Source: Haliea sp.
Lineage (GTDB): Bacteria; Pseudomonadota; Gammaproteobacteria; Pseudomonadales; Halieaceae
Assembly (NCBI GenBank): GCA_002862465.1
Contig: PKDD01000104.1
Coordinates: forward strand, 1-61,292
Direction of reading: 5' to 3'
DNA length: 61,292 bases
The translations under genes were made by a program, and so were the position numbers. Under the pieces are notes generated by a model, which saw only the letters and a list, made by a program, of their open reading frames with translations, did not search any database and was not told the origin of the DNA. Below, in pieces: positions 1-61,292 of the stretch. Each line of letters opens with the position of its first letter. Positions within the stretch are counted from its first letter, which is position 1.

Positions 1-474
1 GGTGAAATGACTGCCAGATTTAGGCAGACCGCCTGGCGCCTTGCATCGATAGTCAGTAGCCAGACACCGTTGTCAGATGAGATCCGTAACGCCTGGCCGG
101 AGTTGCTAAAGATGGCACCATTCATCAAGCACATGCTATGCGATATTGACCAAACCGAATTACTATCCGATATGCAATTGCGGGTAGGAATGGAGTTGCT
201 GCGACACCTGCAAGAAGGGCCCTTCTTTGGCGGCCTAGAGCAGCCTTCACTGGTCGACTTCGCCATTTTCCCACAATTAGTGTTCAACCACATGGTGGGT
301 ATCGAGCAGGACTTAAAAATTGCCGAGATACCGGCTCTAAAGCAGTGGATGGATAAGCTGCAACCGTATTTACCAGAAAACCCTCTGCTAGTGCCCGACT
401 TTATGATTATTAGTCATTTACCGCCGACCCACGCTATTCGATCTAACGCGCGAACACTTGCACATGTTGTTTAA
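1..474 (+). CDS. Glutathione S-transferase-like protein, C-terminal part (5' end outside window)
   Basis: The frame is open from the window edge to the stop at 472-474, so this is probably the 3' part of a longer gene; an ATG at 7 exists but no upstream ribosome site can be judged. The visible ~155 residues are all helical in character and resemble the GST C-terminal domain, including the PSLVDFAIFPQL stretch (around residues 80-91), which fits the conserved 'D-x-A-x-x-P' helix cap of that fold. No thioredoxin-like N-terminal domain is visible, as expected if it lies upstream. Substrate cannot be told. The assignment is by fold pattern only. Confidence 0.55.
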   Translation, partial: GEMTARFRQTAWRLASIVSSQTPLSDEIRNAWPELLKMAPFIKHMLCDIDQTELLSDMQLRVGMELLRHLQEGPFFGGLEQPSLVDFAIFPQLVFNHMVGIEQDLKIAEIPALKQWMDKLQPYLPENPLLVPDFMIISHLPPTHAIRSNARTLAHVV

Positions 475-756
475 GAGCGGGCGGCTGTGATCATCAAACA
501 AGAAATGTTAGAGCAGCGGGAAAACGACTGCCAGCAATCCAGTTACAGTACCTGCCCATCAATATCAACGCCGAAGCGATGGGCATCATAGGGAACTAAC
601 GCTCGCGATTCTGCGTATCATCGCCATCCTTAAAGCCCTTGTTAATGACATAGACTGCATCAACCCCATCGATCGCTGCAACCCGTAACAATTTTGCGGC
701 TTTCCTAGCCCGATAAAATTTTAAAAGCTCTCAAATCTGTAACCTAACTGCGTCAA

Positions 757-1740
757 CTAAAGTTGAGTATATACTAAGGTCAGGCGCGTAAATTCGCCGT
801 CTAATCCATCATCGTTTCGCTTAATGGTCTCTCCATAAGTGAGCTTCAAACCCAGTGTCTTTGAGAACTGCAGGCCTACGGTAGCGGCCATATTCAGTGA
901 CCTCTGTAAATTATCGTTTGATTGCCCGTTGGTTTTCGTTTCACCTCCATAGCAATATATGCCGTCAATAGAGGCCCATACTGCTGGACTGAAATTGTGT
1001 GTGATATGCCCCTCCAACTTCATTAACGGTTTTTGGCTGATTTTATTCGCATTAAAAGGATCATCGTTTTCGCTGAAGAACGTTATGCTGGGCAGTAAAT
1101 CAAGCGTGGTTAAATTAGGATCCAGAAAACTTTCACCAAAACCAAAGGTAATCGGGCTCCCCAATTGCAGGGAGTAGCGATTGCCGCCTAAGTTTGCCGA
1201 TTTGTCCTCATTGTACTGACCCGTCGGCAAGGTCAGCCTGACTAAACCTCCTACCGCAAAATCTGGCTTATAGTCTCCATAGGTCGCCACGGTAAGCGGT
1301 GGCAAGTTGTATAGCCCAGCCGTGAGCAGCAACTGCGTATCCGCTATCCCCTCTGACTCTGTCCGTCTGTTAACCTGTGGCGCATTGTTCAACGATAATG
1401 TGGACGTTAAACGACCTGCAGGCTGCACCGCCGTGACTGAGACATAGCGATCCGCAATCGCCATGGTGCGTGTGTATTGGGCAACTAATAAATCTACATC
1501 TAAGTCAACGTTGGGCACGACTATGTCAGAGTTGAACATAGAATTTCCAGAAATCTGCATGCCATATACTGTAAACACATTCGTATTAATTGGCGGTGGA
1601 AAGTAAGCGCGTGGACCGTCGCCGATATCGGCAAGGATCTTTGGACTAAAAGTGCAAACAAAGTAAAAAAAAATGACCAGGCAGACCTTTTCCGGTCTCA
1701 AGGGCCAAGCACAGTGTTGCTTGAATTGGTAAACTCGCAT
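757..1740 (-). CDS. Outer-membrane channel of the MetA-pathway phenol degradation family (PF13557-like)
   Basis: A 327-residue protein starting at ATG 1740, preceded by AAGGA seven bases upstream. The N-terminus carries a long charged region followed by a hydrophobic signal segment (around residues 18-37, ending in an A-D site). The rest is rich in alternating polar/hydrophobic strands with Gly-Asn turns and ends in an aromatic-rich strand (LTLVYTQL), as in outer-membrane beta barrels. The motifs around GGLVRLTLPTGQY and LGGNRYSLQLGSP match the 'transporter' family named after phenol meta-cleavage clusters. Members sit in the outer membrane; the substrate is generally unknown. It stands alone, with no degradation operon beside it, so a role in aromatic uptake is not supported here. 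Confidence 0.65.
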   Translation of the reverse strand: MRVYQFKQHCAWPLRPEKVCLVIFFYFVCTFSPKILADIGDGPRAYFPPPINTNVFTVYGMQISGNSMFNSDIVVPNVDLDVDLLVAQYTRTMAIADRYVSVTAVQPAGRLTSTLSLNNAPQVNRRTESEGIADTQLLLTAGLYNLPPLTVATYGDYKPDFAVGGLVRLTLPTGQYNEDKSANLGGNRYSLQLGSPITFGFGESFLDPNLTTLDLLPSITFFSENDDPFNANKISQKPLMKLEGHITHNFSPAVWASIDGIYCYGGETKTNGQSNDNLQRSLNMAATVGLQFSKTLGLKLTYGETIKRNDDGLDGEFTRLTLVYTQL

Positions 1741-1812
1741 CTACACATCCTTAAAAAAGGCAATCGTTACTTGGTTTTTATTGCTTAGTCCTCATAACGA
1801 AGCAATAGTTAA

Positions 1813-2358
1813 TCACCTGTCCAATATTCCGGTGTCTTTACCGTTCATGCTCTCAGTATTGTTTTCTTTCCAATACTCAGATATGCCTGATTCGCCGTGC
1901 TTGTCGGCCCACTTAGTTAGGGTTGGTCTCTCTCCCTCTAACCTGAAGTAGGGCACAGCGTAACCGCAGGAGGTCTGCACTAACGCAATATCTAAAGAAA
2001 AAATCTGACGAGCTCCGGTGTAGGGAGGAAACTGCCCAGCTAATTCTTGCCAGCGCTTATCACGCGGATGCACCGCAGCCGCATGTCCGTAAAGGCGAAG
2101 AATTAGCGGCTGCTTTTCAAAAGAACAGAACATAATCGTCATCCTGTTGTTCTCCAGAACATGTGCGGCGGTCTCGTTGCCACTGCCAGTCAGGTTTAAC
2201 CACGCAACAGTAGAATCGTTAAGGATACGAAAACTGTCCATGCCTTTGGGCGACACATTAACAAAACCCTCTGCACCCGCCGTACCCACGAAGTACAGAT
2301 GCTGCTGCCGGATAAACACTTTATGGGAATGCCCAAGCTTTTCAAATTTTTCAGACAT
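1813..2358 (-). CDS. Pyridoxamine 5'-phosphate oxidase-family (FMN-binding split barrel) protein
   Basis: ATG at 2358 is chosen over an adjacent TTG because AGGAGA lies six bases ahead of it; this gives 181 residues. The region FVGTAGAEGFVNVSPKGMDS and the following strand pattern match the flavin-binding split-barrel fold of the PNPOx-like family, in which many members reduce or bind flavin or heme derivatives rather than oxidise pyridoxamine phosphate. The length and the C-terminal LTKWADKHGE segment match a conserved group commonly annotated as 'pyridoxamine 5'-phosphate oxidase family'. No pdx genes lie nearby, so a B6 role is not supported. It is separated by about 70 bp from the outer-membrane channel gene on the same strand. 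Confidence 0.75.
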   Translation of the reverse strand: MSEKFEKLGHSHKVFIRQQHLYFVGTAGAEGFVNVSPKGMDSFRILNDSTVAWLNLTGSGNETAAHVLENNRMTIMFCSFEKQPLILRLYGHAAAVHPRDKRWQELAGQFPPYTGARQIFSLDIALVQTSCGYAVPYFRLEGERPTLTKWADKHGESGISEYWKENNTESMNGKDTGILDR

Positions 2359-2992
2359 CAATTTCTCCTATACTGCAAGCAAACATCTTTTCTGCGACGA
2401 TATGCTATTCAAAATTCTACATTGACAGATATCAGCCCAGAGAGGCGAGACAAATAGATCGCCCAAAAAATATTCAATCCCGCGAGCCCACACAAGTTAT
2501 GCTCTATCGCACCTCGGCCAACATCAGCACAAAATCGCCAGTCCTCCCATCGTGCGGCGGAATATCACATGCCTCCATTGCACTAACATTCTTAAGACCA
2601 ACACACTGCCCGGCCTTATTTTTTTAAAATAATTATTTGACAACGAAGCTAGTATTGCACAATTGGCGCTCAACCTCGCCACGTATCATCACGTCGTGGC
2701 CTGTCTGTAAACATTGGTCGACGCACTGCCTTCCCAACTAACCAGTATCACCGAAGAGAGATATTTTCATGTCGATACAGCTCTTGAATATCACTTTGAC
2801 GTTAGCAGCATACCATAATGGGCTGCACCATAAGCGCAGTATACGACTTGACGAAAAATCGTAGCGCTATAGTGTCGTAATCACTTGGTACCGAATTTAG
2901 TGCCCTCTGCTTTTGCGCAGACAAAACGTCCATTTTACAGTAGTATGCCTGCTCTTCACTGCAACATCGAAAGCCAAACTAGGAGAGACCCC
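2359..2992. other. Intergenic region, 634 bp, divergent between PNPOx-like gene and alkylsulfatase
   Basis: No convincing gene. The stretch must hold the promoters of the two divergent genes. A TTGACA hexamer lies at about 2637-2642 without a good -10 partner. A nested inverted repeat is visible near 2847-2880: outer arms TACGAC and GTCGTA with inner arms ACGA and TCGT. This could be an RNA hairpin or an operator; there is no T-run, so it is not a terminator. Confidence 0.4.
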
Positions 2993-4975
2993 ATGACTCA
3001 GTTATTAAGATTTCATAAGGGGTTTCTGGTTTTGCCTTTAGTCGCCTTGCTATTGGCGTGCGAGGCGAAAAAATCTATGGATACTACAATAGGATCTCAA
3101 GGAAATACGCCTGCAACTAATGCCACGATTGCCACGAATAATGAAGTCCTTGAAGAGTTAGATTTCGACGATCGGAAGGACTTCGAAGATGCAAAGCGAG
3201 GTCTCATCGCATCACCAATAGCGCTTGAGACACCCGGGCCCGACAACGCCGTGGTCTGGGATATGCCTTCCTACAATTTTATACAAGGGGATGCGCCGGA
3301 TACTGTTAATCCTAGCCTGTGGCGGCAGGCAACACTGAATAATAATCACGGGCTGTTTGAGGTTACTAACGGCGTATACCAATTACGTGGTTTCGATCTC
3401 TCTAATATGACCATCATAGAGGGACAAACCGGGTGGATCATAGTGGATCCTCTCACTTCCAAAGAAACTGCCGCAGCCGCAATTGCTTTTGCCCGGGAGC
3501 ACCTAGGAAACCAGCCCGTTTCAGCAGTCATTTTTACTCACTCTCACATAGACCACTTCGGCGGGGTACTGTCGGTTCTAGACGCGGGAAATGACATAGA
3601 AATTTTTGCTCCCGCAGGCTTTATGGAGGAGGCTACCAGCGAAAACGTTATCGCGGGCAGTACCATGAGCCGGCGCTCTATGTACATGTACGGCAGCCAA
3701 CTAGAGCGCTCTGAACAAGGCCACATTGGCTCTGGATTAGGGAAAGGCCCTGCCTTTGGCAGCCCAGGCATAGCTGAGCCTACGCATATTATTGATACCA
3801 CAGGAGAGTCGATCGTCATTGACGGAGTTGAGTTCATTTTCCAAAATGCGGCAGGCTCCGAGGCGCCGGCTGAACTGACATTTTATCTGCCGAAATTGAA
3901 AGCCTTCTGCGGCGCTGAAGTGGTATCTCGTAACATGCATAATCTCTATACTTTGCGTGGCGCCAAAGTGCGTGATGCTCGAAAGTGGAGCCACTATATC
4001 AACGAAGCCATCGAATTATTTCCGGATACGGAAGTGTATTTCGCGAGTCATCACTGGCCGCTATGGGGCAATGAGGAAATCGTCGATTTTTTAAAAAAGC
4101 AGCGCGATATGTACCGATACATTCACGATCAGACGTTACGCCTTGCTGCCAACGGTCACACGCCGAGAGAGATCGCCGATTTATTGGAAATGCCCGACAG
4201 TTTGCGGAGTAACTTTTCCAATCGCGGCTACTATGGCACGTTAAAGCACAACGCAAAAGCCGTATATCAGATGTATTTTGGCTGGTATGACGGCAACCCC
4301 GCCAACCTCGATCCTTTGCCAGCACAAATGTCAGCAGAGCGCTATGTGGCCATGATGGGCGGCAGTGACGCCATCATGATTGAGGCCAGAAAAGACTTCG
4401 CCAAGGGTGAATATCGTTGGGTCGCGGAGTTACTCAACCATCTAGTGTTTGCAGAACCGGACCATGAAGCGGCCAAGGATTTGTTGGCACAAACGTATGA
4501 TCAGATGGCCTACATGGCTGAGTCAGGGCCCTGGCGTGATGTCTATCTAACCGGTGCCCTAGAACTGCGCCAGGGAACTCCAACTGAAGGCCTTGACCTC
4601 TCTAACGCTATTGACCTGATAGACCAGACTCCTGTCGATCAATTTTTTGAGGCTATGGCAGTGATGCTTAACGGCCCTAGGGCAAACGGCAAAACCTTCG
4701 TTTTAAATATTAACTTTACCGACCTGAACGAGAACTATGTCTTAGAGTTGGAAAATGCGGTCCTCCATCAGCGCAAGGGTAGTCTTTCACCCGATGCGGA
4801 CGCTACTATTCACATAACACATCCACTCTTTGTAAAGATGCTGACGGGTGGCGCAGGTCCAAGCGAGGTTTTGTTTTCAGACGAAATCTCTATTGAGGGT
4901 AGCAAACTGGGGCTAGCAAAGTTCTTCGCTTTGCTAGATCAACCACCCACCTCATTTAATATTGTAACACCTTAG
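2993..4975 (+). CDS. SdsA1-type alkyl/aryl sulfatase, metallo-beta-lactamase fold lipoprotein
   Basis: The start at ATG 2993 is preceded by AGGAGAG at 2981-2987 and begins a lipoprotein signal peptide with lipobox LLLAC, so the 660-residue product should be membrane-anchored, probably periplasm-facing. Residues 182-188 (THSHIDH) are the zinc-binding motif of the metallo-beta-lactamase fold; a second histidine site is in SHHWPLWG. The dimerisation segment contains GWYDGNPANLDPLP, a hallmark of the SdsA1/YjcS family, and the C-terminal ~120 residues form an SCP2-like domain. The family cleaves primary alkyl sulfates such as dodecyl sulfate to alcohol plus sulfate. The lipoprotein anchor is a departure from secreted SdsA1. 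No regulator is adjacent. Confidence 0.9.
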   Translation: MTQLLRFHKGFLVLPLVALLLACEAKKSMDTTIGSQGNTPATNATIATNNEVLEELDFDDRKDFEDAKRGLIASPIALETPGPDNAVVWDMPSYNFIQGDAPDTVNPSLWRQATLNNNHGLFEVTNGVYQLRGFDLSNMTIIEGQTGWIIVDPLTSKETAAAAIAFAREHLGNQPVSAVIFTHSHIDHFGGVLSVLDAGNDIEIFAPAGFMEEATSENVIAGSTMSRRSMYMYGSQLERSEQGHIGSGLGKGPAFGSPGIAEPTHIIDTTGESIVIDGVEFIFQNAAGSEAPAELTFYLPKLKAFCGAEVVSRNMHNLYTLRGAKVRDARKWSHYINEAIELFPDTEVYFASHHWPLWGNEEIVDFLKKQRDMYRYIHDQTLRLAANGHTPREIADLLEMPDSLRSNFSNRGYYGTLKHNAKAVYQMYFGWYDGNPANLDPLPAQMSAERYVAMMGGSDAIMIEARKDFAKGEYRWVAELLNHLVFAEPDHEAAKDLLAQTYDQMAYMAESGPWRDVYLTGALELRQGTPTEGLDLSNAIDLIDQTPVDQFFEAMAVMLNGPRANGKTFVLNINFTDLNENYVLELENAVLHQRKGSLSPDADATIHITHPLFVKMLTGGAGPSEVLFSDEISIEGSKLGLAKFFALLDQPPTSFNIVTP

Positions 4976-5072
4976 TTACAGCATCTAGAGTTGAATAGCA
5001 CGTTCATGGGAAACGCTGAACCGTGTTCGATCAAAAAAATCCGTGCTAAAAAGTCGAAACCTATGAACCATA

Positions 5073-5495
5073 TTATGGATCACAATGTGTAAATTCCGGA
5101 TCATTTTCCACCAAAATAGTATTGGGTATCGAGTTTTCTCCCACGTAAAACACAACAGCCTCAGCCGGCCCCCCAATGGCCGTTGCGCGGTGGACAGTCC
5201 CCAAAACCTCGACCACCGCGTCGCCTTCATTAAATGTCGCCTTCTTTCCTGTTTTTGTTTCGACCTCAAGACTCCCTTGGAGAATATAGCCTAGCGTCGG
5301 AACGGGATGGCAGTGGAAATCCGTGACTTCCCCCTCCCTGACTTTGAGTATTACCGACGTTATTTTAGGCTTACCTCTCGGATAAACAATCGCGCCTCCT
5401 TCCCATGTGGTTGATGACTCTAAAATAATCTGAGCATGCGCAGAACTATTAAACGCACTTAGCAACAATAACGCGATTATGCCGTGCATCCTCAT
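5073..5495 (-). CDS. Exported cupin-domain protein
   Basis: ATG 5495 is preferred (GAGG six bases upstream) over a TTG one codon earlier; another in-frame ATG is at 5489. The product is about 140 residues with an N-terminal signal peptide ending AHA (cleavage near residue 21), so it is periplasmic. The remainder is a single small beta-barrel cupin: motif 1 is in the DFHCHPVPTLGYILQGSLEV stretch, with metal-ligand histidines and the G-x-I-x-x-G turn, and motif 2 lies in GDAVVEVLGTVH. Function is unknown; exported single-domain cupins are often described as quercetinase-like or binding proteins. It is convergent with the alkylsulfatase gene, with a 97-bp gap. Confidence 0.75.
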   Translation of the reverse strand: MRMHGIIALLLLSAFNSSAHAQIILESSTTWEGGAIVYPRGKPKITSVILKVREGEVTDFHCHPVPTLGYILQGSLEVETKTGKKATFNEGDAVVEVLGTVHRATAIGGPAEAVVFYVGENSIPNTILVENDPEFTHCDP

Positions 5496-5658
5496 CAACT
5501 ACCTCTTGGTGCAATTTAATACTGTCCAGAAAGAAAATTCGCCCTTGCGAGCAAAATCTCCGAATACTTTACACTGTATCCGCCGATGATTCCGCACAGC
5601 AGGTCATAACAGCGCGTATTAAGCTGTATCCTCAAAACGTCTTAATTACATTATACAC

Positions 5659-5907
5659 TTATGGCGGGCGATACTCTGCTCTCTTCACTCGAACCTTGCT
5701 GCTTCCGATACTCTTGTTGTTAATGGCCTTCATAGCAACTTTTGCTTGTCCTGCCTTTGGCATCTGTACAAAACAAAAACCCTTCGACACTCCCAAAGCT
5801 TTATCCATAACAAGATCACAGGATTGAACAGTTCCAAACTCTTCAAAAATTGTTTTTATTTCAGCTTCGGTGATACTGCGGTCAAGGTTTCTAATTATTA
5901 GTTTCAT
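5659..5907 (-). CDS. Small RNA-recognition-motif (RRM) protein
   Basis: An 82-residue single-domain RRM protein. RNP-2 (LIIRNL, residues 3-8) and RNP-1 (KGFCFVQM, about residues 42-49) are both intact with the aromatic residues that stack on RNA bases. The layout beta-alpha-beta-beta-alpha-beta fills the whole protein. Such stand-alone RRM proteins are widespread in marine gammaproteobacteria and cyanobacteria, where several are cold-induced; the role here is inferred only. The start ATG 5907 is preceded by AAGGT. It is monocistronic. Confidence 0.88.
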   Translation of the reverse strand: MKLIIRNLDRSITEAEIKTIFEEFGTVQSCDLVMDKALGVSKGFCFVQMPKAGQAKVAMKAINNKSIGSSKVRVKRAEYRPP

Positions 5908-6051
5908 AAAAACCTTATCTCTACACGCGTCTTATCAACATCAACCATTTAAACTTAAAGTACCGCAGATATCGCTCTTAACAAGTACAGCCTCATGTGC
6001 CCAACGCAGCGATACTGCCATAAGCGAATAAATCATCGAGGTCAGCCCCTA

Positions 6052-6249
6052 TTACACCGCCTCATTTTCATCATACACCGCGACAGAAAGATGACCCATG
6101 CTATCAACAAGCACACAAAACACGATTGGCCTGCAGCATACTTGGCAATCTTCAATGTACTGGTGACCAGCCTCTTGATGGTCTATCAGGACACTGATCG
6201 ATTCTCCGCAGTAAGGGCAACCTACAACTTGTTCTATCAGAGATTCCAT
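6052..6249 (-). CDS. CPXCG-motif cysteine-rich small protein
   Basis: A 65-residue protein (ATG 6249; a TTG codon directly before it could also be used). It shows two paired cysteine motifs, CPYCG near the N-terminus and CQVCCRPI in the middle, then a short acidic tail. This spacing matches the CPXCG family of conserved small proteins, presumably binding zinc as a ribbon. Function is unknown. The ribosome site is weak. It is transcribed in the same direction as the VOC and lipoprotein genes upstream, with a 92-bp gap. Confidence 0.75.
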   Translation of the reverse strand: MESLIEQVVGCPYCGESISVLIDHQEAGHQYIEDCQVCCRPIVFCVLVDSMGHLSVAVYDENEAV

Positions 6250-6341
6250 CAATCAAAAGCCATCGCTCTGTCGTGCTGCAGCATAGAATTCAGTGGCACT
6301 CTCATTAGCATTAGACTGATTCAAAGTTTAGCGCTCAAAAA

Positions 6342-6752
6342 CTATAACGCTGCACCGGGGCCTAAAGGTTGTCCATAGCTAAATTCTATGAAATTACCAT
6401 CAGGGTCTCGAATACCACAATAATAGCCGACAGGATACGGCTCTTGTCTGGGTGCCCACTCTAAAATTCCTGCTATTTTTGCTCGCTCAGCAACAGCATC
6501 TACGGCACCTCGAGTCGCCATGGCAAATCCAAGATGAGAAAAATCCTCAGCCGATTGTACTCTTTCGACGCCACCTGGTATCAGCACTAATATAAAATTT
6601 TTTTCTTTTTCCTTCTCGCCAAGCCACACCACACGCTTACTACCCGAAACCCGATCATGAACCAACTGCATGTCAGCATACGACATGTAAAAATCTACGC
6701 ACGCATCCAAATCTCTCACATGCAATGCAAGGTGTGTCAGTGAAACTGTCAC
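6342..6752 (-). CDS. VOC-superfamily (glyoxalase/bleomycin-resistance-like) protein
   Basis: A 136-residue protein starting at GTG 6752. It carries one VOC module: LTHLALHVRDLD at the N-terminus (histidine ligand), SHLGFA in the middle (second histidine) and DPDGNFIEFSYG at the C-terminus (glutamate ligand). Together these are the metal-binding set of glyoxalase-type enzymes. The substrate is unknown. Its GTG lies only three bases after the TAA of the small lipoprotein gene, and AAGG inside that gene's end serves as the ribosome site, so translation is probably coupled. The start is supported by the conserved T-H-L-A-L opening. Confidence 0.82.
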   Translation of the reverse strand: MTVSLTHLALHVRDLDACVDFYMSYADMQLVHDRVSGSKRVVWLGEKEKEKNFILVLIPGGVERVQSAEDFSHLGFAMATRGAVDAVAERAKIAGILEWAPRQEPYPVGYYCGIRDPDGNFIEFSYGQPLGPGAAL

Positions 6753-6755
6753 CCC

Positions 6756-7001
6756 TTAACCCTTACAGTATTCGTCGAACTGCTCAGCATTATTGTCAAA
6801 GCCTTCGCTTTCAGCTAGCTCCCATGGCCGTTCACATTTTCTAGACCGGTCGCACCACAAATAACCCGCCGAACCAATGCAGCCATGGACATCCGTATCT
6901 GAGCCCAACATATTGTTACTGTCAGAGTTGACGGTGTCACTTACAGAGCACCCACTGAGGCAAGCAACCAAAACAATATAAGGCAGATATATTTTTTCCA
7001 T
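6756..7001 (-). CDS. Small cysteine-rich lipoprotein with SAGYxWC...KC.RPWE motif
   Basis: The start ATG 7001 is chosen because GAGAGG lies six bases upstream and it opens a lipoprotein signal (hydrophobic run, then LSGC); longer in-frame starts up to 7163 lack both. The product is 81 residues. After the lipobox there is a linker and then a compact motif, CIGSAGYLWCDRSRKCERPW, with a final Cys near the C-terminus, giving four mature-domain cysteines that may form two disulfides. Similar short motifs occur in many hypothetical bacterial lipoproteins; no function is known to me. It is coupled to the VOC gene downstream (3-bp gap). Confidence 0.65.
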   Translation of the reverse strand: MEKIYLPYIVLVACLSGCSVSDTVNSDSNNMLGSDTDVHGCIGSAGYLWCDRSRKCERPWELAESEGFDNNAEQFDEYCKG

Positions 7002-7418
7002 TACAGGCCTCTCACTTATCAAAAGTGTAACATCTAGAACCGTTGAACCTAACGCGCGCTCCTGTATCTTATCATTTAACGCGTGAGGTTTCATATTCCG
7101 GCGTCGAAAACCACCGTCACTAATGCTGCTCGCTCCCGACCAAAGGTTTTGCCTAGAGATCACGTATTGACTGACAAGAAATTTATTTACTGTAAGGCTG
7201 AAATCGACACGAACAATGCGCCAACCTGGAAGATAATCACCGATTCAACGATAAAAAAACTCGATAATTTCGCGGAATAACGAATAGTATGGCCAAGTTT
7301 CAGCCTAAGTCATACAATAGCGATCCACGCCAATAGAAGCCCAGTAAGCAAAAGGTGCTTTAATGGTTGGCCCAAATGAACACAGCGAGACAATCCTACA
7401 GGCAAGGAGGAGAGCCCA
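7002..7418. other. Intergenic region, 417 bp, divergent
   Basis: It lies between the lipoprotein gene (minus) and the cupin gene (plus) and must hold both promoters. A 65-codon open frame on the plus strand (7083-7280) has no ribosome site and no recognisable composition, so it is not called. I see no terminator or clear operator. Confidence 0.4.
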
Positions 7419-7805
7419 ATGTTCCGATGCGTGAGAATATGGACTGACAACAATGAGAACTCACAGTTTGAAGAGGGCATGATTGACCTCGGTCCCGCGA
7501 CTGGCGGCGATCTTTTCAGTGACGACTCGCTGGTTACAACGACGTCTTTTCGTGAGACAAAACCCGGAGGCACGCTTGCATGGCATACGGCCCCGGTGCG
7601 GCAGCTTGTTATAACGCTTAGCGGAACCTTAGACTTCGAGACACGAGAGGGACAGCATTTTCAACTCGCGCCTGGCGATATACTGCTAGCAGAGGATACT
7701 GTCGGCGGCGGTCATTCTTGGAGAATCGTCGACGATCAACCTTGGCGCCGTGTTTATATCGTGCTGGCGCCAGATGCCCGTGTACCCTTTAAGCCTTTGA
7801 AATGA
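7419..7805 (+). CDS. Cytoplasmic cupin-domain protein
   Basis: A 128-residue protein with a strong ribosome site (AAGGAGGAGAG just before ATG 7419). It is a single cupin barrel: ETKPGGTLAWHTAPVRQL carries one metal-site histidine, LSGTLDFETREG the turn, and LAPGDILLAEDTVGGGH motif 2 with its histidine. No signal peptide is present, so it is cytosolic, unlike the cupin at 5073-5495. The pattern is typical of small cupins annotated as 'cupin domain protein'; the substrate is unknown. It ends 61 bp before mqo on the same strand and could be co-transcribed with it. Confidence 0.8.
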   Translation: MFRCVRIWTDNNENSQFEEGMIDLGPATGGDLFSDDSLVTTTSFRETKPGGTLAWHTAPVRQLVITLSGTLDFETREGQHFQLAPGDILLAEDTVGGGHSWRIVDDQPWRRVYIVLAPDARVPFKPLK

Positions 7806-7866
7806 CTCTGTAGATTTTATACGATTCAAACAATTCACATTATGAGAGCACTAGGGAGAAAGGCTA

Positions 7867-9363
7867 ATGAATAACAACATAGCTGAAGAAGAGATCGATG
7901 TTGCCTTAGTCGGCGCTGGCATAATGAGCACCACTCTTGGCGTTTTTTTAAAAGAGTTACAGCCCCACTTAAAGATTGAGATTATCGAACAACTGCCTGG
8001 CGAAGCGCAAGAAAGCTCAGGTGCATGGAACAATGCCGGCACGGGGCATGCGGCTAACTGTGAATTGAATTACACGCCAATGGGTACCGATGGCAGTATC
8101 GACATTGCAAGGGCGCTAGACGTCAATGTCGAATTTGATATGTCATTGCAATTCTGGTCATATCTGGTCAAAAAGGGTGCAATACCAAGGCCCAACGAGT
8201 TTATCCAGCCCGTGCCTCATATGAGCTTTGTTATCGGCGAAGAAAACCAAGCATTTCTCAAGAAGCGTCATGCCGCAATGAGCAGCCACCATTGCTATCG
8301 CGGCCAAGAATATTCTGAAGACCATGCGAAAATTGCGGAGTGGACGCCCCTAATCATGGAAGGACGCGACCCTCAACAAAGGATAGCCGCAACTCGCACC
8401 GTAACAGGCACTGACGTCAACTATGGCGCCCTCACTTCCAGCCTGTTGGCCTATCTTCAAACTCAGGAGGATTTCGTCGCTAGCTTCTCAGAGTCCGTTG
8501 TCGATCTAGAGCGACGAGCAGACGGAGGATGGCGGCTTTTCATTAAGAACGAAAAGACGGGTGCACGGCGTATCATAAATGCAAAATACGTTTTCCTTGG
8601 AGCAGGCGGGGGCGCCCTCCCTCTGTTGCAGAAGTCAGGCATCCCAGAATCTAAAGGTTATGCCGGCTTCCCAGTGAGCGGGCTTTGGCTGCGCTGCGGC
8701 AATGCGGAAGTGGCTGATCGCCACAGCGCCAAAGTCTATGGCTTGGCAGCGAAGGGCTCTCCTCCGATGTCAGTACCGCACCTCGACACCCGCATCATAG
8801 ATGAAAAGCGCTGGCTGCTGTTCGGGCCATATGCAGGATTCTCGACCCGGTTCCTCAAAAACGGCTCGCTCTTTGATCTACCAAAGTCCGTGCGGTTGAA
8901 CAATATTCTGCCGCTACTCGCAGTAGCACGTGACAACTTTCCGCTAGAGGAATATCTCGTCGGGCAGGTCTTACAAAGCGCCTCCCATCGCTACGACTCT
9001 CTGCGTGAGTTCTATCCTCAGACGAATGTCGCAGACTGGGAAGTTGTAGTCGCGGGCCAACGTGTGCAGATCATTCGAAAGGACAAAGCGCACACTGGAA
9101 AGCTCGAGTTCGGAACCGAAATAGTACACTCTGCTGACTCTTCAATAGTGGCTGTGCTGGGGGCATCGCCCGGAGCGTCCACCGCAGTCTCGATCATGGT
9201 CCACATGCTAGAAAATTGCTTCCACGAGCAACTCGTCGGCCATTGGGCACCGAAATTACAAGAAATGATTCCTTCTTATGGCTTCGACTTAAAAAGTGAT
9301 GCAACACTGTCTGCGCGTGTTCGCGCCGATACGGCAGAAACGTTAAATTTGCACAAGCAATAA
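7867..9363 (+). CDS. mqo: Malate:quinone oxidoreductase
   Basis: A 498-residue FAD enzyme that oxidises malate to oxaloacetate and passes electrons to the quinone pool at the inner membrane face. The dinucleotide-binding motif VGAGIMSTTLG is at residues 15-25, followed by the family-specific SSGAWNNAGTGHAANCELNYTP region (around residues 53-75), and the C-terminal GASPGASTAVSIM segment that closes the FAD site. The length matches Mqo (about 490-500). AGGGAGAAAGG precedes the ATG. Bacteria with Mqo often use it with or in place of NAD malate dehydrogenase; none is visible in this window. Confidence 0.97.
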   Translation: MNNNIAEEEIDVALVGAGIMSTTLGVFLKELQPHLKIEIIEQLPGEAQESSGAWNNAGTGHAANCELNYTPMGTDGSIDIARALDVNVEFDMSLQFWSYLVKKGAIPRPNEFIQPVPHMSFVIGEENQAFLKKRHAAMSSHHCYRGQEYSEDHAKIAEWTPLIMEGRDPQQRIAATRTVTGTDVNYGALTSSLLAYLQTQEDFVASFSESVVDLERRADGGWRLFIKNEKTGARRIINAKYVFLGAGGGALPLLQKSGIPESKGYAGFPVSGLWLRCGNAEVADRHSAKVYGLAAKGSPPMSVPHLDTRIIDEKRWLLFGPYAGFSTRFLKNGSLFDLPKSVRLNNILPLLAVARDNFPLEEYLVGQVLQSASHRYDSLREFYPQTNVADWEVVVAGQRVQIIRKDKAHTGKLEFGTEIVHSADSSIVAVLGASPGASTAVSIMVHMLENCFHEQLVGHWAPKLQEMIPSYGFDLKSDATLSARVRADTAETLNLHKQ

Positions 9364-9528
9364 CAACAAGCGCGATGATAATGTCGTACGCCTATTACCC
9401 TATAGGCTAACGATTCCTAGGGATCTGCGTGTATACCGTGTGTCCAACTGAAATAAAAACTCGAACAGAAGGGCATATTAAATCGATATTTAGTCGGGCC
9501 ATTATCATCCATATTACTTTGTAAGAAC

Positions 9529-10104
9529 CTATTTCGCGTCTGCTCGAGATAGAAACTTACGCTCTTCCACACTTATTTTTATTTTATCGCCCACAGAAAT
9601 ATGCTCCGGGACCTGCACCGTCAAGGAGGTAGAAAGAAGAGCAGGTTTCGTTCTTGACGCTGCAGAGCCGCCCTTAATTGATGGGGCAGTATCAATGACT
9701 TCAAGCTCAACATTGGACGGCAAATCAAGTGCCACAGGAAGGTCGTCAACCATAATCACATGAACACCAGATGTAGTCTCGTTAATAAAGAGAGCTTGAT
9801 CGGCGATGGACTCTTTATTAAGGCTATATGGTGTGTAATCACCGGTATCCATAAAGATATACTCATTGCCATCGACATAGGACAGTATGACCGGCTTTCT
9901 TATAAGGTCAGCTAAGTTCAAAATATCTGAATCCTTAAACGTCTCGTCAATTTTATGCTGCGTGGCTACTTCATACATCCGCATACGGTAAATACTGCCC
10001 CCGGCACGACCTTGAGGAACCGAACGCTCAATATCGCTTACCAGATAGGTTTTACCGTTATAATCGACCGCCGCTCCTTTCTTAATCTCACTTGCCTTTG
10101 GCAT
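9529..10104 (-). CDS. efpL: Elongation factor P-like protein EfpL (YeiP)
   Basis: A 191-residue EF-P paralogue. It shows the EF-P three-domain architecture (KOW-like domain then two OB folds). The tip of the first-domain loop carries Arg33 in [10 protein letters not shown], the position equivalent to the modified lysine of EF-P; arginine here is the mark of the EfpL (YeiP) group. [17 protein letters not shown] and [18 protein letters not shown] are near-identical to the E. coli YeiP consensus. EfpL helps ribosomes through stalling motifs including proline runs. The C-terminus ends [10 protein letters not shown]. It lies 64 bp after the dioxygenase gene on the same strand. Confidence 0.94.
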
Positions 10105-10168
10105 ATTCTACAGTCCTGATTCTTGGAAAACTGAAACTTTCGGATGTATGCATGAAGAATTCATTTCC

Positions 10169-11398
10169 TCAAGCTCCGGCGTCTGCAATACGATCCTGCA
10201 CACTAGTCAGCTGTGCACGATCTGCACGCTGCTCCTTAACGGAGACCTGTTCGAGCAAGTCACCCTCCATAAGTGGCTGCCGAAAGCCTGTATAGACAAC
10301 CTTTCGTGGGCGCGCGATGGGCGGATACGCACGATGAAGCGTATCACTGCAATGCACTGTTAAGTCACCCGTCCGCGTGGCCAGCTTTACCACCGGCAAA
10401 TCGAGACTGTCGTCTTTGCCTGCGGTCTGAACATTGGCACGATGAGAGCCTGGTATAACGCCGAGCGCACCGCTGCGCTCGTCCGCGCCGGTAATAGAAA
10501 TACCGATCGAAAGACCATTACAATGGTAAGAGTGTTGTCCTTGTCCACAGTCCTTATGCCACGGAAGATCAGAGAGACCGGTTTTGATGTCGAGTGGCTT
10601 GATCAAACCTTCGGCGCCTAGCCAGCCAGAACCGTTAACGCTACCGCACAGATTGTCCCCTGTGATCGTGGCAAGCCACGATAGCCGATCGTCCTGAAGC
10701 AGTGTGCGCAGCGCAGCAGATTGCTCTTGGAAAAACAACACACGTACTGCCTGCTGCACACCGTTGGAATCCCCCGCCCACCACGATGCACCGTCCTCAG
10801 GGCGCGCGCGCTCAAGAGCAACATCGAGGTCAGCCGATACGGCGGCCATCTCCGCTTCTGTAAACACACTACGTAAATGTAAAAATCCTGCTTGATGAAG
10901 AAAGTGAGAGATCTCATCGCGATCATCGTCGCGGTCGAACGCTCGAGTAAGGTCAAGATCTTTACCGTCTCGATCGGTCACCGTAATGGCACCAGCTTCA
11001 TGAACGGGGCGACCATCAAATAGTGTGCGGAGCAACGGTTCCCAGCCAATCCAATGCTCAAAGCTGCCCTGACTTATCTTGACACGCGAATTCATCGCCA
11101 GTCCCATTGTTGTCGACCAATCCTGAACAAGATCCGAAAGAGCATCATAGTCAAGTTTTGCCGTCACGCTGTCGGATGCATGTCCAGCTTCAATTCGTAA
11201 TGCGCCGCGTCGTTCGCATAAGGTAACAGCTCGGTTACCGACGCTGAGAGTGAGGGCTGGCAGATTTTTGTAACACAAACCGCGAGCAGCAAGTTCCGCA
11301 TTACGAGACAACGCTTCGGGGATCAGTGAGTCGAAAATCACATCTCGATCGAGTGCTTTTCGATCGAGATGGCGACGAGTGCGGCAATCAATAGACAT
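10169..11398 (-). CDS. Phytanoyl-CoA dioxygenase-family Fe(II)/2-oxoglutarate enzyme with N-terminal SCP2-like region
   Basis: The start ATG 11398 is chosen because AAGGAG lies seven bases upstream; the open frame extends to 11533 without such support. The 409-residue product has two parts. The first ~130 residues resemble an SCP2-type lipid-binding domain, ending in a W-x-x-L-L-R-x-L-F-D-G-R-P-V stretch. The second is a cupin-fold oxygenase: facial-triad H-x-D in LPWHKDCGQG, the PGSHRAN motif, and distal histidine plus arginine in HCSDTLHRAYPP. The family hydroxylates diverse small molecules using 2-oxoglutarate. The fused lipid-binding domain suggests a lipid or sterol-like substrate, which is inference. 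Confidence 0.8.
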   Translation of the reverse strand: MSIDCRTRRHLDRKALDRDVIFDSLIPEALSRNAELAARGLCYKNLPALTLSVGNRAVTLCERRGALRIEAGHASDSVTAKLDYDALSDLVQDWSTTMGLAMNSRVKISQGSFEHWIGWEPLLRTLFDGRPVHEAGAITVTDRDGKDLDLTRAFDRDDDRDEISHFLHQAGFLHLRSVFTEAEMAAVSADLDVALERARPEDGASWWAGDSNGVQQAVRVLFFQEQSAALRTLLQDDRLSWLATITGDNLCGSVNGSGWLGAEGLIKPLDIKTGLSDLPWHKDCGQGQHSYHCNGLSIGISITGADERSGALGVIPGSHRANVQTAGKDDSLDLPVVKLATRTGDLTVHCSDTLHRAYPPIARPRKVVYTGFRQPLMEGDLLEQVSVKEQRADRAQLTSVQDRIADAGA

Positions 11399-11535
11399 AG
11401 CATGGCTCCTTGTTTTATCACTCTCTGAGGCATTATAAGAGGTACCGTTAGAGGATGCCTGCATCATTAACGGATATTCCCAGCAGCGTATACTGGTTAA
11501 ACGCATTATTAGTCTGCCAATATGGGCTAGCATTT

Positions 11536-11925
11536 TTATGCATTGTTTATAACTTTACCGCAAGATAATTTAAGACTGCTAGCATTAGTAGCTAAGACGA
11601 AGTGGTGATCCTGATTGATCTTGATATGGTCCCAATAAAAATAGAGTTCAAGTTTCAATGAAACCGGCAGAGTTAGAAATAGCACTAAGAAGGATAAAAC
11701 CAGCCCAAAAATGCCGGGTGGTAGGTCACTTACTTTTGCCGCTTCACCCGCATCAATGTATAGCCAAAATATTGCCAACACCAAAATGAAAGGAGTAAAT
11801 CCCACGGCTGCACCGATAAAAGAGTTTCTCTTGAAAACCTTTGAAATCGGAACAATAAAAACGGTGGTAATCGGGATTTTTAGGGCGTAATAAATCAATT
11901 CATAGACTCCACCGCTAAGGCGCAC
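11536..11925 (-). CDS. Hypothetical membrane protein
   Basis: A 129-codon frame starting at GTG 11925 with no convincing ribosome site. Two hydrophobic segments are visible (around residues 38-55 and 72-93), with a short polar N-terminus and a 30-residue polar C-terminus. I do not recognise the family. It ends about 135 bp upstream of the dioxygenase start, on the same strand. The composition is plausible for a real small inner-membrane protein, but it could be a chance frame; the start is uncertain. Confidence 0.4.
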   Translation of the reverse strand: MRLSGGVYELIYYALKIPITTVFIVPISKVFKRNSFIGAAVGFTPFILVLAIFWLYIDAGEAAKVSDLPPGIFGLVLSFLVLFLTLPVSLKLELYFYWDHIKINQDHHFVLATNASSLKLSCGKVINNA

Positions 11926-12114
11926 AACATTTGAAGCAATAAGGTTGGCAATAGTCTAGCCACTGGACGAGTCCGCACAGAACTTGAGTATATGTGAGCA
12001 TCTTTTTTCATGCAAAATAGTCAGTACACTGAACTTCGTTAAGAACTAATCATGTACTCCACCCTTAAATAGTAGAAGGTTAGGCAATTCAATAGCAAAT
12101 TTAGTTGAATCTAT

Positions 12115-12150
12115 TTGACAGAACCAATATTACTGTATATTTATACAGTA
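12115..12150 (+). promoter_or_regulatory. SOS promoter of dnaE2 with embedded LexA box
   Basis: TTGACA at 12115-12120 is a perfect -35. A 17-bp spacer leads to TATTTA at 12138-12143 as a plausible -10. A near-ideal LexA operator, CTGT-N8-ACAG, occupies 12133-12148, exactly over the -10. The expected transcription start falls at about 12150-12152, directly at the dnaE2 ATG (12153). Confidence 0.85.
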
Positions 12151-12152
12151 TA

Positions 12153-15100
12153 ATGCCAAGTTACGCCGAACTCCACTGCCTCAGCTGTTACAGCTTCTTT
12201 CGCAGCGCCTCTCACCCCCACGAATTGGTGGAACGCGCCGCCGCGCTCGGCTATCGCGCACTCGCAATCACGGACGAATGCTCTTTTGCAGGAGTAGTCA
12301 AAGCCCATGTGGCCGCGAAGGAAGCAGGCATCCAACTCATCATCGGCAGCGAGTTGGTACTGGAGGAAGGTATTCGACTGGTCGCACTAGTGCCTACGCG
12401 AGCTGCTTACAGCGAACTATCAGGCCTGATCAGCATGGCTCGCCGCCGCAGCCCCAAGGGAGAATACCGCGTTACCCTACGTGACATAATATTTCACCTT
12501 AAACGCTGTTTCCTAATCTGGCTACCTCAAATGAACGACGAAAGCAGCCGCGCCTATGGTCTGCAACTTAGACGATTGTGTACAGATCGTCTGTGGCTTG
12601 GCGTCAATCATCTGCTGGGTAATAATGAGATACAACGCTACTTCAAGCTACAGCAGCTGGCCGAAGAATTAGACATCCCGATGCTAGCCTGCGGCGACGT
12701 GCGTATGCATACCGCTAAGCGTAAACCCCTGCATGATGTGTTTACCGCTTTATATCACGGCACCAGCATCGCTCAATTGGGACGGCGACGTCTTAGCAAT
12801 AGCCAACAACACCTTCGCACTATCGACAAATTGCAATGGCTCTACCCCCCTGCACTATTAGAGCAAACCCTACACGTTGCCAACCTGTGCAACTTTAGCC
12901 TAGATGAGTTGCGCTATGAATATCCCGAAGAGGTGGTGCCACCGAATTATAACGCCAATCAATATCTACGGGAGCTGGTGACAAAAGGCTCAGATGCCCG
13001 CTGGCCCCGAGGTATTCCGGCAAAGATACAGCAGAACATCAACAAAGAACTGGCGCTCATAGAGGAACTGCACTATGAATACTATTTCCTTACTGTGTAC
13101 GACATCGTGCGCTTTGCACGCTCACGGGACATTCTGTGCCAAGGCCGCGGCTCAGCCGCCAACTCCGTGGTGTGCTACTGCTTATTTATTACGGAGGTCT
13201 CACCTGAGCAAATATCGTTACTGTTCGAGCGTTTTATATCAAGAGAACGAGACGAGCCACCAGATATAGACGTGGACTTTGAGCATGAGCGGCGGGAGGA
13301 AGTGATCCAGTATATGTACGAAAAGTACTCTCGCAAGCGCGCCGCATTGGCTGCCACAGTCATCACCTACCGCTCACGCAGCGCGGTACGCGATGTGGGC
13401 AGGGCACTAGGACTGGACCCGATGTTCGTCGAAGACCTGGGGAAATCTATGGCATGGTGGGATCGCTCGGAAGATCTCAACAAACGATTTGAAGAGCAAG
13501 GTGTAGCCAGCCACAGTCAGCAGGCGGAACTATTTTATTCACTGGTGCAACAGATCTTGGGCTTTCCCAGACATTTATCCCAACATGTTGGTGGCTTTGT
13601 TATCACACGCAGCCCTATCTCGACGCTAGTACCCGTGGAGAATGCCAGCATGGCAGAGCGCACTATCATCCAGTGGGACAAGGAGGATATAGAGTCTTTG
13701 GGACTTCTCAAGGTAGATATTCTAGCGTTAGGCATGCTGTCTGCCATTCGCAAAACCCTACAGATGGTGCAGCGCTACTGCCCCACCATTAGAACAATTA
13801 GCGACATTCCCAGAGACGATCAATCTACTTATCGCATGCTACAAATTGCCGATACTATTGGTGTTTTTCAGGTCGAATCGCGGGCACAAATGTCAATGCT
13901 GCCACGACTCAAGCCCGAGTGTTTCTACGACCTAGTTATTCAAGTCGCCATCGTACGCCCTGGTCCTATTCAAGGCGATATGGTGCACCCATATCTAAAA
14001 AGAAAACAGGGCCTAGAGTTAGTCACCTACCCCGATGACGGCATTAGGGGAGTACTGGAGCGAACACTTGGCGTCCCTATTTTTCAGGAGCAGGTGATCA
14101 AACTTGCGATGGTTGCAGCAGGCTTTTCCGGCGGCGAAGCAGACCAATTACGCCGCGCCATTACCAGTTGGGGCAGAAACAGCAAACTACTTACCTTCGA
14201 GGAAAAGCTTACACAAGGTATGATCGAACGCGGCTACAATGCGGATTTTGCCCGACGCCTGTTCCAGCAGATCAAGGGCTTTGGGGGTTACGGTTTTCCA
14301 GAATCACACTCCGCCAGTTTTGCACTTCTGGCATACATTTCCGCATGGCTCAAGTGCCATCATCCGGCCGCGTTTATCGCAGGTCTGCTCAACAGCCAAC
14401 CTATGGGCTTTTACAACCCCTCGCAATTAATTCAGGATGCCCGCCGCCACGGCGTCACCGTATTGTCTATCGACGTCAACCATAGCGACTGGGATAACCA
14501 GTTGCTAGACAGCCGTTCTGCACAACAAAATCAACCAGCACTCCGGCTGGGCTTGCGCTTAGTTAAGGGGCTAAGCCGACAAGGCGCGCACAGAATAGTA
14601 GAAGCGCGACAACACAGCCCGTTTCGTCAGATTAGTCATTTGCGTCAGTGGGCCGACCTAAATAAACGCGACATGGAAGCACTAGCAGATGCAGATGCTC
14701 TACGATCGCTGAGCGGACACCGGCATCAGTCTCAGTGGCAAATCATGGCACTAGAACAACCCAAACCTTTATTACGCGATGAACAATATCAGAACGCCAG
14801 TTACTTCGACGATGGTGTGCAGTTACCCGCGCCACAGATAGCGCAGGAAGTCCTCTCGGACTACCGTGCGACCGGTCTGACCTTGCGTGCCCATCCGTTG
14901 AGCTTATTACGCGACCGTGCTCCTTTCAATCGCTGCAAGCGCCATATCGATCTAGCATCTATTGGACATAAGCGCTTCGTGCGCATTGCAGGTCTAGTCA
15001 CCTGTCGCCAGCGCCCAGGGACAGCATCAGGCGTGTTATTTCTCACTCTGGAAGATGAAACTGGCAACAGCAATATCGTAGTGTGGAAGCGAACACAGCA

Positions 15101-15254
15101 ACATTTCCGCCAAGCGTTAATGAACGGAAAGCTGTTACTGGTGAACGGGATTGTGGAAACCAAAGATAATGTCATCCATGTAATCGCCGGCGCTCTGTAT
15201 GATTACTCTCATGAGTTGAAGAACTTGTCCATACAGTCACATGACTTTCATTAA
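12153..15254 (+). CDS. dnaE2: Error-prone DNA polymerase III alpha-like subunit DnaE2 (ImuC)
   Basis: A 1033-residue C-family polymerase that performs SOS translesion synthesis. The start at ATG 12153 fits the DnaE2 consensus opening (PSYAELHCLS). The domains in order are: PHP (about 1-230), the polymerase palm with GRGSAANSVVCY and the catalytic PDIDVDFEHERREEV aspartates (about residues 330-380), fingers, tandem HhH, and a C-terminal OB fold (around 920-1000). It lacks the long C-terminus of DnaE1. A LexA box ends five bases before the ATG, leaving no room for a ribosome site. The usual partners imuA and imuB are absent on either side; a 390-bp hypothetical gene lies upstream on the other strand. 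Confidence 0.96.
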   Translation: MPSYAELHCLSCYSFFRSASHPHELVERAAALGYRALAITDECSFAGVVKAHVAAKEAGIQLIIGSELVLEEGIRLVALVPTRAAYSELSGLISMARRRSPKGEYRVTLRDIIFHLKRCFLIWLPQMNDESSRAYGLQLRRLCTDRLWLGVNHLLGNNEIQRYFKLQQLAEELDIPMLACGDVRMHTAKRKPLHDVFTALYHGTSIAQLGRRRLSNSQQHLRTIDKLQWLYPPALLEQTLHVANLCNFSLDELRYEYPEEVVPPNYNANQYLRELVTKGSDARWPRGIPAKIQQNINKELALIEELHYEYYFLTVYDIVRFARSRDILCQGRGSAANSVVCYCLFITEVSPEQISLLFERFISRERDEPPDIDVDFEHERREEVIQYMYEKYSRKRAALAATVITYRSRSAVRDVGRALGLDPMFVEDLGKSMAWWDRSEDLNKRFEEQGVASHSQQAELFYSLVQQILGFPRHLSQHVGGFVITRSPISTLVPVENASMAERTIIQWDKEDIESLGLLKVDILALGMLSAIRKTLQMVQRYCPTIRTISDIPRDDQSTYRMLQIADTIGVFQVESRAQMSMLPRLKPECFYDLVIQVAIVRPGPIQGDMVHPYLKRKQGLELVTYPDDGIRGVLERTLGVPIFQEQVIKLAMVAAGFSGGEADQLRRAITSWGRNSKLLTFEEKLTQGMIERGYNADFARRLFQQIKGFGGYGFPESHSASFALLAYISAWLKCHHPAAFIAGLLNSQPMGFYNPSQLIQDARRHGVTVLSIDVNHSDWDNQLLDSRSAQQNQPALRLGLRLVKGLSRQGAHRIVEARQHSPFRQISHLRQWADLNKRDMEALADADALRSLSGHRHQSQWQIMALEQPKPLLRDEQYQNASYFDDGVQLPAPQIAQEVLSDYRATGLTLRAHPLSLLRDRAPFNRCKRHIDLASIGHKRFVRIAGLVTCRQRPGTASGVLFLTLEDETGNSNIVVWKRTQQHFRQALMNGKLLLVNGIVETKDNVIHVIAGALYDYSHELKNLSIQSHDFH

Positions 15255-15543
15255 GATATTGGGCGCCATCACTTTAACGCGCTAGTACCGGTAGCGTTAG
15301 TCAATGAACACTGGAACAAGAAACACCAAATGTATAGCACAGCATCAGTTATACCGGTTGGCTTTCCTGCAGATTGAGATCATTCATAACGGCTTGTGTT
15401 GCGCTGAACGCATTTCAAATGGTTATGCGAAACGAGGCAGATTTGCTGAAGGGCTCTAAGCTACATTCTCGGTTGTCCCTGCGCCTCGTGTATCTGGCAC
15501 GAAAGCAGGAATAGACACAAGCTAGACTGCCCCTAAGACACAA

Positions 15544-16764
15544 CTATAGGGGTGATCGGCCTTTGTTCGCAGCAATACGCATCCGCAGCGCATTGAGTTT
15601 AATAAAACCCTCTGCATCCGCTTGATTATAGGCGCCAGCGTCCTCTTCAAAGGTAGCGATATGCTCGTCAAACAAACTATTATTAGACTGGCGGCCGGCG
15701 ACAATCACATTGCCCTTGTAAAGTTTAAGCCGCACCTTACCATTCACCACCGTCTGCGAATCATCAATAGCAACCTGCAGCATCTTGCGCTCCGGCGACC
15801 ACCAGTAGCCGTTGTAGATAAGCTTAGCGTAGCGCGGCATTAACTCGTCCTTAAGATGGGTCACTTCTCGGTCAAGCGTCAAAGATTCAATAGCCCTGTG
15901 CGCCTTTAGCAGGATGGTGCCACCGGGTGTTTCATAACATCCACGCGCTTTCATCCCAACATAACGATTTTCTACAATGTCAGCACGGCCGATGCCATTG
16001 GCCCCACCGGCCTTGTTTAGGTACTCCAACAAAATAGCCGGACTCATCGCCTCACCATTAACTGCCACCGGATCTCCGCGCTCAAAGTCCAATTCGATAA
16101 ACGTTGCCGTGTCTGGAGCTCCCTCAGGACTGACACTCCAGCGCCACATGCTTTCCTCGGGCTCCGTCCAAGGGTCTTCCAACAAATCTCCCTCATATGA
16201 AATATGCAGAAGATTGGCATCCATAGAATACGGCGACTTCTTCTTCGCAGTGGAAAAATCCACTGGAATATTGCGACTTTCGCAGTACTCCATCAAGGAT
16301 TCTCGCGACCCAAGGTCCCATTCACGCCAAGGTGCGATAACTTTTATACCGGGTTTTAAGGCGTAAGCACCAAGTTCGAAACGCACCTGATCATTACCCT
16401 TGCCCGTTGCACCATGGGAAATTGCAGAGGCACCGGTCTCATTGGCTATTTCAATCAGTCTTTTAGCTATCAGCGGACGCGCAATAGAGGTACCAAGCAA
16501 GTACTCTCCTTCATAAATCGTATTGGCGCGAAACATCGGAAAAACAAAGTCCCGCACAAATTCTTCACGCAAGTCATCAATGTAGATTTCTTTAACGCCC
16601 ATCGCCTGAGCCTTGGCCCGCGCAGGCTCGACTTCTTCGCCCTGCCCAATATCGGCTGTAAACGTCACTACTTCGCACGCATAATTATCCTGTAACCAGC
16701 GCACGATGACTGACGTATCCAGACCGCCGGAATAGGCCAACACAACTTTGTTTACATCTGACAT
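15544..16764 (-). CDS. argG: Argininosuccinate synthase
   Basis: A 406-residue cytosolic enzyme joining citrulline and aspartate with ATP to give argininosuccinate in arginine synthesis. The N-terminal P-loop of the ATP-pyrophosphatase type is [10 protein letters not shown] (residues 9-18). [15 protein letters not shown] (around residues 114-128) is the citrulline/aspartate-binding signature, and [16 protein letters not shown] is the second family signature. The length matches the ~400-residue type common in Pseudomonas and alphaproteobacteria rather than the ~447-residue E. coli type. GGGGC precedes the ATG. It is transcribed divergently from pyrC with a 156-bp gap. Confidence 0.97.
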
Positions 16765-16920
16765 TCGGTGCCCCGCAAAACTAGAGTTAAAGAGGCCGAT
16801 ATTCTACCGCTGGGTCAGCTTAATTCCCAGTCCCGAGAAGCTTAAAGGCGCCAGAAGGTAAAAGGGCTAGCTTCTTTTATGGTAGACTTGGTGTTTATAT
16901 TTTAGTATCCAAGGTCGCTC

Positions 16921-17973
16921 ATGATCGAACTAACTATTACTCGCCCCGATGACTGGCATGTACACCTGAGGGATGGTGCTTTTTTGCCAGGCACCTGCGC
17001 AGACCTAGCGCGTTACTTCGGCCGAGCAATCGTCATGCCCAATATCGCGCCTCCGGCTGAGACGGTTGCGCAGGCACTCGAATATCGTAACCGTATCTTA
17101 GAAGCCATGAGCACGCTGCCACGTCAGTTCGAACCGCTGATGGTGCTTTATTTGACCGACCGGACCACTGTTGAAGAGGTCCGCCTAGCCGCCGCGACAA
17201 CGAGTGTGCATGCTGTCAAACTGTATCCAGCTGGCGCGACCACCAACTCTGCCGCAGGGGTAGCTGAAATGGAAAAGCTCTATCCAGTCTTCGCCGCTAT
17301 GGAAAAAGTAGACCTACCTTTATTAATTCACGGTGAAGTCACTGATCATGACATAGACATTTTCGATCGCGAAAAGGCCTTCATTGACCGTCACCTCGCG
17401 CCAATCGCAGTGCGCTTTCCATCTCTACGTATTGTACTGGAACATATCACTACCGCCGATGCAGTTCAGTTTGTCAGCGCCGCGGCCACTAATGTCGCCG
17501 CGACTATTACGCCACATCATTTAATGTTCAACCGCAACGACATGCTAGTAGGCGGAATCCGACCTCACTTCTATTGTTTACCCGTGCTCAAGCGTAACAT
17601 TCATCAGCAGGCGCTGCAGGCAGCCGCCATCTCGGGCGACCCTAAATTCTTCTTAGGATCAGATTCCGCTCCCCATAGCACCGCTAGCAAGGAAACCAGC
17701 TGTGGGTGCGCCGGAATATACTCTGCTCACGCGGCCATCGAGTTTTACGCAGAGGTGTTTGACGAACTCGATTCTCTGGAAAAGTTAGAGCCTTTCGCAT
17801 CCCACTTCGGAGCAGATTTCTACTGCCTACCCCGCAACACAGATACGATTACTCTGCGAAAACAAAGCTGGACGATTCCGACAGAAATTCCTCTTGGGAC
17901 AACCATGCTAACGCCGTTGCGCGCATCAGAGGCTATAGCGTGGCAGGTAGATGGCGGCGGAGCCAACGCGTGA
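16921..17973 (+). CDS. pyrC: Dihydroorotase
   Basis: A 350-residue class II dihydroorotase, third step of pyrimidine synthesis, ring-closing carbamoyl aspartate. The zinc site is visible: HVH at residues 13-15, the carboxylated lysine Lys100 in [12 protein letters not shown], and later histidines in LIHGEV and EHITT. The substrate loop contains the GSDSAPH aspartate. AAGG lies six bases before ATG 16921. The stop TGA overlaps the GTG start of rnt (GTGA), so the two genes are translationally coupled. Confidence 0.97.
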
Positions 17974-18605
17974 AACCCATAACCGAACACGAAATTAACG
18001 ATCGCTTTCGCGGATTTCTTCCCGTAATAATAGACGTAGAGACCGGCGGCTTTATTGCGGGCACCGATGCCTTGCTTGAAGTGGGAGCAACGACGGTACG
18101 TATGGATGAAGACGGACAGTTGGCGGTGCACCGAAGCTACAATTACCATGTACGGCCTTTTGAAGGCGCAAATATCGAACAAGCGGCACTGGATTTTACC
18201 GGCATAGACCCCTACCACCCATTTAGAGAAGCCGTCGCGGAAGAAGAAGCTCTGGAACAACTATTTAACGTTGTACGCAAGGAAATCCGCGACCAACAAT
18301 GCACACGAGCAATCCTCGTTGGGCACAATGCACACTTCGACGCTGGCTTCATAGCGGCAGCAGCGGAGCGCTGCGGCATGAAGCGCAACCCGTTCCACCC
18401 CTTTTCATTTTTCGATACGGCTACTCTAGCAGGCCTGGCTTTCGGACAGACTGTATTGGCTAAAGCCTGTGCCGAAGCCGGCATTGCTTTTGACAACAAC
18501 GAAGCACATTCCGCAGCTTATGATGCAGAACGAACAGCGGAATTGTTTTGCGACATCGTCAATCGTTGGAAAGAATCTGGTGGATGGTTACCGGAGTTCA
18601 GCTGA
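17970..18605 (+). CDS. rnt: Ribonuclease T
   Basis: A 211-residue DEDDh exonuclease that trims tRNA and rRNA 3' ends. The start is the GTG at 17970 that overlaps the pyrC stop by four bases; GGCGGAG lies upstream. ExoI is IIDVETGGF (Asp, Glu), ExoII is [10 protein letters not shown] (Asp) and ExoIII is [14 protein letters not shown] (catalytic His and Asp), in the expected order. FRGFLPV at the N-terminus and RWKESGGW at the C-terminus are family-typical. Pairing with pyrC is the same as in Pseudomonas. Confidence 0.95.
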
Positions 18606-18626
18606 GTCGAAGTAGATAAGCCTCGG

Positions 18627-19223
18627 TTAATCCTCACCACTAATCTGGTTCAGCAGCAGGTGTAACTCAGACATCAACTCCTCAATGTTGTCGATGACCA
18701 AAAGTTTGTACTTTACAGACTCCTCCAGTGGCAATAGCTGCAGCAGGGTATAACCAACCTGCCAGGCATCGTTGTAGTCCACATGTAAATTCATGCGCTG
18801 CACATGCGGATGTGTCTCGAGGGTCCGTAATATGTCTAGCAATGACGACCACTGTTCAGCTAAATGCGTTGCAGCGGTAGGCTTCTGCAGTGCAACTTGA
18901 CCCACTACCAATCCATTGGAGCGCGTGTGCGTCTCATACAACTCAAAGCGCTGGATTCCTTCGACAGTAATTCCGAGCAGGCCATTGGAAAGTTGGTCCC
19001 AATCCACGATACGGGCGCAAGTACCGTAGTCACCAAGCTTAGGCGCCGCGCGACCACGCTGCTCAATCTCGCCACCATGGCGTATCCAGACTACACCAAA
19101 GGGGTTATCAGTTTTCATGCTTTCACGCACCAAGTCCAGATAACGCTGCTCAAAAATTTTTAGCGGCACACGGCCGAAGGGCAGCAGTACTGCGGACAAC
19201 GGAAACAACGATAGTTCACTCAT
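18627..19223 (-). CDS. Lon substrate-binding-domain protein (no protease domain)
   Basis: A 198-residue stand-alone copy of the Lon N-terminal (LAN/PUA-like) domain. FPLSAVLLPFGRVPLKIFEQRY near the start matches the LonSB signature, and the GVV..R...YGTCARI strand pattern follows. There is no AAA+ or Ser-Lys protease domain, so it is not Lon itself; function is unknown, with proposals including adaptor or substrate binding. Its ATG overlaps the stop of the ykgJ-like gene by four bases (ATGA), so it is the last gene of a four-gene operon starting at mpl. Confidence 0.88.
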   Translation of the reverse strand: MSELSLFPLSAVLLPFGRVPLKIFEQRYLDLVRESMKTDNPFGVVWIRHGGEIEQRGRAAPKLGDYGTCARIVDWDQLSNGLLGITVEGIQRFELYETHTRSNGLVVGQVALQKPTAATHLAEQWSSLLDILRTLETHPHVQRMNLHVDYNDAWQVGYTLLQLLPLEESVKYKLLVIDNIEELMSELHLLLNQISGED

Positions 19224-19501
19224 GCGTCCCCTTCAAAAACAACAATATCTGGTAAACTTTGCTGCTCAAGCTGAGCCAGTCGAACCAAAGCTTGTTCGCG
19301 ATTATCGCCGCAGAATTCGCGTTCCGCCCCAAAAGCGTCGCACAAATCAGGGCGCCGAGCGTCGCCAAACAACAAACAGCGCATGTTCGAGCTTAAGTGA
19401 ACGCAGGCAACGCCAGCCGGCTTACCGTTCGGCATAGCGTAAAAAGGCTGATAAATTGAAATAGCGATACAACAGGCACCGCAGCCCGCCCGGCATTCCA
19501 T
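19220..19501 (-). CDS. YkgJ-family cysteine-cluster protein
   Basis: A 93-residue protein with CRAGCGACC at the N-terminus, then further cysteines in GVACVH, MRCLLF, LCDAF and REFC. This cluster (CxxxCxxCC-x(n)-C) is the YkgJ/UPF0153 signature, presumed to bind zinc or an Fe-S cluster. The start ATG 19501 is immediately followed by ECRAGCG, consistent with the family. It sits 46 bp after the RND gene and overlaps the Lon-SB gene by four bases. Confidence 0.88.
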   Translation of the reverse strand: MECRAGCGACCIAISIYQPFYAMPNGKPAGVACVHLSSNMRCLLFGDARRPDLCDAFGAEREFCGDNREQALVRLAQLEQQSLPDIVVFEGDA

Positions 19502-19547
19502 CAGACGCTGGGCCAGTACCGCAATTCATTTTCAGTGCCAAGGCGAT

Positions 19548-22127
19548 TCACGCTGTGTCCTCAGGGCCCAAGGGTTTAAATACCAAAATTAAACGTGGCA
19601 GAAGCAGTAACGCTCCTAATACCGCAGCCGCCATCGCCAGCACCGTGAGTAGCCCAAAATAAATACTCGGGTTGAAATTGGACAACGTCAATGTTGAAAA
19701 ACCGACCACCACCGTCAATGTTGTGTAGTACATCGCGCGACCGATGCTGTTGTGGCAGCGATACATGGAAGCCCGATAATCTCGATCCACCGCAAACTCC
19801 TTTATAAATCGATGCACATAATGGATACAGTCGTCGACACCAATGCCGACCACGATAGCAGCAATAGTAATCGTCATGATATCCAATGGAATACCCAGAA
19901 AGCCCATAACTCCCAAGACCAGGCCCGCGGCCAACATATTAGGCGCCAACGCAATCAGAGCCAGCGGCAATGAGCGAAACAACAACAGGAACATAATCAG
20001 AATAGCGCCAAAGACCGCACCTAATGTGAGAATCTGTGACCGAAACAGGCTTTGCAACACGTTATTATAGAGAACTAGCATACCAGTGAACTGTATACGC
20101 TCCGGCGCCAAACCAAGCGGTCCTTCAAGATGCTCACGCACGCCCGTCAAAAACTCATCCCGACGCAGATCTTTGCTTGTTTCTTTGACTCGCACCGTTA
20201 ATCTCACTTGTTCACCCTCCTCGGAGAAATACGGAGAGACCATCAGTTCTTTTAAATCCTCGGGAAAGCTCTTTTGTACGATCGCCAGTTCAACGCCGCC
20301 AATGTCCTGCCCCATAAGATTTTTAACCACGGCGAACACTGTTGAAAGCGACAATACTTTACCCGTCTCAGGCAATGAGTCAATGTAATCGTGCACCCGA
20401 TCAAGCTCGCGCATGCCGGCCAGGCTAAACCAGTAGCTAGGCTCAAAGTTGTCGGCTGAACTGGCAAATACGTCTGTATCACTGGCGAATTCATCATCCC
20501 AGCCATTGTCACCAAAATCATCTTCGGAGACGAGAGGATCATCCGCCGGTATTGGTACCGCTTGTGAGTTGGTGGCTAATATTTCTAGGCCCGGCAATGG
20601 CGCATCCCTGTCCGGAGGCGAAACAATGATATCCAGAGGAATAGTGCCACCCAGCATGGAGTCAAGTAATTCCATACCTTGATAGATTTCCGTCGTTTTT
20701 TTGAAGTAATCAATGAAGCGGTTTTCGACCTGCAGGCGACTGATGCCAACAACAACAAGAACCGCCAACAGGCCACTAATCAACAGAACACCATTGCCAT
20801 GCCGGTCAGTCAGACGAGCAAAAAAAGCAGTGAGCACAGGATCGCTTCCCGAATGATAATACGGTTTGCCCTCTGGCCAAACCAGCATCAGGCAGGGAAC
20901 AACAACAAACGACATTAGCAAAGCCACGCATATACCAACCGTCATCATCCAGCCAAAATCGATAACAGGCTGGATGCCCGACACAACTAAAGACATGAAG
21001 GCTACTATTGTAGTAAGACCGGTATAAAAACATGGCACTGCCATAAGCTTCATGCTCTGCAACACGCGCTCATGTGCATCTCCGTCTGGATTCTCAGCAT
21101 ATAATTCGCGGTAGCGCACTATCAGGTGGATAGCCATAGCCAGAGCAATAATGAGTAACACCGCAACAAAATTAGACGAAATAACCGTCATTCGCCAGTC
21201 CAGTGCACCGAGCAGGCCAAGCATGATCACCACCGTCCCCGCACAGGTAACCAATGGGATGACAACCCAGCGCACACGACGAAAAATAATCGCCAGTGCA
21301 ACCATCATGATGCCCAAAATCGCACTGCCAAAAATCGCTAGATCGTTACTAACAAAGCTCACCATATCCGCAGCAATCATAGGCACTCCGCCGACAAACA
21401 ATCGAGCGTATCCGGTATATTGTGCAGCAATATTCCGCACGTTTTGCACCAGCAGTTGGTCACGCTCCAGCACGAACGCCGAGCGGACTTTAAACGCTGC
21501 CTCGACAGACTCCAGCTCCCTGCGCTGCGATGCAGAGAAATTTCCACTATTACGCGCGGACCTCAGTGCCTCGCGCGCATCCAACAACTCGAAATAAAGC
21601 TCATCACGATAAAGGTTAATCTGCACGGCACTGATGAGACCATCACGACTCACCAGCAAGTCAGCATAAATTGGACTAGTCGTGAATTCTCGCAGCACCA
21701 TATCTAAATCTAGATTCGGCTGCTCCAATGTAGGCAAAGGGTCAACAGATATCATATCGGACAGCGTAACAGGCGGACTCTCCAGCAGCGGCACATCCAA
21801 AATCGTAACAACAGAAGACACGCCATCAAGCAGCTGCAATGCTTCAGCCATCTCCGCCAGAGGTTCCAACGATTGCGGCGACAACAGTGGCGCGTCAGGC
21901 TGCCAAGTAATCAGCACAAAGTCCTCAGCGCTGTACTCCTTAGACACCTGCCGGTAGAACTCAAGAGAAGGATCGCCCTGCAACATTAGAGAATCGGCAG
22001 AAGCATCGATCTTGATCTTGCCCAGCTGCGTCGACATTGCAGCGAGCACGAGCACAACCAAGAATAGTGACACCCAAGGACGGCGCAACACCAAAACATT
22101 GTAAAAAGACGAAAAAGATGAGTTCAT
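19548..22127 (-). CDS. RND/MMPL-superfamily exporter
   Basis: An 859-residue inner-membrane protein with the duplicated RND layout: one N-terminal TM helix (about 15-34), a periplasmic domain of ~230 residues, five TM helices (about 255-425), a second periplasmic domain with an acidic insertion (around residues 525-565, rich in D/N/S), and six C-terminal TM helices including GIGVDDCIHYVHRF, the conserved TM10-like proton-relay segment. This is the MMPL/HpnN-like group of lipid or hopanoid exporters, not the multidrug AcrB type. No adaptor or outer-membrane partner is adjacent. Its start overlaps the mpl stop by four bases. The substrate is unknown. Confidence 0.88.
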   Translation of the reverse strand: MNSSFSSFYNVLVLRRPWVSLFLVVLVLAAMSTQLGKIKIDASADSLMLQGDPSLEFYRQVSKEYSAEDFVLITWQPDAPLLSPQSLEPLAEMAEALQLLDGVSSVVTILDVPLLESPPVTLSDMISVDPLPTLEQPNLDLDMVLREFTTSPIYADLLVSRDGLISAVQINLYRDELYFELLDAREALRSARNSGNFSASQRRELESVEAAFKVRSAFVLERDQLLVQNVRNIAAQYTGYARLFVGGVPMIAADMVSFVSNDLAIFGSAILGIMMVALAIIFRRVRWVVIPLVTCAGTVVIMLGLLGALDWRMTVISSNFVAVLLIIALAMAIHLIVRYRELYAENPDGDAHERVLQSMKLMAVPCFYTGLTTIVAFMSLVVSGIQPVIDFGWMMTVGICVALLMSFVVVPCLMLVWPEGKPYYHSGSDPVLTAFFARLTDRHGNGVLLISGLLAVLVVVGISRLQVENRFIDYFKKTTEIYQGMELLDSMLGGTIPLDIIVSPPDRDAPLPGLEILATNSQAVPIPADDPLVSEDDFGDNGWDDEFASDTDVFASSADNFEPSYWFSLAGMRELDRVHDYIDSLPETGKVLSLSTVFAVVKNLMGQDIGGVELAIVQKSFPEDLKELMVSPYFSEEGEQVRLTVRVKETSKDLRRDEFLTGVREHLEGPLGLAPERIQFTGMLVLYNNVLQSLFRSQILTLGAVFGAILIMFLLLFRSLPLALIALAPNMLAAGLVLGVMGFLGIPLDIMTITIAAIVVGIGVDDCIHYVHRFIKEFAVDRDYRASMYRCHNSIGRAMYYTTLTVVVGFSTLTLSNFNPSIYFGLLTVLAMAAAVLGALLLLPRLILVFKPLGPEDTA

Positions 22128-23506
22128 AAAAATGCTACATCCTGCAACTGATTCAAGAGTTTCTGGTGAATACCGCTAAACCCACCATTGCTCATAATGA
22201 CAACCTGATCACCGGCAGCGACCTCAGACGCGACCTGTGTCACCAGCGCATCCACATCGCCCATGACCGCCGCGGGCACCGGGCTATCGACTATCACCGA
22301 TTCCAGCGACCAGTCCATGTCCGCAGGCTGGAACCAGTAGACCAAATCAGCCTCTGCCGTGGCAGCCGCCAGCTGTTGTCGATGCTCACCCATGCGCATG
22401 GTATTGGACCGAGGCTCTATTAGTGCAATGACGCGACCGCTTCCGGCGCGCGCACGCAATCCTTGCAACGTCGTCGCAATAGCCGTCGGATGATGAGCAA
22501 AATCATCATACAGCGCCACATCGCCGGGCCTACCCAACAATTCGAGTCGGCGTTTCACACCTTGAAATTCTTCAAGCGCTGCCACCGCCGCATCAGATGT
22601 AACGCCGGCATGTCTGGCAGCTGCTACAGCGGCGAGCGCGTTTTCAACATTGTGACGGCCGCAGTGCGACCAATGAACGTCCCTAGTCTCGCCGCCACCA
22701 AACGAAAGTCGAAATGCGGAGCCGTCTTCTTCGAGTAATTGCGCACCTAGGTCAAAGGTGCCTTGCTCACCGATAGCAAAAGACGCTGCGGGCGTCCAAC
22801 ACCCCATGGCCAGAGTCTCCTCTATAGCCGGAACGGCATGCGCGCACACAATCAACCCATCACTGGGTACACAGCGCACGACGTGATGAAACTGGCGTTG
22901 AATAGCCGCCAAATTATCAAAGATGTCGGCGTGATCAAACTCAAGGTTATTAATCGTCAGGGTACGAGGACGATAATGCACAAACTTCGACCGCTTGTCG
23001 AAAAATGCAGTGTCATACTCATCGGCCTCAACCACAAAAAAGTCTGAATCACCGTAACGCGCTGAGAGGCCAAAATTTGCAGGCACCCCGCCAATCAGAA
23101 AACCCGGTGCCATCCCCGCATATTCGAGTATCCAAGCCAGCATACTGCTGGTGGTAGTCTTACCATGAGTGCCAGACACTGCCAAAACCCATTTACCCTG
23201 CAGCACATGCTCTGCCAGCCATTGAGGCCCAGAGGTATAGGGGAGACCAGCGTTCAGCAAATGCTCAACTAATGGGTTGCCACGTGTCATCGCGTTGCCG
23301 ACCACTACGCAATCGGGCGATGGCTGCAAATGCTCGGGGGCGTAACCTTCCATCAGTTCAATACCGGCGGCACGCAGCTGAGTACTCATAGGAGGATACA
23401 CACCGGCATCAGAACCCGTCACCCTGTAACCCAGCTCTCTGGCCAATAATGCAATGCCACCCATGAACGTGCCACAAATGCCTAAAATATGAATATGTCC
23501 TTTCAA
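22124..23506 (-). CDS. mpl: UDP-N-acetylmuramate:L-Ala-gamma-D-Glu-meso-DAP ligase
   Basis: A 460-residue cytosolic Mur-ligase that recycles cell-wall tripeptide onto UDP-MurNAc. The N-terminal UDP-binding loop is HILGICGTFMGGIA (about residues 6-19), the ATP P-loop is SGTHGKTTTSSML (about 113-125), and VEADEYDTAFFDKRSKF and NNLEFDHADIF are typical of Mpl rather than MurC. The C-terminal DDFAHHPTA follows. It is the first gene of the mpl-RND-ykgJ-LonSB run. It is divergent from the PPi-PFK gene with a 184-bp gap. Confidence 0.97.
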   Translation of the reverse strand: MKGHIHILGICGTFMGGIALLARELGYRVTGSDAGVYPPMSTQLRAAGIELMEGYAPEHLQPSPDCVVVGNAMTRGNPLVEHLLNAGLPYTSGPQWLAEHVLQGKWVLAVSGTHGKTTTSSMLAWILEYAGMAPGFLIGGVPANFGLSARYGDSDFFVVEADEYDTAFFDKRSKFVHYRPRTLTINNLEFDHADIFDNLAAIQRQFHHVVRCVPSDGLIVCAHAVPAIEETLAMGCWTPAASFAIGEQGTFDLGAQLLEEDGSAFRLSFGGGETRDVHWSHCGRHNVENALAAVAAARHAGVTSDAAVAALEEFQGVKRRLELLGRPGDVALYDDFAHHPTAIATTLQGLRARAGSGRVIALIEPRSNTMRMGEHRQQLAAATAEADLVYWFQPADMDWSLESVIVDSPVPAAVMGDVDALVTQVASEVAAGDQVVIMSNGGFSGIHQKLLNQLQDVAFL

Positions 23507-23690
23507 AAGCTACCCCTAACATGAAGATCGCATAATAGCATGCGCTTGCCGACCGCTACAGTCAGCCACGCAAAACCTTAACGGCACTGCACAAATTGTG
23601 CCAATTGCCGTACACTCCTCCTGCAAGCTGCACATCGCCAGCAACGAAGCCGGAGCATAAAGCGCTCCTTCCAGCAGGAGCCTACGACAC

Positions 23691-24956
23691 ATGGCCAAAA
23701 GAAACGCTTTCTACGCGCAGTCTGGTGGCGTCACAGCTGTGATTAATGCCTCAGCCTGCGGCGTCATAGAAACAGCCAGAAAGCATCGTTCGCAGATCGG
23801 TAAGGTTTATGCTGGCCGCAACGGTATCATTGGTGCGCTGCGAGAGGATCTGATCGATACCAGCAAAGAAAGCGCCGCCGCAATTCATGGGCTGCTAACA
23901 ACGCCTGCAGGTGCTTTTGGTTCTTGCCGACACAAACTGAAAAGTCTGCAGGAAAACCCTGCCGACTATGAAAGGCTACTTGATGTGTTCAAGGCACATA
24001 ATATCGGCTACTTTTTTTACAACGGAGGCGGAGACTCCGCTGACACCTGCCTTAAGGTCTCTCAGCTGGGGCACGCCACCGGTTACCCACTGCAAGCCAT
24101 ACACATTCCAAAAACTATCGACAACGATCTTCCGCTGACCGACAACTGCCCAGGATTCGGCTCCGTAGCGAAGTATATCGCTGTCTCCACGCGCGAAGCG
24201 GCGATGGATGTAGCGTCAATGTGTGAGACATCGACCAAGGTGTTCATCCTAGAGGTGATGGGCCGCCATGCAGGCTGGATTGCTGCAGCGAGCGGTTTGG
24301 CCGCAACACAAGAGGGCGACGCCCCACACATAATACTGTTTCCAGAAATCGCATTTGACCGAAAAAAATTCATGGCGAAAGTAGAACGCACTGTCAAGCG
24401 TAACGGCTACTGCGTCATTGTCGCTTCAGAGGGAACGCAATACAAAGACGGCACCTTCTTGGCAGAGTCCGGACTCAAAGATGCCTTCGGCCACAGTCAG
24501 TTGGGTGGGCTAGCCCCACATTTGGCCCAAATGGTTAAATCAGAATTCGGTTATAAATATCACTGGGCGGTTGCGGATTACCTACAACGCTCGGCGCGGC
24601 ATATTGCCTCCCAGACTGACGTAGACCAAGCTTATGCACTCGGCGAGGCTGCGGTTACTTTCGCCCTACGTGGGGACAACGCCATCATGCCCTGCATCGT
24701 TCGCGGAAAGGGAAGGCGCTACAGTTGGTCTATCGGCGAAGCACCCCTTCAGGATGTGGCTAATCGCGAGAAAAAAATGCCACGCAACTATATCAGTCGC
24801 GACGGCTTTGGCATTACCGATGCGGCAAAAGACTATCTGAGGCCTCTCATCGCGGGGGAGGCCTACCCAGAATATCGCAACGGTCTACCAAATTATGTCC
24901 GATTGAAAAATATAGCCGTGCCGCGCAAACTAACAACCCCATTCGAAATCGACTAA
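23691..24956 (+). CDS. pfp: Pyrophosphate-dependent 6-phosphofructokinase
   Basis: A 421-residue PFK. The residues that decide the phosphoryl donor are of the PPi type: YNGGGDSADT places Asp where ATP enzymes have Gly, and PKTIDND has Lys in place of the Gly of ATP-PFK. QSGGVTAVINAS at the N-terminus is the PPi-binding loop, and MGRHAGWIAA binds fructose 6-phosphate. The length fits the ~420-residue homomeric bacterial type. It acts reversibly in glycolysis/gluconeogenesis and may also use sedoheptulose 7-phosphate. AGGAG precedes the ATG by ten bases. The next gene is an inorganic pyrophosphatase. Confidence 0.93.
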   Translation: MAKRNAFYAQSGGVTAVINASACGVIETARKHRSQIGKVYAGRNGIIGALREDLIDTSKESAAAIHGLLTTPAGAFGSCRHKLKSLQENPADYERLLDVFKAHNIGYFFYNGGGDSADTCLKVSQLGHATGYPLQAIHIPKTIDNDLPLTDNCPGFGSVAKYIAVSTREAAMDVASMCETSTKVFILEVMGRHAGWIAAASGLAATQEGDAPHIILFPEIAFDRKKFMAKVERTVKRNGYCVIVASEGTQYKDGTFLAESGLKDAFGHSQLGGLAPHLAQMVKSEFGYKYHWAVADYLQRSARHIASQTDVDQAYALGEAAVTFALRGDNAIMPCIVRGKGRRYSWSIGEAPLQDVANREKKMPRNYISRDGFGITDAAKDYLRPLIAGEAYPEYRNGLPNYVRLKNIAVPRKLTTPFEID

Positions 24957-25069
24957 AAAAACGCATAACTACTCAATTTTTTTGACTCGGGCAAGATTTT
25001 CACCGGTGTTCTTTGTACACCGCGCACCTCTGCAATATCGCAACCAACCCAATGAATTCGAGGTAAGAC

Positions 25070-25714
25070 ATGTACAGCAACAGTGAGTTTAACCGATGGC
25101 GCCGCCACCCCTGGCATGGCCTGCGCGCACGCGCAAATAACGCGCCGGCAGATGTCGTGCAGGTTTACATCGAAATGACACCTGCTGACGTTGTCAAATA
25201 TGAGCTCGATAAAGCATCTGGCTTCCTGATGGTAGATCGGCCTCAGCGCACAACATCGACCCCACCGGCCCTCTATGGTTTTATTCCACGGACCTATTGC
25301 GCAGAAGAGGTCGCCAAGCGCTGCGCAGGAGTGGAGGTTGCGGACGGTGACCCGCTGGACATCTGCGTAATTTCCGAGCGTCACATTACACGGGCAGACA
25401 TTCTGTTAAAAGCCCGAGTCGTCGGTGGCATCCAAATGATTGATGGCGACGAAGCTGACGACAAGATTGTGGCAGTGCTTGAAGGAGACAATATCTGGGG
25501 AGATGTGGACGACATCGCTGATCTACCAGCGATTAAAACTGAGCGACTGCAGCATTACTTTTCTACCTACAAAATGGTTCCAGGCAAAAAGACTAACGTA
25601 ACGGTGGATCTGGTCTATGGCCGCGATGAAGCGCTTAAAGTCATTGCCGCAGCTGAGCTAGATTACAATAACCATTTCGGACACCTGCACACTGCAGCAA
25701 AGGCGAGCGAGTGA
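25070..25714 (+). CDS. ppa: Family I soluble inorganic pyrophosphatase
   Basis: A 214-residue cytosolic enzyme hydrolysing PPi. The metal-binding signature DGDPLDICV (around residues 92-100) and the YGFIPRTYC segment ahead of it are present; a further acidic triad lies in IQMIDGDEADDK. The protein is longer than the ~176-residue E. coli enzyme, with an N-terminal WRRHPWHGL extension seen in a subgroup of proteobacterial PPases. GAGGTAAG is the ribosome site. It follows the PPi-PFK gene by 113 bp on the same strand; both enzymes handle the same PPi pool. Confidence 0.93.
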   Translation: MYSNSEFNRWRRHPWHGLRARANNAPADVVQVYIEMTPADVVKYELDKASGFLMVDRPQRTTSTPPALYGFIPRTYCAEEVAKRCAGVEVADGDPLDICVISERHITRADILLKARVVGGIQMIDGDEADDKIVAVLEGDNIWGDVDDIADLPAIKTERLQHYFSTYKMVPGKKTNVTVDLVYGRDEALKVIAAAELDYNNHFGHLHTAAKASE

Positions 25715-25768
25715 CTTGCAGTGGCTCAATATCACATCAAGAGCCAGACAGACGGGGGAGAGGGGGAG

Positions 25769-26491
25769 TTAAACCGGACTAGCGAAACACCAGTCTTCAG
25801 GGACAGTGATATAACGCCGGATGATTTGTGGCAACTCTGCATCAATCTCAGCGTGCAGTAGCATCTGCTCTTTAACGTCTTCACAGCCCCAACAAAAAGC
25901 CAGCGTTGCGGCACTAAACTGCGCAGCACACGTGACTGCCAATGGCGCGTAGCTCAGGTGCCAACGCTCGGGGGCTACACCGCCGCGATCTTTGCCATAA
26001 GGCCGAAAAAAACCATGTGACTCGCCAGCGGCTAATCTCGCATCCAGCCAGCAATGCAGACGGTCGAAGACGCCGCCCGCAGCAACTTCAGCCGGGGATA
26101 ACTGCGGCGAATAATCCGGAGACACGGCCGCAGAGTCGTAGACATCCAGGTCGGTACCCCAGTGATGGCGCGACGTGCCGGGTATCGCTGAGAAGCGGAG
26201 GATCGCATGCAGCTGTTCCCTAGGAGATAATGATTCAATTGTCACAGGACGCCCCTGATCATCATGAATCGGTCGAGTGCCGCCGACCTTACCATTCCAA
26301 ATGGCGAGTTGGCGGCAGAAGGAGCGAAAACTGCTAGCTATAGACAGCTCAAAGCCGGCGCTGCGGGCATCTGACTGCAACGCTGTGAAAGCTAGAGCTA
26401 CCTCCCCTTGCAAACGATGGCCATCGGTAAGTGTGACAAGATGCGTTTCATCCAATCCCGTTAACTGCCTTCGATTAAGTATCTCCGCCAT
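25769..26491 (-). CDS. M15-family metallopeptidase (D,D-carboxypeptidase/VanY-like)
   Basis: A 240-residue protein with the M15B zinc site: SRHHWGTDLDVYD (S-x-H-x-x-G-x-x-x-D, around residues 106-118) and ERWHLSY (E-x-x-H, about residues 177-183). ASSFRSFCRQLAIWNGK is the conserved substrate-side segment. The family cleaves the terminal D-Ala of peptidoglycan stems. No signal peptide or membrane helix is seen at the N-terminus (MAEILNRRQL), so the version here would be cytoplasmic unless the start is wrong, and a role in cytosolic muropeptide recycling is possible. It is convergent with ppa. Confidence 0.85.
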   Translation of the reverse strand: MAEILNRRQLTGLDETHLVTLTDGHRLQGEVALAFTALQSDARSAGFELSIASSFRSFCRQLAIWNGKVGGTRPIHDDQGRPVTIESLSPREQLHAILRFSAIPGTSRHHWGTDLDVYDSAAVSPDYSPQLSPAEVAAGGVFDRLHCWLDARLAAGESHGFFRPYGKDRGGVAPERWHLSYAPLAVTCAAQFSAATLAFCWGCEDVKEQMLLHAEIDAELPQIIRRYITVPEDWCFASPV

Positions 26492-26600
26492 AGATTATAT
26501 CTCCGCTGAGATTGCTGAATTGTGACACCAGACCGAACACGCTATAGCGTTGCCTGAGTTATCCCAACGCGAACCTGAGTAAACCAACACCGACATTCTT

Positions 26601-27788
26601 TCAGACCAACACTTTTGACAACCGCTCTACAGCAAGCTCTAGGCGGTCCATGCTCGTGGTGTAGGAGAAACGCACATGCTGCTTGGCGAGGTGATGACCA
26701 AAATCTACGCCGGGTGTGAGGGCGATGCCGTGCTCCTCAAGTAAACGTAGGCAGAACTGCTGGCTATCCTGAGTGAAGCGACTGGCATCAGCATAGATAT
26801 AAAAGGCCCCCTGTGGCTCACACGGCACCACAAAACCCAGTTCCTGCACAGCGGCTAACAGGTAATCCCTGCGTTGACCAAATATCTCTCTGCGCTGCTC
26901 CAGTATCTCCAGCGTCTCAGGCTCAAAGCCGGCTAACGCTGCATACTGAGCCATAGTAGACATCGAAATAAATAAATTCTGAGACAGTTTCTCCATCTCA
27001 GCCGTCGCCGCCTCGGGCGCTACCAGCCAGCCCAGACGCCAGCCCGTCATACCGAAGAATTTCGAAAAGCTATTGATCACGAAAGCATCAGGATCAACTT
27101 CCAATACCGATGGAGCCGATCCGTTATAAACTAGGCCATGATAAATCTCATCTACTAGCAGATAACCATTACGCGACCGCACTGCTCCCGCTAGCTCCGT
27201 GAGTTCTGCCTTAGACAAAGCAGTGCCCGTGGGGTTTGCTGGTGAGGCCACCATGGCCCCGATAGTATTTTCCTGCCAATGGGCCTTTACTAGAGCTGCG
27301 TTCAGTTGATATTTGCTTGCCGCACTCACCGGCACCAACTGCCCACGTCCTTCCACTAGACGCATAAAGTGTCGATTGCAGGGATAACCCGGATCGGTCA
27401 TAAGCATGCCGTCATCCGGATTCATTAACAATGCTGTAATCAGTAACAGGGCACCGGAAGCACCCGGAGTAATCAAAATACGCGAAGGTGCAACATCCAC
27501 ACCATAGACGTCAGCGTAATGCTGGGACACTGCCTCACGTAATTGTGGAATGCCGGCAGCCTGCGAATAGTGCGTCGCGCCGCGCGCGAGCGCAGCCTGA
27601 CCCGCTTCTACTATAGGCGCCGCAGTAACAAAATCAGGCTCGCCAGCCGCCATGTGCACAATGTCGGCACCGCCCGCTGCCAATTCCGTTGCCCGAGCCA
27701 GCACCTCCACTACTCTAAATGGCTCAATATCAGCCATGCGCAGGGAAAAACCTCCCGGCCTGTAAATGGATTTTTTTGCGCCCAACAT
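26601..27788 (-). CDS. Class I/II PLP-dependent aminotransferase
   Basis: The start ATG 27788 has GAGG six bases upstream; the longer TTG start is not needed. It has 395 residues, fold type I. AGEPDF near residue 45, NPTGTALSK in the middle and NSFSKFFGMTGWRLGW with the PLP lysine (around residue 231) are aspartate-aminotransferase subgroup motifs; RFSYTTSMDRLELAVERL closes the protein, including the carboxylate-binding arginine. The amino acid substrate cannot be read from the sequence. In Pseudomonas an aminotransferase occupies the same place before dksA. Confidence 0.9.
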   Translation of the reverse strand: MLGAKKSIYRPGGFSLRMADIEPFRVVEVLARATELAAGGADIVHMAAGEPDFVTAAPIVEAGQAALARGATHYSQAAGIPQLREAVSQHYADVYGVDVAPSRILITPGASGALLLITALLMNPDDGMLMTDPGYPCNRHFMRLVEGRGQLVPVSAASKYQLNAALVKAHWQENTIGAMVASPANPTGTALSKAELTELAGAVRSRNGYLLVDEIYHGLVYNGSAPSVLEVDPDAFVINSFSKFFGMTGWRLGWLVAPEAATAEMEKLSQNLFISMSTMAQYAALAGFEPETLEILEQRREIFGQRRDYLLAAVQELGFVVPCEPQGAFYIYADASRFTQDSQQFCLRLLEEHGIALTPGVDFGHHLAKQHVRFSYTTSMDRLELAVERLSKVLV

Positions 27789-27994
27789 AGATAACCTCAA
27801 CCGCAGCAGGTCCGCTATAGTAGCAACTGTCGGTTGTAGGCGGTAGCAAGTGCGAAAAAGCGCAAGGAAATAGTGGCAGCACCCGCTGTTATCTGGTAGT
27901 TTCTCCGCCCTCGGATTTGGGCCCCGCTTGGCAGCCCTCCCCCAGAAGAGTTATAGACATTGTCAAGTTACCTTTGCTGTATGGAAAAATAGCC

Positions 27995-28678
27995 ATGCCT
28001 CGAGCAACGAAAACACCGAAAATTTCTAAAGTCGCAAAAACGACTAAGGCCGCAGCAGCAACAAAGAAAGTCAAAGCGGCCAAAGCCGGCGTGGCTAAAA
28101 AAGTAAGGCCCGCCAAAGCCGCCGCCGCACCCAAAAAAGGCAAACCAACCAAAGCCGCCGCCGCACCCAAAAAAGGCAAATCAACCAAAGTCGCCGCTAA
28201 AACAAAAGCGGTCAAATCCGCTAAGCCCGCTACTGCAACGACAGCGTCCCGAAACCCGGGCGGTGCTGAATTCAACAATTTCGAGCCCTACAAACCGAAA
28301 CGGGGCGAAAAGTACATGAACGAGCAACAGCATGTGCATTTTAGGACAATCTTGCTGAATTGGAAGGCTGATTTAATGCAAGAAGTAGATCGCACCGTAA
28401 GCCATATGAAGGATGAAGCTGCCAACTTCCCTGATCCAGCCGATAGAGCCACTCAGGAAGAAGAGTTCAGCCTAGAACTGCGGACACGAGACAGGGAACG
28501 CAAACTAATCAAGAAAATCGACTCTACCATGGAGCTCATTGATACAGACGATTACGGCTACTGTGAGGCATGCGGTATCGATATAGGCATCAAGCGCCTC
28601 GAAGCCAGACCAACGGCAACGCAATGTATCGATTGCAAGACGCTGGCCGAGATCAAAGAAAAGCAGGAAATGGGCTAA
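27995..28678 (+). CDS. dksA: RNA polymerase-binding protein DksA with lysine/alanine-rich N-terminal tail
   Basis: ATG 27995 is preferred (GGAAAA upstream, MPRATK opening). The 227-residue product has two parts. Residues ~1-85 are almost only K, A, P, T, G and S, like histone H1 or AlgP tails, with a 12-residue unit duplicated in tandem. Residues ~95-227 are a near-textbook Dks[17 protein letters not shown], coiled coil with [15 protein letters not shown] (tip aspartates), and the C4 zinc finger [22 protein letters not shown]-x-x-C. DksA with ppGpp resets rRNA and amino acid promoter activity. Standard DksA is about 150 residues, so the tail is extra. gluQ follows 33 bp later. Confidence 0.95.
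28115..28186 (+). repeat. 36-bp tandem duplication inside dksA tail
   Basis: Positions 28115-28150 and 28151-28186 are identical except for one base (caaacc versus caaatc). The unit encodes twelve residues of the form [10 protein letters not shown](P/S)T, so the lysine-rich tail grew in frame by recent duplication. Confidence 0.95.
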
Positions 28679-28711
28679 GTCCCGCGGGCGCTTAAAGTAC
28701 TCAGCCCCAGC

Positions 28712-29599
28712 ATGCCATATCGAGGACGTTTTGCGCCCTCACCCACGGGCCCACTGCACCTCGGGTCTCTGATTGCGGCCATAGCAAGCTATCTAGATGC
28801 TCGTCACAGCAACGGCAGTTGGCTTGTGCGTATAGAAGACCTTGATCCTCCTAGGGAGGATCGAGGCGCCGCAGACAGTATCTTATACAGCCTACAATGC
28901 CACGGCTTACATTGGGACGAGAATGTTCTATACCAGCACACGCGAAACTCAGCCTACAATGCTGCGCTCATAAGTCTCGCAGACCGCGGCCATCTTTTTC
29001 GCTGTGGCTGCAACCGCATAACACTGAGCAAAAGTGGAGCCTGCTTGGATAACTGTCGGACATCTCAAACAACAATATCCGATCCTACTGCCATAAGAAT
29101 ACGTGTTCCTCTTGATCAAGACATTTTCTTCAAAGATCGATTGCAAGGCCCTGCGTACTCACCGCTGGGACAATCACTCACGGATTTTGTGGTAAGACGC
29201 AGAGACGAACTGTATGCCTATCAATTAGCAGTCGTCGTCGACGATGCCGAACAGAGTATTACTCACGTGTTGCGAGGGTCGGATCTGCTGGACTCAACAC
29301 CACGCCAGATTTTTCTGCAACAACGCTTAGCTCTCGCTACTCCGTCATATTGCCACCTTCCAGTAATCACCACTAAACAAGGACAAAAATTTAGTAAACA
29401 GAACCATGCTCCGGCGCTAGACAACAGCAAGGCTTCCAGCAACCTGCGCAGTGCCTTACGCTTCCTGCATCAGTGCGAACCTCCAGCGACGCTGGCGAGC
29501 GTCGAACAATTGCTAGCCTACGCTATCGAACACTGGTCACTAGAACGAGTTCCAGCCATATTGTCGATGCCTGCAGCCAACATCGGACTCAGTACATGA
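28712..29599 (+). CDS. gluQ: Glutamyl-Q tRNA(Asp) synthetase
   Basis: A 295-residue paralogue of the glutamyl-tRNA synthetase catalytic core that attaches glutamate to the queuosine of tRNA-Asp. FAPSPTGPLHLGSL (residues 7-20) holds the HIGH-like motif, FRCGCNR plus CLDNC form the zinc site, and KFSKQNHAP replaces KMSKS. No anticodon-binding domain is present, as expected. Its position straight after dksA is the conserved proteobacterial arrangement. Confidence 0.95.
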   Translation: MPYRGRFAPSPTGPLHLGSLIAAIASYLDARHSNGSWLVRIEDLDPPREDRGAADSILYSLQCHGLHWDENVLYQHTRNSAYNAALISLADRGHLFRCGCNRITLSKSGACLDNCRTSQTTISDPTAIRIRVPLDQDIFFKDRLQGPAYSPLGQSLTDFVVRRRDELYAYQLAVVVDDAEQSITHVLRGSDLLDSTPRQIFLQQRLALATPSYCHLPVITTKQGQKFSKQNHAPALDNSKASSNLRSALRFLHQCEPPATLASVEQLLAYAIEHWSLERVPAILSMPAANIGLST

Positions 29600-29705
29600 G
29601 CTTTACGCGCAGCAGTCGCTTCAGTAGTATCCAATGAAAACATGCATTCCAGCACCATTGTCATCCATACTGTAATCACCGCTTGAGGCGGAGGAAATCT
29701 AAGCC

Positions 29706-29882
29706 ATGTACATCAATCGCTTCCTGCTGCTGATTGTGGGCGTTGTGTTAATTTTTTTTCCTGCAATCGAGAGTTGGATGACCAGCTCAGAAATCGCATG
29801 GTATCGGCCTTATCAGCTATGGCTTTTGATCGTGGCAGCCGCATACTGGAATCAGCGCAAGAGATACCCAGATGATCTTTAG
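29706..29882 (+). CDS. cbrX: CbrX-like small membrane protein overlapping cbrA
   Basis: A 58-codon gene, ATG 29706 to TAG 29882. It has two hydrophobic segments (about residues 6-20 and 38-48) separated by a polar loop with several tryptophans, and a basic C-terminus (NQRKRYPDDL). GGAGG lies 11 bases upstream. It overlaps the cbrA start by 11 bp, so cbrA translation is probably coupled to it. In Pseudomonas a short gene named cbrX overlaps cbrA in the same way; the name is given by position and size, since I cannot align sequences. Confidence 0.72.
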   Translation: MYINRFLLLIVGVVLIFFPAIESWMTSSEIAWYRPYQLWLLIVAAAYWNQRKRYPDDL

Positions 29883-32850
29883 TCTCACGCAAATACTACT
29901 GGTCATTATCGCTTACCTCACCGGTTTGTTTGCAGTAGCTCATCTGGCCGACCGTGGGATCATTCCAAAACGTATTACCCACCATCCCGCCGTCTATGTT
30001 CTCTCTTTAGGTGTATTCGCGGGCGCCATGGCCAGCAACGGCGTAATCGCTATGGCGCACCAGTTCGGCTACAACTTTCTATTGTACTACCTCGGCGTAG
30101 TCTTAATGTTTGTGTTGCCTCTTATACTGCTGATGCCTCTCTTGCGACTTTGCAGAGTTTATCAACTAGCCTCCTTGGCAGATGTTCTGACATTCCGTTT
30201 CCGCAGCCCATGGGTTGGGTCTGCGGTGACCGTTGCGATGTGTATCACGTTGCTTCCGCTGCTTGCACTGCAAATCCAGGCAGTAGCCGAGAGCATTCAT
30301 ATTCTTGCGGGGGATAATGCGGCCGAATCGTTCGGTGGGAATCGAAATAACCTATTGGCATTTCTTTTTTGCGTCATCATTACAGTATTCTCCATCTTGT
30401 TCGGTACCCGCCATGTATCATCTCAACATCGCAACACCGGCCTAGTGACTGCCATTGCGTTTGAATCGCTAGTCAAGTTAAGCGCCATGTTGGTTCTTTT
30501 CCTAGCAGCGGTCTATGCCGTATTCGGTGGCATTGGGGGCCTGGAACAATGGTTACTTGAAAATCCGCAAACGAGCAATCAACTCACCCAGCCTATTCAG
30601 GGCGACGATGCGCGCGCCCTGTTGCTCATATTCTTTGCGGGCGCAGTGTGTATGCCTCACATTTTCCACATGGCCTTTGCTGAAAACAACGACAGCCGCG
30701 GCTTGCGCATCGCGACATGGGGACTACCGCTCTATCTTCTGATGTTGAGTCTACCCATTCTTCCGGTGACCTGGGCAGGGGTGAAGCTGGGCCATGAATT
30801 ACCCATGGATTACACTGGACTAGCTATTGGCATGGCTCTTCAATCCGGCGCTATCAGCACCGCAGCTTTTGTGGCTGGCCTATCAGCTTCCAGCGCTACC
30901 ATTATTATCACTACACTCGCACTGTCAAATATGTGTCTAAATCACCTAGTTCTGCCTCTTAGTCCGCTACAAATTGATAAAGGGCAAGACATCTATGTGC
31001 AGCTTAAATGGCTGCGAAGGGTTCTTATTACCATTCTTATTTTAGCTGGGTATATCTTTTTTACGACACTTAATGGTCGCCAAAGCCTTTCGCAGCTCGC
31101 GTTAGTAGCGTTCATTGGCACACTGCAATTCCTACCAGGGATCATTGCTACGCCCTATTGGCCGCGAGCGAACCGCACTGGACTCCTCGTCGGACTCAGC
31201 GGTGGACTGGGCATCTGGTTCTTTTCCATGCTGTTACCGCTGTTCGGCGAACAAAGTCCAGAACTCCTCACCTCGATCTATACGCTGTTGCTAGGGCACA
31301 GCAATAATTTGTCGACAGCTACTGCCCTGGTTTCATTGGGGGTTAATACAGCACTGTTTATCGCCATTTCGCTTGTGACCAGAAGAAGTTCAGACGAAGA
31401 GAAAGTTGCCTCGGAAATTTGTTCTATGGATGACCTCGCCCGGCCCATACGCCGGATACTATCTGTTTATAGCCCTGCAGAATTTAGTCAACGCCTGGCG
31501 CTCTCTTTAGGAGAAAATACTGCAAAATCTGAGGTGGAGAAAGCCTTAAGTGAACTACAATTTTCATCCTCTGAAAACAGACCTTATGCTCTTAGGCGCC
31601 TGCGAGCGAGGCTGGAAGCAAATCTGTCAGGGCTACTGGGTCCAGCCGTCGCCCACCGAATCATTGAAGGTCGCATTCCCCTCCTGCCGAGCGCGCATAC
31701 GGATGCCGAAGACATTCATTTGATCGAGCGGACACTCGACCAGAGCCAAACTCATTTTACGGGGTTAGCGGCGGACCTAGATAATCTACGCAGACACCAT
31801 AGAGAAACACTGGACAAACTACCTATAGGCGCCTGCTCGATTAGTGCTGACGGTGAGTTACTCATGTGGAATCAGAGTATGCAGCGAATCACTGGAATCG
31901 AGCCAACTGAAGTTCTGGGATCTTTGTTGGGCGATATCTCCCATCCATGGGGAGCCATTCTTGAAGGCTTTCTGCGAGGAGACACTGAAACTGTGATTAA
32001 GAAAGAAGTCGCGATGGACCACAGCCCTTCACGCTGGGTCGACCTGCATAAAACACTGATCAAGGAACACGATCATCGCAATACAGTCATCATGGTGGAA
32101 GATATTACCGATATTGAATTACTGGAAGAAGAGCTACTTCAAAATGAACGCTTGGCGTCAATTGGTCGTCTCGCCGCCGGTGTCGCTCATGAAATCGGCA
32201 ATCCAGTTACTGGCATTGCATGTCTTGCGCAAAATCTCGAGTACGAATCAGACCCAAAGGAAATTCGCTTCATGGCGCAGGATATCCTTAAACAAACCAG
32301 TAGGGTCACGCGGATAGTGGAATCACTAATGAACTTTTCACACACGGGCCCATATTTAGAAAAGACGAAACTGGCACCAGCCAACTTGGCAGATTGTGTG
32401 GACGAAGCCATTCATTTGTTAGCCCTAGACAGAGAAGCCAAGCCGGTACGGTTTGACAATCAATGTAATCGGGAGTTGCTGGCAATGGCAGATAGCCAGC
32501 GCCTGCTGCAGGTGTTTATCAACCTGCTGGACAACGCTAGGGACGCTTGTGACAGCAACGGGCAGGTGCATATACGGGCCAGTAACGTTGGTGATCAGGT
32601 GCAAATTGAGGTCGAAGACAATGGCAGCGGCATCCCACAGACGCTGCACTCACAGGTCTTTGAGCCTTTCTTCACCACCAAGGATCCCGGTGTCGGGACC
32701 GGACTGGGGCTTGCTCTGGTGTTTAGCATCATAGACGACATGAATGGCAAAGTTCATCTGACAAGCCCGTCAAGCCCGGATGTTAAAACCGGCACCCGGG
32801 TTACCCTGTATCTAGCATCCGCCTGCTACGGGCCAGACTTTGAAATGTAG
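29872..32850 (+). CDS. cbrA: CbrA: SLC5-type transporter fused to sensor histidine kinase
   Basis: A 992-residue inner-membrane protein. Residues ~1-500 form a sodium/solute-symporter-like (SLC5) domain with about 13 TM helices. Then come a STAC-like linker, a PAS domain (LDKLPIGACSISADGEL, about 648-662), and the kinase: H-box AAGVAHEIGNPV with His773, N-box INLLDNARDAC near 884, and the G-boxes VEDNGSGIP and GTGLGLALVF. CbrA senses carbon or nitrogen status, with histidine among proposed ligands in Pseudomonas, and phosphorylates CbrB. No ribosome site of its own is seen; it starts inside the cbrX-like gene. The histidine and both ATP-binding motifs are intact. Confidence 0.95.
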   Translation: MIFSLTQILLVIIAYLTGLFAVAHLADRGIIPKRITHHPAVYVLSLGVFAGAMASNGVIAMAHQFGYNFLLYYLGVVLMFVLPLILLMPLLRLCRVYQLASLADVLTFRFRSPWVGSAVTVAMCITLLPLLALQIQAVAESIHILAGDNAAESFGGNRNNLLAFLFCVIITVFSILFGTRHVSSQHRNTGLVTAIAFESLVKLSAMLVLFLAAVYAVFGGIGGLEQWLLENPQTSNQLTQPIQGDDARALLLIFFAGAVCMPHIFHMAFAENNDSRGLRIATWGLPLYLLMLSLPILPVTWAGVKLGHELPMDYTGLAIGMALQSGAISTAAFVAGLSASSATIIITTLALSNMCLNHLVLPLSPLQIDKGQDIYVQLKWLRRVLITILILAGYIFFTTLNGRQSLSQLALVAFIGTLQFLPGIIATPYWPRANRTGLLVGLSGGLGIWFFSMLLPLFGEQSPELLTSIYTLLLGHSNNLSTATALVSLGVNTALFIAISLVTRRSSDEEKVASEICSMDDLARPIRRILSVYSPAEFSQRLALSLGENTAKSEVEKALSELQFSSSENRPYALRRLRARLEANLSGLLGPAVAHRIIEGRIPLLPSAHTDAEDIHLIERTLDQSQTHFTGLAADLDNLRRHHRETLDKLPIGACSISADGELLMWNQSMQRITGIEPTEVLGSLLGDISHPWGAILEGFLRGDTETVIKKEVAMDHSPSRWVDLHKTLIKEHDHRNTVIMVEDITDIELLEEELLQNERLASIGRLAAGVAHEIGNPVTGIACLAQNLEYESDPKEIRFMAQDILKQTSRVTRIVESLMNFSHTGPYLEKTKLAPANLADCVDEAIHLLALDREAKPVRFDNQCNRELLAMADSQRLLQVFINLLDNARDACDSNGQVHIRASNVGDQVQIEVEDNGSGIPQTLHSQVFEPFFTTKDPGVGTGLGLALVFSIIDDMNGKVHLTSPSSPDVKTGTRVTLYLASACYGPDFEM

Positions 32851-32939
32851 GCTTAGGTGGTGTGCTTTTACAGCGCTGAACTGGAATATTCCACTGCGGC
32901 GTAGTATGTTGCGTAGTAATGGCTCATAGGTAACACTGT

Positions 32940-34373
32940 ATGCAAAAGATCCTTATTGTCGAAGATGAGTCCGTCATCAGAACTGCTTTGCGTCGACTGC
33001 TAGAGCGGCATGACTTTCAAGTTAGTGAAGCAGGGTCGGTGCAAGAAGCGGAAAAAGACTACACTTTTACCAATTTTGACCTCGTTATCAGTGATCTCCG
33101 TCTCCCTGGTGCACCCGGTACCGACCTGATTAAAAAGGCGGGAGATGTACCAGTGTTAATTATGACCAGCTATGCAAGCCTGCGATCCGCCGTGGATTCC
33201 ATGCGAATGGGCGCAGTAGACTATATCGCCAAGCCCTTTGATCACGCTGATATGGTCATCGCTGTGCAACGTATCATTACCGACCACCCTACCGGCCGCT
33301 CTGCGGAAGAACCCGCAACTATCGACGGGACGGCTTCTGCGATGGACGGAATAATAGGCAACTGTTCAGCAATGCGGCTGCTCTTTGAGCACATTAAAAA
33401 AATGGCACCGACGGATTCGACAGTACTAGTACTTGGTGAGACAGGAACGGGCAAAGAGTTAGTGGCCCGGAGCGTGCATGAGAGTAGTCTACGCGCTGAT
33501 AAGATTATGGTCTCAGTCAACTGCGCTGCAATTCCCGAAACGCTTATCGAGTCTGAGTTGTTTGGTTATGAAAAAGGCGCGTTCACGGGCGCCAATGCAA
33601 GCCGTATGGGATTGATTGAAGCTGCTGATGGCGGCACGCTGTTTCTAGATGAGATTGGCGAACTGCCGATGGAAGCACAGGCGCGACTGCTGAGATTTAT
33701 CCAAGAAGGAGAAATTCGTCGCATAGGTTCCGTACATTCGCGCAGGGTCAATGTTCGACTGATCTGCGCTACCCACCGCAATCTGCACCATCTAGCAACG
33801 GAGGGCTTGTTCCGCAAGGACCTGTTCTATCGGATCAATGTCCTTTGCCTAGCGCTACCCCCCCTGAGAGAGCGGGGAAAAGATATCTTATATTTGGCCG
33901 AGCGTATGCTGGAGATTCAGGCGGGGCGTTCTGGAAAAGACGCTATGCGCTTGTCTCCGCGAGCCATTCAGGCCATTACAACCTATCAATGGCCGGGAAA
34001 TGTGAGAGAGTTAGAGCACGCCATTGAACGGGCAGTTGTTCTGTCTAGCGGTGAAGAAATCGATAACAAAGCACTGGGCATTGATCTCGAGCTAGTCAAC
34101 ATCAACCGCATTCGCGGCCAGCAGAGCGCCACTGCTCCCATTAACCCAAGTGCCGTTGCGACCAATCATGACCCTGGAGAAGACCTGTCGCTTGAGGATT
34201 ATTTTCAACGGTTCGTGCTGGAGCACCAAGATTCAATGAGCGAGACGGAGCTAGCGCAAAAGCTAGGTGTAAGCCGGAAGTGCCTGTGGGAGCGCCGCCA
34301 ACGATTTGGTATGCCCAGAAATAAGGGCAATGTGAACAGTCGAGCCAAAATCACCGCCACTGAGGATAAATAA
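32940..34373 (+). CDS. cbrB: CbrB: sigma-54-dependent response regulator
   Basis: A 477-residue NtrC-type activator. The receiver domain has Asp52 in VISDLRLPG with upstream acidic pair ED, and Lys in AKPF. The AAA+ domain has Walker A GETGTGKE (about residue 166), the sigma-54 contact loop GAFTGA, and the arginine-finger region. The C-terminal HTH (ETELAQKLGVSRKCLWERRQ) is unusual in having W-E-R-R-Q-R-F, as CbrB does. CbrB activates promoters for carbon use and the crcZ-type RNA. It lies 89 bp after cbrA. A GG-N10-GC promoter begins about 124 bp after its stop. Confidence 0.95.
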   Translation: MQKILIVEDESVIRTALRRLLERHDFQVSEAGSVQEAEKDYTFTNFDLVISDLRLPGAPGTDLIKKAGDVPVLIMTSYASLRSAVDSMRMGAVDYIAKPFDHADMVIAVQRIITDHPTGRSAEEPATIDGTASAMDGIIGNCSAMRLLFEHIKKMAPTDSTVLVLGETGTGKELVARSVHESSLRADKIMVSVNCAAIPETLIESELFGYEKGAFTGANASRMGLIEAADGGTLFLDEIGELPMEAQARLLRFIQEGEIRRIGSVHSRRVNVRLICATHRNLHHLATEGLFRKDLFYRINVLCLALPPLRERGKDILYLAERMLEIQAGRSGKDAMRLSPRAIQAITTYQWPGNVRELEHAIERAVVLSSGEEIDNKALGIDLELVNINRIRGQQSATAPINPSAVATNHDPGEDLSLEDYFQRFVLEHQDSMSETELAQKLGVSRKCLWERRQRFGMPRNKGNVNSRAKITATEDK

Positions 34374-34375
34374 CC

Positions 34376-34423
34376 GTTACCCAATCGCCGGTGCAGACCC
34401 CAAATAGGAGTATTTTAGTAACA
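34376..34423 (+). promoter_or_regulatory. Possible CbrB upstream half-sites
   Basis: GTTAC at 34376-34380 and GTAACA at 34418-34423 are inverted arms like the halves of the Pseudomonas CbrB site (TGTTAC-N14-GTAACA as I recall it), but the spacing here is 37 bp rather than 14. They lie 75-120 bp upstream of the -24 element, a normal enhancer distance. Weak evidence. Confidence 0.3.
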
Positions 34424-34496
34424 AAGAAAATTTTCCTGCCGCGTTTACCTCACTCAAAAAATCATAACCCCATGATTACAAAAGATTAAATTTATT

Positions 34497-34512
34497 TGGC
34501 ACGGAAAATGCT
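34497..34512 (+). promoter_or_regulatory. Sigma-54 promoter of the CrcZ-like RNA
   Basis: TGGCACGGAAAATGCT: GG at 34498-34499 and GC at 34510-34511 with exactly ten bases between, and a full TGGCAC -24 block. This is the sigma-54 (RpoN) signature. The predicted start is at about 34522. It lies just after cbrB, the matching sigma-54 activator. Confidence 0.85.
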
Positions 34513-34584
34513 ATTTAGTAAGCAGCGGGCCAATAAAAATAACGACTGCTGCAATAAAAATAATAATGCGTGATAAAGATCTGG

Positions 34585-34618
34585 ATGAGGGAAGATATCT
34601 TCCCTTCATTTTTGTTTT
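34585..34618 (+). terminator. Rho-independent terminator 1 of the CrcZ-like locus
   Basis: The stem ATGAGGGAAG/CTTCCCTTCAT (one bulged T) with loop ATAT is followed by TTTTTGTTTT. It lies inside the RNA locus, so it would either end a ~97-nt RNA or be partly read through. Confidence 0.8.
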
Positions 34619-34793
34619 GTGGCTTACGTGAAACCCAAAGGCGATACCTGCAGGGTTGATGCGGCGATCAGCGGACAGGCTTTTTAGTCCCTTGAGGGCA
34701 ACAAAGCCTAAAAAGATGATGCCGCTTTGTCCATCCCAATAAAAATAACAGCACACAGACATAAAAATAATTTCTAAAGGAAGATCTGGATGA

Positions 34794-34818
34794 GGGGGAC
34801 ACTGTTCCCCTTTCTTTT
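34794..34818 (+). terminator. Rho-independent terminator 2 of the CrcZ-like locus
   Basis: GGGGGA and TTCCCC pair around loop CACTG, followed by TTTCTTTT. It separates the RNA locus from pcnB. Confidence 0.75.
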
Positions 34819-34908
34819 ACCAGTCCGTTACTCGGCCAATCAGCGGCATCGTAATGACATCTATGGTAACCTTGGGGTAGCAGAGAATCTTCCACAGGCC
34901 TTATTCGT

Positions 34909-36213
34909 TTGGACATAATTCCCAGGGACCAACACTGTATATCGCGCAAAAATATCAGCGACGGCGCACTTAAAGTCATGTCGCGATTACGCAGCGGTGG
35001 ATTTCAAGCCTATCTCGTTGGGGGCGCAGTTCGCGATCTGCTACTCGGCGGTCGTCCCAAGGACTTTGATATCGCAACAGATGCTACACCGGAGGCTGTA
35101 ACAGCGCTGTTTCGTAATTCACGCATCATTGGCCGCCGCTTTCGAATTGTGCATGTGCGTTTTGGTCGCGAGATCATCGAAGTAACCACTTTCCGCGGCC
35201 ATCACAATAACAAACCAAAAGAGGACCCACGAAGCGAAAAGGGGAGCAACCACTCTCGGCAGTCTGCCAGCGGCCTTCTGCTTCGAGATAATGTCTATGG
35301 CACACTAGAAGAAGACGCTGCGCGACGCGACCTCAGCGTAAATGCCCTGTACTACGATTCTGGAAAGTTTGAGGTATTTGATCATCTACACGGCATTAAA
35401 GATCTCGAAAACCGCACTATTTGTGTTATCGGCAACCCAGAGCAGCGCTATACAGAAGACCCTGTGCGCATGCTACGCGTCGTTCGTTTTGCGGCCAAAC
35501 TGGATTTCAACATCGATCAACGAACAGCTGAGGCTATTCCTCGCTGCGCGCACCTGCTCGCAGAGATTCCCGCTGCACGATTATTTGACGAATTTCTGAA
35601 ACTTTTCCTCGGTGGAAGCGCCTCAAGAACAATGGACAATCTTCTGGAATATAATCTCCTGCAATATTTGTTCCCAAGCACCAACACATGCATTGAGCGG
35701 GACGCGACAGTGGTGAGATTAGTTCAAGCGGCCATGAAAAATACCGACAACCGTATTGCCGAGGGCAAGCATGTAACACCGGCTTTTATTCTCGCAGCCT
35801 TGTTGTGGCCAATCGTCAGCAAGCAATTTAGCGTTCTTGAGAGCAGCGGTGAGGCGCCTATGGTGGCAATGCACAGTGCGGCGCAAAGCACAGTTGCAGA
35901 TGCCGTCAAGTATATGTCTATTCCGCGCCGTTTCAGTCAGCCAATGAAGGAAATTTGGGAGTTTCAATTACGCTTGCAACGGCGCACGGGACGCAAGGCC
36001 ATAGAACTGATTGAACACCGCCGTTTTAGGGCTGCTTATGATTTTCTACTACTGCGAGAGCAAGCTGGAGAAGACACCGGCGAACTGGGCAACTGGTGGA
36101 CGGAGATTCAGGCGTTGTCGCCAGAGCAGCGTTTACAGAAAGCGACCTCTGCGGAGGGTAACCACAAGCGACCCAAAAGAATTCGAAAGCGTCGCCCCAA
36201 TCCTGCACCGTGA
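34909..36213 (+). CDS. pcnB: Poly(A) polymerase I
   Basis: A 434-residue nucleotidyltransferase that adds poly(A) tails to RNA 3' ends and promotes decay. VGGAVRDLLLGGRPKDFDIATDA carries the catalytic Asp52 and Asp54; RRDLSVNALYY and GNPEQRYTEDPVRMLRVVRF match the E. coli protein closely, and the C-terminus is basic (KRPKRIRKRRP). The conserved opening I-I-P-R-D-Q-H-x-I-S-R-K lies right at the start, yet no ATG or GTG precedes it after the upstream stop; only TTG 34909 or ATT 34903 are available. E. coli pcnB is known to use ATT. The stop overlaps the folK GTG (GTGA). Confidence 0.95.
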   Translation: MDIIPRDQHCISRKNISDGALKVMSRLRSGGFQAYLVGGAVRDLLLGGRPKDFDIATDATPEAVTALFRNSRIIGRRFRIVHVRFGREIIEVTTFRGHHNNKPKEDPRSEKGSNHSRQSASGLLLRDNVYGTLEEDAARRDLSVNALYYDSGKFEVFDHLHGIKDLENRTICVIGNPEQRYTEDPVRMLRVVRFAAKLDFNIDQRTAEAIPRCAHLLAEIPAARLFDEFLKLFLGGSASRTMDNLLEYNLLQYLFPSTNTCIERDATVVRLVQAAMKNTDNRIAEGKHVTPAFILAALLWPIVSKQFSVLESSGEAPMVAMHSAAQSTVADAVKYMSIPRRFSQPMKEIWEFQLRLQRRTGRKAIELIEHRRFRAAYDFLLLREQAGEDTGELGNWWTEIQALSPEQRLQKATSAEGNHKRPKRIRKRRPNPAP

Positions 36214-36710
36214 CATTTGTCTACATAGGTCTGGGCAGTAATTTATGCGACCCAGAAAATCAATTGCGCAGTGCTTTTGCGGCACTGAAGCAGTTGCAGG
36301 ACACACATGTTAAGCGGACATCAAGCATTTACCGCAGTGCGGCAGTAGGACCCGGCACACAACCTGATTACCTTAATGCGGTACTATTACTCGCTACAAA
36401 GTTGTCTCCGACAGCACTGCTGGATGCCACACAACAGATAGAGCTAAACCAAGGCCGTGTCCGAGATATTCGGTGGGGGGCTCGCACCCTCGATATAGAC
36501 TTGTTGCTATATGGCGATCTACAGATAGATTCGCCAAAATTAACGGTACCGCACCCGCGCATGCAACAGCGCAATTTTGTACTGTACCCTCTGCGCGAAA
36601 TCAGCGGCACTAATTTGTCATTACCAGACGGAAGTGATCTCGATACGTTATTAAAGCAATGCACAAATGCAGGCTTAATCAAAACTAAATACCGGTTACT
36701 CACAAATTAA
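36210..36710 (+). CDS. folK: 6-hydroxymethyl-7,8-dihydropterin pyrophosphokinase
   Basis: A 166-residue folate-pathway kinase. GLGSNL at the N-terminus, the ELNQGRVRDIRWGARTLDIDLLLYGD region (around residues 73-98) with the metal-binding Asp pair and the RTLDIDLL signature, and PHPRM are all present. It starts at the GTG overlapping the pcnB stop, so it is coupled. The order pcnB-folK is conserved with Pseudomonas and E. coli. Confidence 0.96.
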   Translation: MTFVYIGLGSNLCDPENQLRSAFAALKQLQDTHVKRTSSIYRSAAVGPGTQPDYLNAVLLLATKLSPTALLDATQQIELNQGRVRDIRWGARTLDIDLLLYGDLQIDSPKLTVPHPRMQQRNFVLYPLREISGTNLSLPDGSDLDTLLKQCTNAGLIKTKYRLLTN

Positions 36711-36748
36711 CGCTCGCAAACTGGGTAGGAAAAAAGAGGCCATACCTA

Positions 36749-37429
36749 ATGCTGGACACAAGGGCTATTAATATAGATTTGAAGGGACGCACGCCGCCAG
36801 CCTTTATTGCGGTTGAAGGCTCCATAGGTGTAGGCAAGACTACTCTCGCAAAGAAGTTGGCTGCTAGCTTGAACTATGCTGTGCTGCTTGAGGAAGCAGA
36901 GGAGAACCCGTTCCTAGAGAAATTTTACCAGCGTCGTAAACAGGCGGCATTAGCCGCGCAATTATTTTTCCTATTTCAAAGAGCCCAAAAAATTCAGGAT
37001 ATGCGCCAGACCGACATTTTTGAGCCCGCGCGCGTGACCGATTTTCTGATCGACAAGGACCCCTTGTTTGCGAGGATCAACCTAGACAGAGATGAATATC
37101 AACTCTACGACAAAGTCTATAAACAACTCACCATTGATGCGCCCAAGCCGGACCTTGTCGTTTACCTGCAGGCATCCACTGATGTATTACTGTCGCGCAT
37201 TGAAAGCAGGGGTTTAGCGATCGAGAGAAGTATAGACAGGAGCTATCTGGAACGGCTAAACGAAGTGTACAGTGAGTTCTTTCTATATTACGATGACGCT
37301 CCATTACTTATCGTAAACGCCAGTGAAATCGACTTGGCAAACGACGCATCAGATTACAAAGGTCTAGTAAATTATTTGCTCAATATCCGCAGTGGCCGCC
37401 ACTACTTCAATCCCACATTTTTCAAATAG
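36749..37429 (+). CDS. Deoxynucleoside kinase (dAdo/dGuo/dCyd kinase family)
   Basis: A 226-residue P-loop kinase: VEGSIGVGKTTLAKKL (about residues 22-37) is the Walker A of the dNK family, EEAEENPFLEKFY is the substrate-side Glu region, QLFFLFQRAQKI follows, and RIESRGLAIERSIDRSYLERLNEVY contains the E-R-S/LID-type arginines. It salvages deoxynucleosides; exact specificity is unknown. GAGG lies nine bases before the ATG. It sits between folK and panB in the same run of genes. Confidence 0.88.
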   Translation: MLDTRAINIDLKGRTPPAFIAVEGSIGVGKTTLAKKLAASLNYAVLLEEAEENPFLEKFYQRRKQAALAAQLFFLFQRAQKIQDMRQTDIFEPARVTDFLIDKDPLFARINLDRDEYQLYDKVYKQLTIDAPKPDLVVYLQASTDVLLSRIESRGLAIERSIDRSYLERLNEVYSEFFLYYDDAPLLIVNASEIDLANDASDYKGLVNYLLNIRSGRHYFNPTFFK

Positions 37430-37484
37430 TGTTGGGGTGTGGAGAACTTGAAGTAATTACACAGAACGAGACAGGACTCTAGCC

Positions 37485-38276
37485 ATGGGCAACATTACGA
37501 TTAGCACCCTGGACAAGATGAAAGCCAGCGGTGAAAAATTTGTCTGTATTACTGCATATGACGCCACGTTTTCACGAATTATCAGCGAGGTGGGCGCGGA
37601 AACAATTCTGGTGGGCGATTCTTTGGGCATGGTGCTGCAAGGCCACGATAGTACCATACCAGTGACGATCTCCGACATGGCCTATCACACCCAATGCGTA
37701 TGCCGAGCACAGCCTAAATCACTGGTTATCGCAGACCTTCCCTTCATGAGCTATACGACCGCGCAGCAGGCTATGGAGAGCGCCACACAACTTATGCAAG
37801 CAGGTGCGCATATGGTAAAAATGGAAGGCGGCACTTGGCTGAGTGACACCATTAGCAGCCTGGTAGAGCGCGGTATACCCGTTTGTGCTCATTTAGGTCT
37901 GACGCCTCAGTCTGTCAATACGTTTGGAGGCTTCAAGGTACAGGGGCGCACTCCCAAAGAGGCCAAATCTATTTTAGCGGATGCCGTAGAGATTCAGGAC
38001 GCTGGCGCAAGCTTGCTTGTGCTGGAATGCGTGCCCTCGCACCTCGCTGCTGATATCACGCGGAAGTTAGATATTCCTGTCATTGGTATCGGAGCGGGAG
38101 CTGATACCGATGGGCAGGTTTTAGTCATGCACGACTTACTCGGGCTTTCGCAGCACACCGCACGATTCGTGCAGAACTTCATGGAAGATCAATCGAGTAT
38201 TGCCGGCGGTCTCCGCGCATTTGTCGAGGCGGTAAAATCGGGCCATTATCCCCAAGAAGAACACACATACACATGA
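37485..38276 (+). CDS. panB: 3-methyl-2-oxobutanoate hydroxymethyltransferase
   Basis: A 263-residue first enzyme of pantothenate synthesis. ITAYDATFSRIISEVGAE, GDSLGMVLQGHDSTIPV (metal-binding Asp), MVKMEGG and the catalytic Glu in LVLECVPSHLA are all typical, and GIGAGADTDGQVLVMHDLLGL closes the barrel. The length is standard. It is followed by panC after 270 bp. Confidence 0.97.
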   Translation: MGNITISTLDKMKASGEKFVCITAYDATFSRIISEVGAETILVGDSLGMVLQGHDSTIPVTISDMAYHTQCVCRAQPKSLVIADLPFMSYTTAQQAMESATQLMQAGAHMVKMEGGTWLSDTISSLVERGIPVCAHLGLTPQSVNTFGGFKVQGRTPKEAKSILADAVEIQDAGASLLVLECVPSHLAADITRKLDIPVIGIGAGADTDGQVLVMHDLLGLSQHTARFVQNFMEDQSSIAGGLRAFVEAVKSGHYPQEEHTYT

Positions 38277-38314
38277 TTACCGCTGCGGGCTCCTGCCGCC
38301 CTCGCATGATAAAA

Positions 38315-38326
38315 GTAAGTACTTAC
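38315..38326. repeat. Perfect 12-bp palindrome GTAAGTACTTAC
   Basis: It lies in the 269-bp panB-panC gap, 39 bp after the panB stop. The symmetry is perfect. It could be a dimer operator; it is not followed by a T-run, so it is not a terminator. No other promoter element is clear in this gap. Confidence 0.35.
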
Positions 38327-38545
38327 ACACCTAATGTGGCCTCAGCACACAACGCCCATTGTTTTAATGCTTCCTTTCGTAACAAATAATGTGAATTTTC
38401 CCTAAAAACTCGTTGCCGGGTTCGATCTGTTGGGGCATACTTTCCGGGAATCCAAGAGTAAAATCTTAGATGCCAGAAGATTTACGGTCGGCGTTTTCTT
38501 TGCTGATTTAGCGTTACTATTTGGGATCCTAGGGATACAGCACGT

Positions 38546-39433
38546 ATGCGAACTCATAGCAGCAATGCTCAGTTGCAAGTCGCTCTTCGCGGTTTTCGCC
38601 ACAATGGTCAGACCATTGGTTTTGTGCCCACGATGGGAAACCTGCACGAGGGCCATCTAGATCTGGTCCGCAAAGCCGGCCAGTTGTGCGATATCGTTGT
38701 CGTGAGCATTTTTGTCAATCCCCTGCAATTTGGGCCTAGCGAGGACCTTGGGGCCTATCCTCGCACGCTAGCCGCCGACAAAGAAATGTTGTTTAGCGAG
38801 GGCGTTCAGGTTTTATACACACCCACCGTCAACGATATATATCCAGAAGGAATGCAGGCTCAAACTCTCGTGCACGTTCCTGAGTTAGGTAACATGCTGT
38901 GTGGAAGGAGCCGGCCAGGGCATTTTGACGGGGTTACCACCGTAGTCAGTAAACTGTTCAATATCGTGCAGCCTGACGCTGCCGTGTTCGGCGAAAAGGA
39001 CTTCCAACAATTGTCGATTGTCCGAAAAATGGTCAACGATATGTGTATACCGATCGACATCGTCGGTGTCTCCACGGCCAGAGACGAGGATGGCTTAGCC
39101 AAGAGTTCTCGTAACAGCTATCTGTCATTCGAGCAGAGACGTATCGCACCCATATTAAACCACACCCTTAATAGTTGCCGCGAAGCCATCGCATGTGGCT
39201 TTGATAATTTTTTAGAATTGGAGTCGCACGCGCGCATCAAGCTTTTGCAAGCGGGCTTTAATGCAGACTACTTCTCAGTTCGCGATGCCCATACCCTTCT
39301 TGCCGTCACAGAAGATACCGAGGAAATTGCTATTTTAGCAGCAGCTTGTTTGGGTTCTACGCGTCTTATTGACAACGTGCGACTGTCAGTCAACCCAGTA
39401 TCCGATTGGGGCATGCTGGCCAGCGGCCACTAA
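38546..39433 (+). CDS. panC: Pantothenate synthetase
   Basis: A 295-residue enzyme joining pantoate and beta-alanine with [19 protein letters not shown] holds the HxGH motif (about residues 27-42), FGEKDFQQL and the KSSRNSYLS (KMSKS-like) segment follow. It is slightly longer than the ~283 of E. coli. The ribosome site before ATG 38546 is weak. panD, which usually follows panC, is not here; acs comes next. Confidence 0.95.
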
Positions 39434-39528
39434 CACCGCATTCTTTTTATCTCGCTGTCAGAGGCTGGCTTGCGCACCAGAGCATGCCAAACGTTATCTT
39501 GTATTGCGTCGTATTAGGGGAAAACCGT

Positions 39529-41475
39529 ATGCCTAGCTCTCTCTCCCGCCCAGTACCTGCCAACTTCAACGACGCTCATATCGATGCTGAACGCTATCGG
39601 GATATGTATCAGCAGTCGTTGGCTAACCCTGAAATCTTCTGGGCAGAAATGGCTGCTGAATTTTTAGATTGGGATCAAACGTGGCATGAAGTTGTGCACT
39701 ATGATTTTAACGAGGGTGATACCGAATGGTTCGCCGGGGGCAAGCTAAATGTATCCTACAATTGCATTGATCGACACCTGCCTCAACGAACCGATCAGAC
39801 AGCACTGATCTGGGAAGGAGATGACCCGATCGACTGCCAGCACATCACCTATGGTGCATTAAAAGATAACGTCTGCAGATTGGCCAACACCCTAAAAGCA
39901 CGCGGTGTACGCAAGGGCGACCGCGTCTGTATTTATATGCCAATGATTCCCGAAGCAGCCTTTGCAATGTTAGCCTGCACCCGTATTGGCGCTGTACATT
40001 CCGTAGTGTTTGGCGGATTTTCGCCTGAGGCTCTGAAAGACAGAATATTAGATTCAAACTGTCAGACACTGATCACGGCAGATGAGGGTGTGCGCGGAGG
40101 TAAGACGGTTTCACTCAAAATCAACGCAGATAAGGCACTAGCCTCCTGCCCCAATATTCATACCTGTCTAGTTGTAAAACACACCGGCGGAGACATCGCC
40201 TGGCAGGAAGGTCGCGACATCTGGTACCACGACACAGTGGACATCGCAGACAGCAATTGCGCACCAGAGTCCATGGGTGCAGAAGACCCCTTATTCATAC
40301 TCTATACATCGGGTTCCACCGGCAAACCCAAAGGAGTTCTGCATACCACTGGCGGCTATCTTCTGCAGTCTGCTATGTCATTTAAATATGTGTTTGACTA
40401 TCGCGAAGGCGAAGTATTCTGGTGTACGGCCGATGTAGGGTGGATTACGGGCCACACTTATATTCTCTATGGCCCGCTTGCTAATGGCGCAATATCTCTG
40501 ATGTTTGAAGGTGTACCTACTTATCCTGACGCAGGCCGTTGTTGGGAGGTTATCGACAAGCATCAGGTCAACACTTTTTATACGGCGCCTACCGCAATAC
40601 GCGCCCTGCATGCGATGGGCGATGAACCAGTCACTCGCAGCTCACGCGCTAGCCTCAGGCTACTAGGCACTGTAGGGGAACCGATCAACCCAGAGGCTTG
40701 GGAATGGTATTACACAGTCATTGGCGACTCTCGTTGCCCTATTGTAGACACCTGGTGGCAAACCGAAACAGGCGCACACATGATCACCCCGCTGCCCGGA
40801 GCCATGGCTCTGAAGCCTGGTTCGGCCGGCCTGCCCTTCTTCGGCGTTGACGTGGTATTGTTAAATGAAGAAGGTCTCGAAATCGAGGGGCCCGGCGCGG
40901 GTTACCTCGGCATTAAAGCCTCTTGGCCAAGCCAAATTCGTAGTGTGTACGGTGATCATCAGCGCATGATAGATACTTATTTTAAACCCTATCCCGGCTA
41001 CTACTTCACTGGAGACGGTGCCAGTCGTGACGAGGATGGCTATTATCGAATCACTGGTCGCGTAGATGACGTACTCAACGTCTCTGGTCACCGCTTGGGT
41101 ACTGCCGAAATCGAAAGCGCCCTCGTGCTGCATCGACTAGTGTCTGAGGCCGCAGTAGTCGGCTATCCTCATGATATCAAAGGCCAAGGCATCTATGCCT
41201 TCGTTACACCCATGCATGGTATCGAGCCGTCTGAGGAACTGCGAGCCGAATTGATAGCCTCATGCGCAACAGAAATTGGAACCATTGCTAAACCAGACAT
41301 AATTCAATGGGCGCCTGGGCTACCTAAAACCCGCTCGGGAAAAATTATGCGCAGAATTCTGCGTAAAATCGCTGAAAACGAGCTGGATACCCTTGGTGAT
41401 ATCAGCACGCTAGCAGATCCCTCTGTGGTGGAAAGCTTGGTGGAAAATCGACCAGTCCCAGTCGACAATACATAG
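39529..41475 (+). CDS. acsA: Acetyl-CoA synthetase
   Basis: The start ATG 39529 has AGGGG eight bases upstream and gives 648 residues, the usual length (the frame extends further upstream without support). It activates acetate to acetyl-CoA via acetyl-AMP. [14 protein letters not shown] is the AMP-binding P-loop, [13 protein letters not shown] the A5 motif, and TRSGKIMRR holds Lys605, the lysine acetylated by Pat-type enzymes. In Pseudomonas, acs is a known target of Crc/CbrAB carbon control, so its closeness to the CrcZ-like locus is noted; direct control is inference. Confidence 0.96.
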
Positions 41476-41511
41476 TGTCGCAATCGCGACTTAACGCTAG
41501 ACTCTGAATAT

Positions 41512-41542
41512 AAAAAAAGGGGCGCGCTGAACAGCGCGCCCC
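41512..41542 (-). terminator. Terminator of the pnp transcript
   Basis: A strong hairpin, GGGGCGCGCTG-AA-CAGCGCGCCCC (41519-41542), has an A-run at 41512-41518 on the plus strand, which reads as a U-tail on the minus strand. It ends the long translation operon. On the plus strand there is no T-run after it, so it serves mainly pnp. Confidence 0.9.
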
Positions 41543-41573
41543 CTAATCAACCTCAAAGAGCTTAAGCGATAAG

Positions 41574-43691
41574 TTACTCTGCCGCTTCTGAGGTAGCCGT
41601 CGGCGCCTCATCTTCAAGCAGCTCTTTGATGGAAAGCTTGATACGGCCACGCTGATCTACATCCAACACTTTGACTCGAACAACCTCGCCTTCCTTAAGA
41701 TGATCAGACACATTCTCTACGCGTTCATTAGCAATTTGGGAAATGTGTACCAAACCATCCTTGCCTGGCAAGATATTAATAAAGGCACCAAAGTCCACGA
41801 TCCGTGCAACCGTGCCTTCATACACGGCGCCAATTTCTGCTTCCGCTGTTATCTCTTCAACCAGCGCAACTGCTGCATCTCGCGAAGCCTGATCCTGACC
41901 AAAGATACGCACAGTGCCATCGTCATCAATATCAACCGTCGCACCGGATTGCTCAGTGATTGATCGGATCATTGCACCACCTTTGCCGATGATATCCCGG
42001 ATTTTATCGGAATCGACTTTCAGTGTGGTCATACTAGGTGCATTTTCAGATGTCACGGTACGAGCTGCTGGCAGCACTTCATTCATCTGCCCTAGGATAT
42101 GTAACCGGGCAACCTGTGCCTGCTCCAATGCGACTTCCATAATTTGCTCATTGATCCCTTCAATCTTAATATCCATCTGCAGGGCAGTCACACCTTCTGC
42201 AGTTCCTGCCACTTTAAAATCCATATCACCAAGGTGATCCTCATCACCCAATATATCGGTAAGCACAGCAAACTGGTTACCTTCCTTTACTAAGCCCATA
42301 GCGATGCCGGCAACGGGCGCTTTCAAAGGCACGCCTGCAGCCATCAAGGCAAGGGAGCCAACGCAAACCGAGGCCATAGAGCTAGAGCCATTAGACTCTG
42401 TAATCTCAGACACGACGCGGATAGTATAGGGGAAATCCTCGCTGGTCGGCAGAACAGCACTCAGGCCTCGACGTGCCAAACGACCATGGCCCACTTCGCG
42501 ACGATTGGTAAAGCCGACACGACCTGCTTCACCAACAGAATAAGGAGGAAAATTGTAGTGAAGCATAAAAGGATCTCGACGCTCGCCTTCCAACGCATCA
42601 ATTATCTGCGAATCACGCGTAGAACCCAGTGTTACAGCGCCAATAGCCTGTGTCTCGCCACGCGTAAACAGCGCACTACCATGGACCTTGGTCAGGATGT
42701 CAACCTCACACGCGATAGGGCGCACAGTGCGCGTATCACGACCGTCTATACGCGCTTCGCCAGACAGAATTCGTTTGCGCACCAGATTTTTTTCGATTTT
42801 CTTGAAGATGTCCTTCACTGCGTCTACCGACGGCCCTCCCTCCACGGCCAACGCTGCTACAGCTGCGGCACGAACTTCGCTGACCCGCTCATAGCGTACG
42901 GCCTTCTCCGTAATACGGTATGCCTCACCTAAATCAGCCTTGACCTGATCTTCAACAGCCGTCATTAAGTCTGCATCGACATCAGGGCATTCCCATTCCC
43001 AGCGAGGTTTGCCAGCTTCGGCAACCAACTCGTTGATAGCCTGAATGACCGCTTGCATTTCTTGGTGTGCAAACAGCACCGCACCCAGCATTTGGTCTTC
43101 GCTCAATTCCTGCGCCTGAGACTCAACCATCAATACCGCATCCTTGGTACCAGCAACAATCATATCCAGCTTACTATCTTCCAACTCTGCATAGGTCGGG
43201 TTAAGGAGGTAGCCTTTGGCTTCATTAAACCCAACTCGAGCTCCGCCGATGGGGCCATTGAATGGGCAACCGGAAATCGCCAATGCCGCAGACGTACCAA
43301 TCATCGCTGGGATATCAGGATCGATATGCTTATCCGCCGACACAACGGTACAGATGACCTGTACTTCATTCATAAAGCCCTTTGGAAATAGCGGACGGAT
43401 CGGACGATCGATCAGACGAGACGTCAGTGTCTCTTTTTCGCTAGGACGAGCTTCACGCTTAAAGAAACCACCGGGTATTTTACCTACTGCATAGGCTTTC
43501 TCTTGATAATGAACAGCCAATGGGAAGAAATCGCGGCCTGGTCGCTCGGTTTTTTCTGCAACCACCGTGCACAACACAGAAGTGTTCTCAACGGTCACCA
43601 AGACTGCTCCACTCGCTTGACGAGCAATACGACCAGTCTCCAAAGTGACAGTTTGGCCACCGTACTGGAATGTTTTAGTTACTGGATTCAC
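41574..43691 (-). CDS. pnp: Polynucleotide phosphorylase
   Basis: Start GTG 43691 is chosen (GGAG seven bases upstream, V-N-P opening matching the family) rather than the longer frame to 43739; this gives 705 residues. It is a trimeric 3'-5' exoribonuclease of the RNA degradosome. Two RNase PH domains flank an alpha-helical part; the second contains the catalytic region [18 protein letters not shown] (about 480-497). The C-terminus has a KH domain ([15 protein letters not shown]) and an S1 domain ([18 protein letters not shown]). The upstream hairpin suggests leader autoregulation, as in E. coli. Confidence 0.97.
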
Positions 43692-43718
43692 TTTAATTCT
43701 CCAATTCTCAAAATGACA

Positions 43719-43744
43719 CCGGGGCGCTCCCATGAGCACCCCGG
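43719..43744 (-). promoter_or_regulatory. rpsO-pnp intergenic hairpin (candidate RNase III processing site)
   Basis: CCGGGGCGCTC and GAGCACCCCGG pair with one C/A mismatch around loop CCAT. There is no U-run after it on the minus strand, so it is not a simple terminator. The location 28 bases before the pnp start fits the stem that RNase III and PNPase use for pnp autoregulation in E. coli. Confidence 0.55.
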
Positions 43745-43756
43745 CAAGGGTATAGT

Positions 43757-44026
43757 TTATCTACGCAATCCAAGTCGCTTAATCAGATCACTATAACGCG
43801 GAACACTCTTACGCTTCAGGTAGTCCAGCAACTTACGGCGCTGATTGACCATCCGGATTAGGCCTCGGCGGGAGTGGTGATCATGTGAATGCGTTTTGAA
43901 GTGCCCCTGCAACTGCTCAATGTTTGCGGTCAGCAGTGCTACCTGCACTTCTGGGGAACCAGTATCGCCTTCAGTGACCTGATACTCTTTTACGATCTGT
44001 GCTTTCTTTTCTACATGCAATGCCAT
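43757..44026 (-). CDS. rpsO: 30S ribosomal protein S15
   Basis: An 89-residue protein, standard length. [26 protein letters not shown] matches the S15 consensus and [24 protein letters not shown] is the 16S rRNA-binding region; the C-terminus ends LGLRR. AGAGGAAAGAG precedes the ATG. It sits between truB and pnp as in E. coli and Pseudomonas, with a terminator-like hairpin before it. Confidence 0.98.
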
Positions 44027-44078
44027 TGCTCTTTCCTCTTAGTTAACCTGCCTCAGATGGCCTACCACCCTTCGTTAA

Positions 44079-44113
44079 TAAAAAAGCCTGTCCGTGCAGA
44101 TTTACAGACAGCT
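44079..44113 (-). terminator. Terminator or attenuator between truB and rpsO
   Basis: On the minus strand AGCTGTC...GACAGGCT forms a stem with one bulged G and is followed by TTTTTTAT. It lies between the truB stop and rpsO start, so rpsO-pnp probably also has its own promoter close by. Confidence 0.75.
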
Positions 44114-44118
44114 TCGTG

Positions 44119-45048
44119 TCACCTTCCGGTGACAATGAGACGACGTGGCGCTACTCGCCCATCACCTAACATTTCTCCAACCCCCAAAAACTCGCCAGAG
44201 TCGAGAAGGACGCGCACAATACCATCTCGGGGGCCATTTGACACCATTACCGGCTGACCTTGGCGCATATAAAAACCGCTGGATTCACTGAGATGAACCA
44301 GTGGCAGTGCTCCTAACGCGGCATCAGTGGGCAATAAATGAACATCCAGTTCACCAAATCCACCGGCACTCTTTAAAGCCTCAAGGGCAGTCAGGGTAAT
44401 ACTGTCTTCAACCTCAAAAGGCCCAGCCCTGGTGCGCCGCAGCGCGCTGACAAAGGCTCCGCAGCCGATTGCACGACCGAGATCCTCGGCCAGCGATCTA
44501 ACGTAGGTGCCCTTGCTGCACTCCAGATAAATATCTGCCTCAGGCTTCTCACCGCCGCGGAAAGCCCGCAGTTGGAGAGTCTTAATAACTATTGAGCGGG
44601 GCTTCCGTTCTACCTCCAGACCCTTACGCGCTAACTTATAAAGAGGCTGACCACCCTGCTTGATAGCAGAAAACATCGAAGGAATCTGTTCTATAGCTCC
44701 CTCAAAGCTTTGCAATGCTGTAATGACGTCCGTCTCTGTAACATCGCTGGCCTTATTTTGCTCAAGCACTCGCCCTTCTGCATCGCCCGTATCGGTAACC
44801 GTACCAAGCACAAATGTACTCTGATAGGCCTTGTCTGCATCCAGCAAATACTGAGAAAATTTAGTCGCCTCGCCGAAGCACAGAGGCAATACACCCGTCG
44901 CTAACGGATCAAGACTGCCAGTATGGCCAGCCTTAGCGGCCTCATACAGCCGTTTAACGTTCTGTAACGCATGGTTCGAGCTAACCCCTAGCGGTTTGTC
45001 CAACAGTAGAATGCCGTCCACCAAACGGCCACCGCGACCCCTAGCCAC
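44119..45048 (-). CDS. truB: tRNA pseudouridine(55) synthase
   Basis: A 309-residue enzyme making Psi55 in the T-loop of tRNAs. GHTGSLDPLATGVLPLCFGEATKF has the catalytic Asp47. The KGTYVRSLAEDLG motif and a C-terminal PUA-like domain follow. It starts three bases after the rbfA stop, within the metY-rimP-nusA-infB-rbfA-truB operon. Confidence 0.97.
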   Translation of the reverse strand: MARGRGGRLVDGILLLDKPLGVSSNHALQNVKRLYEAAKAGHTGSLDPLATGVLPLCFGEATKFSQYLLDADKAYQSTFVLGTVTDTGDAEGRVLEQNKASDVTETDVITALQSFEGAIEQIPSMFSAIKQGGQPLYKLARKGLEVERKPRSIVIKTLQLRAFRGGEKPEADIYLECSKGTYVRSLAEDLGRAIGCGAFVSALRRTRAGPFEVEDSITLTALEALKSAGGFGELDVHLLPTDAALGALPLVHLSESSGFYMRQGQPVMVSNGPRDGIVRVLLDSGEFLGVGEMLGDGRVAPRRLIVTGR

Positions 45049-45051
45049 CCG

Positions 45052-45450
45052 CTAACCCTTCGGCTCGTCAGCATTGTGCAAACCTAACTCTCGATCTGCC
45101 TCCGTCGCACGCTTGATCAGATCTTCCAAGCTGCGACCGCGACCAACACTGCCGTCAAAATAAAACCGCAAGTTAGGAACAGTCCGCATGTTACTGTCCT
45201 TAGACAGCTGACTACGCAAGAAACCCGAGGCGTTGTTAAGGGCTTCCGTGGACTCGCTAGCATCCTCACTCGAATTGCTGTCCAGCGCAGTGTAGTAGAC
45301 CTTGGCATGGCCGAGGTCTCGACTCACGTCAACCCCAGTAATACTGACCATACCAACTCGAGGGTCTCGCACTTCATGTTGAATCAACAAAGCCAGCTCT
45401 CGCTGCAGGTAATCGGCAACGCGCTGTGTTCTGGCGTATTCTTTAGCCAT
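45052..45450 (-). CDS. rbfA: 30S ribosome-binding factor A
   Basis: A 132-residue ribosome maturation factor with a single KH-type domain. RVADYLQRELALLIQHEVRDPRVG and VSITGVDVSRDLGHAKVYYT match the family; LRFYFDGSVGRGRSLEDLI is the KH end. It lies 24 bp after infB. Confidence 0.97.
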   Translation of the reverse strand: MAKEYARTQRVADYLQRELALLIQHEVRDPRVGMVSITGVDVSRDLGHAKVYYTALDSNSSEDASESTEALNNASGFLRSQLSKDSNMRTVPNLRFYFDGSVGRGRSLEDLIKRATEADRELGLHNADEPKG

Positions 45451-45474
45451 TAGCCATACTCATTCTAGCGCCGC

Positions 45475-48135
45475 TTAAAGCGAGCGAGCTATCTCCTTAA
45501 CTTCATAGACTTCGATCAGATCACCCACCTTAACATCAGTATAATTCTTCACGCCGATTCCACATTCCATACCATTACGCACCTCATTGGCATCGTCCTT
45601 GAACCGCCGTAATGATTCCAGTTCGCCCTGATAAATCACCACGCTGTCACGCAGCACACGAATAGGCTTGGAACGATGGACGGTTCCCTCGATCACCATA
45701 CAGCCCGCAATCTGGCCAAATTTGGGGGAACTGAACACATCCCTGACCTCAGCGATGCCAACGATATTTTCTCGCAATTCAGGTGCCAACATACCTGTCA
45801 AAGCTGCCTTCACATCGTCGATTAAATCGTAAATAACATTGTAGTACCGCATGTCGATGACTTCAGTTTCCACTAACCTCCGTGCTGCATTGTCCGCCCG
45901 CACATTGAACCCGAACATAACCGCGCTAGAAGTCACCGCCAAATTAACATCTGTCTCAGTGATGCCGCCGACGCCGCCAGTGACAATATTAACTTGAACC
46001 TCGTCGTTCCCGATCTCGAGGAGCGCCGACTGAATTGCCTCCAATGAGCCCCTCACATCTGCCTTGACCACGACATTGAGCGTTTTCCTATCAACCGCCG
46101 TCATGCTATCAAACATATTATCCAACTTCGCTGCCTGCTGACGCTGCATTTTTGTATTGCGCGTCTTTTCCTGTCGGAAATCGGCGACCTCACGCGCATG
46201 CTTTTCACTTTCAACAACAGCAAACAAATCACCTGCCGCGGGGACGGCATCCAGACCCAAGATTTCTACCGGTATGCTGGGGCCCGCCTCATTGATGACT
46301 TGACCATTTTCATCAAACATAGCACGCACCCGTCCGAACTGCAGACCCGCAAGAACGATGTCGCCCTTGCGAAGGGTGCCACTTTGAATCAACAGGGATG
46401 CTACGGGTCCGCGCCCTTTGTCGAGCCGAGACTCGATCACAATACCTTGTGCAGGTATGTCTCGAGCAGCAGTCAACTCCAGCAATTCTGCCTGCAATAA
46501 TACCGCGTCAAGCAAACCCTCCACGCCTTCACCGGTTTGAGCCGAAACATGAATAAACTGTGTATCTCCTCCCCACTCTTCGGGGATGACATCTTTAGCA
46601 GCTAATTCGCTCTTGATGCGCTCTGGATCGACGCCCTCCTTGTCTATTTTGTTAACAGCTACAATAACGGGGACATCAGCAGCCTTAGCGTGTTTAACGG
46701 CCTCTTCAGTCTGCGGCATGACGCCGTCATCCGCGGCAACGACTAAAATGACAATATCTGTACTTTTAGCTCCGCGTGCGCGCATCGCGGTAAACGCCGC
46801 GTGCCCCGGGGTGTCTAGAAACGAAATCATTCCACGATCGGTTTCTACGTGATAGGCGCCGATATGTTGAGTAATACCTCCAGCTTCGCCCGACGCTACC
46901 TGACTCTTACGGATATAATCGAGCAACGAGGTTTTACCGTGGTCTACATGACCCATTACGGTAACTACTGGCGCGCGAGATTCTTGCGTGCCTTCGCGCT
47001 GTGATAAGGCTTCCTCCAGCTTTTCCTCCAACGCATCGGCACTGACAAGTTTGAAGCTATGGCCAAATTCTTCTACCAACAATATTGCGGTATCCTGATC
47101 AATCATCTGATTAATGTTTGCCATCACGCCCATCTTCATCAACTCCTTGATGACCGCTCCGGTTTTAATTGACATCTGCTGGGCAAGGTCGGCAACAGCA
47201 TTCATATCCATGATTTCAACTTGCTGCATTTTTCTTTCTGTTGGCATTTCAAACCCATGCTTAGAATGCTCTTCGTGCGAGGTTCTGATTTTCTTACGAC
47301 CGCCACGACGGCGGCCTGGACTCTGCTCAGAATCCAAATCAGCCAGCGACAGGTTGTGGTTACGCTGCTTGCCCCGGCCCGAAGGTGAATTCCGAGCCAA
47401 TTTGTTACGCGGCTTACGACTATCGTTATCGCCACTAGGTGCGGCCGATGGCACCTCGTGAAGACGCTTGGGCCGCTTACCCCCCTCCTTGGCTTTCTCC
47501 TCGCTGGCAACCAGGGTTTCAGCCTTAATCTGATCTTCAGCTGCCTTGCGCGCATCAGCTGCATCTCGACGGGATGCAGCTTCATTGGCTTCCTCCTGCT
47601 TGCGGCGAGCCGCTGCTCGCTGCCGCAACACCTCGGGATCCAAATTAGCAGGATCCCCCTCTTCGCCATCGCTTAACTCGGTTACCGCGGCTTGCTCGCT
47701 CTCAGTTGCAGCCGCCGCCTGAGCCTCTAATTCCGCCGCTGCTTGAGTCGACGCCGCTTGTACTTCTAATGTGGTTTCTGGGTCATGTTCTTCCAGACCA
47801 TCCTCAGCTGTCACCTCTGCATCGACCAACTCTTCCGAATCGCGTTTTACGTACGTGCGTTTCTTTCGCACCTCTACATTCACGGTTTTTCTACCCTGCG
47901 ATGCTGAGGTACGCAAAGTACTTATTGTTTTTCGCTTTAATGTAATTCGTTTGGGAGCGTCCGCTGGCTCTCCATGACTTTGCTTCAAGTGCGTCAGTAA
48001 TGTCTGCTTATCCTCATCGGACACAGCTTGGTCTGCGCCCGTGTGAGGCAATCCCGCCTCTCTCATCTGTGTCAAAAGACGCTCAGAGGAGGCGCCGACC
48101 ACTTCAGCGAGTTGCTTTACTGTCACCTGACCCAT
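45475..48135 (-). CDS. infB: Translation initiation factor IF-2
   Basis: An 886-residue GTPase that places fMet-tRNA on the ribosome. It begins with the IF2-N domain ([10 protein letters not shown]), then a long charged, alanine-rich linker (about residues 85-290). The G domain has G1 GHVDHGKTS (about residues 393-401), G3 DTPGHAAF and G4 NKID. Domains II-IV complete the C-terminus. AAGGAG lies eight bases before the ATG. Several internal ATGs exist, but I cannot say whether shorter isoforms are made. Confidence 0.98.
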
Positions 48136-48188
48136 TCAATAATCTCCTTGGTATCCTGTTTTGGCACAACTAATCGCACAATCTCAGG

Positions 48189-49682
48189 TTACTCTTCTGC
48201 CTCTGCAAACCAGGGTGCTCTTGCAGTCATAATCAATTCACCGGCACGCTCTTCAGTCATCTCTGGAATATCTGTAAGGTCATCCACGGCTTGCTCTGCC
48301 AGATCTTCCATGGTTACGATCGCGCGACCGGCCAAGACATAGGCTAACTGACGATCCATGCCTTCCATCGCTAAGAGGTCCTCCGCAGGCTCATGCGAGC
48401 CTACCTCCTCTTCAGATGCAATGGCCTGGGTCAATAGCGCCCCTTTAGCTCGTGAACGCAATTCCTCTGCAATATCCTCGTCGAAGCCTTCGATCGCAGT
48501 CAATTCTGCCAGCGGCACGTAGGCGACTTCCTCTAAAGTGGCAAAACCTTCTTCGACCAGAATTCCAGCCACATCTTCATCAATATCGAGGGCATCGACA
48601 AATACCTGAATGACTTCAGTGGACTCTGCTTCCTGCTTCTCAGCAGCATCTTCGAGACTCATGACGTTAATGGTCCATTCGGTTAGCTGCGCCGCCAGAC
48701 GCACATTTTGACCAGAACGACCAATCGCCTGTGCCAAATTGTCTTGAGATACGGCAACATCCATGGTGCGGTTGTCCTCATCCACTACTATGGACTCGAC
48801 TTCTGCAGGCGCCATGCCATTGATCACCAGTTGCGCAGGATTATCATCCCACAGCACGATATCGACCCGCTCGTTGTCGAGTTCATTGGAGACGGCTTGC
48901 ACGCGCGATCCGCGCATACCCACACATGCACCTACTGGATCAATACGCTGGTCGTTAGTTTTCACAGCGATCTTCGCACGAGAGCCCGGATCGCGCGCTG
49001 CTGCACGAATCTGAATAACTTCCTCCGCAATCTCTGGCACCTCAATTTTGAACAGCTCTATCAACATTTCTGTGCATGACCGGCTCAAAATCAACTGCGG
49101 TCCACGAGGCTCTTCGCTGATTTCCTTAAGAATAGCGCGCACTCGATCGTTAACTCGGAATGTCTCGCGACCTACTAATTGATCCCGAGGCAACAGACCT
49201 TCGGCATTGCTGCCCATATCAATAATCACATTGTCTCGAGTCACTTTTTTTACCGTGCCGGCAATAAGCTCGCCAACACGACTCAGATATTGATCAACCA
49301 CCTGTGCTCTCTCAGCGTCACGAACCCGCTGAATAATAACTTGCTTCGCGGTCTGTGCGGCGATGCGACCAAATACAATGCTCTCCACCTCTTCCTCGTA
49401 AATGTCCCCTGGTTTCAGATTCGGATCCTGCTCGATAGCTTCCTCGGTAGTGAACTGGGTTCCCAGCAGTGCCATTTCATCATCCGGCACAACTAGCCAA
49501 CGCCGCTTGGAAACATAATCGCCAGTGGCACGGTCAATGGTGACTACAATGTCCGCGTCTTCGTCGTACCGCTTTTCGGTTGCCGTTGCCAACGCCAGTT
49601 CTATCGCTTCGAAGATAATATCCTCAGATACACCCTTCTCGTTAGAGACAGCCTCAGCTACCAACAGAATTTCTTTCGTCAT
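48189..49682 (-). CDS. nusA: Transcription termination/antitermination factor NusA
   Basis: ATG 49682 has GAGG six bases upstream and gives [16 protein letters not shown], the family opening; a TTG five codons earlier is not needed. The 497-residue product has an N-terminal RNAP-binding domain, S1 (about 135-200), KH1 and KH2 ([15 protein letters not shown], about 290-304, and [12 protein letters not shown]), and two C-terminal acidic HhH repeats (VLVEEGF/IEGF and YVLAGRAI-type), as in E. coli. Confidence 0.98.
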
Positions 49683-49711
49683 CTCAAGCCTCGCCAATTC
49701 AGTTGCCGCGT

Positions 49712-50167
49712 TTAGATGCGGGGTTGTACCCGCGCTTTTTCAATCGCGTCGAAAGGCAACAATAAGTCATGGTCATCTATCTGAATCACAACCTCATCAC
49801 CCTCTATTCCTTTCAAAACACCCTTGAACTTGCGCCGCCCCTCAAAGGCACTGCGTAGGCGCAACTCCACCATCTCACCCACATAACTGGAATACTGTTC
49901 TAACTTGAACAATAATCGATCCGTGCCGGGGGATGAGACTTCAAGCGTATACTCCCCCGTAATTGGGTCCTCAACATCCAGAATGCTACTCACCTGCGCG
50001 CTAACACTGGCGCAGTCGTCAACAGAGATACCTGCAGGACTGTCTATGAAAATTCTCACAATACTGTGCCTGCCCTGTGGCGTGTACTCCACACCCCACA
50101 ACTGGTAACCCAATGCCACCACCGTGGTTTGCAGCATCTCCCCAATTTGCTGATCCTTGCTTGCCAC
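49712..50167 (-). CDS. rimP: Ribosome maturation factor RimP
   Basis: A 151-residue protein needed for 30S assembly. Start GTG 50167 gives an N-terminus collinear with E. coli Rim[22 protein letters not shown] and [12 protein letters not shown] are the family signatures. It is the first protein gene after the initiator tRNA, separated by a bidirectional terminator hairpin that probably lets only part of the transcription through. Confidence 0.96.
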
Positions 50168-50192
50168 CGTCGGTTCTTTTCTCCATGTACAA

Positions 50193-50216
50193 AAAAGCCC
50201 CTAAAAAGGGGCTTTT
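50193..50216 (-). terminator. Bidirectional terminator between tRNA-fMet and rimP
   Basis: AAAAGCCCC-TAAAAA-GGGGCTTTT is a perfect stem with T-runs on both strands. It would end or attenuate the tRNA-fMet transcript before rimP. Confidence 0.85.
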
Positions 50217-50253
50217 AATTTCACACCATCGCTTTAGAGCTAACAGTGTGCAT

Positions 50254-50330
<77 letters not shown>

Positions 50331-50611
50331 TCAAAGCTTTCTCGACTGCGACAGGCCCCTTGGCACTATCACCCAGAGCTCTGCATCTTCAGGCTCTAAT
50401 TTCGAGGGTGTGCATTATAGGAAGGCCCACCATCGCGGTCAACCTTGAGAAGAGCGAAAAATCGACTAATTTTGCGCTCTCCGGCTGGTTTTGGTAACAA
50501 TAGCGACACAGCCATTACAGCGCGAACATGATCGTCAGCCTGTGTTGCTCGGAATTCGGGACGACATGGGGCCTCTGCCACATCAGGGCACCGCTATGGC
50601 ATCCATAGCAC

Positions 50612-50848
50612 CTATGCTGGCTTCCACGGCAGAATCGTGACCTTGCCAGATATCAGATACTGACCGATAAGGCATGTAGGATAAAGGGTGAGTTTTATAA
50701 AAAATAAGTCAATAAAAAAGCTGTTAGGCTGCGGAATATTTAAACTGAGCAGTTCCATGCCCACCCCGTATATCGTGGCGAACGTAGCCATATAGACCAG
50801 GCAAATAAATCCCAGCCAATTTAGCACAGTCTGCAACTGCCCAACCAT
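50612..50848 (-). CDS. Small hypothetical membrane protein
   Basis: A 78-residue protein with ATG 50848 and GGAG seven bases upstream. Two hydrophobic segments (about residues 8-30 and 44-67) flank a short polar loop containing NIPQPNSF. The C-terminus is KVTILPWKPA. I do not recognise the family; the good ribosome site supports a real gene. It is alone, upstream of the initiator tRNA, where Pseudomonas has secG. Confidence 0.55.
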   Translation of the reverse strand: MVGQLQTVLNWLGFICLVYMATFATIYGVGMELLSLNIPQPNSFFIDLFFIKLTLYPTCLIGQYLISGKVTILPWKPA

Positions 50849-51309
50849 AATGTAACTCCATCCAACAAGGCCAATATTCTAGCGCTATTATTCCTTTTTT
50901 CAACACCCGCTATTACGCGGCAAAGATAAGCACTAGCATCTGATCATTGCAGCACAGACGGCCGATTTTCCGTGTGGCACAAAGACACAGCCTTAATGTC
51001 GCCACACCCTGCAAAAATGCCCAATCTTTCGTCACACATTATCCTGCGTTGTCTGCGCGTAATTCCATGATGTTCTGACTGAGCCGCACTAGACAATTTG
51101 CTCAACACAGCCACTTTTTCTGTCTTTATAATTGCTTTATAATGGCAGCTTTTAACATGCCACGGTGGAAATGCGCCGGAGCGATAATATTTTTGTGTAC
51201 TGCCAGATTTTTTTCGCGTGAGTTGAAGAGGCTTCGACTATTCCTCTTGCCAAGGTCAGAGAAATCGCTATACCTGAAGGCCGACCTACCAAACAAGGGA
51301 ATCATCAAG
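50849..51309. other. Intergenic region, 461 bp, divergent
   Basis: It separates the small membrane protein from cti. Two perfect TATAAT hexamers (51127-51132 and 51138-51143) are candidates for the cti promoter, but neither has a convincing -35 at 16-18 bp. No other element is seen. Confidence 0.35.
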
Positions 51310-53709
51310 ATGTCTCAGCACCTAAAGCGAATCTGCTCTATTCTTTTTGCACTGACAGTCTCGACGCTGGTCTTAGGCTGCAGTGAAGATTCCTCGATCG
51401 CTGAGACGAATGCACCTGAAAACGTTGCCACTGAAGTTCCAGCGCCTAGCGCATCTGCTACTTACACCAGTGAAATTCAACCGCTGTTTGACAATCGCTG
51501 TATCGCCTGTCACGGCTGCATTGGTTCGCCCTGCAATGTAAAACTTTCTTCTTTTCGCGGTGTCGAGCGAGGAGGATTCGGGAAAAACCCCTACTCACTT
51601 CATTTTGATGCCGTTCCGCGCACCGGGATGGACGTCCACGCAACAATTGAGGGCTGGCGCAAAGAAGGGTTTTACCCCGTGGTCTCGCGCGGAGGAAACG
51701 CAACTGCAAACCTAGCCGGATCTATGATTTCACAGCTCGTAACAGCAGGGCACCAAAACAATCAGCCGGGTTTTTCTCGAGAGGCCTTAATGCCATCCTA
51801 CACCGAGCGTTATAAGCATTCCTGCTCAAGCACCTCTGAAGCGCTGGCATCCCATCTGAAGGCCAATCCCTCGGCAGGCATGCCCTATGGTCTTCCAGCC
51901 TTGAATGATGCTGAGTTAAGTCAGATTAATCAGTGGGTTTCCGCCGGCTCACCTGGACCGACCGCAGCGCAGCTTTCAGCGGCCTCAGCACTAGCCAACC
52001 CGGAAGTAATCGCGCACTGGGAGGCCTTTTTTAACCAGCCAGATCCGCAACACCAGTTGGTCTCGCGGTACATCTTTGATCACGTCTATTTATCAACGAT
52101 CGCTTTCGACGAAAGCCCAGGTGAATTGTTTAAATTAGTGCGGTCAGAAACCGCGGGAAACTCAGTTGCGGACGCTGTTGCCGGTAAAACTACCCCCGAG
52201 ATCGTGGTGATAGATTCTCCGAAGCCTTATGACAACCCCATGGTGTATGCCGATGTCGATCAGTTCTACTACCGACTGAAAAAGATGACGTCTCGACCGG
52301 TCCAGAAAAATCATTTTGCCTGGCGACTTGGTCAAAATGACATCGCGCATTTAGAATCGGTATTCTTTGATAGGAAGTGGGCCAAGGACGAAGGCTTCGA
52401 TGCCCCCTGGGACGTAGGTAACCCTTTCGCCATGTACCAAGCGATTCCATCAAAATCTCGGTATCTGTTTTTGATCGAGAATTCGGCGATTATCGTAGCT
52501 GGAATTACGTCGGGGCCGGTTTGCCTCGGGCAGACCGCAACTTACGCGGTCAAGGATCAATTCTGGGTTTATTTCATGGACCCCGATCATGATGTATCAG
52601 TGCTCGATCCACAATTGGGGCTGGGCGATTGGGAGGCTTTGATGGATCGTTCGCCGGTCGGCAACGAAGCCTATGATGTCGCTTATGGGAAAGCAGTGGA
52701 GCGACTTTTCCCGGAAGGCTACACTATCGATGCACTGTGGGATGGCAACAAGACCAACAAGAATGCATGGCTAACCATCCTTCGCCATGAAAGCAACACC
52801 TGGGTCATGACTGGCCGGCAGGGTGGCATTCCTCGCAGTCAGTGGGTCATGGGCTTTAGCGGGTTTGAGCGCATTTACTATGACACAGTGGCGCACTTTG
52901 AATACTGGGGCGGCGATACCGGAAAGCTTGAGACCGTGGGCTTTTTTAATTTTCTGCGACAGGAGTTCGAAGACGATTTTCTGCTATTTTTGCCAGAACA
53001 TGTGCGTGTCAAAATTCGTGAGGAATGGAGTAAAGGCGTTGGCGACGTGGGGCTTCACCTGACAAGTTTCGCCGCGAAAGACCAGCCATCTCCTATTAAA
53101 AATAACGATCCTAGCCATCCGTTAGTCGGTATTGTGAGTACAATTGAAGCCCACATGGGCAGCACAATTACTGGCCCCGTCGATCGCCTAAACCCCTGGG
53201 TCAAAACGCCTTACGACTTTAAAAACGGGGTTGCCAATTTCGACGAGTGGACCAAGGCCATGGCAACGATGACCGTTACCACTGACTACCAATTTCCACG
53301 CTATATGCCGAGTATGATTGTGATGAAAGTCAACCAAGGCGAGGATTCTAGACTCTACTCACTGGTAGCGAACCGCGTCTATCAAACTCAATATACGATT
53401 CTGTTTCAGAATGGAGTGGCACTTCCTGACCTATACACGATAAGCGTATATCCAGATGTGGTGGGCGGCTTTCCCAATCTTTTTATGGAACTTAATATCG
53501 ACGAAACGTCGGCCTTCATTCAGGAACTGCGCGACGTCAAATCTCAAGCCGATTTTCTAGAGTTTCGAGATCGCTATGCGGTGCTGCGTAATCAAGAAGA
53601 GTTCTGGTCAACGTATGACTGGTTTAACGACTGGAATTTCACCAATCGTAAGCAGGACGCGGGCGTGTTCGACCTTTCGTATTATGACCTGTTTGATTCC
53701 GTCTATTGA
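51310..53709 (+). CDS. cti: Cis/trans fatty acid isomerase, heme lipoprotein
   Basis: The start ATG 51310 opens a lipoprotein signal (lipobox LVLGC) and has GGGA eight bases upstream; the longer frame to 51142 has no such support. The 799-residue product carries one c-type heme site, CIACH at residues 64-68, within the RCIACHGCIGSPCNVKL block typical of Cti. The enzyme turns cis unsaturated fatty acids of membrane lipids into trans in the periplasm, stiffening the membrane against solvents or heat. The following GMPYGLPAL and FYYDTVAHFEYWGGD blocks match the family. It is monocistronic. Confidence 0.93.
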   Translation: MSQHLKRICSILFALTVSTLVLGCSEDSSIAETNAPENVATEVPAPSASATYTSEIQPLFDNRCIACHGCIGSPCNVKLSSFRGVERGGFGKNPYSLHFDAVPRTGMDVHATIEGWRKEGFYPVVSRGGNATANLAGSMISQLVTAGHQNNQPGFSREALMPSYTERYKHSCSSTSEALASHLKANPSAGMPYGLPALNDAELSQINQWVSAGSPGPTAAQLSAASALANPEVIAHWEAFFNQPDPQHQLVSRYIFDHVYLSTIAFDESPGELFKLVRSETAGNSVADAVAGKTTPEIVVIDSPKPYDNPMVYADVDQFYYRLKKMTSRPVQKNHFAWRLGQNDIAHLESVFFDRKWAKDEGFDAPWDVGNPFAMYQAIPSKSRYLFLIENSAIIVAGITSGPVCLGQTATYAVKDQFWVYFMDPDHDVSVLDPQLGLGDWEALMDRSPVGNEAYDVAYGKAVERLFPEGYTIDALWDGNKTNKNAWLTILRHESNTWVMTGRQGGIPRSQWVMGFSGFERIYYDTVAHFEYWGGDTGKLETVGFFNFLRQEFEDDFLLFLPEHVRVKIREEWSKGVGDVGLHLTSFAAKDQPSPIKNNDPSHPLVGIVSTIEAHMGSTITGPVDRLNPWVKTPYDFKNGVANFDEWTKAMATMTVTTDYQFPRYMPSMIVMKVNQGEDSRLYSLVANRVYQTQYTILFQNGVALPDLYTISVYPDVVGGFPNLFMELNIDETSAFIQELRDVKSQADFLEFRDRYAVLRNQEEFWSTYDWFNDWNFTNRKQDAGVFDLSYYDLFDSVY

Positions 53710-53879
53710 TAGGCTTGAGCCACAGTAGATCACTCACCTCTTCCGATAGTCCTCATAACTACGCTGTGGGGCGCATGCTCTGAAGCCGCTTTGGAGTGCA
53801 GCTGCGGATCACAACGAGACGTGAGATAGAGTTCTCGCCTTAAAAATATCCGTTTGTCTGAAAATACGTCGCTGCCAAT

Positions 53880-54815
53880 CTAACCACAATTTTTATAGCT
53901 TTTCGCCAGGCACTCTCGGCTTAATGCCTGTGCTTTTGATATGTCAGCAGGCGTCATCCCATCTTTGATTCTATCTTTGAGGGTTTTAGCGTACTCATGC
54001 CCTTGCGCTGCCGCCAAATTTATCCACATATATGCAGGCATATTATCTTCTGGTACGCCCTCGCCCTTGGCATACATGAGTCCAAGGTTTAGCTGAGCAC
54101 CCGCAGCCCCTTGCTCTGCGGCCTTGGTATACCACTTTAGTGCGGTAGCATCACTCTGACGGACGCCATCACCGAATCGGTACATGTTGCCCAAGTTATA
54201 TTGAGCATCAACATTTCCTTGCTCTGCTGCCTTTAGATACCACTTCGCAGCAGTGGCATCATTCTCACGCACACCATTACCGTTGTCATACATGTTACCC
54301 AAATTAGATTGAGCCTGCGCATCTCCTTGCTTTGCGGCCTTGGCATACCACTTCGCAGCGATGGTATCATCCTCAGGCACACCTTCACCGAATCTATACA
54401 TATTACCAAGGTTATATTGCGCGTCGACATTCCCTTGCTCCGCAGCCTTGGTATACCACATCGCAGCAGTCTCATCATTCTCAGGTACAGCATTACCGTA
54501 GTCATACATGAGGCCCAAATTATTTTGAGCCTGCGCATATCCTTGCTCTGCGGCCATAGTATAAAGCTCCGCAGCGGTAACATCATTCTCAGGAACGCCC
54601 ATGCCCTCTGCGTACGCAATACCCAGATTAGATTGAGCCCATGCTTCGCCCCTTGCAGCTGCTGCTCTATATTCAGCGATTTTTGCTAGAGACCAGTCAT
54701 CCGCTTTGACTGCGGGCGCGGTTAAAAACGCCAAAACGGCTGCGACCCACAATACACCAACCCACACGAGCAGCAGGACACTTTGGTCTCTCCCAGTTAC
54801 CACAACAGTTGTCAT
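53880..54815 (-). CDS. Exported Sel1-repeat (TPR-like) protein
   Basis: Start ATG 54815 (AGGACGG upstream) gives 311 residues. A hydrophobic segment near residues 13-33, ending AVKA, acts as signal peptide or anchor. Six 36-residue Sel1 repeats follow, each of the form AQ-x-NLG-x-MY-x-x-G-x-GV-x-x-x-x-x-x-A-x-x-WY-x-KAA-x-QG. Repeats 2-3 and 4-5 are more alike as pairs (MYDYGNAV then MYRFGEGV, against MYDNGNGV then MYRFGDGV), pointing to a two-repeat duplication. Sel1 proteins usually act as protein scaffolds. No partner gene is adjacent. Confidence 0.85.
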   Translation of the reverse strand: MTTVVVTGRDQSVLLLVWVGVLWVAAVLAFLTAPAVKADDWSLAKIAEYRAAAARGEAWAQSNLGIAYAEGMGVPENDVTAAELYTMAAEQGYAQAQNNLGLMYDYGNAVPENDETAAMWYTKAAEQGNVDAQYNLGNMYRFGEGVPEDDTIAAKWYAKAAKQGDAQAQSNLGNMYDNGNGVRENDATAAKWYLKAAEQGNVDAQYNLGNMYRFGDGVRQSDATALKWYTKAAEQGAAGAQLNLGLMYAKGEGVPEDNMPAYMWINLAAAQGHEYAKTLKDRIKDGMTPADISKAQALSRECLAKSYKNCG

Positions 54816-55278
54816 CTGTACCGTCCTAATATTCAGTACTTGCCATCCATCGAGATCGAAGGCAGGCAAAAAAATATACTGGATTAATGCTGCCTGACAG
54901 ACTCGGATTAGTCAAAAGAGTAGCCTCCTCTAAATGGCACCCGGTGAAATCTCAGTGCCCTAGCATTAATCAGCATATAATTAGTATACTTTTTAGTTGT
55001 AAGCCAAGGCCGGCCGCATTATTAACCTTAAGAGGTCGCCTTTGATAAAAAGCCGTCAACGGATAAAGTTCTATAAACCGAATTTAAACAATCTCGGCGT
55101 ATGAAATTCGATATTGGTTAGTCCTTCATGCTGCGCACAGCGTTTCTCGCTACCGAATTAGTCACCGTTTGGATCAATTACAATCGCCTTTCCCCGGAGG
55201 AACCACCTAGCCAATCCTCAGCGTAATGATACGGACTCACATCCGCAGTCAAAAAATGCTGAGGGCTGCGGCGCAACG
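54816..55278. other. Intergenic region, 463 bp, with possible broken coding trace
   Basis: It lies between the MscS-like and Sel1 genes, both on the minus strand. Near 55158-55283 the minus strand reads as two protein-like pieces in different frames: HFLTADVSPYHYAEDW and ARWFLRGKAIVIDPNGD. The second ends at a TAA (55158-55160). They could be the C-terminus of a decayed gene joined by a frameshift. The remainder is AT-rich and holds nothing I can name. Confidence 0.3.
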
Positions 55279-56976
55279 TCAGGATTGATTCGGGTCACCC
55301 ATGTTGTTGATCGTCGCGGTAGGATAGGCAAACTCTAGACCAGCCACCTGTATGATTTCGCTGACACTCAGAAGAATCCCCTGTTGAAGATTCAGAAACC
55401 GGACCCACTCATTCTCTTCATCGTCAACCTTCAAATGGCAGGATAGCCGAATATTGATCGCGTCAGGCCCGATGTTTTCGAGGTGGACTTGAGGCATCGC
55501 ATCAATGACTTGATCGTGATCCGTTAGATAGTTCCGAATTCGCTCTAAAACTTTGTTGACTTGATATGCTGGAGAGTCCATTCGCAAACGCAGGCTCTTC
55601 CTGAGCAGGTGCGTCCCGTGGCGGGCAGACAGATTCGTAATCATCATGTTAGCAAACAAAGAATTCGCTATGGCTGTCACGCTATTATCGATATTCCGAA
55701 TGCGTGTAGACCGCATTCCCACTGCTTCAATAACGCCCAAAGTTACTTCGCCGCACTCCTCATATCGGCACAAGTCACCGATCGTTATTGGGCGATCCCC
55801 CAAAAGGCTAATTCCGGCAAGGTAGTTCTCTAACGACTGGCGTGCGGCAAGCGCGACTGCCAGACCACCAACACCAACGCCAGCGATTAGACCGTAGAGA
55901 GGGAAGCCTATCTGATCAGTCAGCAGAAAGAGGAATGTGATCGCTATTCCTAAGCCGGCGGTCCGGCCTCCCAACCTAAGCAGGTGCGCGTCGAGACAGT
56001 CCGGCGGAATATGTGGTGAGCGAATAACCAACTCAATGAACAACATAACCACTGGCATCGCCAGAATCGCGAGCCCGACGTAGAGCATAACTGCCGAGGT
56101 GAACGCGAGTCCGGCTGCAAAGATACCAGTAAAACTAGCTTGAAAAAGAAGTGTCTGCATATTCCATGAGATCAGGATTATGATCAGTGGCAGGCAAAGT
56201 TTTCGTAGATATTTAGATATACCCTGCTCGTCGTTCCTCATCGGAAAAACTCTCACCGTATAAAAAATCAGTACAGCCCAAAATCCCAAAAACAGCACCA
56301 GTACGATTATCTTCCATAGACCCTGTCCGAAATAGGATTGTTTAGTCCACTCTGGAAAAGTCTCTATTGTGCTAGAAGCGAGAATCCAACCCGATGGCGT
56401 GAGATATTCACGCTTGCTCAACCAGTCATTTGTTTCCCCATAGACGGGATGATCCTTGATCAGTTCATAGAAGTCTGCGGCCCGCTCGGCAGTCTCCGAA
56501 CTAAAAACGTAGTCGCCTGCACGCTCCCCATCCTCAATTCTGACAATACTGATGTCCGTGTTTGGGACGGTCCAGTATGCAGGACGCTCACTATCGGCTT
56601 CGTTTCCGGGCGCAGAGAGCAAAACGGCTGGTTCAATGCGTCGAATGACCTCGGCAAGATGGAGCGATGCTTCAGCCGCCATCTTCTGCCGCACTACAGG
56701 CGGGAAATCACTGGTATCAATCAACCTGATCAAGGCTCCGGCTTGCACGGCTATCTGATTGACTGTCTCTTCACTGGGTTCATGCCAATGCTGGCCATAC
56801 AAGTAGTCAAAGCTGGCGTTTGCCGACTTCATATAACTCGTAATAGTAGCTAGAGGACTTGTGTAATCTAATGGCTTAAGTGGATAAGGGTTTGCTTGGT
56901 CGTCAGCCTGCAAAGTTGCAGAAATTCCGAGAAAGAGACAGGAAAATAACAGAAGCGAGCGGATCACAGCAGCCAT
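55279..56976 (-). CDS. MscS-family mechanosensitive channel with exported N-terminal domain
   Basis: Start ATG 56976 is chosen (AGGA seven bases upstream, directly before a signal peptide AAVIRSLLLFSCLFLG); the frame reaches 57003. The 565-residue product has a ~190-residue periplasmic domain, then five or so TM helices (about 225-375), the pore helix AGVGVGGLAVALAARQSLENYLAG, and the MscS beta domain GDRPITIGDLCRYEECG, with an alpha/beta tail. It would release solutes on osmotic downshock or act in signalling. It is the medium-size MscS type, like YbdG or YnaI relatives. Confidence 0.9.
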   Translation of the reverse strand: MAAVIRSLLLFSCLFLGISATLQADDQANPYPLKPLDYTSPLATITSYMKSANASFDYLYGQHWHEPSEETVNQIAVQAGALIRLIDTSDFPPVVRQKMAAEASLHLAEVIRRIEPAVLLSAPGNEADSERPAYWTVPNTDISIVRIEDGERAGDYVFSSETAERAADFYELIKDHPVYGETNDWLSKREYLTPSGWILASSTIETFPEWTKQSYFGQGLWKIIVLVLFLGFWAVLIFYTVRVFPMRNDEQGISKYLRKLCLPLIIILISWNMQTLLFQASFTGIFAAGLAFTSAVMLYVGLAILAMPVVMLFIELVIRSPHIPPDCLDAHLLRLGGRTAGLGIAITFLFLLTDQIGFPLYGLIAGVGVGGLAVALAARQSLENYLAGISLLGDRPITIGDLCRYEECGEVTLGVIEAVGMRSTRIRNIDNSVTAIANSLFANMMITNLSARHGTHLLRKSLRLRMDSPAYQVNKVLERIRNYLTDHDQVIDAMPQVHLENIGPDAINIRLSCHLKVDDEENEWVRFLNLQQGILLSVSEIIQVAGLEFAYPTATINNMGDPNQS

Positions 56977-57033
56977 GTCGATATCCTCATACTGCATTGG
57001 CAATAACTTTAATGGTCGGGTGGATTGCAGGCC

Positions 57034-58290
57034 TCAGGATGTTGTCGTAAAAAAGGGGCCGGTCACCTCGTAGGTAATGCCATCAGCGGCGTGGCCGGTG
57101 ACGCCGAGCTGCGAGCTGAAATACAGGCGCGCGCCGTCAGGACTAAACGCGGGTCCGGTAATCTCCGACGCGTCCTGTCCCAGCAGCTGCAGCAGCGGGA
57201 ATAATTCACCCCCTGCAGTCAAGATGACGATCTGCATGTCGTCGCCATCCTCTGCAACCAAGTAGGTACCAGCAAAATCTGCAATAATATTATCCACGCC
57301 TCCAAGGATAGGATTGGCGCTGCTGTCTCGATCATAGATGATTCGGATAGATTGGTCGGCAACATTGTAGCTCCATACACGATTGTCACCCTTGGTGGTG
57401 AAACTCACTAGATCGCCCACGCAGACTATACCCTCACCGCCGTTAAATGCTGTTCGATCTGCCACTTGAAAGCGTGTTCGCACGCTGGTACCTGCAGGAT
57501 CATCAATTGGGTGCCAAGTGACACCGCCCGGAGCATTTTCATTGGAGACCTGCGCTATTTCCAGTGTGCCCGCAGAGAGGTCGGCGTAGCCGTCTGCCCG
57601 CATCTGTGAGGGGGTAAAGCGATAGAAACCGCCATCTGACATATCCTCTGTTAGATAAAGCGTATGACTGCCCTCGTGGTAGGCAGTGGCCTCGTGATTG
57701 AAAATGCCCAAGGCAGGTCGTTCAATAGCCGGCTTTCTGCCAGTAGGGTCGCACTCGAACACACGACCGAAATCGTAAAATTCCTCACAAGACAGCCAGG
57801 TACCATAAGGCATAGCTCCCCCAGCGCAGTTTTGATTGGTGTTTTCCAAGATAGGATAGGCATCAATAATCTCACCGGCCCGATTAAAGCAAATAGCAGA
57901 GACGCCGCCGTCGCCTATTTGCTCCGAATTAGACACGTAGATCCAGCCATCACCATTCTCGAAGCATGCACCGCCATCCGGAGCTCCATGCCACTTAAAG
58001 TCGCTGCCAGCTAAAACCGGCTGTGAGGAGCGAGCGACGGCGCGACAGGTGAAACCTGATGGCAGTCGGCAACCGTTTGCATCTGCGTCCCCGAGGGGGC
58101 CGAGGTTGGTCAGGTTAGAAACTCTTGAAGTTTCGGGCTCGTATTTACTAGAGTGACCAGAGTCACTGCAAGCTGTAAGCAGCGGACTCGCTAATATCGC
58201 TGAAAGGTAGCGCATATTGCGCGCAACAAACTCGCGGCGATTGAGGCCTTCGACGTTTTCGAGTGAGCGACCTGCTCTAGATGCAGTCAT
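57034..58290 (-). CDS. PhoX/DUF839-family protein with Tat lipoprotein signal
   Basis: A 418-residue protein. A twin-arginine motif NRREFV (Arg18-Arg19) precedes a hydrophobic run and lipobox LLTAC (Cys41), so it is exported folded by Tat and probably lipidated. GGAMPYGTWLSCEE, RVFECDPTGR and NHEATAYHEGSHTLYLTEDMSDGGFYRF are the metal-site and beta-propeller motifs of PhoX-type phosphatases. PhoX needs Ca and Fe; phosphatase activity is inferred. The protein is shorter than most PhoX (over 600 residues), so it fits the DUF839 subgroup. AGGGG lies eight bases before the ATG. No Pho box is visible upstream. Confidence 0.85.
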   Translation of the reverse strand: MTASRAGRSLENVEGLNRREFVARNMRYLSAILASPLLTACSDSGHSSKYEPETSRVSNLTNLGPLGDADANGCRLPSGFTCRAVARSSQPVLAGSDFKWHGAPDGGACFENGDGWIYVSNSEQIGDGGVSAICFNRAGEIIDAYPILENTNQNCAGGAMPYGTWLSCEEFYDFGRVFECDPTGRKPAIERPALGIFNHEATAYHEGSHTLYLTEDMSDGGFYRFTPSQMRADGYADLSAGTLEIAQVSNENAPGGVTWHPIDDPAGTSVRTRFQVADRTAFNGGEGIVCVGDLVSFTTKGDNRVWSYNVADQSIRIIYDRDSSANPILGGVDNIIADFAGTYLVAEDGDDMQIVILTAGGELFPLLQLLGQDASEITGPAFSPDGARLYFSSQLGVTGHAADGITYEVTGPFFTTTS

Positions 58291-58819
58291 GATTGCGCCC
58301 CTATTTATACCAACTATCCATCTACACTACATCAGAATAGGGAGAATTGCATTCATACTGCACACGGCGTTGGCAGCCCGCAGGGTCATAGCGATAGAGA
58401 CAGTCCAGGCTGCCAATGCGGCAGAGATAAAGTCACAGTCAGCAGACGTCTGCTCTGAGTGATCAGTCGCTGGCCGCGTCGCGTTGTCTTTTATCGACTA
58501 TCAGTAATCGTCTCTCATCAAACAGAGGGTTGGCGTTCAAACCTAAATGATGATGTTTACCATCTATACATAGCTGCATCATGGCCGAGGATATTATTGT
58601 GATGTTTAAACCATCCTTATCGTTTTCTATAGTTTAGTCAGATAAATCTATACCTAAACGTCTGATAAACGAAAAACTGAAGCACCTTGAGTTAGCTGAC
58701 AACCTGTTAGCAATAAGACCATTGGTGAGACCCTCACAATCAGACTGCCACTTTTGTATTCATAGGCTGTAACTGCTGATTTCTTGGCCTCCACTCAGAG
58801 GCCATGCTACGCTTGCAAC
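58291..58819. other. Intergenic region, 529 bp, divergent
   Basis: It lies between the PhoX-like gene (minus) and the exported protein gene (plus). On the minus strand 58322-58432 reads as a cysteine- and tyrosine-rich piece (YLCRIGSLDCLYRYDPAG and on) with no start codon; it may be a gene remnant. The second half is AT-rich and likely holds promoters; I see no distinct operator. Confidence 0.35.
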
Positions 58820-59197
58820 ATGAAATATATCGTGTTGATATCAATACTCTCGCTTACGCTAGCTACTCCTATTTGGGCTGAGTGGACGGAGGTTACAGGC
58901 TTTAACGACAACAGGAATTACATCGATTTTAAGCGAATTCGAAAGGCTAATGGGCTTATATACTTCTGGCAGATTACAGACCTTTTGGAGCCAACCGAGG
59001 AGGGACATCTTTCGTTTAAAACGTATTTCAAAGCCGACTGCGAGACATCTCGGATCATGATCTTGAGTATGTCAACATACAAGCTACCGATGGGCGAGGG
59101 GGATGGCACAACATTTACTCCTCCGGCAGAGTGGAAACACCCGACACCTGACAGCCTTGCACAAACTAGACTAAAAGCCATCTGTAATCTCGGATAG
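58820..59197 (+). CDS. Exported surface-adhesin-E-like protein
   Basis: ATG 58820 (MKYIVLISILSLTLATPIWA) opens a clear signal peptide; the frame starts earlier at 58784 without need. The mature part is about 105 residues: W-x-x-V-x-x-F-N-D-N-R-N-Y-I-D-F-K-R-I, then a strand with I-Y-F-W-Q-I-x-D-L and two cysteines (C-E-T and C-N-L) that could form a disulfide. This pattern is that of small periplasmic proteins grouped with surface-adhesin protein E. Function is unknown; the match is by pattern only. Confidence 0.6.
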   Translation: MKYIVLISILSLTLATPIWAEWTEVTGFNDNRNYIDFKRIRKANGLIYFWQITDLLEPTEEGHLSFKTYFKADCETSRIMILSMSTYKLPMGEGDGTTFTPPAEWKHPTPDSLAQTRLKAICNLG

Positions 59198-59295
59198 ACC
59201 TTAGCTCTCTCCCTCATTAAAAGTATCAGAACTGCAGCCGCAAGTAGACGCCGCTTTAGGTCTGTGGGAGTTTTGGTCATTGGAAATGCCTATAC

Positions 59296-59541
59296 TTGTC
59301 ATTATCGGCGTATGATCTCAGGGAGAACACCACATTATCAGCAGTCGATTATGCAGTGCCTTTTAATTGCGACATACGCTTTGACCGCGGTGCGTGGGCG
59401 GTGGAATGTCAGCACCCCAGTTATGCCCTCACCACGCAGGCTGAAGTTGACGCCTTTCCTCAAGATTGTGGTTTAGTGCCTGGTGGTATTCAAGTTCAAA
59501 GCTCATCTAACATCACCAACCCCGCAGCATTCGCGCTGTGA
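59296..59541 (+). pseudogene. Remnant of an L-domain/leucine-rich-repeat surface protein
   Basis: This frame has no proper start (only TTG) and no signal peptide. The segment NCDIRFDRGAWAVECQHPSY is followed by TTQAEVDAFPQDCGLVPGGI and SSSNITNPAAFAL. The 'T-Q-A-E-V-D-A-F...D-C...I...S-x-I-T-N' series is the opening of bacterial receptor-L-domain repeat proteins, whose repeats would go on 'LDGL...LT'. Here it stops after one unit. It is probably the cut-off N-terminal part of such a gene. Confidence 0.45.
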
Positions 59542-59646
59542 ATATTGACGCGGTTGAGCGTAATACGATAACTTATCGACTTAACTATAATAAGACGTGG
59601 CTTAAACGGGCATTAGTTTCGCATCAGCCACACACAGGATACCTTC

Positions 59647-60909
59647 ATGACTTATCGCGCTCTCATCATCGTTGCTCTTTTGGTGTTCACTTACGGCTGC
59701 AGCGACAGTAACAACGACAACGGCTTTGATCTGTCACCGGTTGATCCTGTTGTACCGCCTGCCAATCCTATAGAGCCAACCAATTCCAGTCAGCCCGAAT
59801 GGCTGTATGTACAAACGGCAGCAACAGCGCAAATGACCTCGGATACCAGATTGGAAATCCCCTTCACTCGCGATGTCTTCGGCTTCACCGACAGACCGAA
59901 TCGACAACACGCCTACTTCACTGCCTATCAGTTTGCGTCACTGTGGAATGAAAACAGGACCAATAGTTTTTATGAAGACCCGCCCAATGCCGTATTGACG
60001 TGGCTCGATGGGGAGCAACAACGTGAAGTAGAGATGATTCTTAACAGCGCAACCGTTTATTCTGATGGCACGCAGGAATCTCTCGCCTATGAAGTAACAC
60101 TAGAGACAGAGCAAATGCCTGATGCACAAATGTCTTACGTATCGCTCTTTGTAGACTCAAGTCAGACCCCCATTCCGACTTGGTCTCTGCTAATGCAAAA
60201 CACCAACTCCGACGCTTTTGAGGTGTCGCTTCCCGTTAAGTCGTCCGTTCAGAGTACGACAATTTCGAACTCGCCGAAATTTAGTATGCCGGCCGCACCA
60301 GTCGTTGAAGCCGATGACTCTAACATCCTCCCCAAATGCTGGTTTTCTTCTCCCATTGACGCATATCCGCAATGCACTTTTGCATCGCTGACCATGACGG
60401 GTGTCGGCGGTTTGTCCTTCTCGATCACAGACACCGGAGGAACAGAGTACAAATATTCTCCCAACGCGGCGCCTGGTGAACCCTTTCAGCAGTCCCAGTA
60501 CTGCAGCAATAATCCACCCCAGATTGTCAACGGGGGCGCTTTGTTTGTCGAGATCCGCCAAGCCCAGATTGGTTATGGCGTAACTGTTTCCAGCTATTCG
60601 TCAACGCTTCCATCAGTTAACAATCCGGACATTCCGTTGCCGTTACCGACATCACAGCTTGGCACCAGCTGCCAGGCCTCACTGTTGAGTGACTACGACG
60701 AGTGGGAGGCGTGGTGTATTGACAACAAAGTTGCATGCATCTTTGCCGCCGGCGCGGCGGGGGCCGTTACCGGGATTGTCATCGGCGAACTGGTTGGTTA
60801 TGCGGCAGGTTACCTTGCGGATGATGTAGTGATCGAGATTACCCAGGAGGAAGCGACCGAGCGTTGGGTTTTGCAAGTGTTAGATAGCACTGGCACATGG
60901 TATGAATAA
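59647..60909 (+). CDS. Hypothetical lipoprotein with C-terminal glycine-zipper-like segment
   Basis: ATG 59647 has AGGA eight bases upstream. The 420-residue product has a lipoprotein signal (lipobox TYGC), a proline/asparagine-rich linker (about residues 30-50), and a ~150-residue domain around FTDRPNRQHAYFTAYQFASL and EVEMILNSATVYSDG, which I do not recognise. A middle region with several cysteines follows. Near the C-terminus a hydrophobic Gly/Ala-rich helix (CIFAAGAAGAVTGIVIGELV, about 362-381) looks like a membrane-inserting or glycine-zipper segment. Function is unknown. Confidence 0.7.
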   Translation: MTYRALIIVALLVFTYGCSDSNNDNGFDLSPVDPVVPPANPIEPTNSSQPEWLYVQTAATAQMTSDTRLEIPFTRDVFGFTDRPNRQHAYFTAYQFASLWNENRTNSFYEDPPNAVLTWLDGEQQREVEMILNSATVYSDGTQESLAYEVTLETEQMPDAQMSYVSLFVDSSQTPIPTWSLLMQNTNSDAFEVSLPVKSSVQSTTISNSPKFSMPAAPVVEADDSNILPKCWFSSPIDAYPQCTFASLTMTGVGGLSFSITDTGGTEYKYSPNAAPGEPFQQSQYCSNNPPQIVNGGALFVEIRQAQIGYGVTVSSYSSTLPSVNNPDIPLPLPTSQLGTSCQASLLSDYDEWEAWCIDNKVACIFAAGAAGAVTGIVIGELVGYAAGYLADDVVIEITQEEATERWVLQVLDSTGTWYE

Positions 60910-61292
60910 TAATCTTCCGAAACACTACCTGCCTGCAATAGAACAGTCACTGACACTAACTGTTGAGCATTGAAGTTTAGTAAGGTATGTGAAATTGAAC
61001 CAAGAGATGGCGTGAGGCATACGATTCCCGGCAAAGGCAGCTACTAGCTGATAGATTTTAAGTTAAGAAGTGGTCTCGTCATTCTGCCTGCAATAAACCA
61101 AAAAGACTAAAACTACTTTTTTTTACTGTCGGCAATGGAGTTTATTAACAAACTACACGAATCCGACATTCGACGCAGCACCTACTGTGTTTTAGTTATT
61201 TAGTGCCGAAGGCGGGACTTGAACCCTAACCCTTATTCAGCGTACCTATGCAGCCTGTGGTTATGTCGTAGCGGTGAGTTTGTGCCAAGAGT
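60910..61292. other. Non-coding right edge of the window
   Basis: No gene is seen after the lipoprotein stop. The only recognisable element is the tRNA 3'-end fragment at 61201-61226. The remainder to the window edge is plain sequence. Confidence 0.4.
61201..61226 (-). other. 3' fragment of a tRNA-Leu-like gene (possible attachment site)
   Basis: The minus strand reads GGGTTCAAGTCCCGCCTTCGGCAC then TA: the T-loop, the 3' half of the T-stem and the 3' acceptor strand of a tRNA, closest in pattern to tRNA-Leu. CCA is changed to CTA. The D-arm, anticodon arm and 5' acceptor are missing in the 66 bases before it. Such 3' fragments are left where integrating elements enter tRNA genes. Confidence 0.5.

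Follow-up and report, generated by a model that had tools for sequence, protein, structure and literature searches.

The cbrB–pcnB locus

In Pseudomonas and Azotobacter, the gene for the small RNA CrcZ lies behind cbrB and is followed by pcnB; it has a sigma-54 promoter, a three-part CbrB site, A-rich Hfq motifs and a 3' hairpin. What occupies the corresponding gap in Halieaceae, where the same set of traits is seen? An earlier note on this DNA had proposed a decoy RNA of the CrcZ class in another lineage, built as two repeats. A mesopelagic study with metatranscriptomics (PMC5073097) is listed as naming cbrA and cbrB five times each. A 2022 review states, in the excerpt available, that the CbrAB system and crcZ are unique to Pseudomonadaceae (PMC8871633), the available sections of PMC6591292 contain nothing on CrcZ or CbrAB in other families, and among the matches listed no report of either outside Pseudomonadaceae was found in the open-access literature.

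The window (the whole stretch of 61,292 nt that was analysed) is part of a 3.3-Mb draft genome of 182 contigs, and its host family (f1) is taken to be Halieaceae. The gap between cbrB and pcnB holds CbrB-type sites, a sigma-54 promoter and two A-rich modules. With a probability of about 0.83, it encodes a CrcZ-like regulatory RNA of Halieaceae that is driven by CbrB and sigma-54, consists of two modules and titrates Hfq/Crc. The features of the locus are as follows.

29872..32850, forward strand: cbrA-like sensor kinase (PAS, HisKA and HATPase_c domains; long N-terminal part without a Pfam match)
32940..34373, forward strand: cbrB, response regulator with a sigma-54 activation domain
34376..34380, forward strand: GTTAC, first CbrB-type site, -121 from the promoter start
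34418..34423, forward strand: GTAACA, CbrB-type reverse site, -79 from the promoter start
34497..34512, forward strand: sigma-54 promoter TGGCACGGAAAATGCT (GG at 34498-34499, N10, GC at 34510-34511)
34522..34552, forward strand: module 1 stem-loop, the loop carrying the first A-rich tract (34532-34543)
34553..34567, forward strand: module 1 second A-rich tract, (ARN)5
34576..34591, forward strand: module 1 conserved box, AAGATCTGGATGAGGG
34587..34606, forward strand: module 1 hairpin, then a U-rich tail (about 34607-34617)
34618..34733, forward strand: spacer, weakly conserved
34738..34752, forward strand: module 2 first A-rich tract, (ARN)5
34761..34770, forward strand: module 2 second A-rich tract, short
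34781..34796, forward strand: module 2 conserved box, AAGATCTGGATGAGGG
34792..34812, forward strand: module 2 hairpin, then a U-rich tail (about 34813-34820)
34909..36213, forward strand: pcnB, poly(A) polymerase, the conserved downstream neighbour (start codon approximate)

The name CbrA for the sensor kinase rests on its position and architecture, and among the NCBIfam matches listed there was no CbrA or CbrB model. The CbrB of the window is 62–65% identical to CbrB in six Pseudomonadaceae-type genomes, which were taken as Pseudomonadaceae because their scores with the Rfam CrcZ model (RF01675; 309 to 357 bits) are far above its cut-off. Its nearest named matches are from a Halioglobus MAG (80%), an unclassified gammaproteobacterial MAG (80%) and Pseudohaliea rubra, a member of the Halieaceae (76%).

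Promoter and CbrB-type sites

Relatives were searched with the window DNA and with CbrB in 96 genomes (that of the window and 95 others), 88 of which gave a CbrB match at E 1e-120. A pattern for the end of CbrB mapped 86 of these 88 loci, missing G017 (same family) and G086 (another family). The locus was readable in 55 of the 60 family genomes; G009, G021, G038 and G046 had no CbrB match at E 1e-120, and G017 was omitted. The GG-N10-GC promoter claimed at 34497-34512 is present there, and the pattern TGG[CT][AG][CT]N6TGC is found behind cbrB in all 55 readable genomes.

Upstream of this promoter, at least two GTWAC motifs occur in 55 of 55 family genomes (1.8% in single-letter shuffles), and GTAACA in 49 of 55 (3.3% in such shuffles). 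The sites usually lie at about -123, -104 and -81 from the promoter. In the window two of the three are exact, GTTAC at -121 and GTAACA at -79, and an exact middle site is absent; both belong to the feature and lie outside the stretch that the earlier note had marked. In P. putida, mutants define a forward CbrB subsite (TGTTAC) and two reverse ones (GTAACA), spaced 20–25 bp from centre to centre (PMC6296734, in the part available). The same layout (about -122, -102 and -80) precedes crcZ in the six Pseudomonadaceae-type genomes, where the order of cbrB, promoter and pcnB is also the same. The window therefore shares with the CrcZ type a gene directly 3' of cbrB whose sigma-54 promoter is accompanied by CbrB-type sites in the F1/R1/R2 layout.

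Two homologous modules

The two copies of AAGATCTGGATGAGGG, at 34576-34591 and 34781-34796, are exact and 205 nt apart from start to start, which bears out the claim of an identical 16-base block before each hairpin. No further site turns up in the 61-kb window when up to three mismatches are allowed; the chance expectation is a mean of 0.47, and at least two sites were reached in 4 of 100 shuffles. Two exact copies at this distance should be far rarer than that control, which admits three mismatches anywhere. Of the A-rich blocks, said to be identical, one pair is (CCAATAAAAATAAC at 34530-34543 and 34736-34749), but the remaining tracts are not, one being a near copy (86%) at 34551-34564 and another the shorter tract at 34761-34770. 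Within 34522-34820 there are three runs of (ARN) with at least four repeats, plus the fourth, shorter tract, so that several A-rich tracts of the type bound by the distal face of Hfq are present. Three such runs are reached by 10 of 4,880 overlapping 299-nt windows on both strands, the site's own windows included.

A terminator scan passes both hairpins with their U-rich tails (three hits, two of them overlapping, where 0.7 are expected). The predicted 96-nt RNA folds better than all 200 shuffles (z -3.64), and the predicted 303-nt RNA better than all 100 (z -3.66). The two-module, A-rich feature that had been described is real.

With a cut-off of 12 out of 14, the box is found in 54 of the 55 readable family genomes and is present twice in 42 of them, the outcome of the search at the cbrB–pcnB junction of relatives that had been suggested. 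A single box at this cut-off occurs in 12 of the 54; on inspection, three of these (G030, G041 and G057) do have a second copy, which is diverged or cut. The G035 locus ends at a contig edge, and two boxes are found on another G035 contig. In L078 (G024) and L108 (G047) the boxes are about 680 and 650 nt apart, not about 200.

A covariance model was built from 54 module-1 sequences, with no module-2 sequence among them. It finds module 2 of the window with 41.5 bits (E 2.5e-4), and in 56 Halieaceae loci at E <=1 it gives two matches in 39, one in 16 and none in L075, which is at a contig edge. Of the 39 second matches, 37 have E <=0.0012 and the other two 0.042 and 0.22. Nearly all matches of this model (105 of 108) are in sense and within 1,100 nt of the mapped cbrB stop; of the remaining three, two lie in a locus where the pattern missed the cbrB stop and one starts at 1,188 nt. 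Judged by sequence, the two modules are homologous, in agreement with the proposed build of two repeats.

Both stems covary (score 0.430, against 0.212 for shuffled and at most 0.140 for slid controls) in an alignment fitted to the supplied structure. The module 1 stem at 34522..34552 has 68.9% of its alignment cells paired. It emerged after alignment to the covariance model, with the structure supplied beforehand; RNAalifold on plain MAFFT alignments returned mainly the hairpin and did not show this stem.

Across the window's clade (five genomes), module 1 has 68 invariant columns out of 88, the spacer 28 out of 124 and module 2 50 out of 86, so the modules, and not the spacer, look held by selection. 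This pattern bears on a more trivial explanation, that the gap is merely the leader and promoter region of pcnB. The constancy of pcnB as downstream neighbour would fit such a leader, but the uneven conservation speaks against it, as do a -10-like element near pcnB that lies downstream of both modules (37 of 50 family genomes, counted without a chance control) and two module copies in another genome (G103, L201 and L202) that have neither cbrB nor pcnB by the patterns used. A pcnB leader is accordingly a highly improbable account of the gap. The -10-like element itself has the consensus TRTGNTARAMT, and TATGGTAACCT at 34862-34872 is the window's variant of it.

Two further observations concern the modules. 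A small protein encoded by module 1 was considered, as ATGGACCTGGATGGGG is seen in many relatives, and was rejected because on inspection the ATG is absent at that place in module 2 and in the window. Just 5' of module 2, many Halieaceae (e.g., L041 and L039) show by eye an AT-rich, palindrome-like stretch (ATATAAAAA..TTTTTATAT).

Relation to CrcZ and host partners

The best Rfam match to module 1 is CrcZ (RF01675), with 22.3 bits and E 5.7e-4 to the 3' part of the model; over module 2, no Rfam family has a lower E-value than CrcZ (14.5 bits, E 0.11, again the 3' part). Both scores miss the gathering score of 95 bits, as do those of seven matching Halieaceae genomes, and for this reason the RNA is called CrcZ-like and is not filed as a member of RF01675. 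A search of the window's genome with RF01675 at E 0.01 under stricter filters gave no match. At the same threshold, 60 of 244 genomes sampled from the order match RF01675, 11 of them above the cut-off (eight from the Pseudomonadaceae-type family f21 and three from f2). Missing the cut-off does not weaken the case that the RNA works as CrcZ does.

The two RNAs differ in build. The CrcZ model has 398 positions, while the Halieaceae RNA is about 300 nt long, consists of two repeated modules and carries the GACCTGGATGGGG box. Azotobacter CrcZ has six A-rich motifs (PMC6292655, in the part available); against a size of about 400 nt and six motifs, the RNA described here has a predicted length of about 297 nt and four tracts. 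It resembles CrcY and CrcX, further CbrB-driven copies in Pseudomonadaceae (PMC8871633, same excerpt), in that a single genome carries more than one CbrB-controlled RNA of this kind, but the second copy in Halieaceae is joined in tandem and has no recognisable promoter.

The partners that a CrcZ-like RNA would need are encoded by the host. The window's genome encodes RpoN, and its Hfq differs very little from the best PDB match, 1u1s, which we take to be the Hfq of P. aeruginosa. For a candidate Crc (L199), the top PDB match is Crc (222 bits), followed by 2myi, labelled exodeoxyribonuclease III (215 bits), and a next match of 168 bits. The candidate adjoins genes that we read as pyrE and rph, presumably the same neighbourhood as in Pseudomonas. 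In the same genome, a paralogue (L197) has its top matches among nucleases (300 bits) and scores 254 bits with Crc, above the candidate's own Crc score; the assignment of L199 therefore rests on rank order and neighbours and not on score alone, and L199 is likely Crc. Hfq and a likely Crc, the two proteins that had been put forward as a check, are thus both found. Taken together, the promoter, the CbrB-type sites, the homologous modules and the presence of RpoN, Hfq and a likely Crc support the proposal of a CrcZ-class RNA in another lineage.

Distribution, second promoter and RNA ends

With the module model, 36 of 244 genomes sampled from the order match at E 0.001, ten of them in the window's family; among 274 genomes sampled across the class, just the window matches at E 0.01 under stricter filters. 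Genome-wide model searches can miss weak copies, as they were run with stricter filters and with 5 to 15 first-look candidates scored per genome listed. In other families of the order, 12 of 31 loci match the module model at E <=1. The box is recognisable in seven of these (L081, L082, L083, L086, L087, L089 and L110), diverged in L095 and not visible in L088, L092, L097 and L101. A CbrB end lies upstream in 21 of 23 match regions from other families, and the other two are the extra copies of G103. This genome has four CrcZ-like modules on three contigs (L201, L202 and L203), each with a sigma-54 promoter and CbrB sites.

The family f47 contains a strain of Dasania, a genus placed in Spongiibacteraceae. 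Two modules were found in all eight f47 genomes that matched and were fetched, a count that covers genomes with a match and is not a family-wide share, and each module has its own sigma-54 promoter and CbrB sites. Here the second gene is adjacent and separately promoted, unlike the fused copy of Halieaceae.

These arrangements raise the alternative that Halieaceae also make two separate short RNAs, hairpin 1 acting as a full terminator and module 2 having its own, unrecognised promoter. The eight f47 genomes and the four G103 copies, each with its own promoter, are in its favour, and so is the U-rich tail of hairpin 1 in five of five genomes of the window's clade. Against it, a strict sigma-54 site lies between the modules in 0 of 42 two-module Halieaceae and a loose one in 3 of 42, GTAACA occurs in the stretch behind module 1 in just 1 of 55 family genomes, and sigma-70-like sites in the spacer (2 of 42, with 3.0 expected from single-letter shuffles) show no excess. 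Separate short RNAs are for these reasons unlikely. Because module 2 is conserved and lacks a recognisable promoter, its production by read-through past hairpin 1 is implied.

In a tree of 118 modules, 41 of the 42 family module-2 copies group with all seven f47 second copies used (support 100/99). The group also takes in two single copies from another family and two from Halieaceae, and no module-1 copy falls in it. With few columns, no root and a bootstrap that had not converged, the tree was used as a hint only. We infer that two CbrB-driven genes existed ancestrally and that Halieaceae lost the promoter of the second, giving a fused, read-through RNA.

Where the RNA ends is less sure. U-rich tails follow both hairpins in five of five genomes of the window's clade. 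Across the family, the first nine bases of the tails contain on average 4.5 T after hairpin 1 and 4.1 T after hairpin 2, against 2.2 at random window positions, and at least five T are found in 22 of 42 module-1 and 16 of 42 module-2 copies (5.9% of random window positions). The f47 tails (seven of the eight genomes) have three to four T and score near background. The reported terminator on each module therefore agrees with the window and its clade, but not as a family-wide rule, and since the tails vary among relatives the position of the RNA end is unsure. In the window's clade, hairpin 1 may end some transcripts at about 97 nt, with the rest running to about 297 nt. A graded titration of Hfq by two such forms, as the earlier note suggested, would be conjecture.

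The conserved box

In the 54 module-1 boxes, the letters of A-YCTGG--G-GG are invariant except for Y (C or T), and the 42 module-2 boxes have nearly the same invariant letters; several A-rich columns are invariant too. In other families the box has the sequence GAGACCTGGATGGGG or a similar one. In seven Pseudomonadaceae-type crcZ regions examined (six with a cbrB end by pattern), the box was absent in sense, and the sole box-like match, 12 of 14 letters in L231, is on the opposite strand. The suspicion that the AGATCTGGATGAGGG block has a role of its own is strengthened, as its core ranks with the best conserved stretches of the RNA and is met again in other families. The GATGGGG part of the box can pair into the hairpin, and the GACCTG part is unpaired in the module-1 fold and partly paired when the 303-nt RNA is folded to minimum energy.

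CrcZ of P. aeruginosa has, in its 3' part, an AGGGA to which RsmA binds (PMC6061880, in the part available), and this makes CsrA a candidate partner of the box. The GACCTGGATGGGG box would then be a docking site for CsrA/RsmA, and the RNA would sequester CsrA as well as Hfq/Crc. The box stands at a hairpin that can be taken as the counterpart of the RsmA-bound hairpin of CrcZ, it contains GGA and GGGGA runs, and CsrA is present in all seven genomes searched, the window's own host being among those that encode it. However, while CTGG is invariant in module 1, the A that completes GGA is found in 47 of 54 module-1 and 39 of 42 module-2 boxes; the earlier GGA is kept in 49 of 54 module-1 boxes and reads AGA in 33 of 42 module-2 boxes, and the GATG part can pair into the stem. 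By pattern count, GGA is present in most copies and not invariant, and CsrA docking is improbable. RNAs of the RsmY, RsmZ and CsrB type sequester an RNA-binding protein via repeated motifs; the Halieaceae RNA differs from them in that its repeats are A-rich and of the Hfq type, and GGA is not strictly kept.

The box could instead be a seed for Hfq-assisted base pairing with mRNA targets in trans. A conserved stretch next to Hfq sites and a hairpin is typical of many Hfq-dependent small RNAs, and the box is such a stretch, highly conserved and beside A-rich, Hfq-type sites and a hairpin; the C/T variation in GAYCTGG would still pair with G. On the other hand, the 15-letter box pattern occurs away from the locus at just six places in 96 genomes, where the reversed pattern, as a control, gives two matches. 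A pairing seed is conceivable, if rather doubtful.

More broadly, and tentatively, with the odds somewhat below even, these RNAs may form a class of the wider Pseudomonadales, unannotated as far as searched, in which one half titrates Hfq/Crc and the other, the GACCTGGATGGGG box and hairpin, binds a second partner (protein or mRNA), with Halieaceae having fused two of these CbrB-driven genes into a single bimodular, read-through RNA. If so, such a two-half RNA would couple carbon signalling to a second regulatory network.

Proposed function

The preferred reading remains that of a CrcZ-like RNA. By analogy with Pseudomonas, it probably mops up Hfq and so lifts carbon catabolite repression. Poor carbon supply sensed by CbrA would activate CbrB, which, on the GTTAC/GTAACA sites, would drive sigma-54 polymerase from TGGCACGGAAAATGCT, with a predicted start at about 34522. 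Each module would present one ARN tract in a stem loop and one single-stranded; Hfq, acting with Crc, is predicted to bind these tracts on its distal face, and mRNAs repressed by Hfq/Crc would thereby be released. Expression, binding of Hfq/Crc, relief of repression and read-through are what we infer from the genomic data.

As far as searched, the RNA is ordinary in principle, being CrcZ-like, and new in place and form. The circuit and its CbrB-type sites can be seen in several families beyond Pseudomonadaceae, among them the marine Halieaceae, and Hfq/Crc carbon catabolite repression becomes directly testable in Halieaceae and their relatives. Natural one-gene, two-gene and fused versions of one RNA are available for comparison, and they expose a conserved box that is absent from the Pseudomonas-type crcZ loci examined.

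Elsewhere in the window, an open frame at 36749-37429 (226 aa) presumably encodes a protein resembling a deoxynucleoside kinase and lies between genes that we take to be folK and panB. The sole Rfam match above cut-off within the window is a tRNA gene at 50257-50330 on the minus strand.
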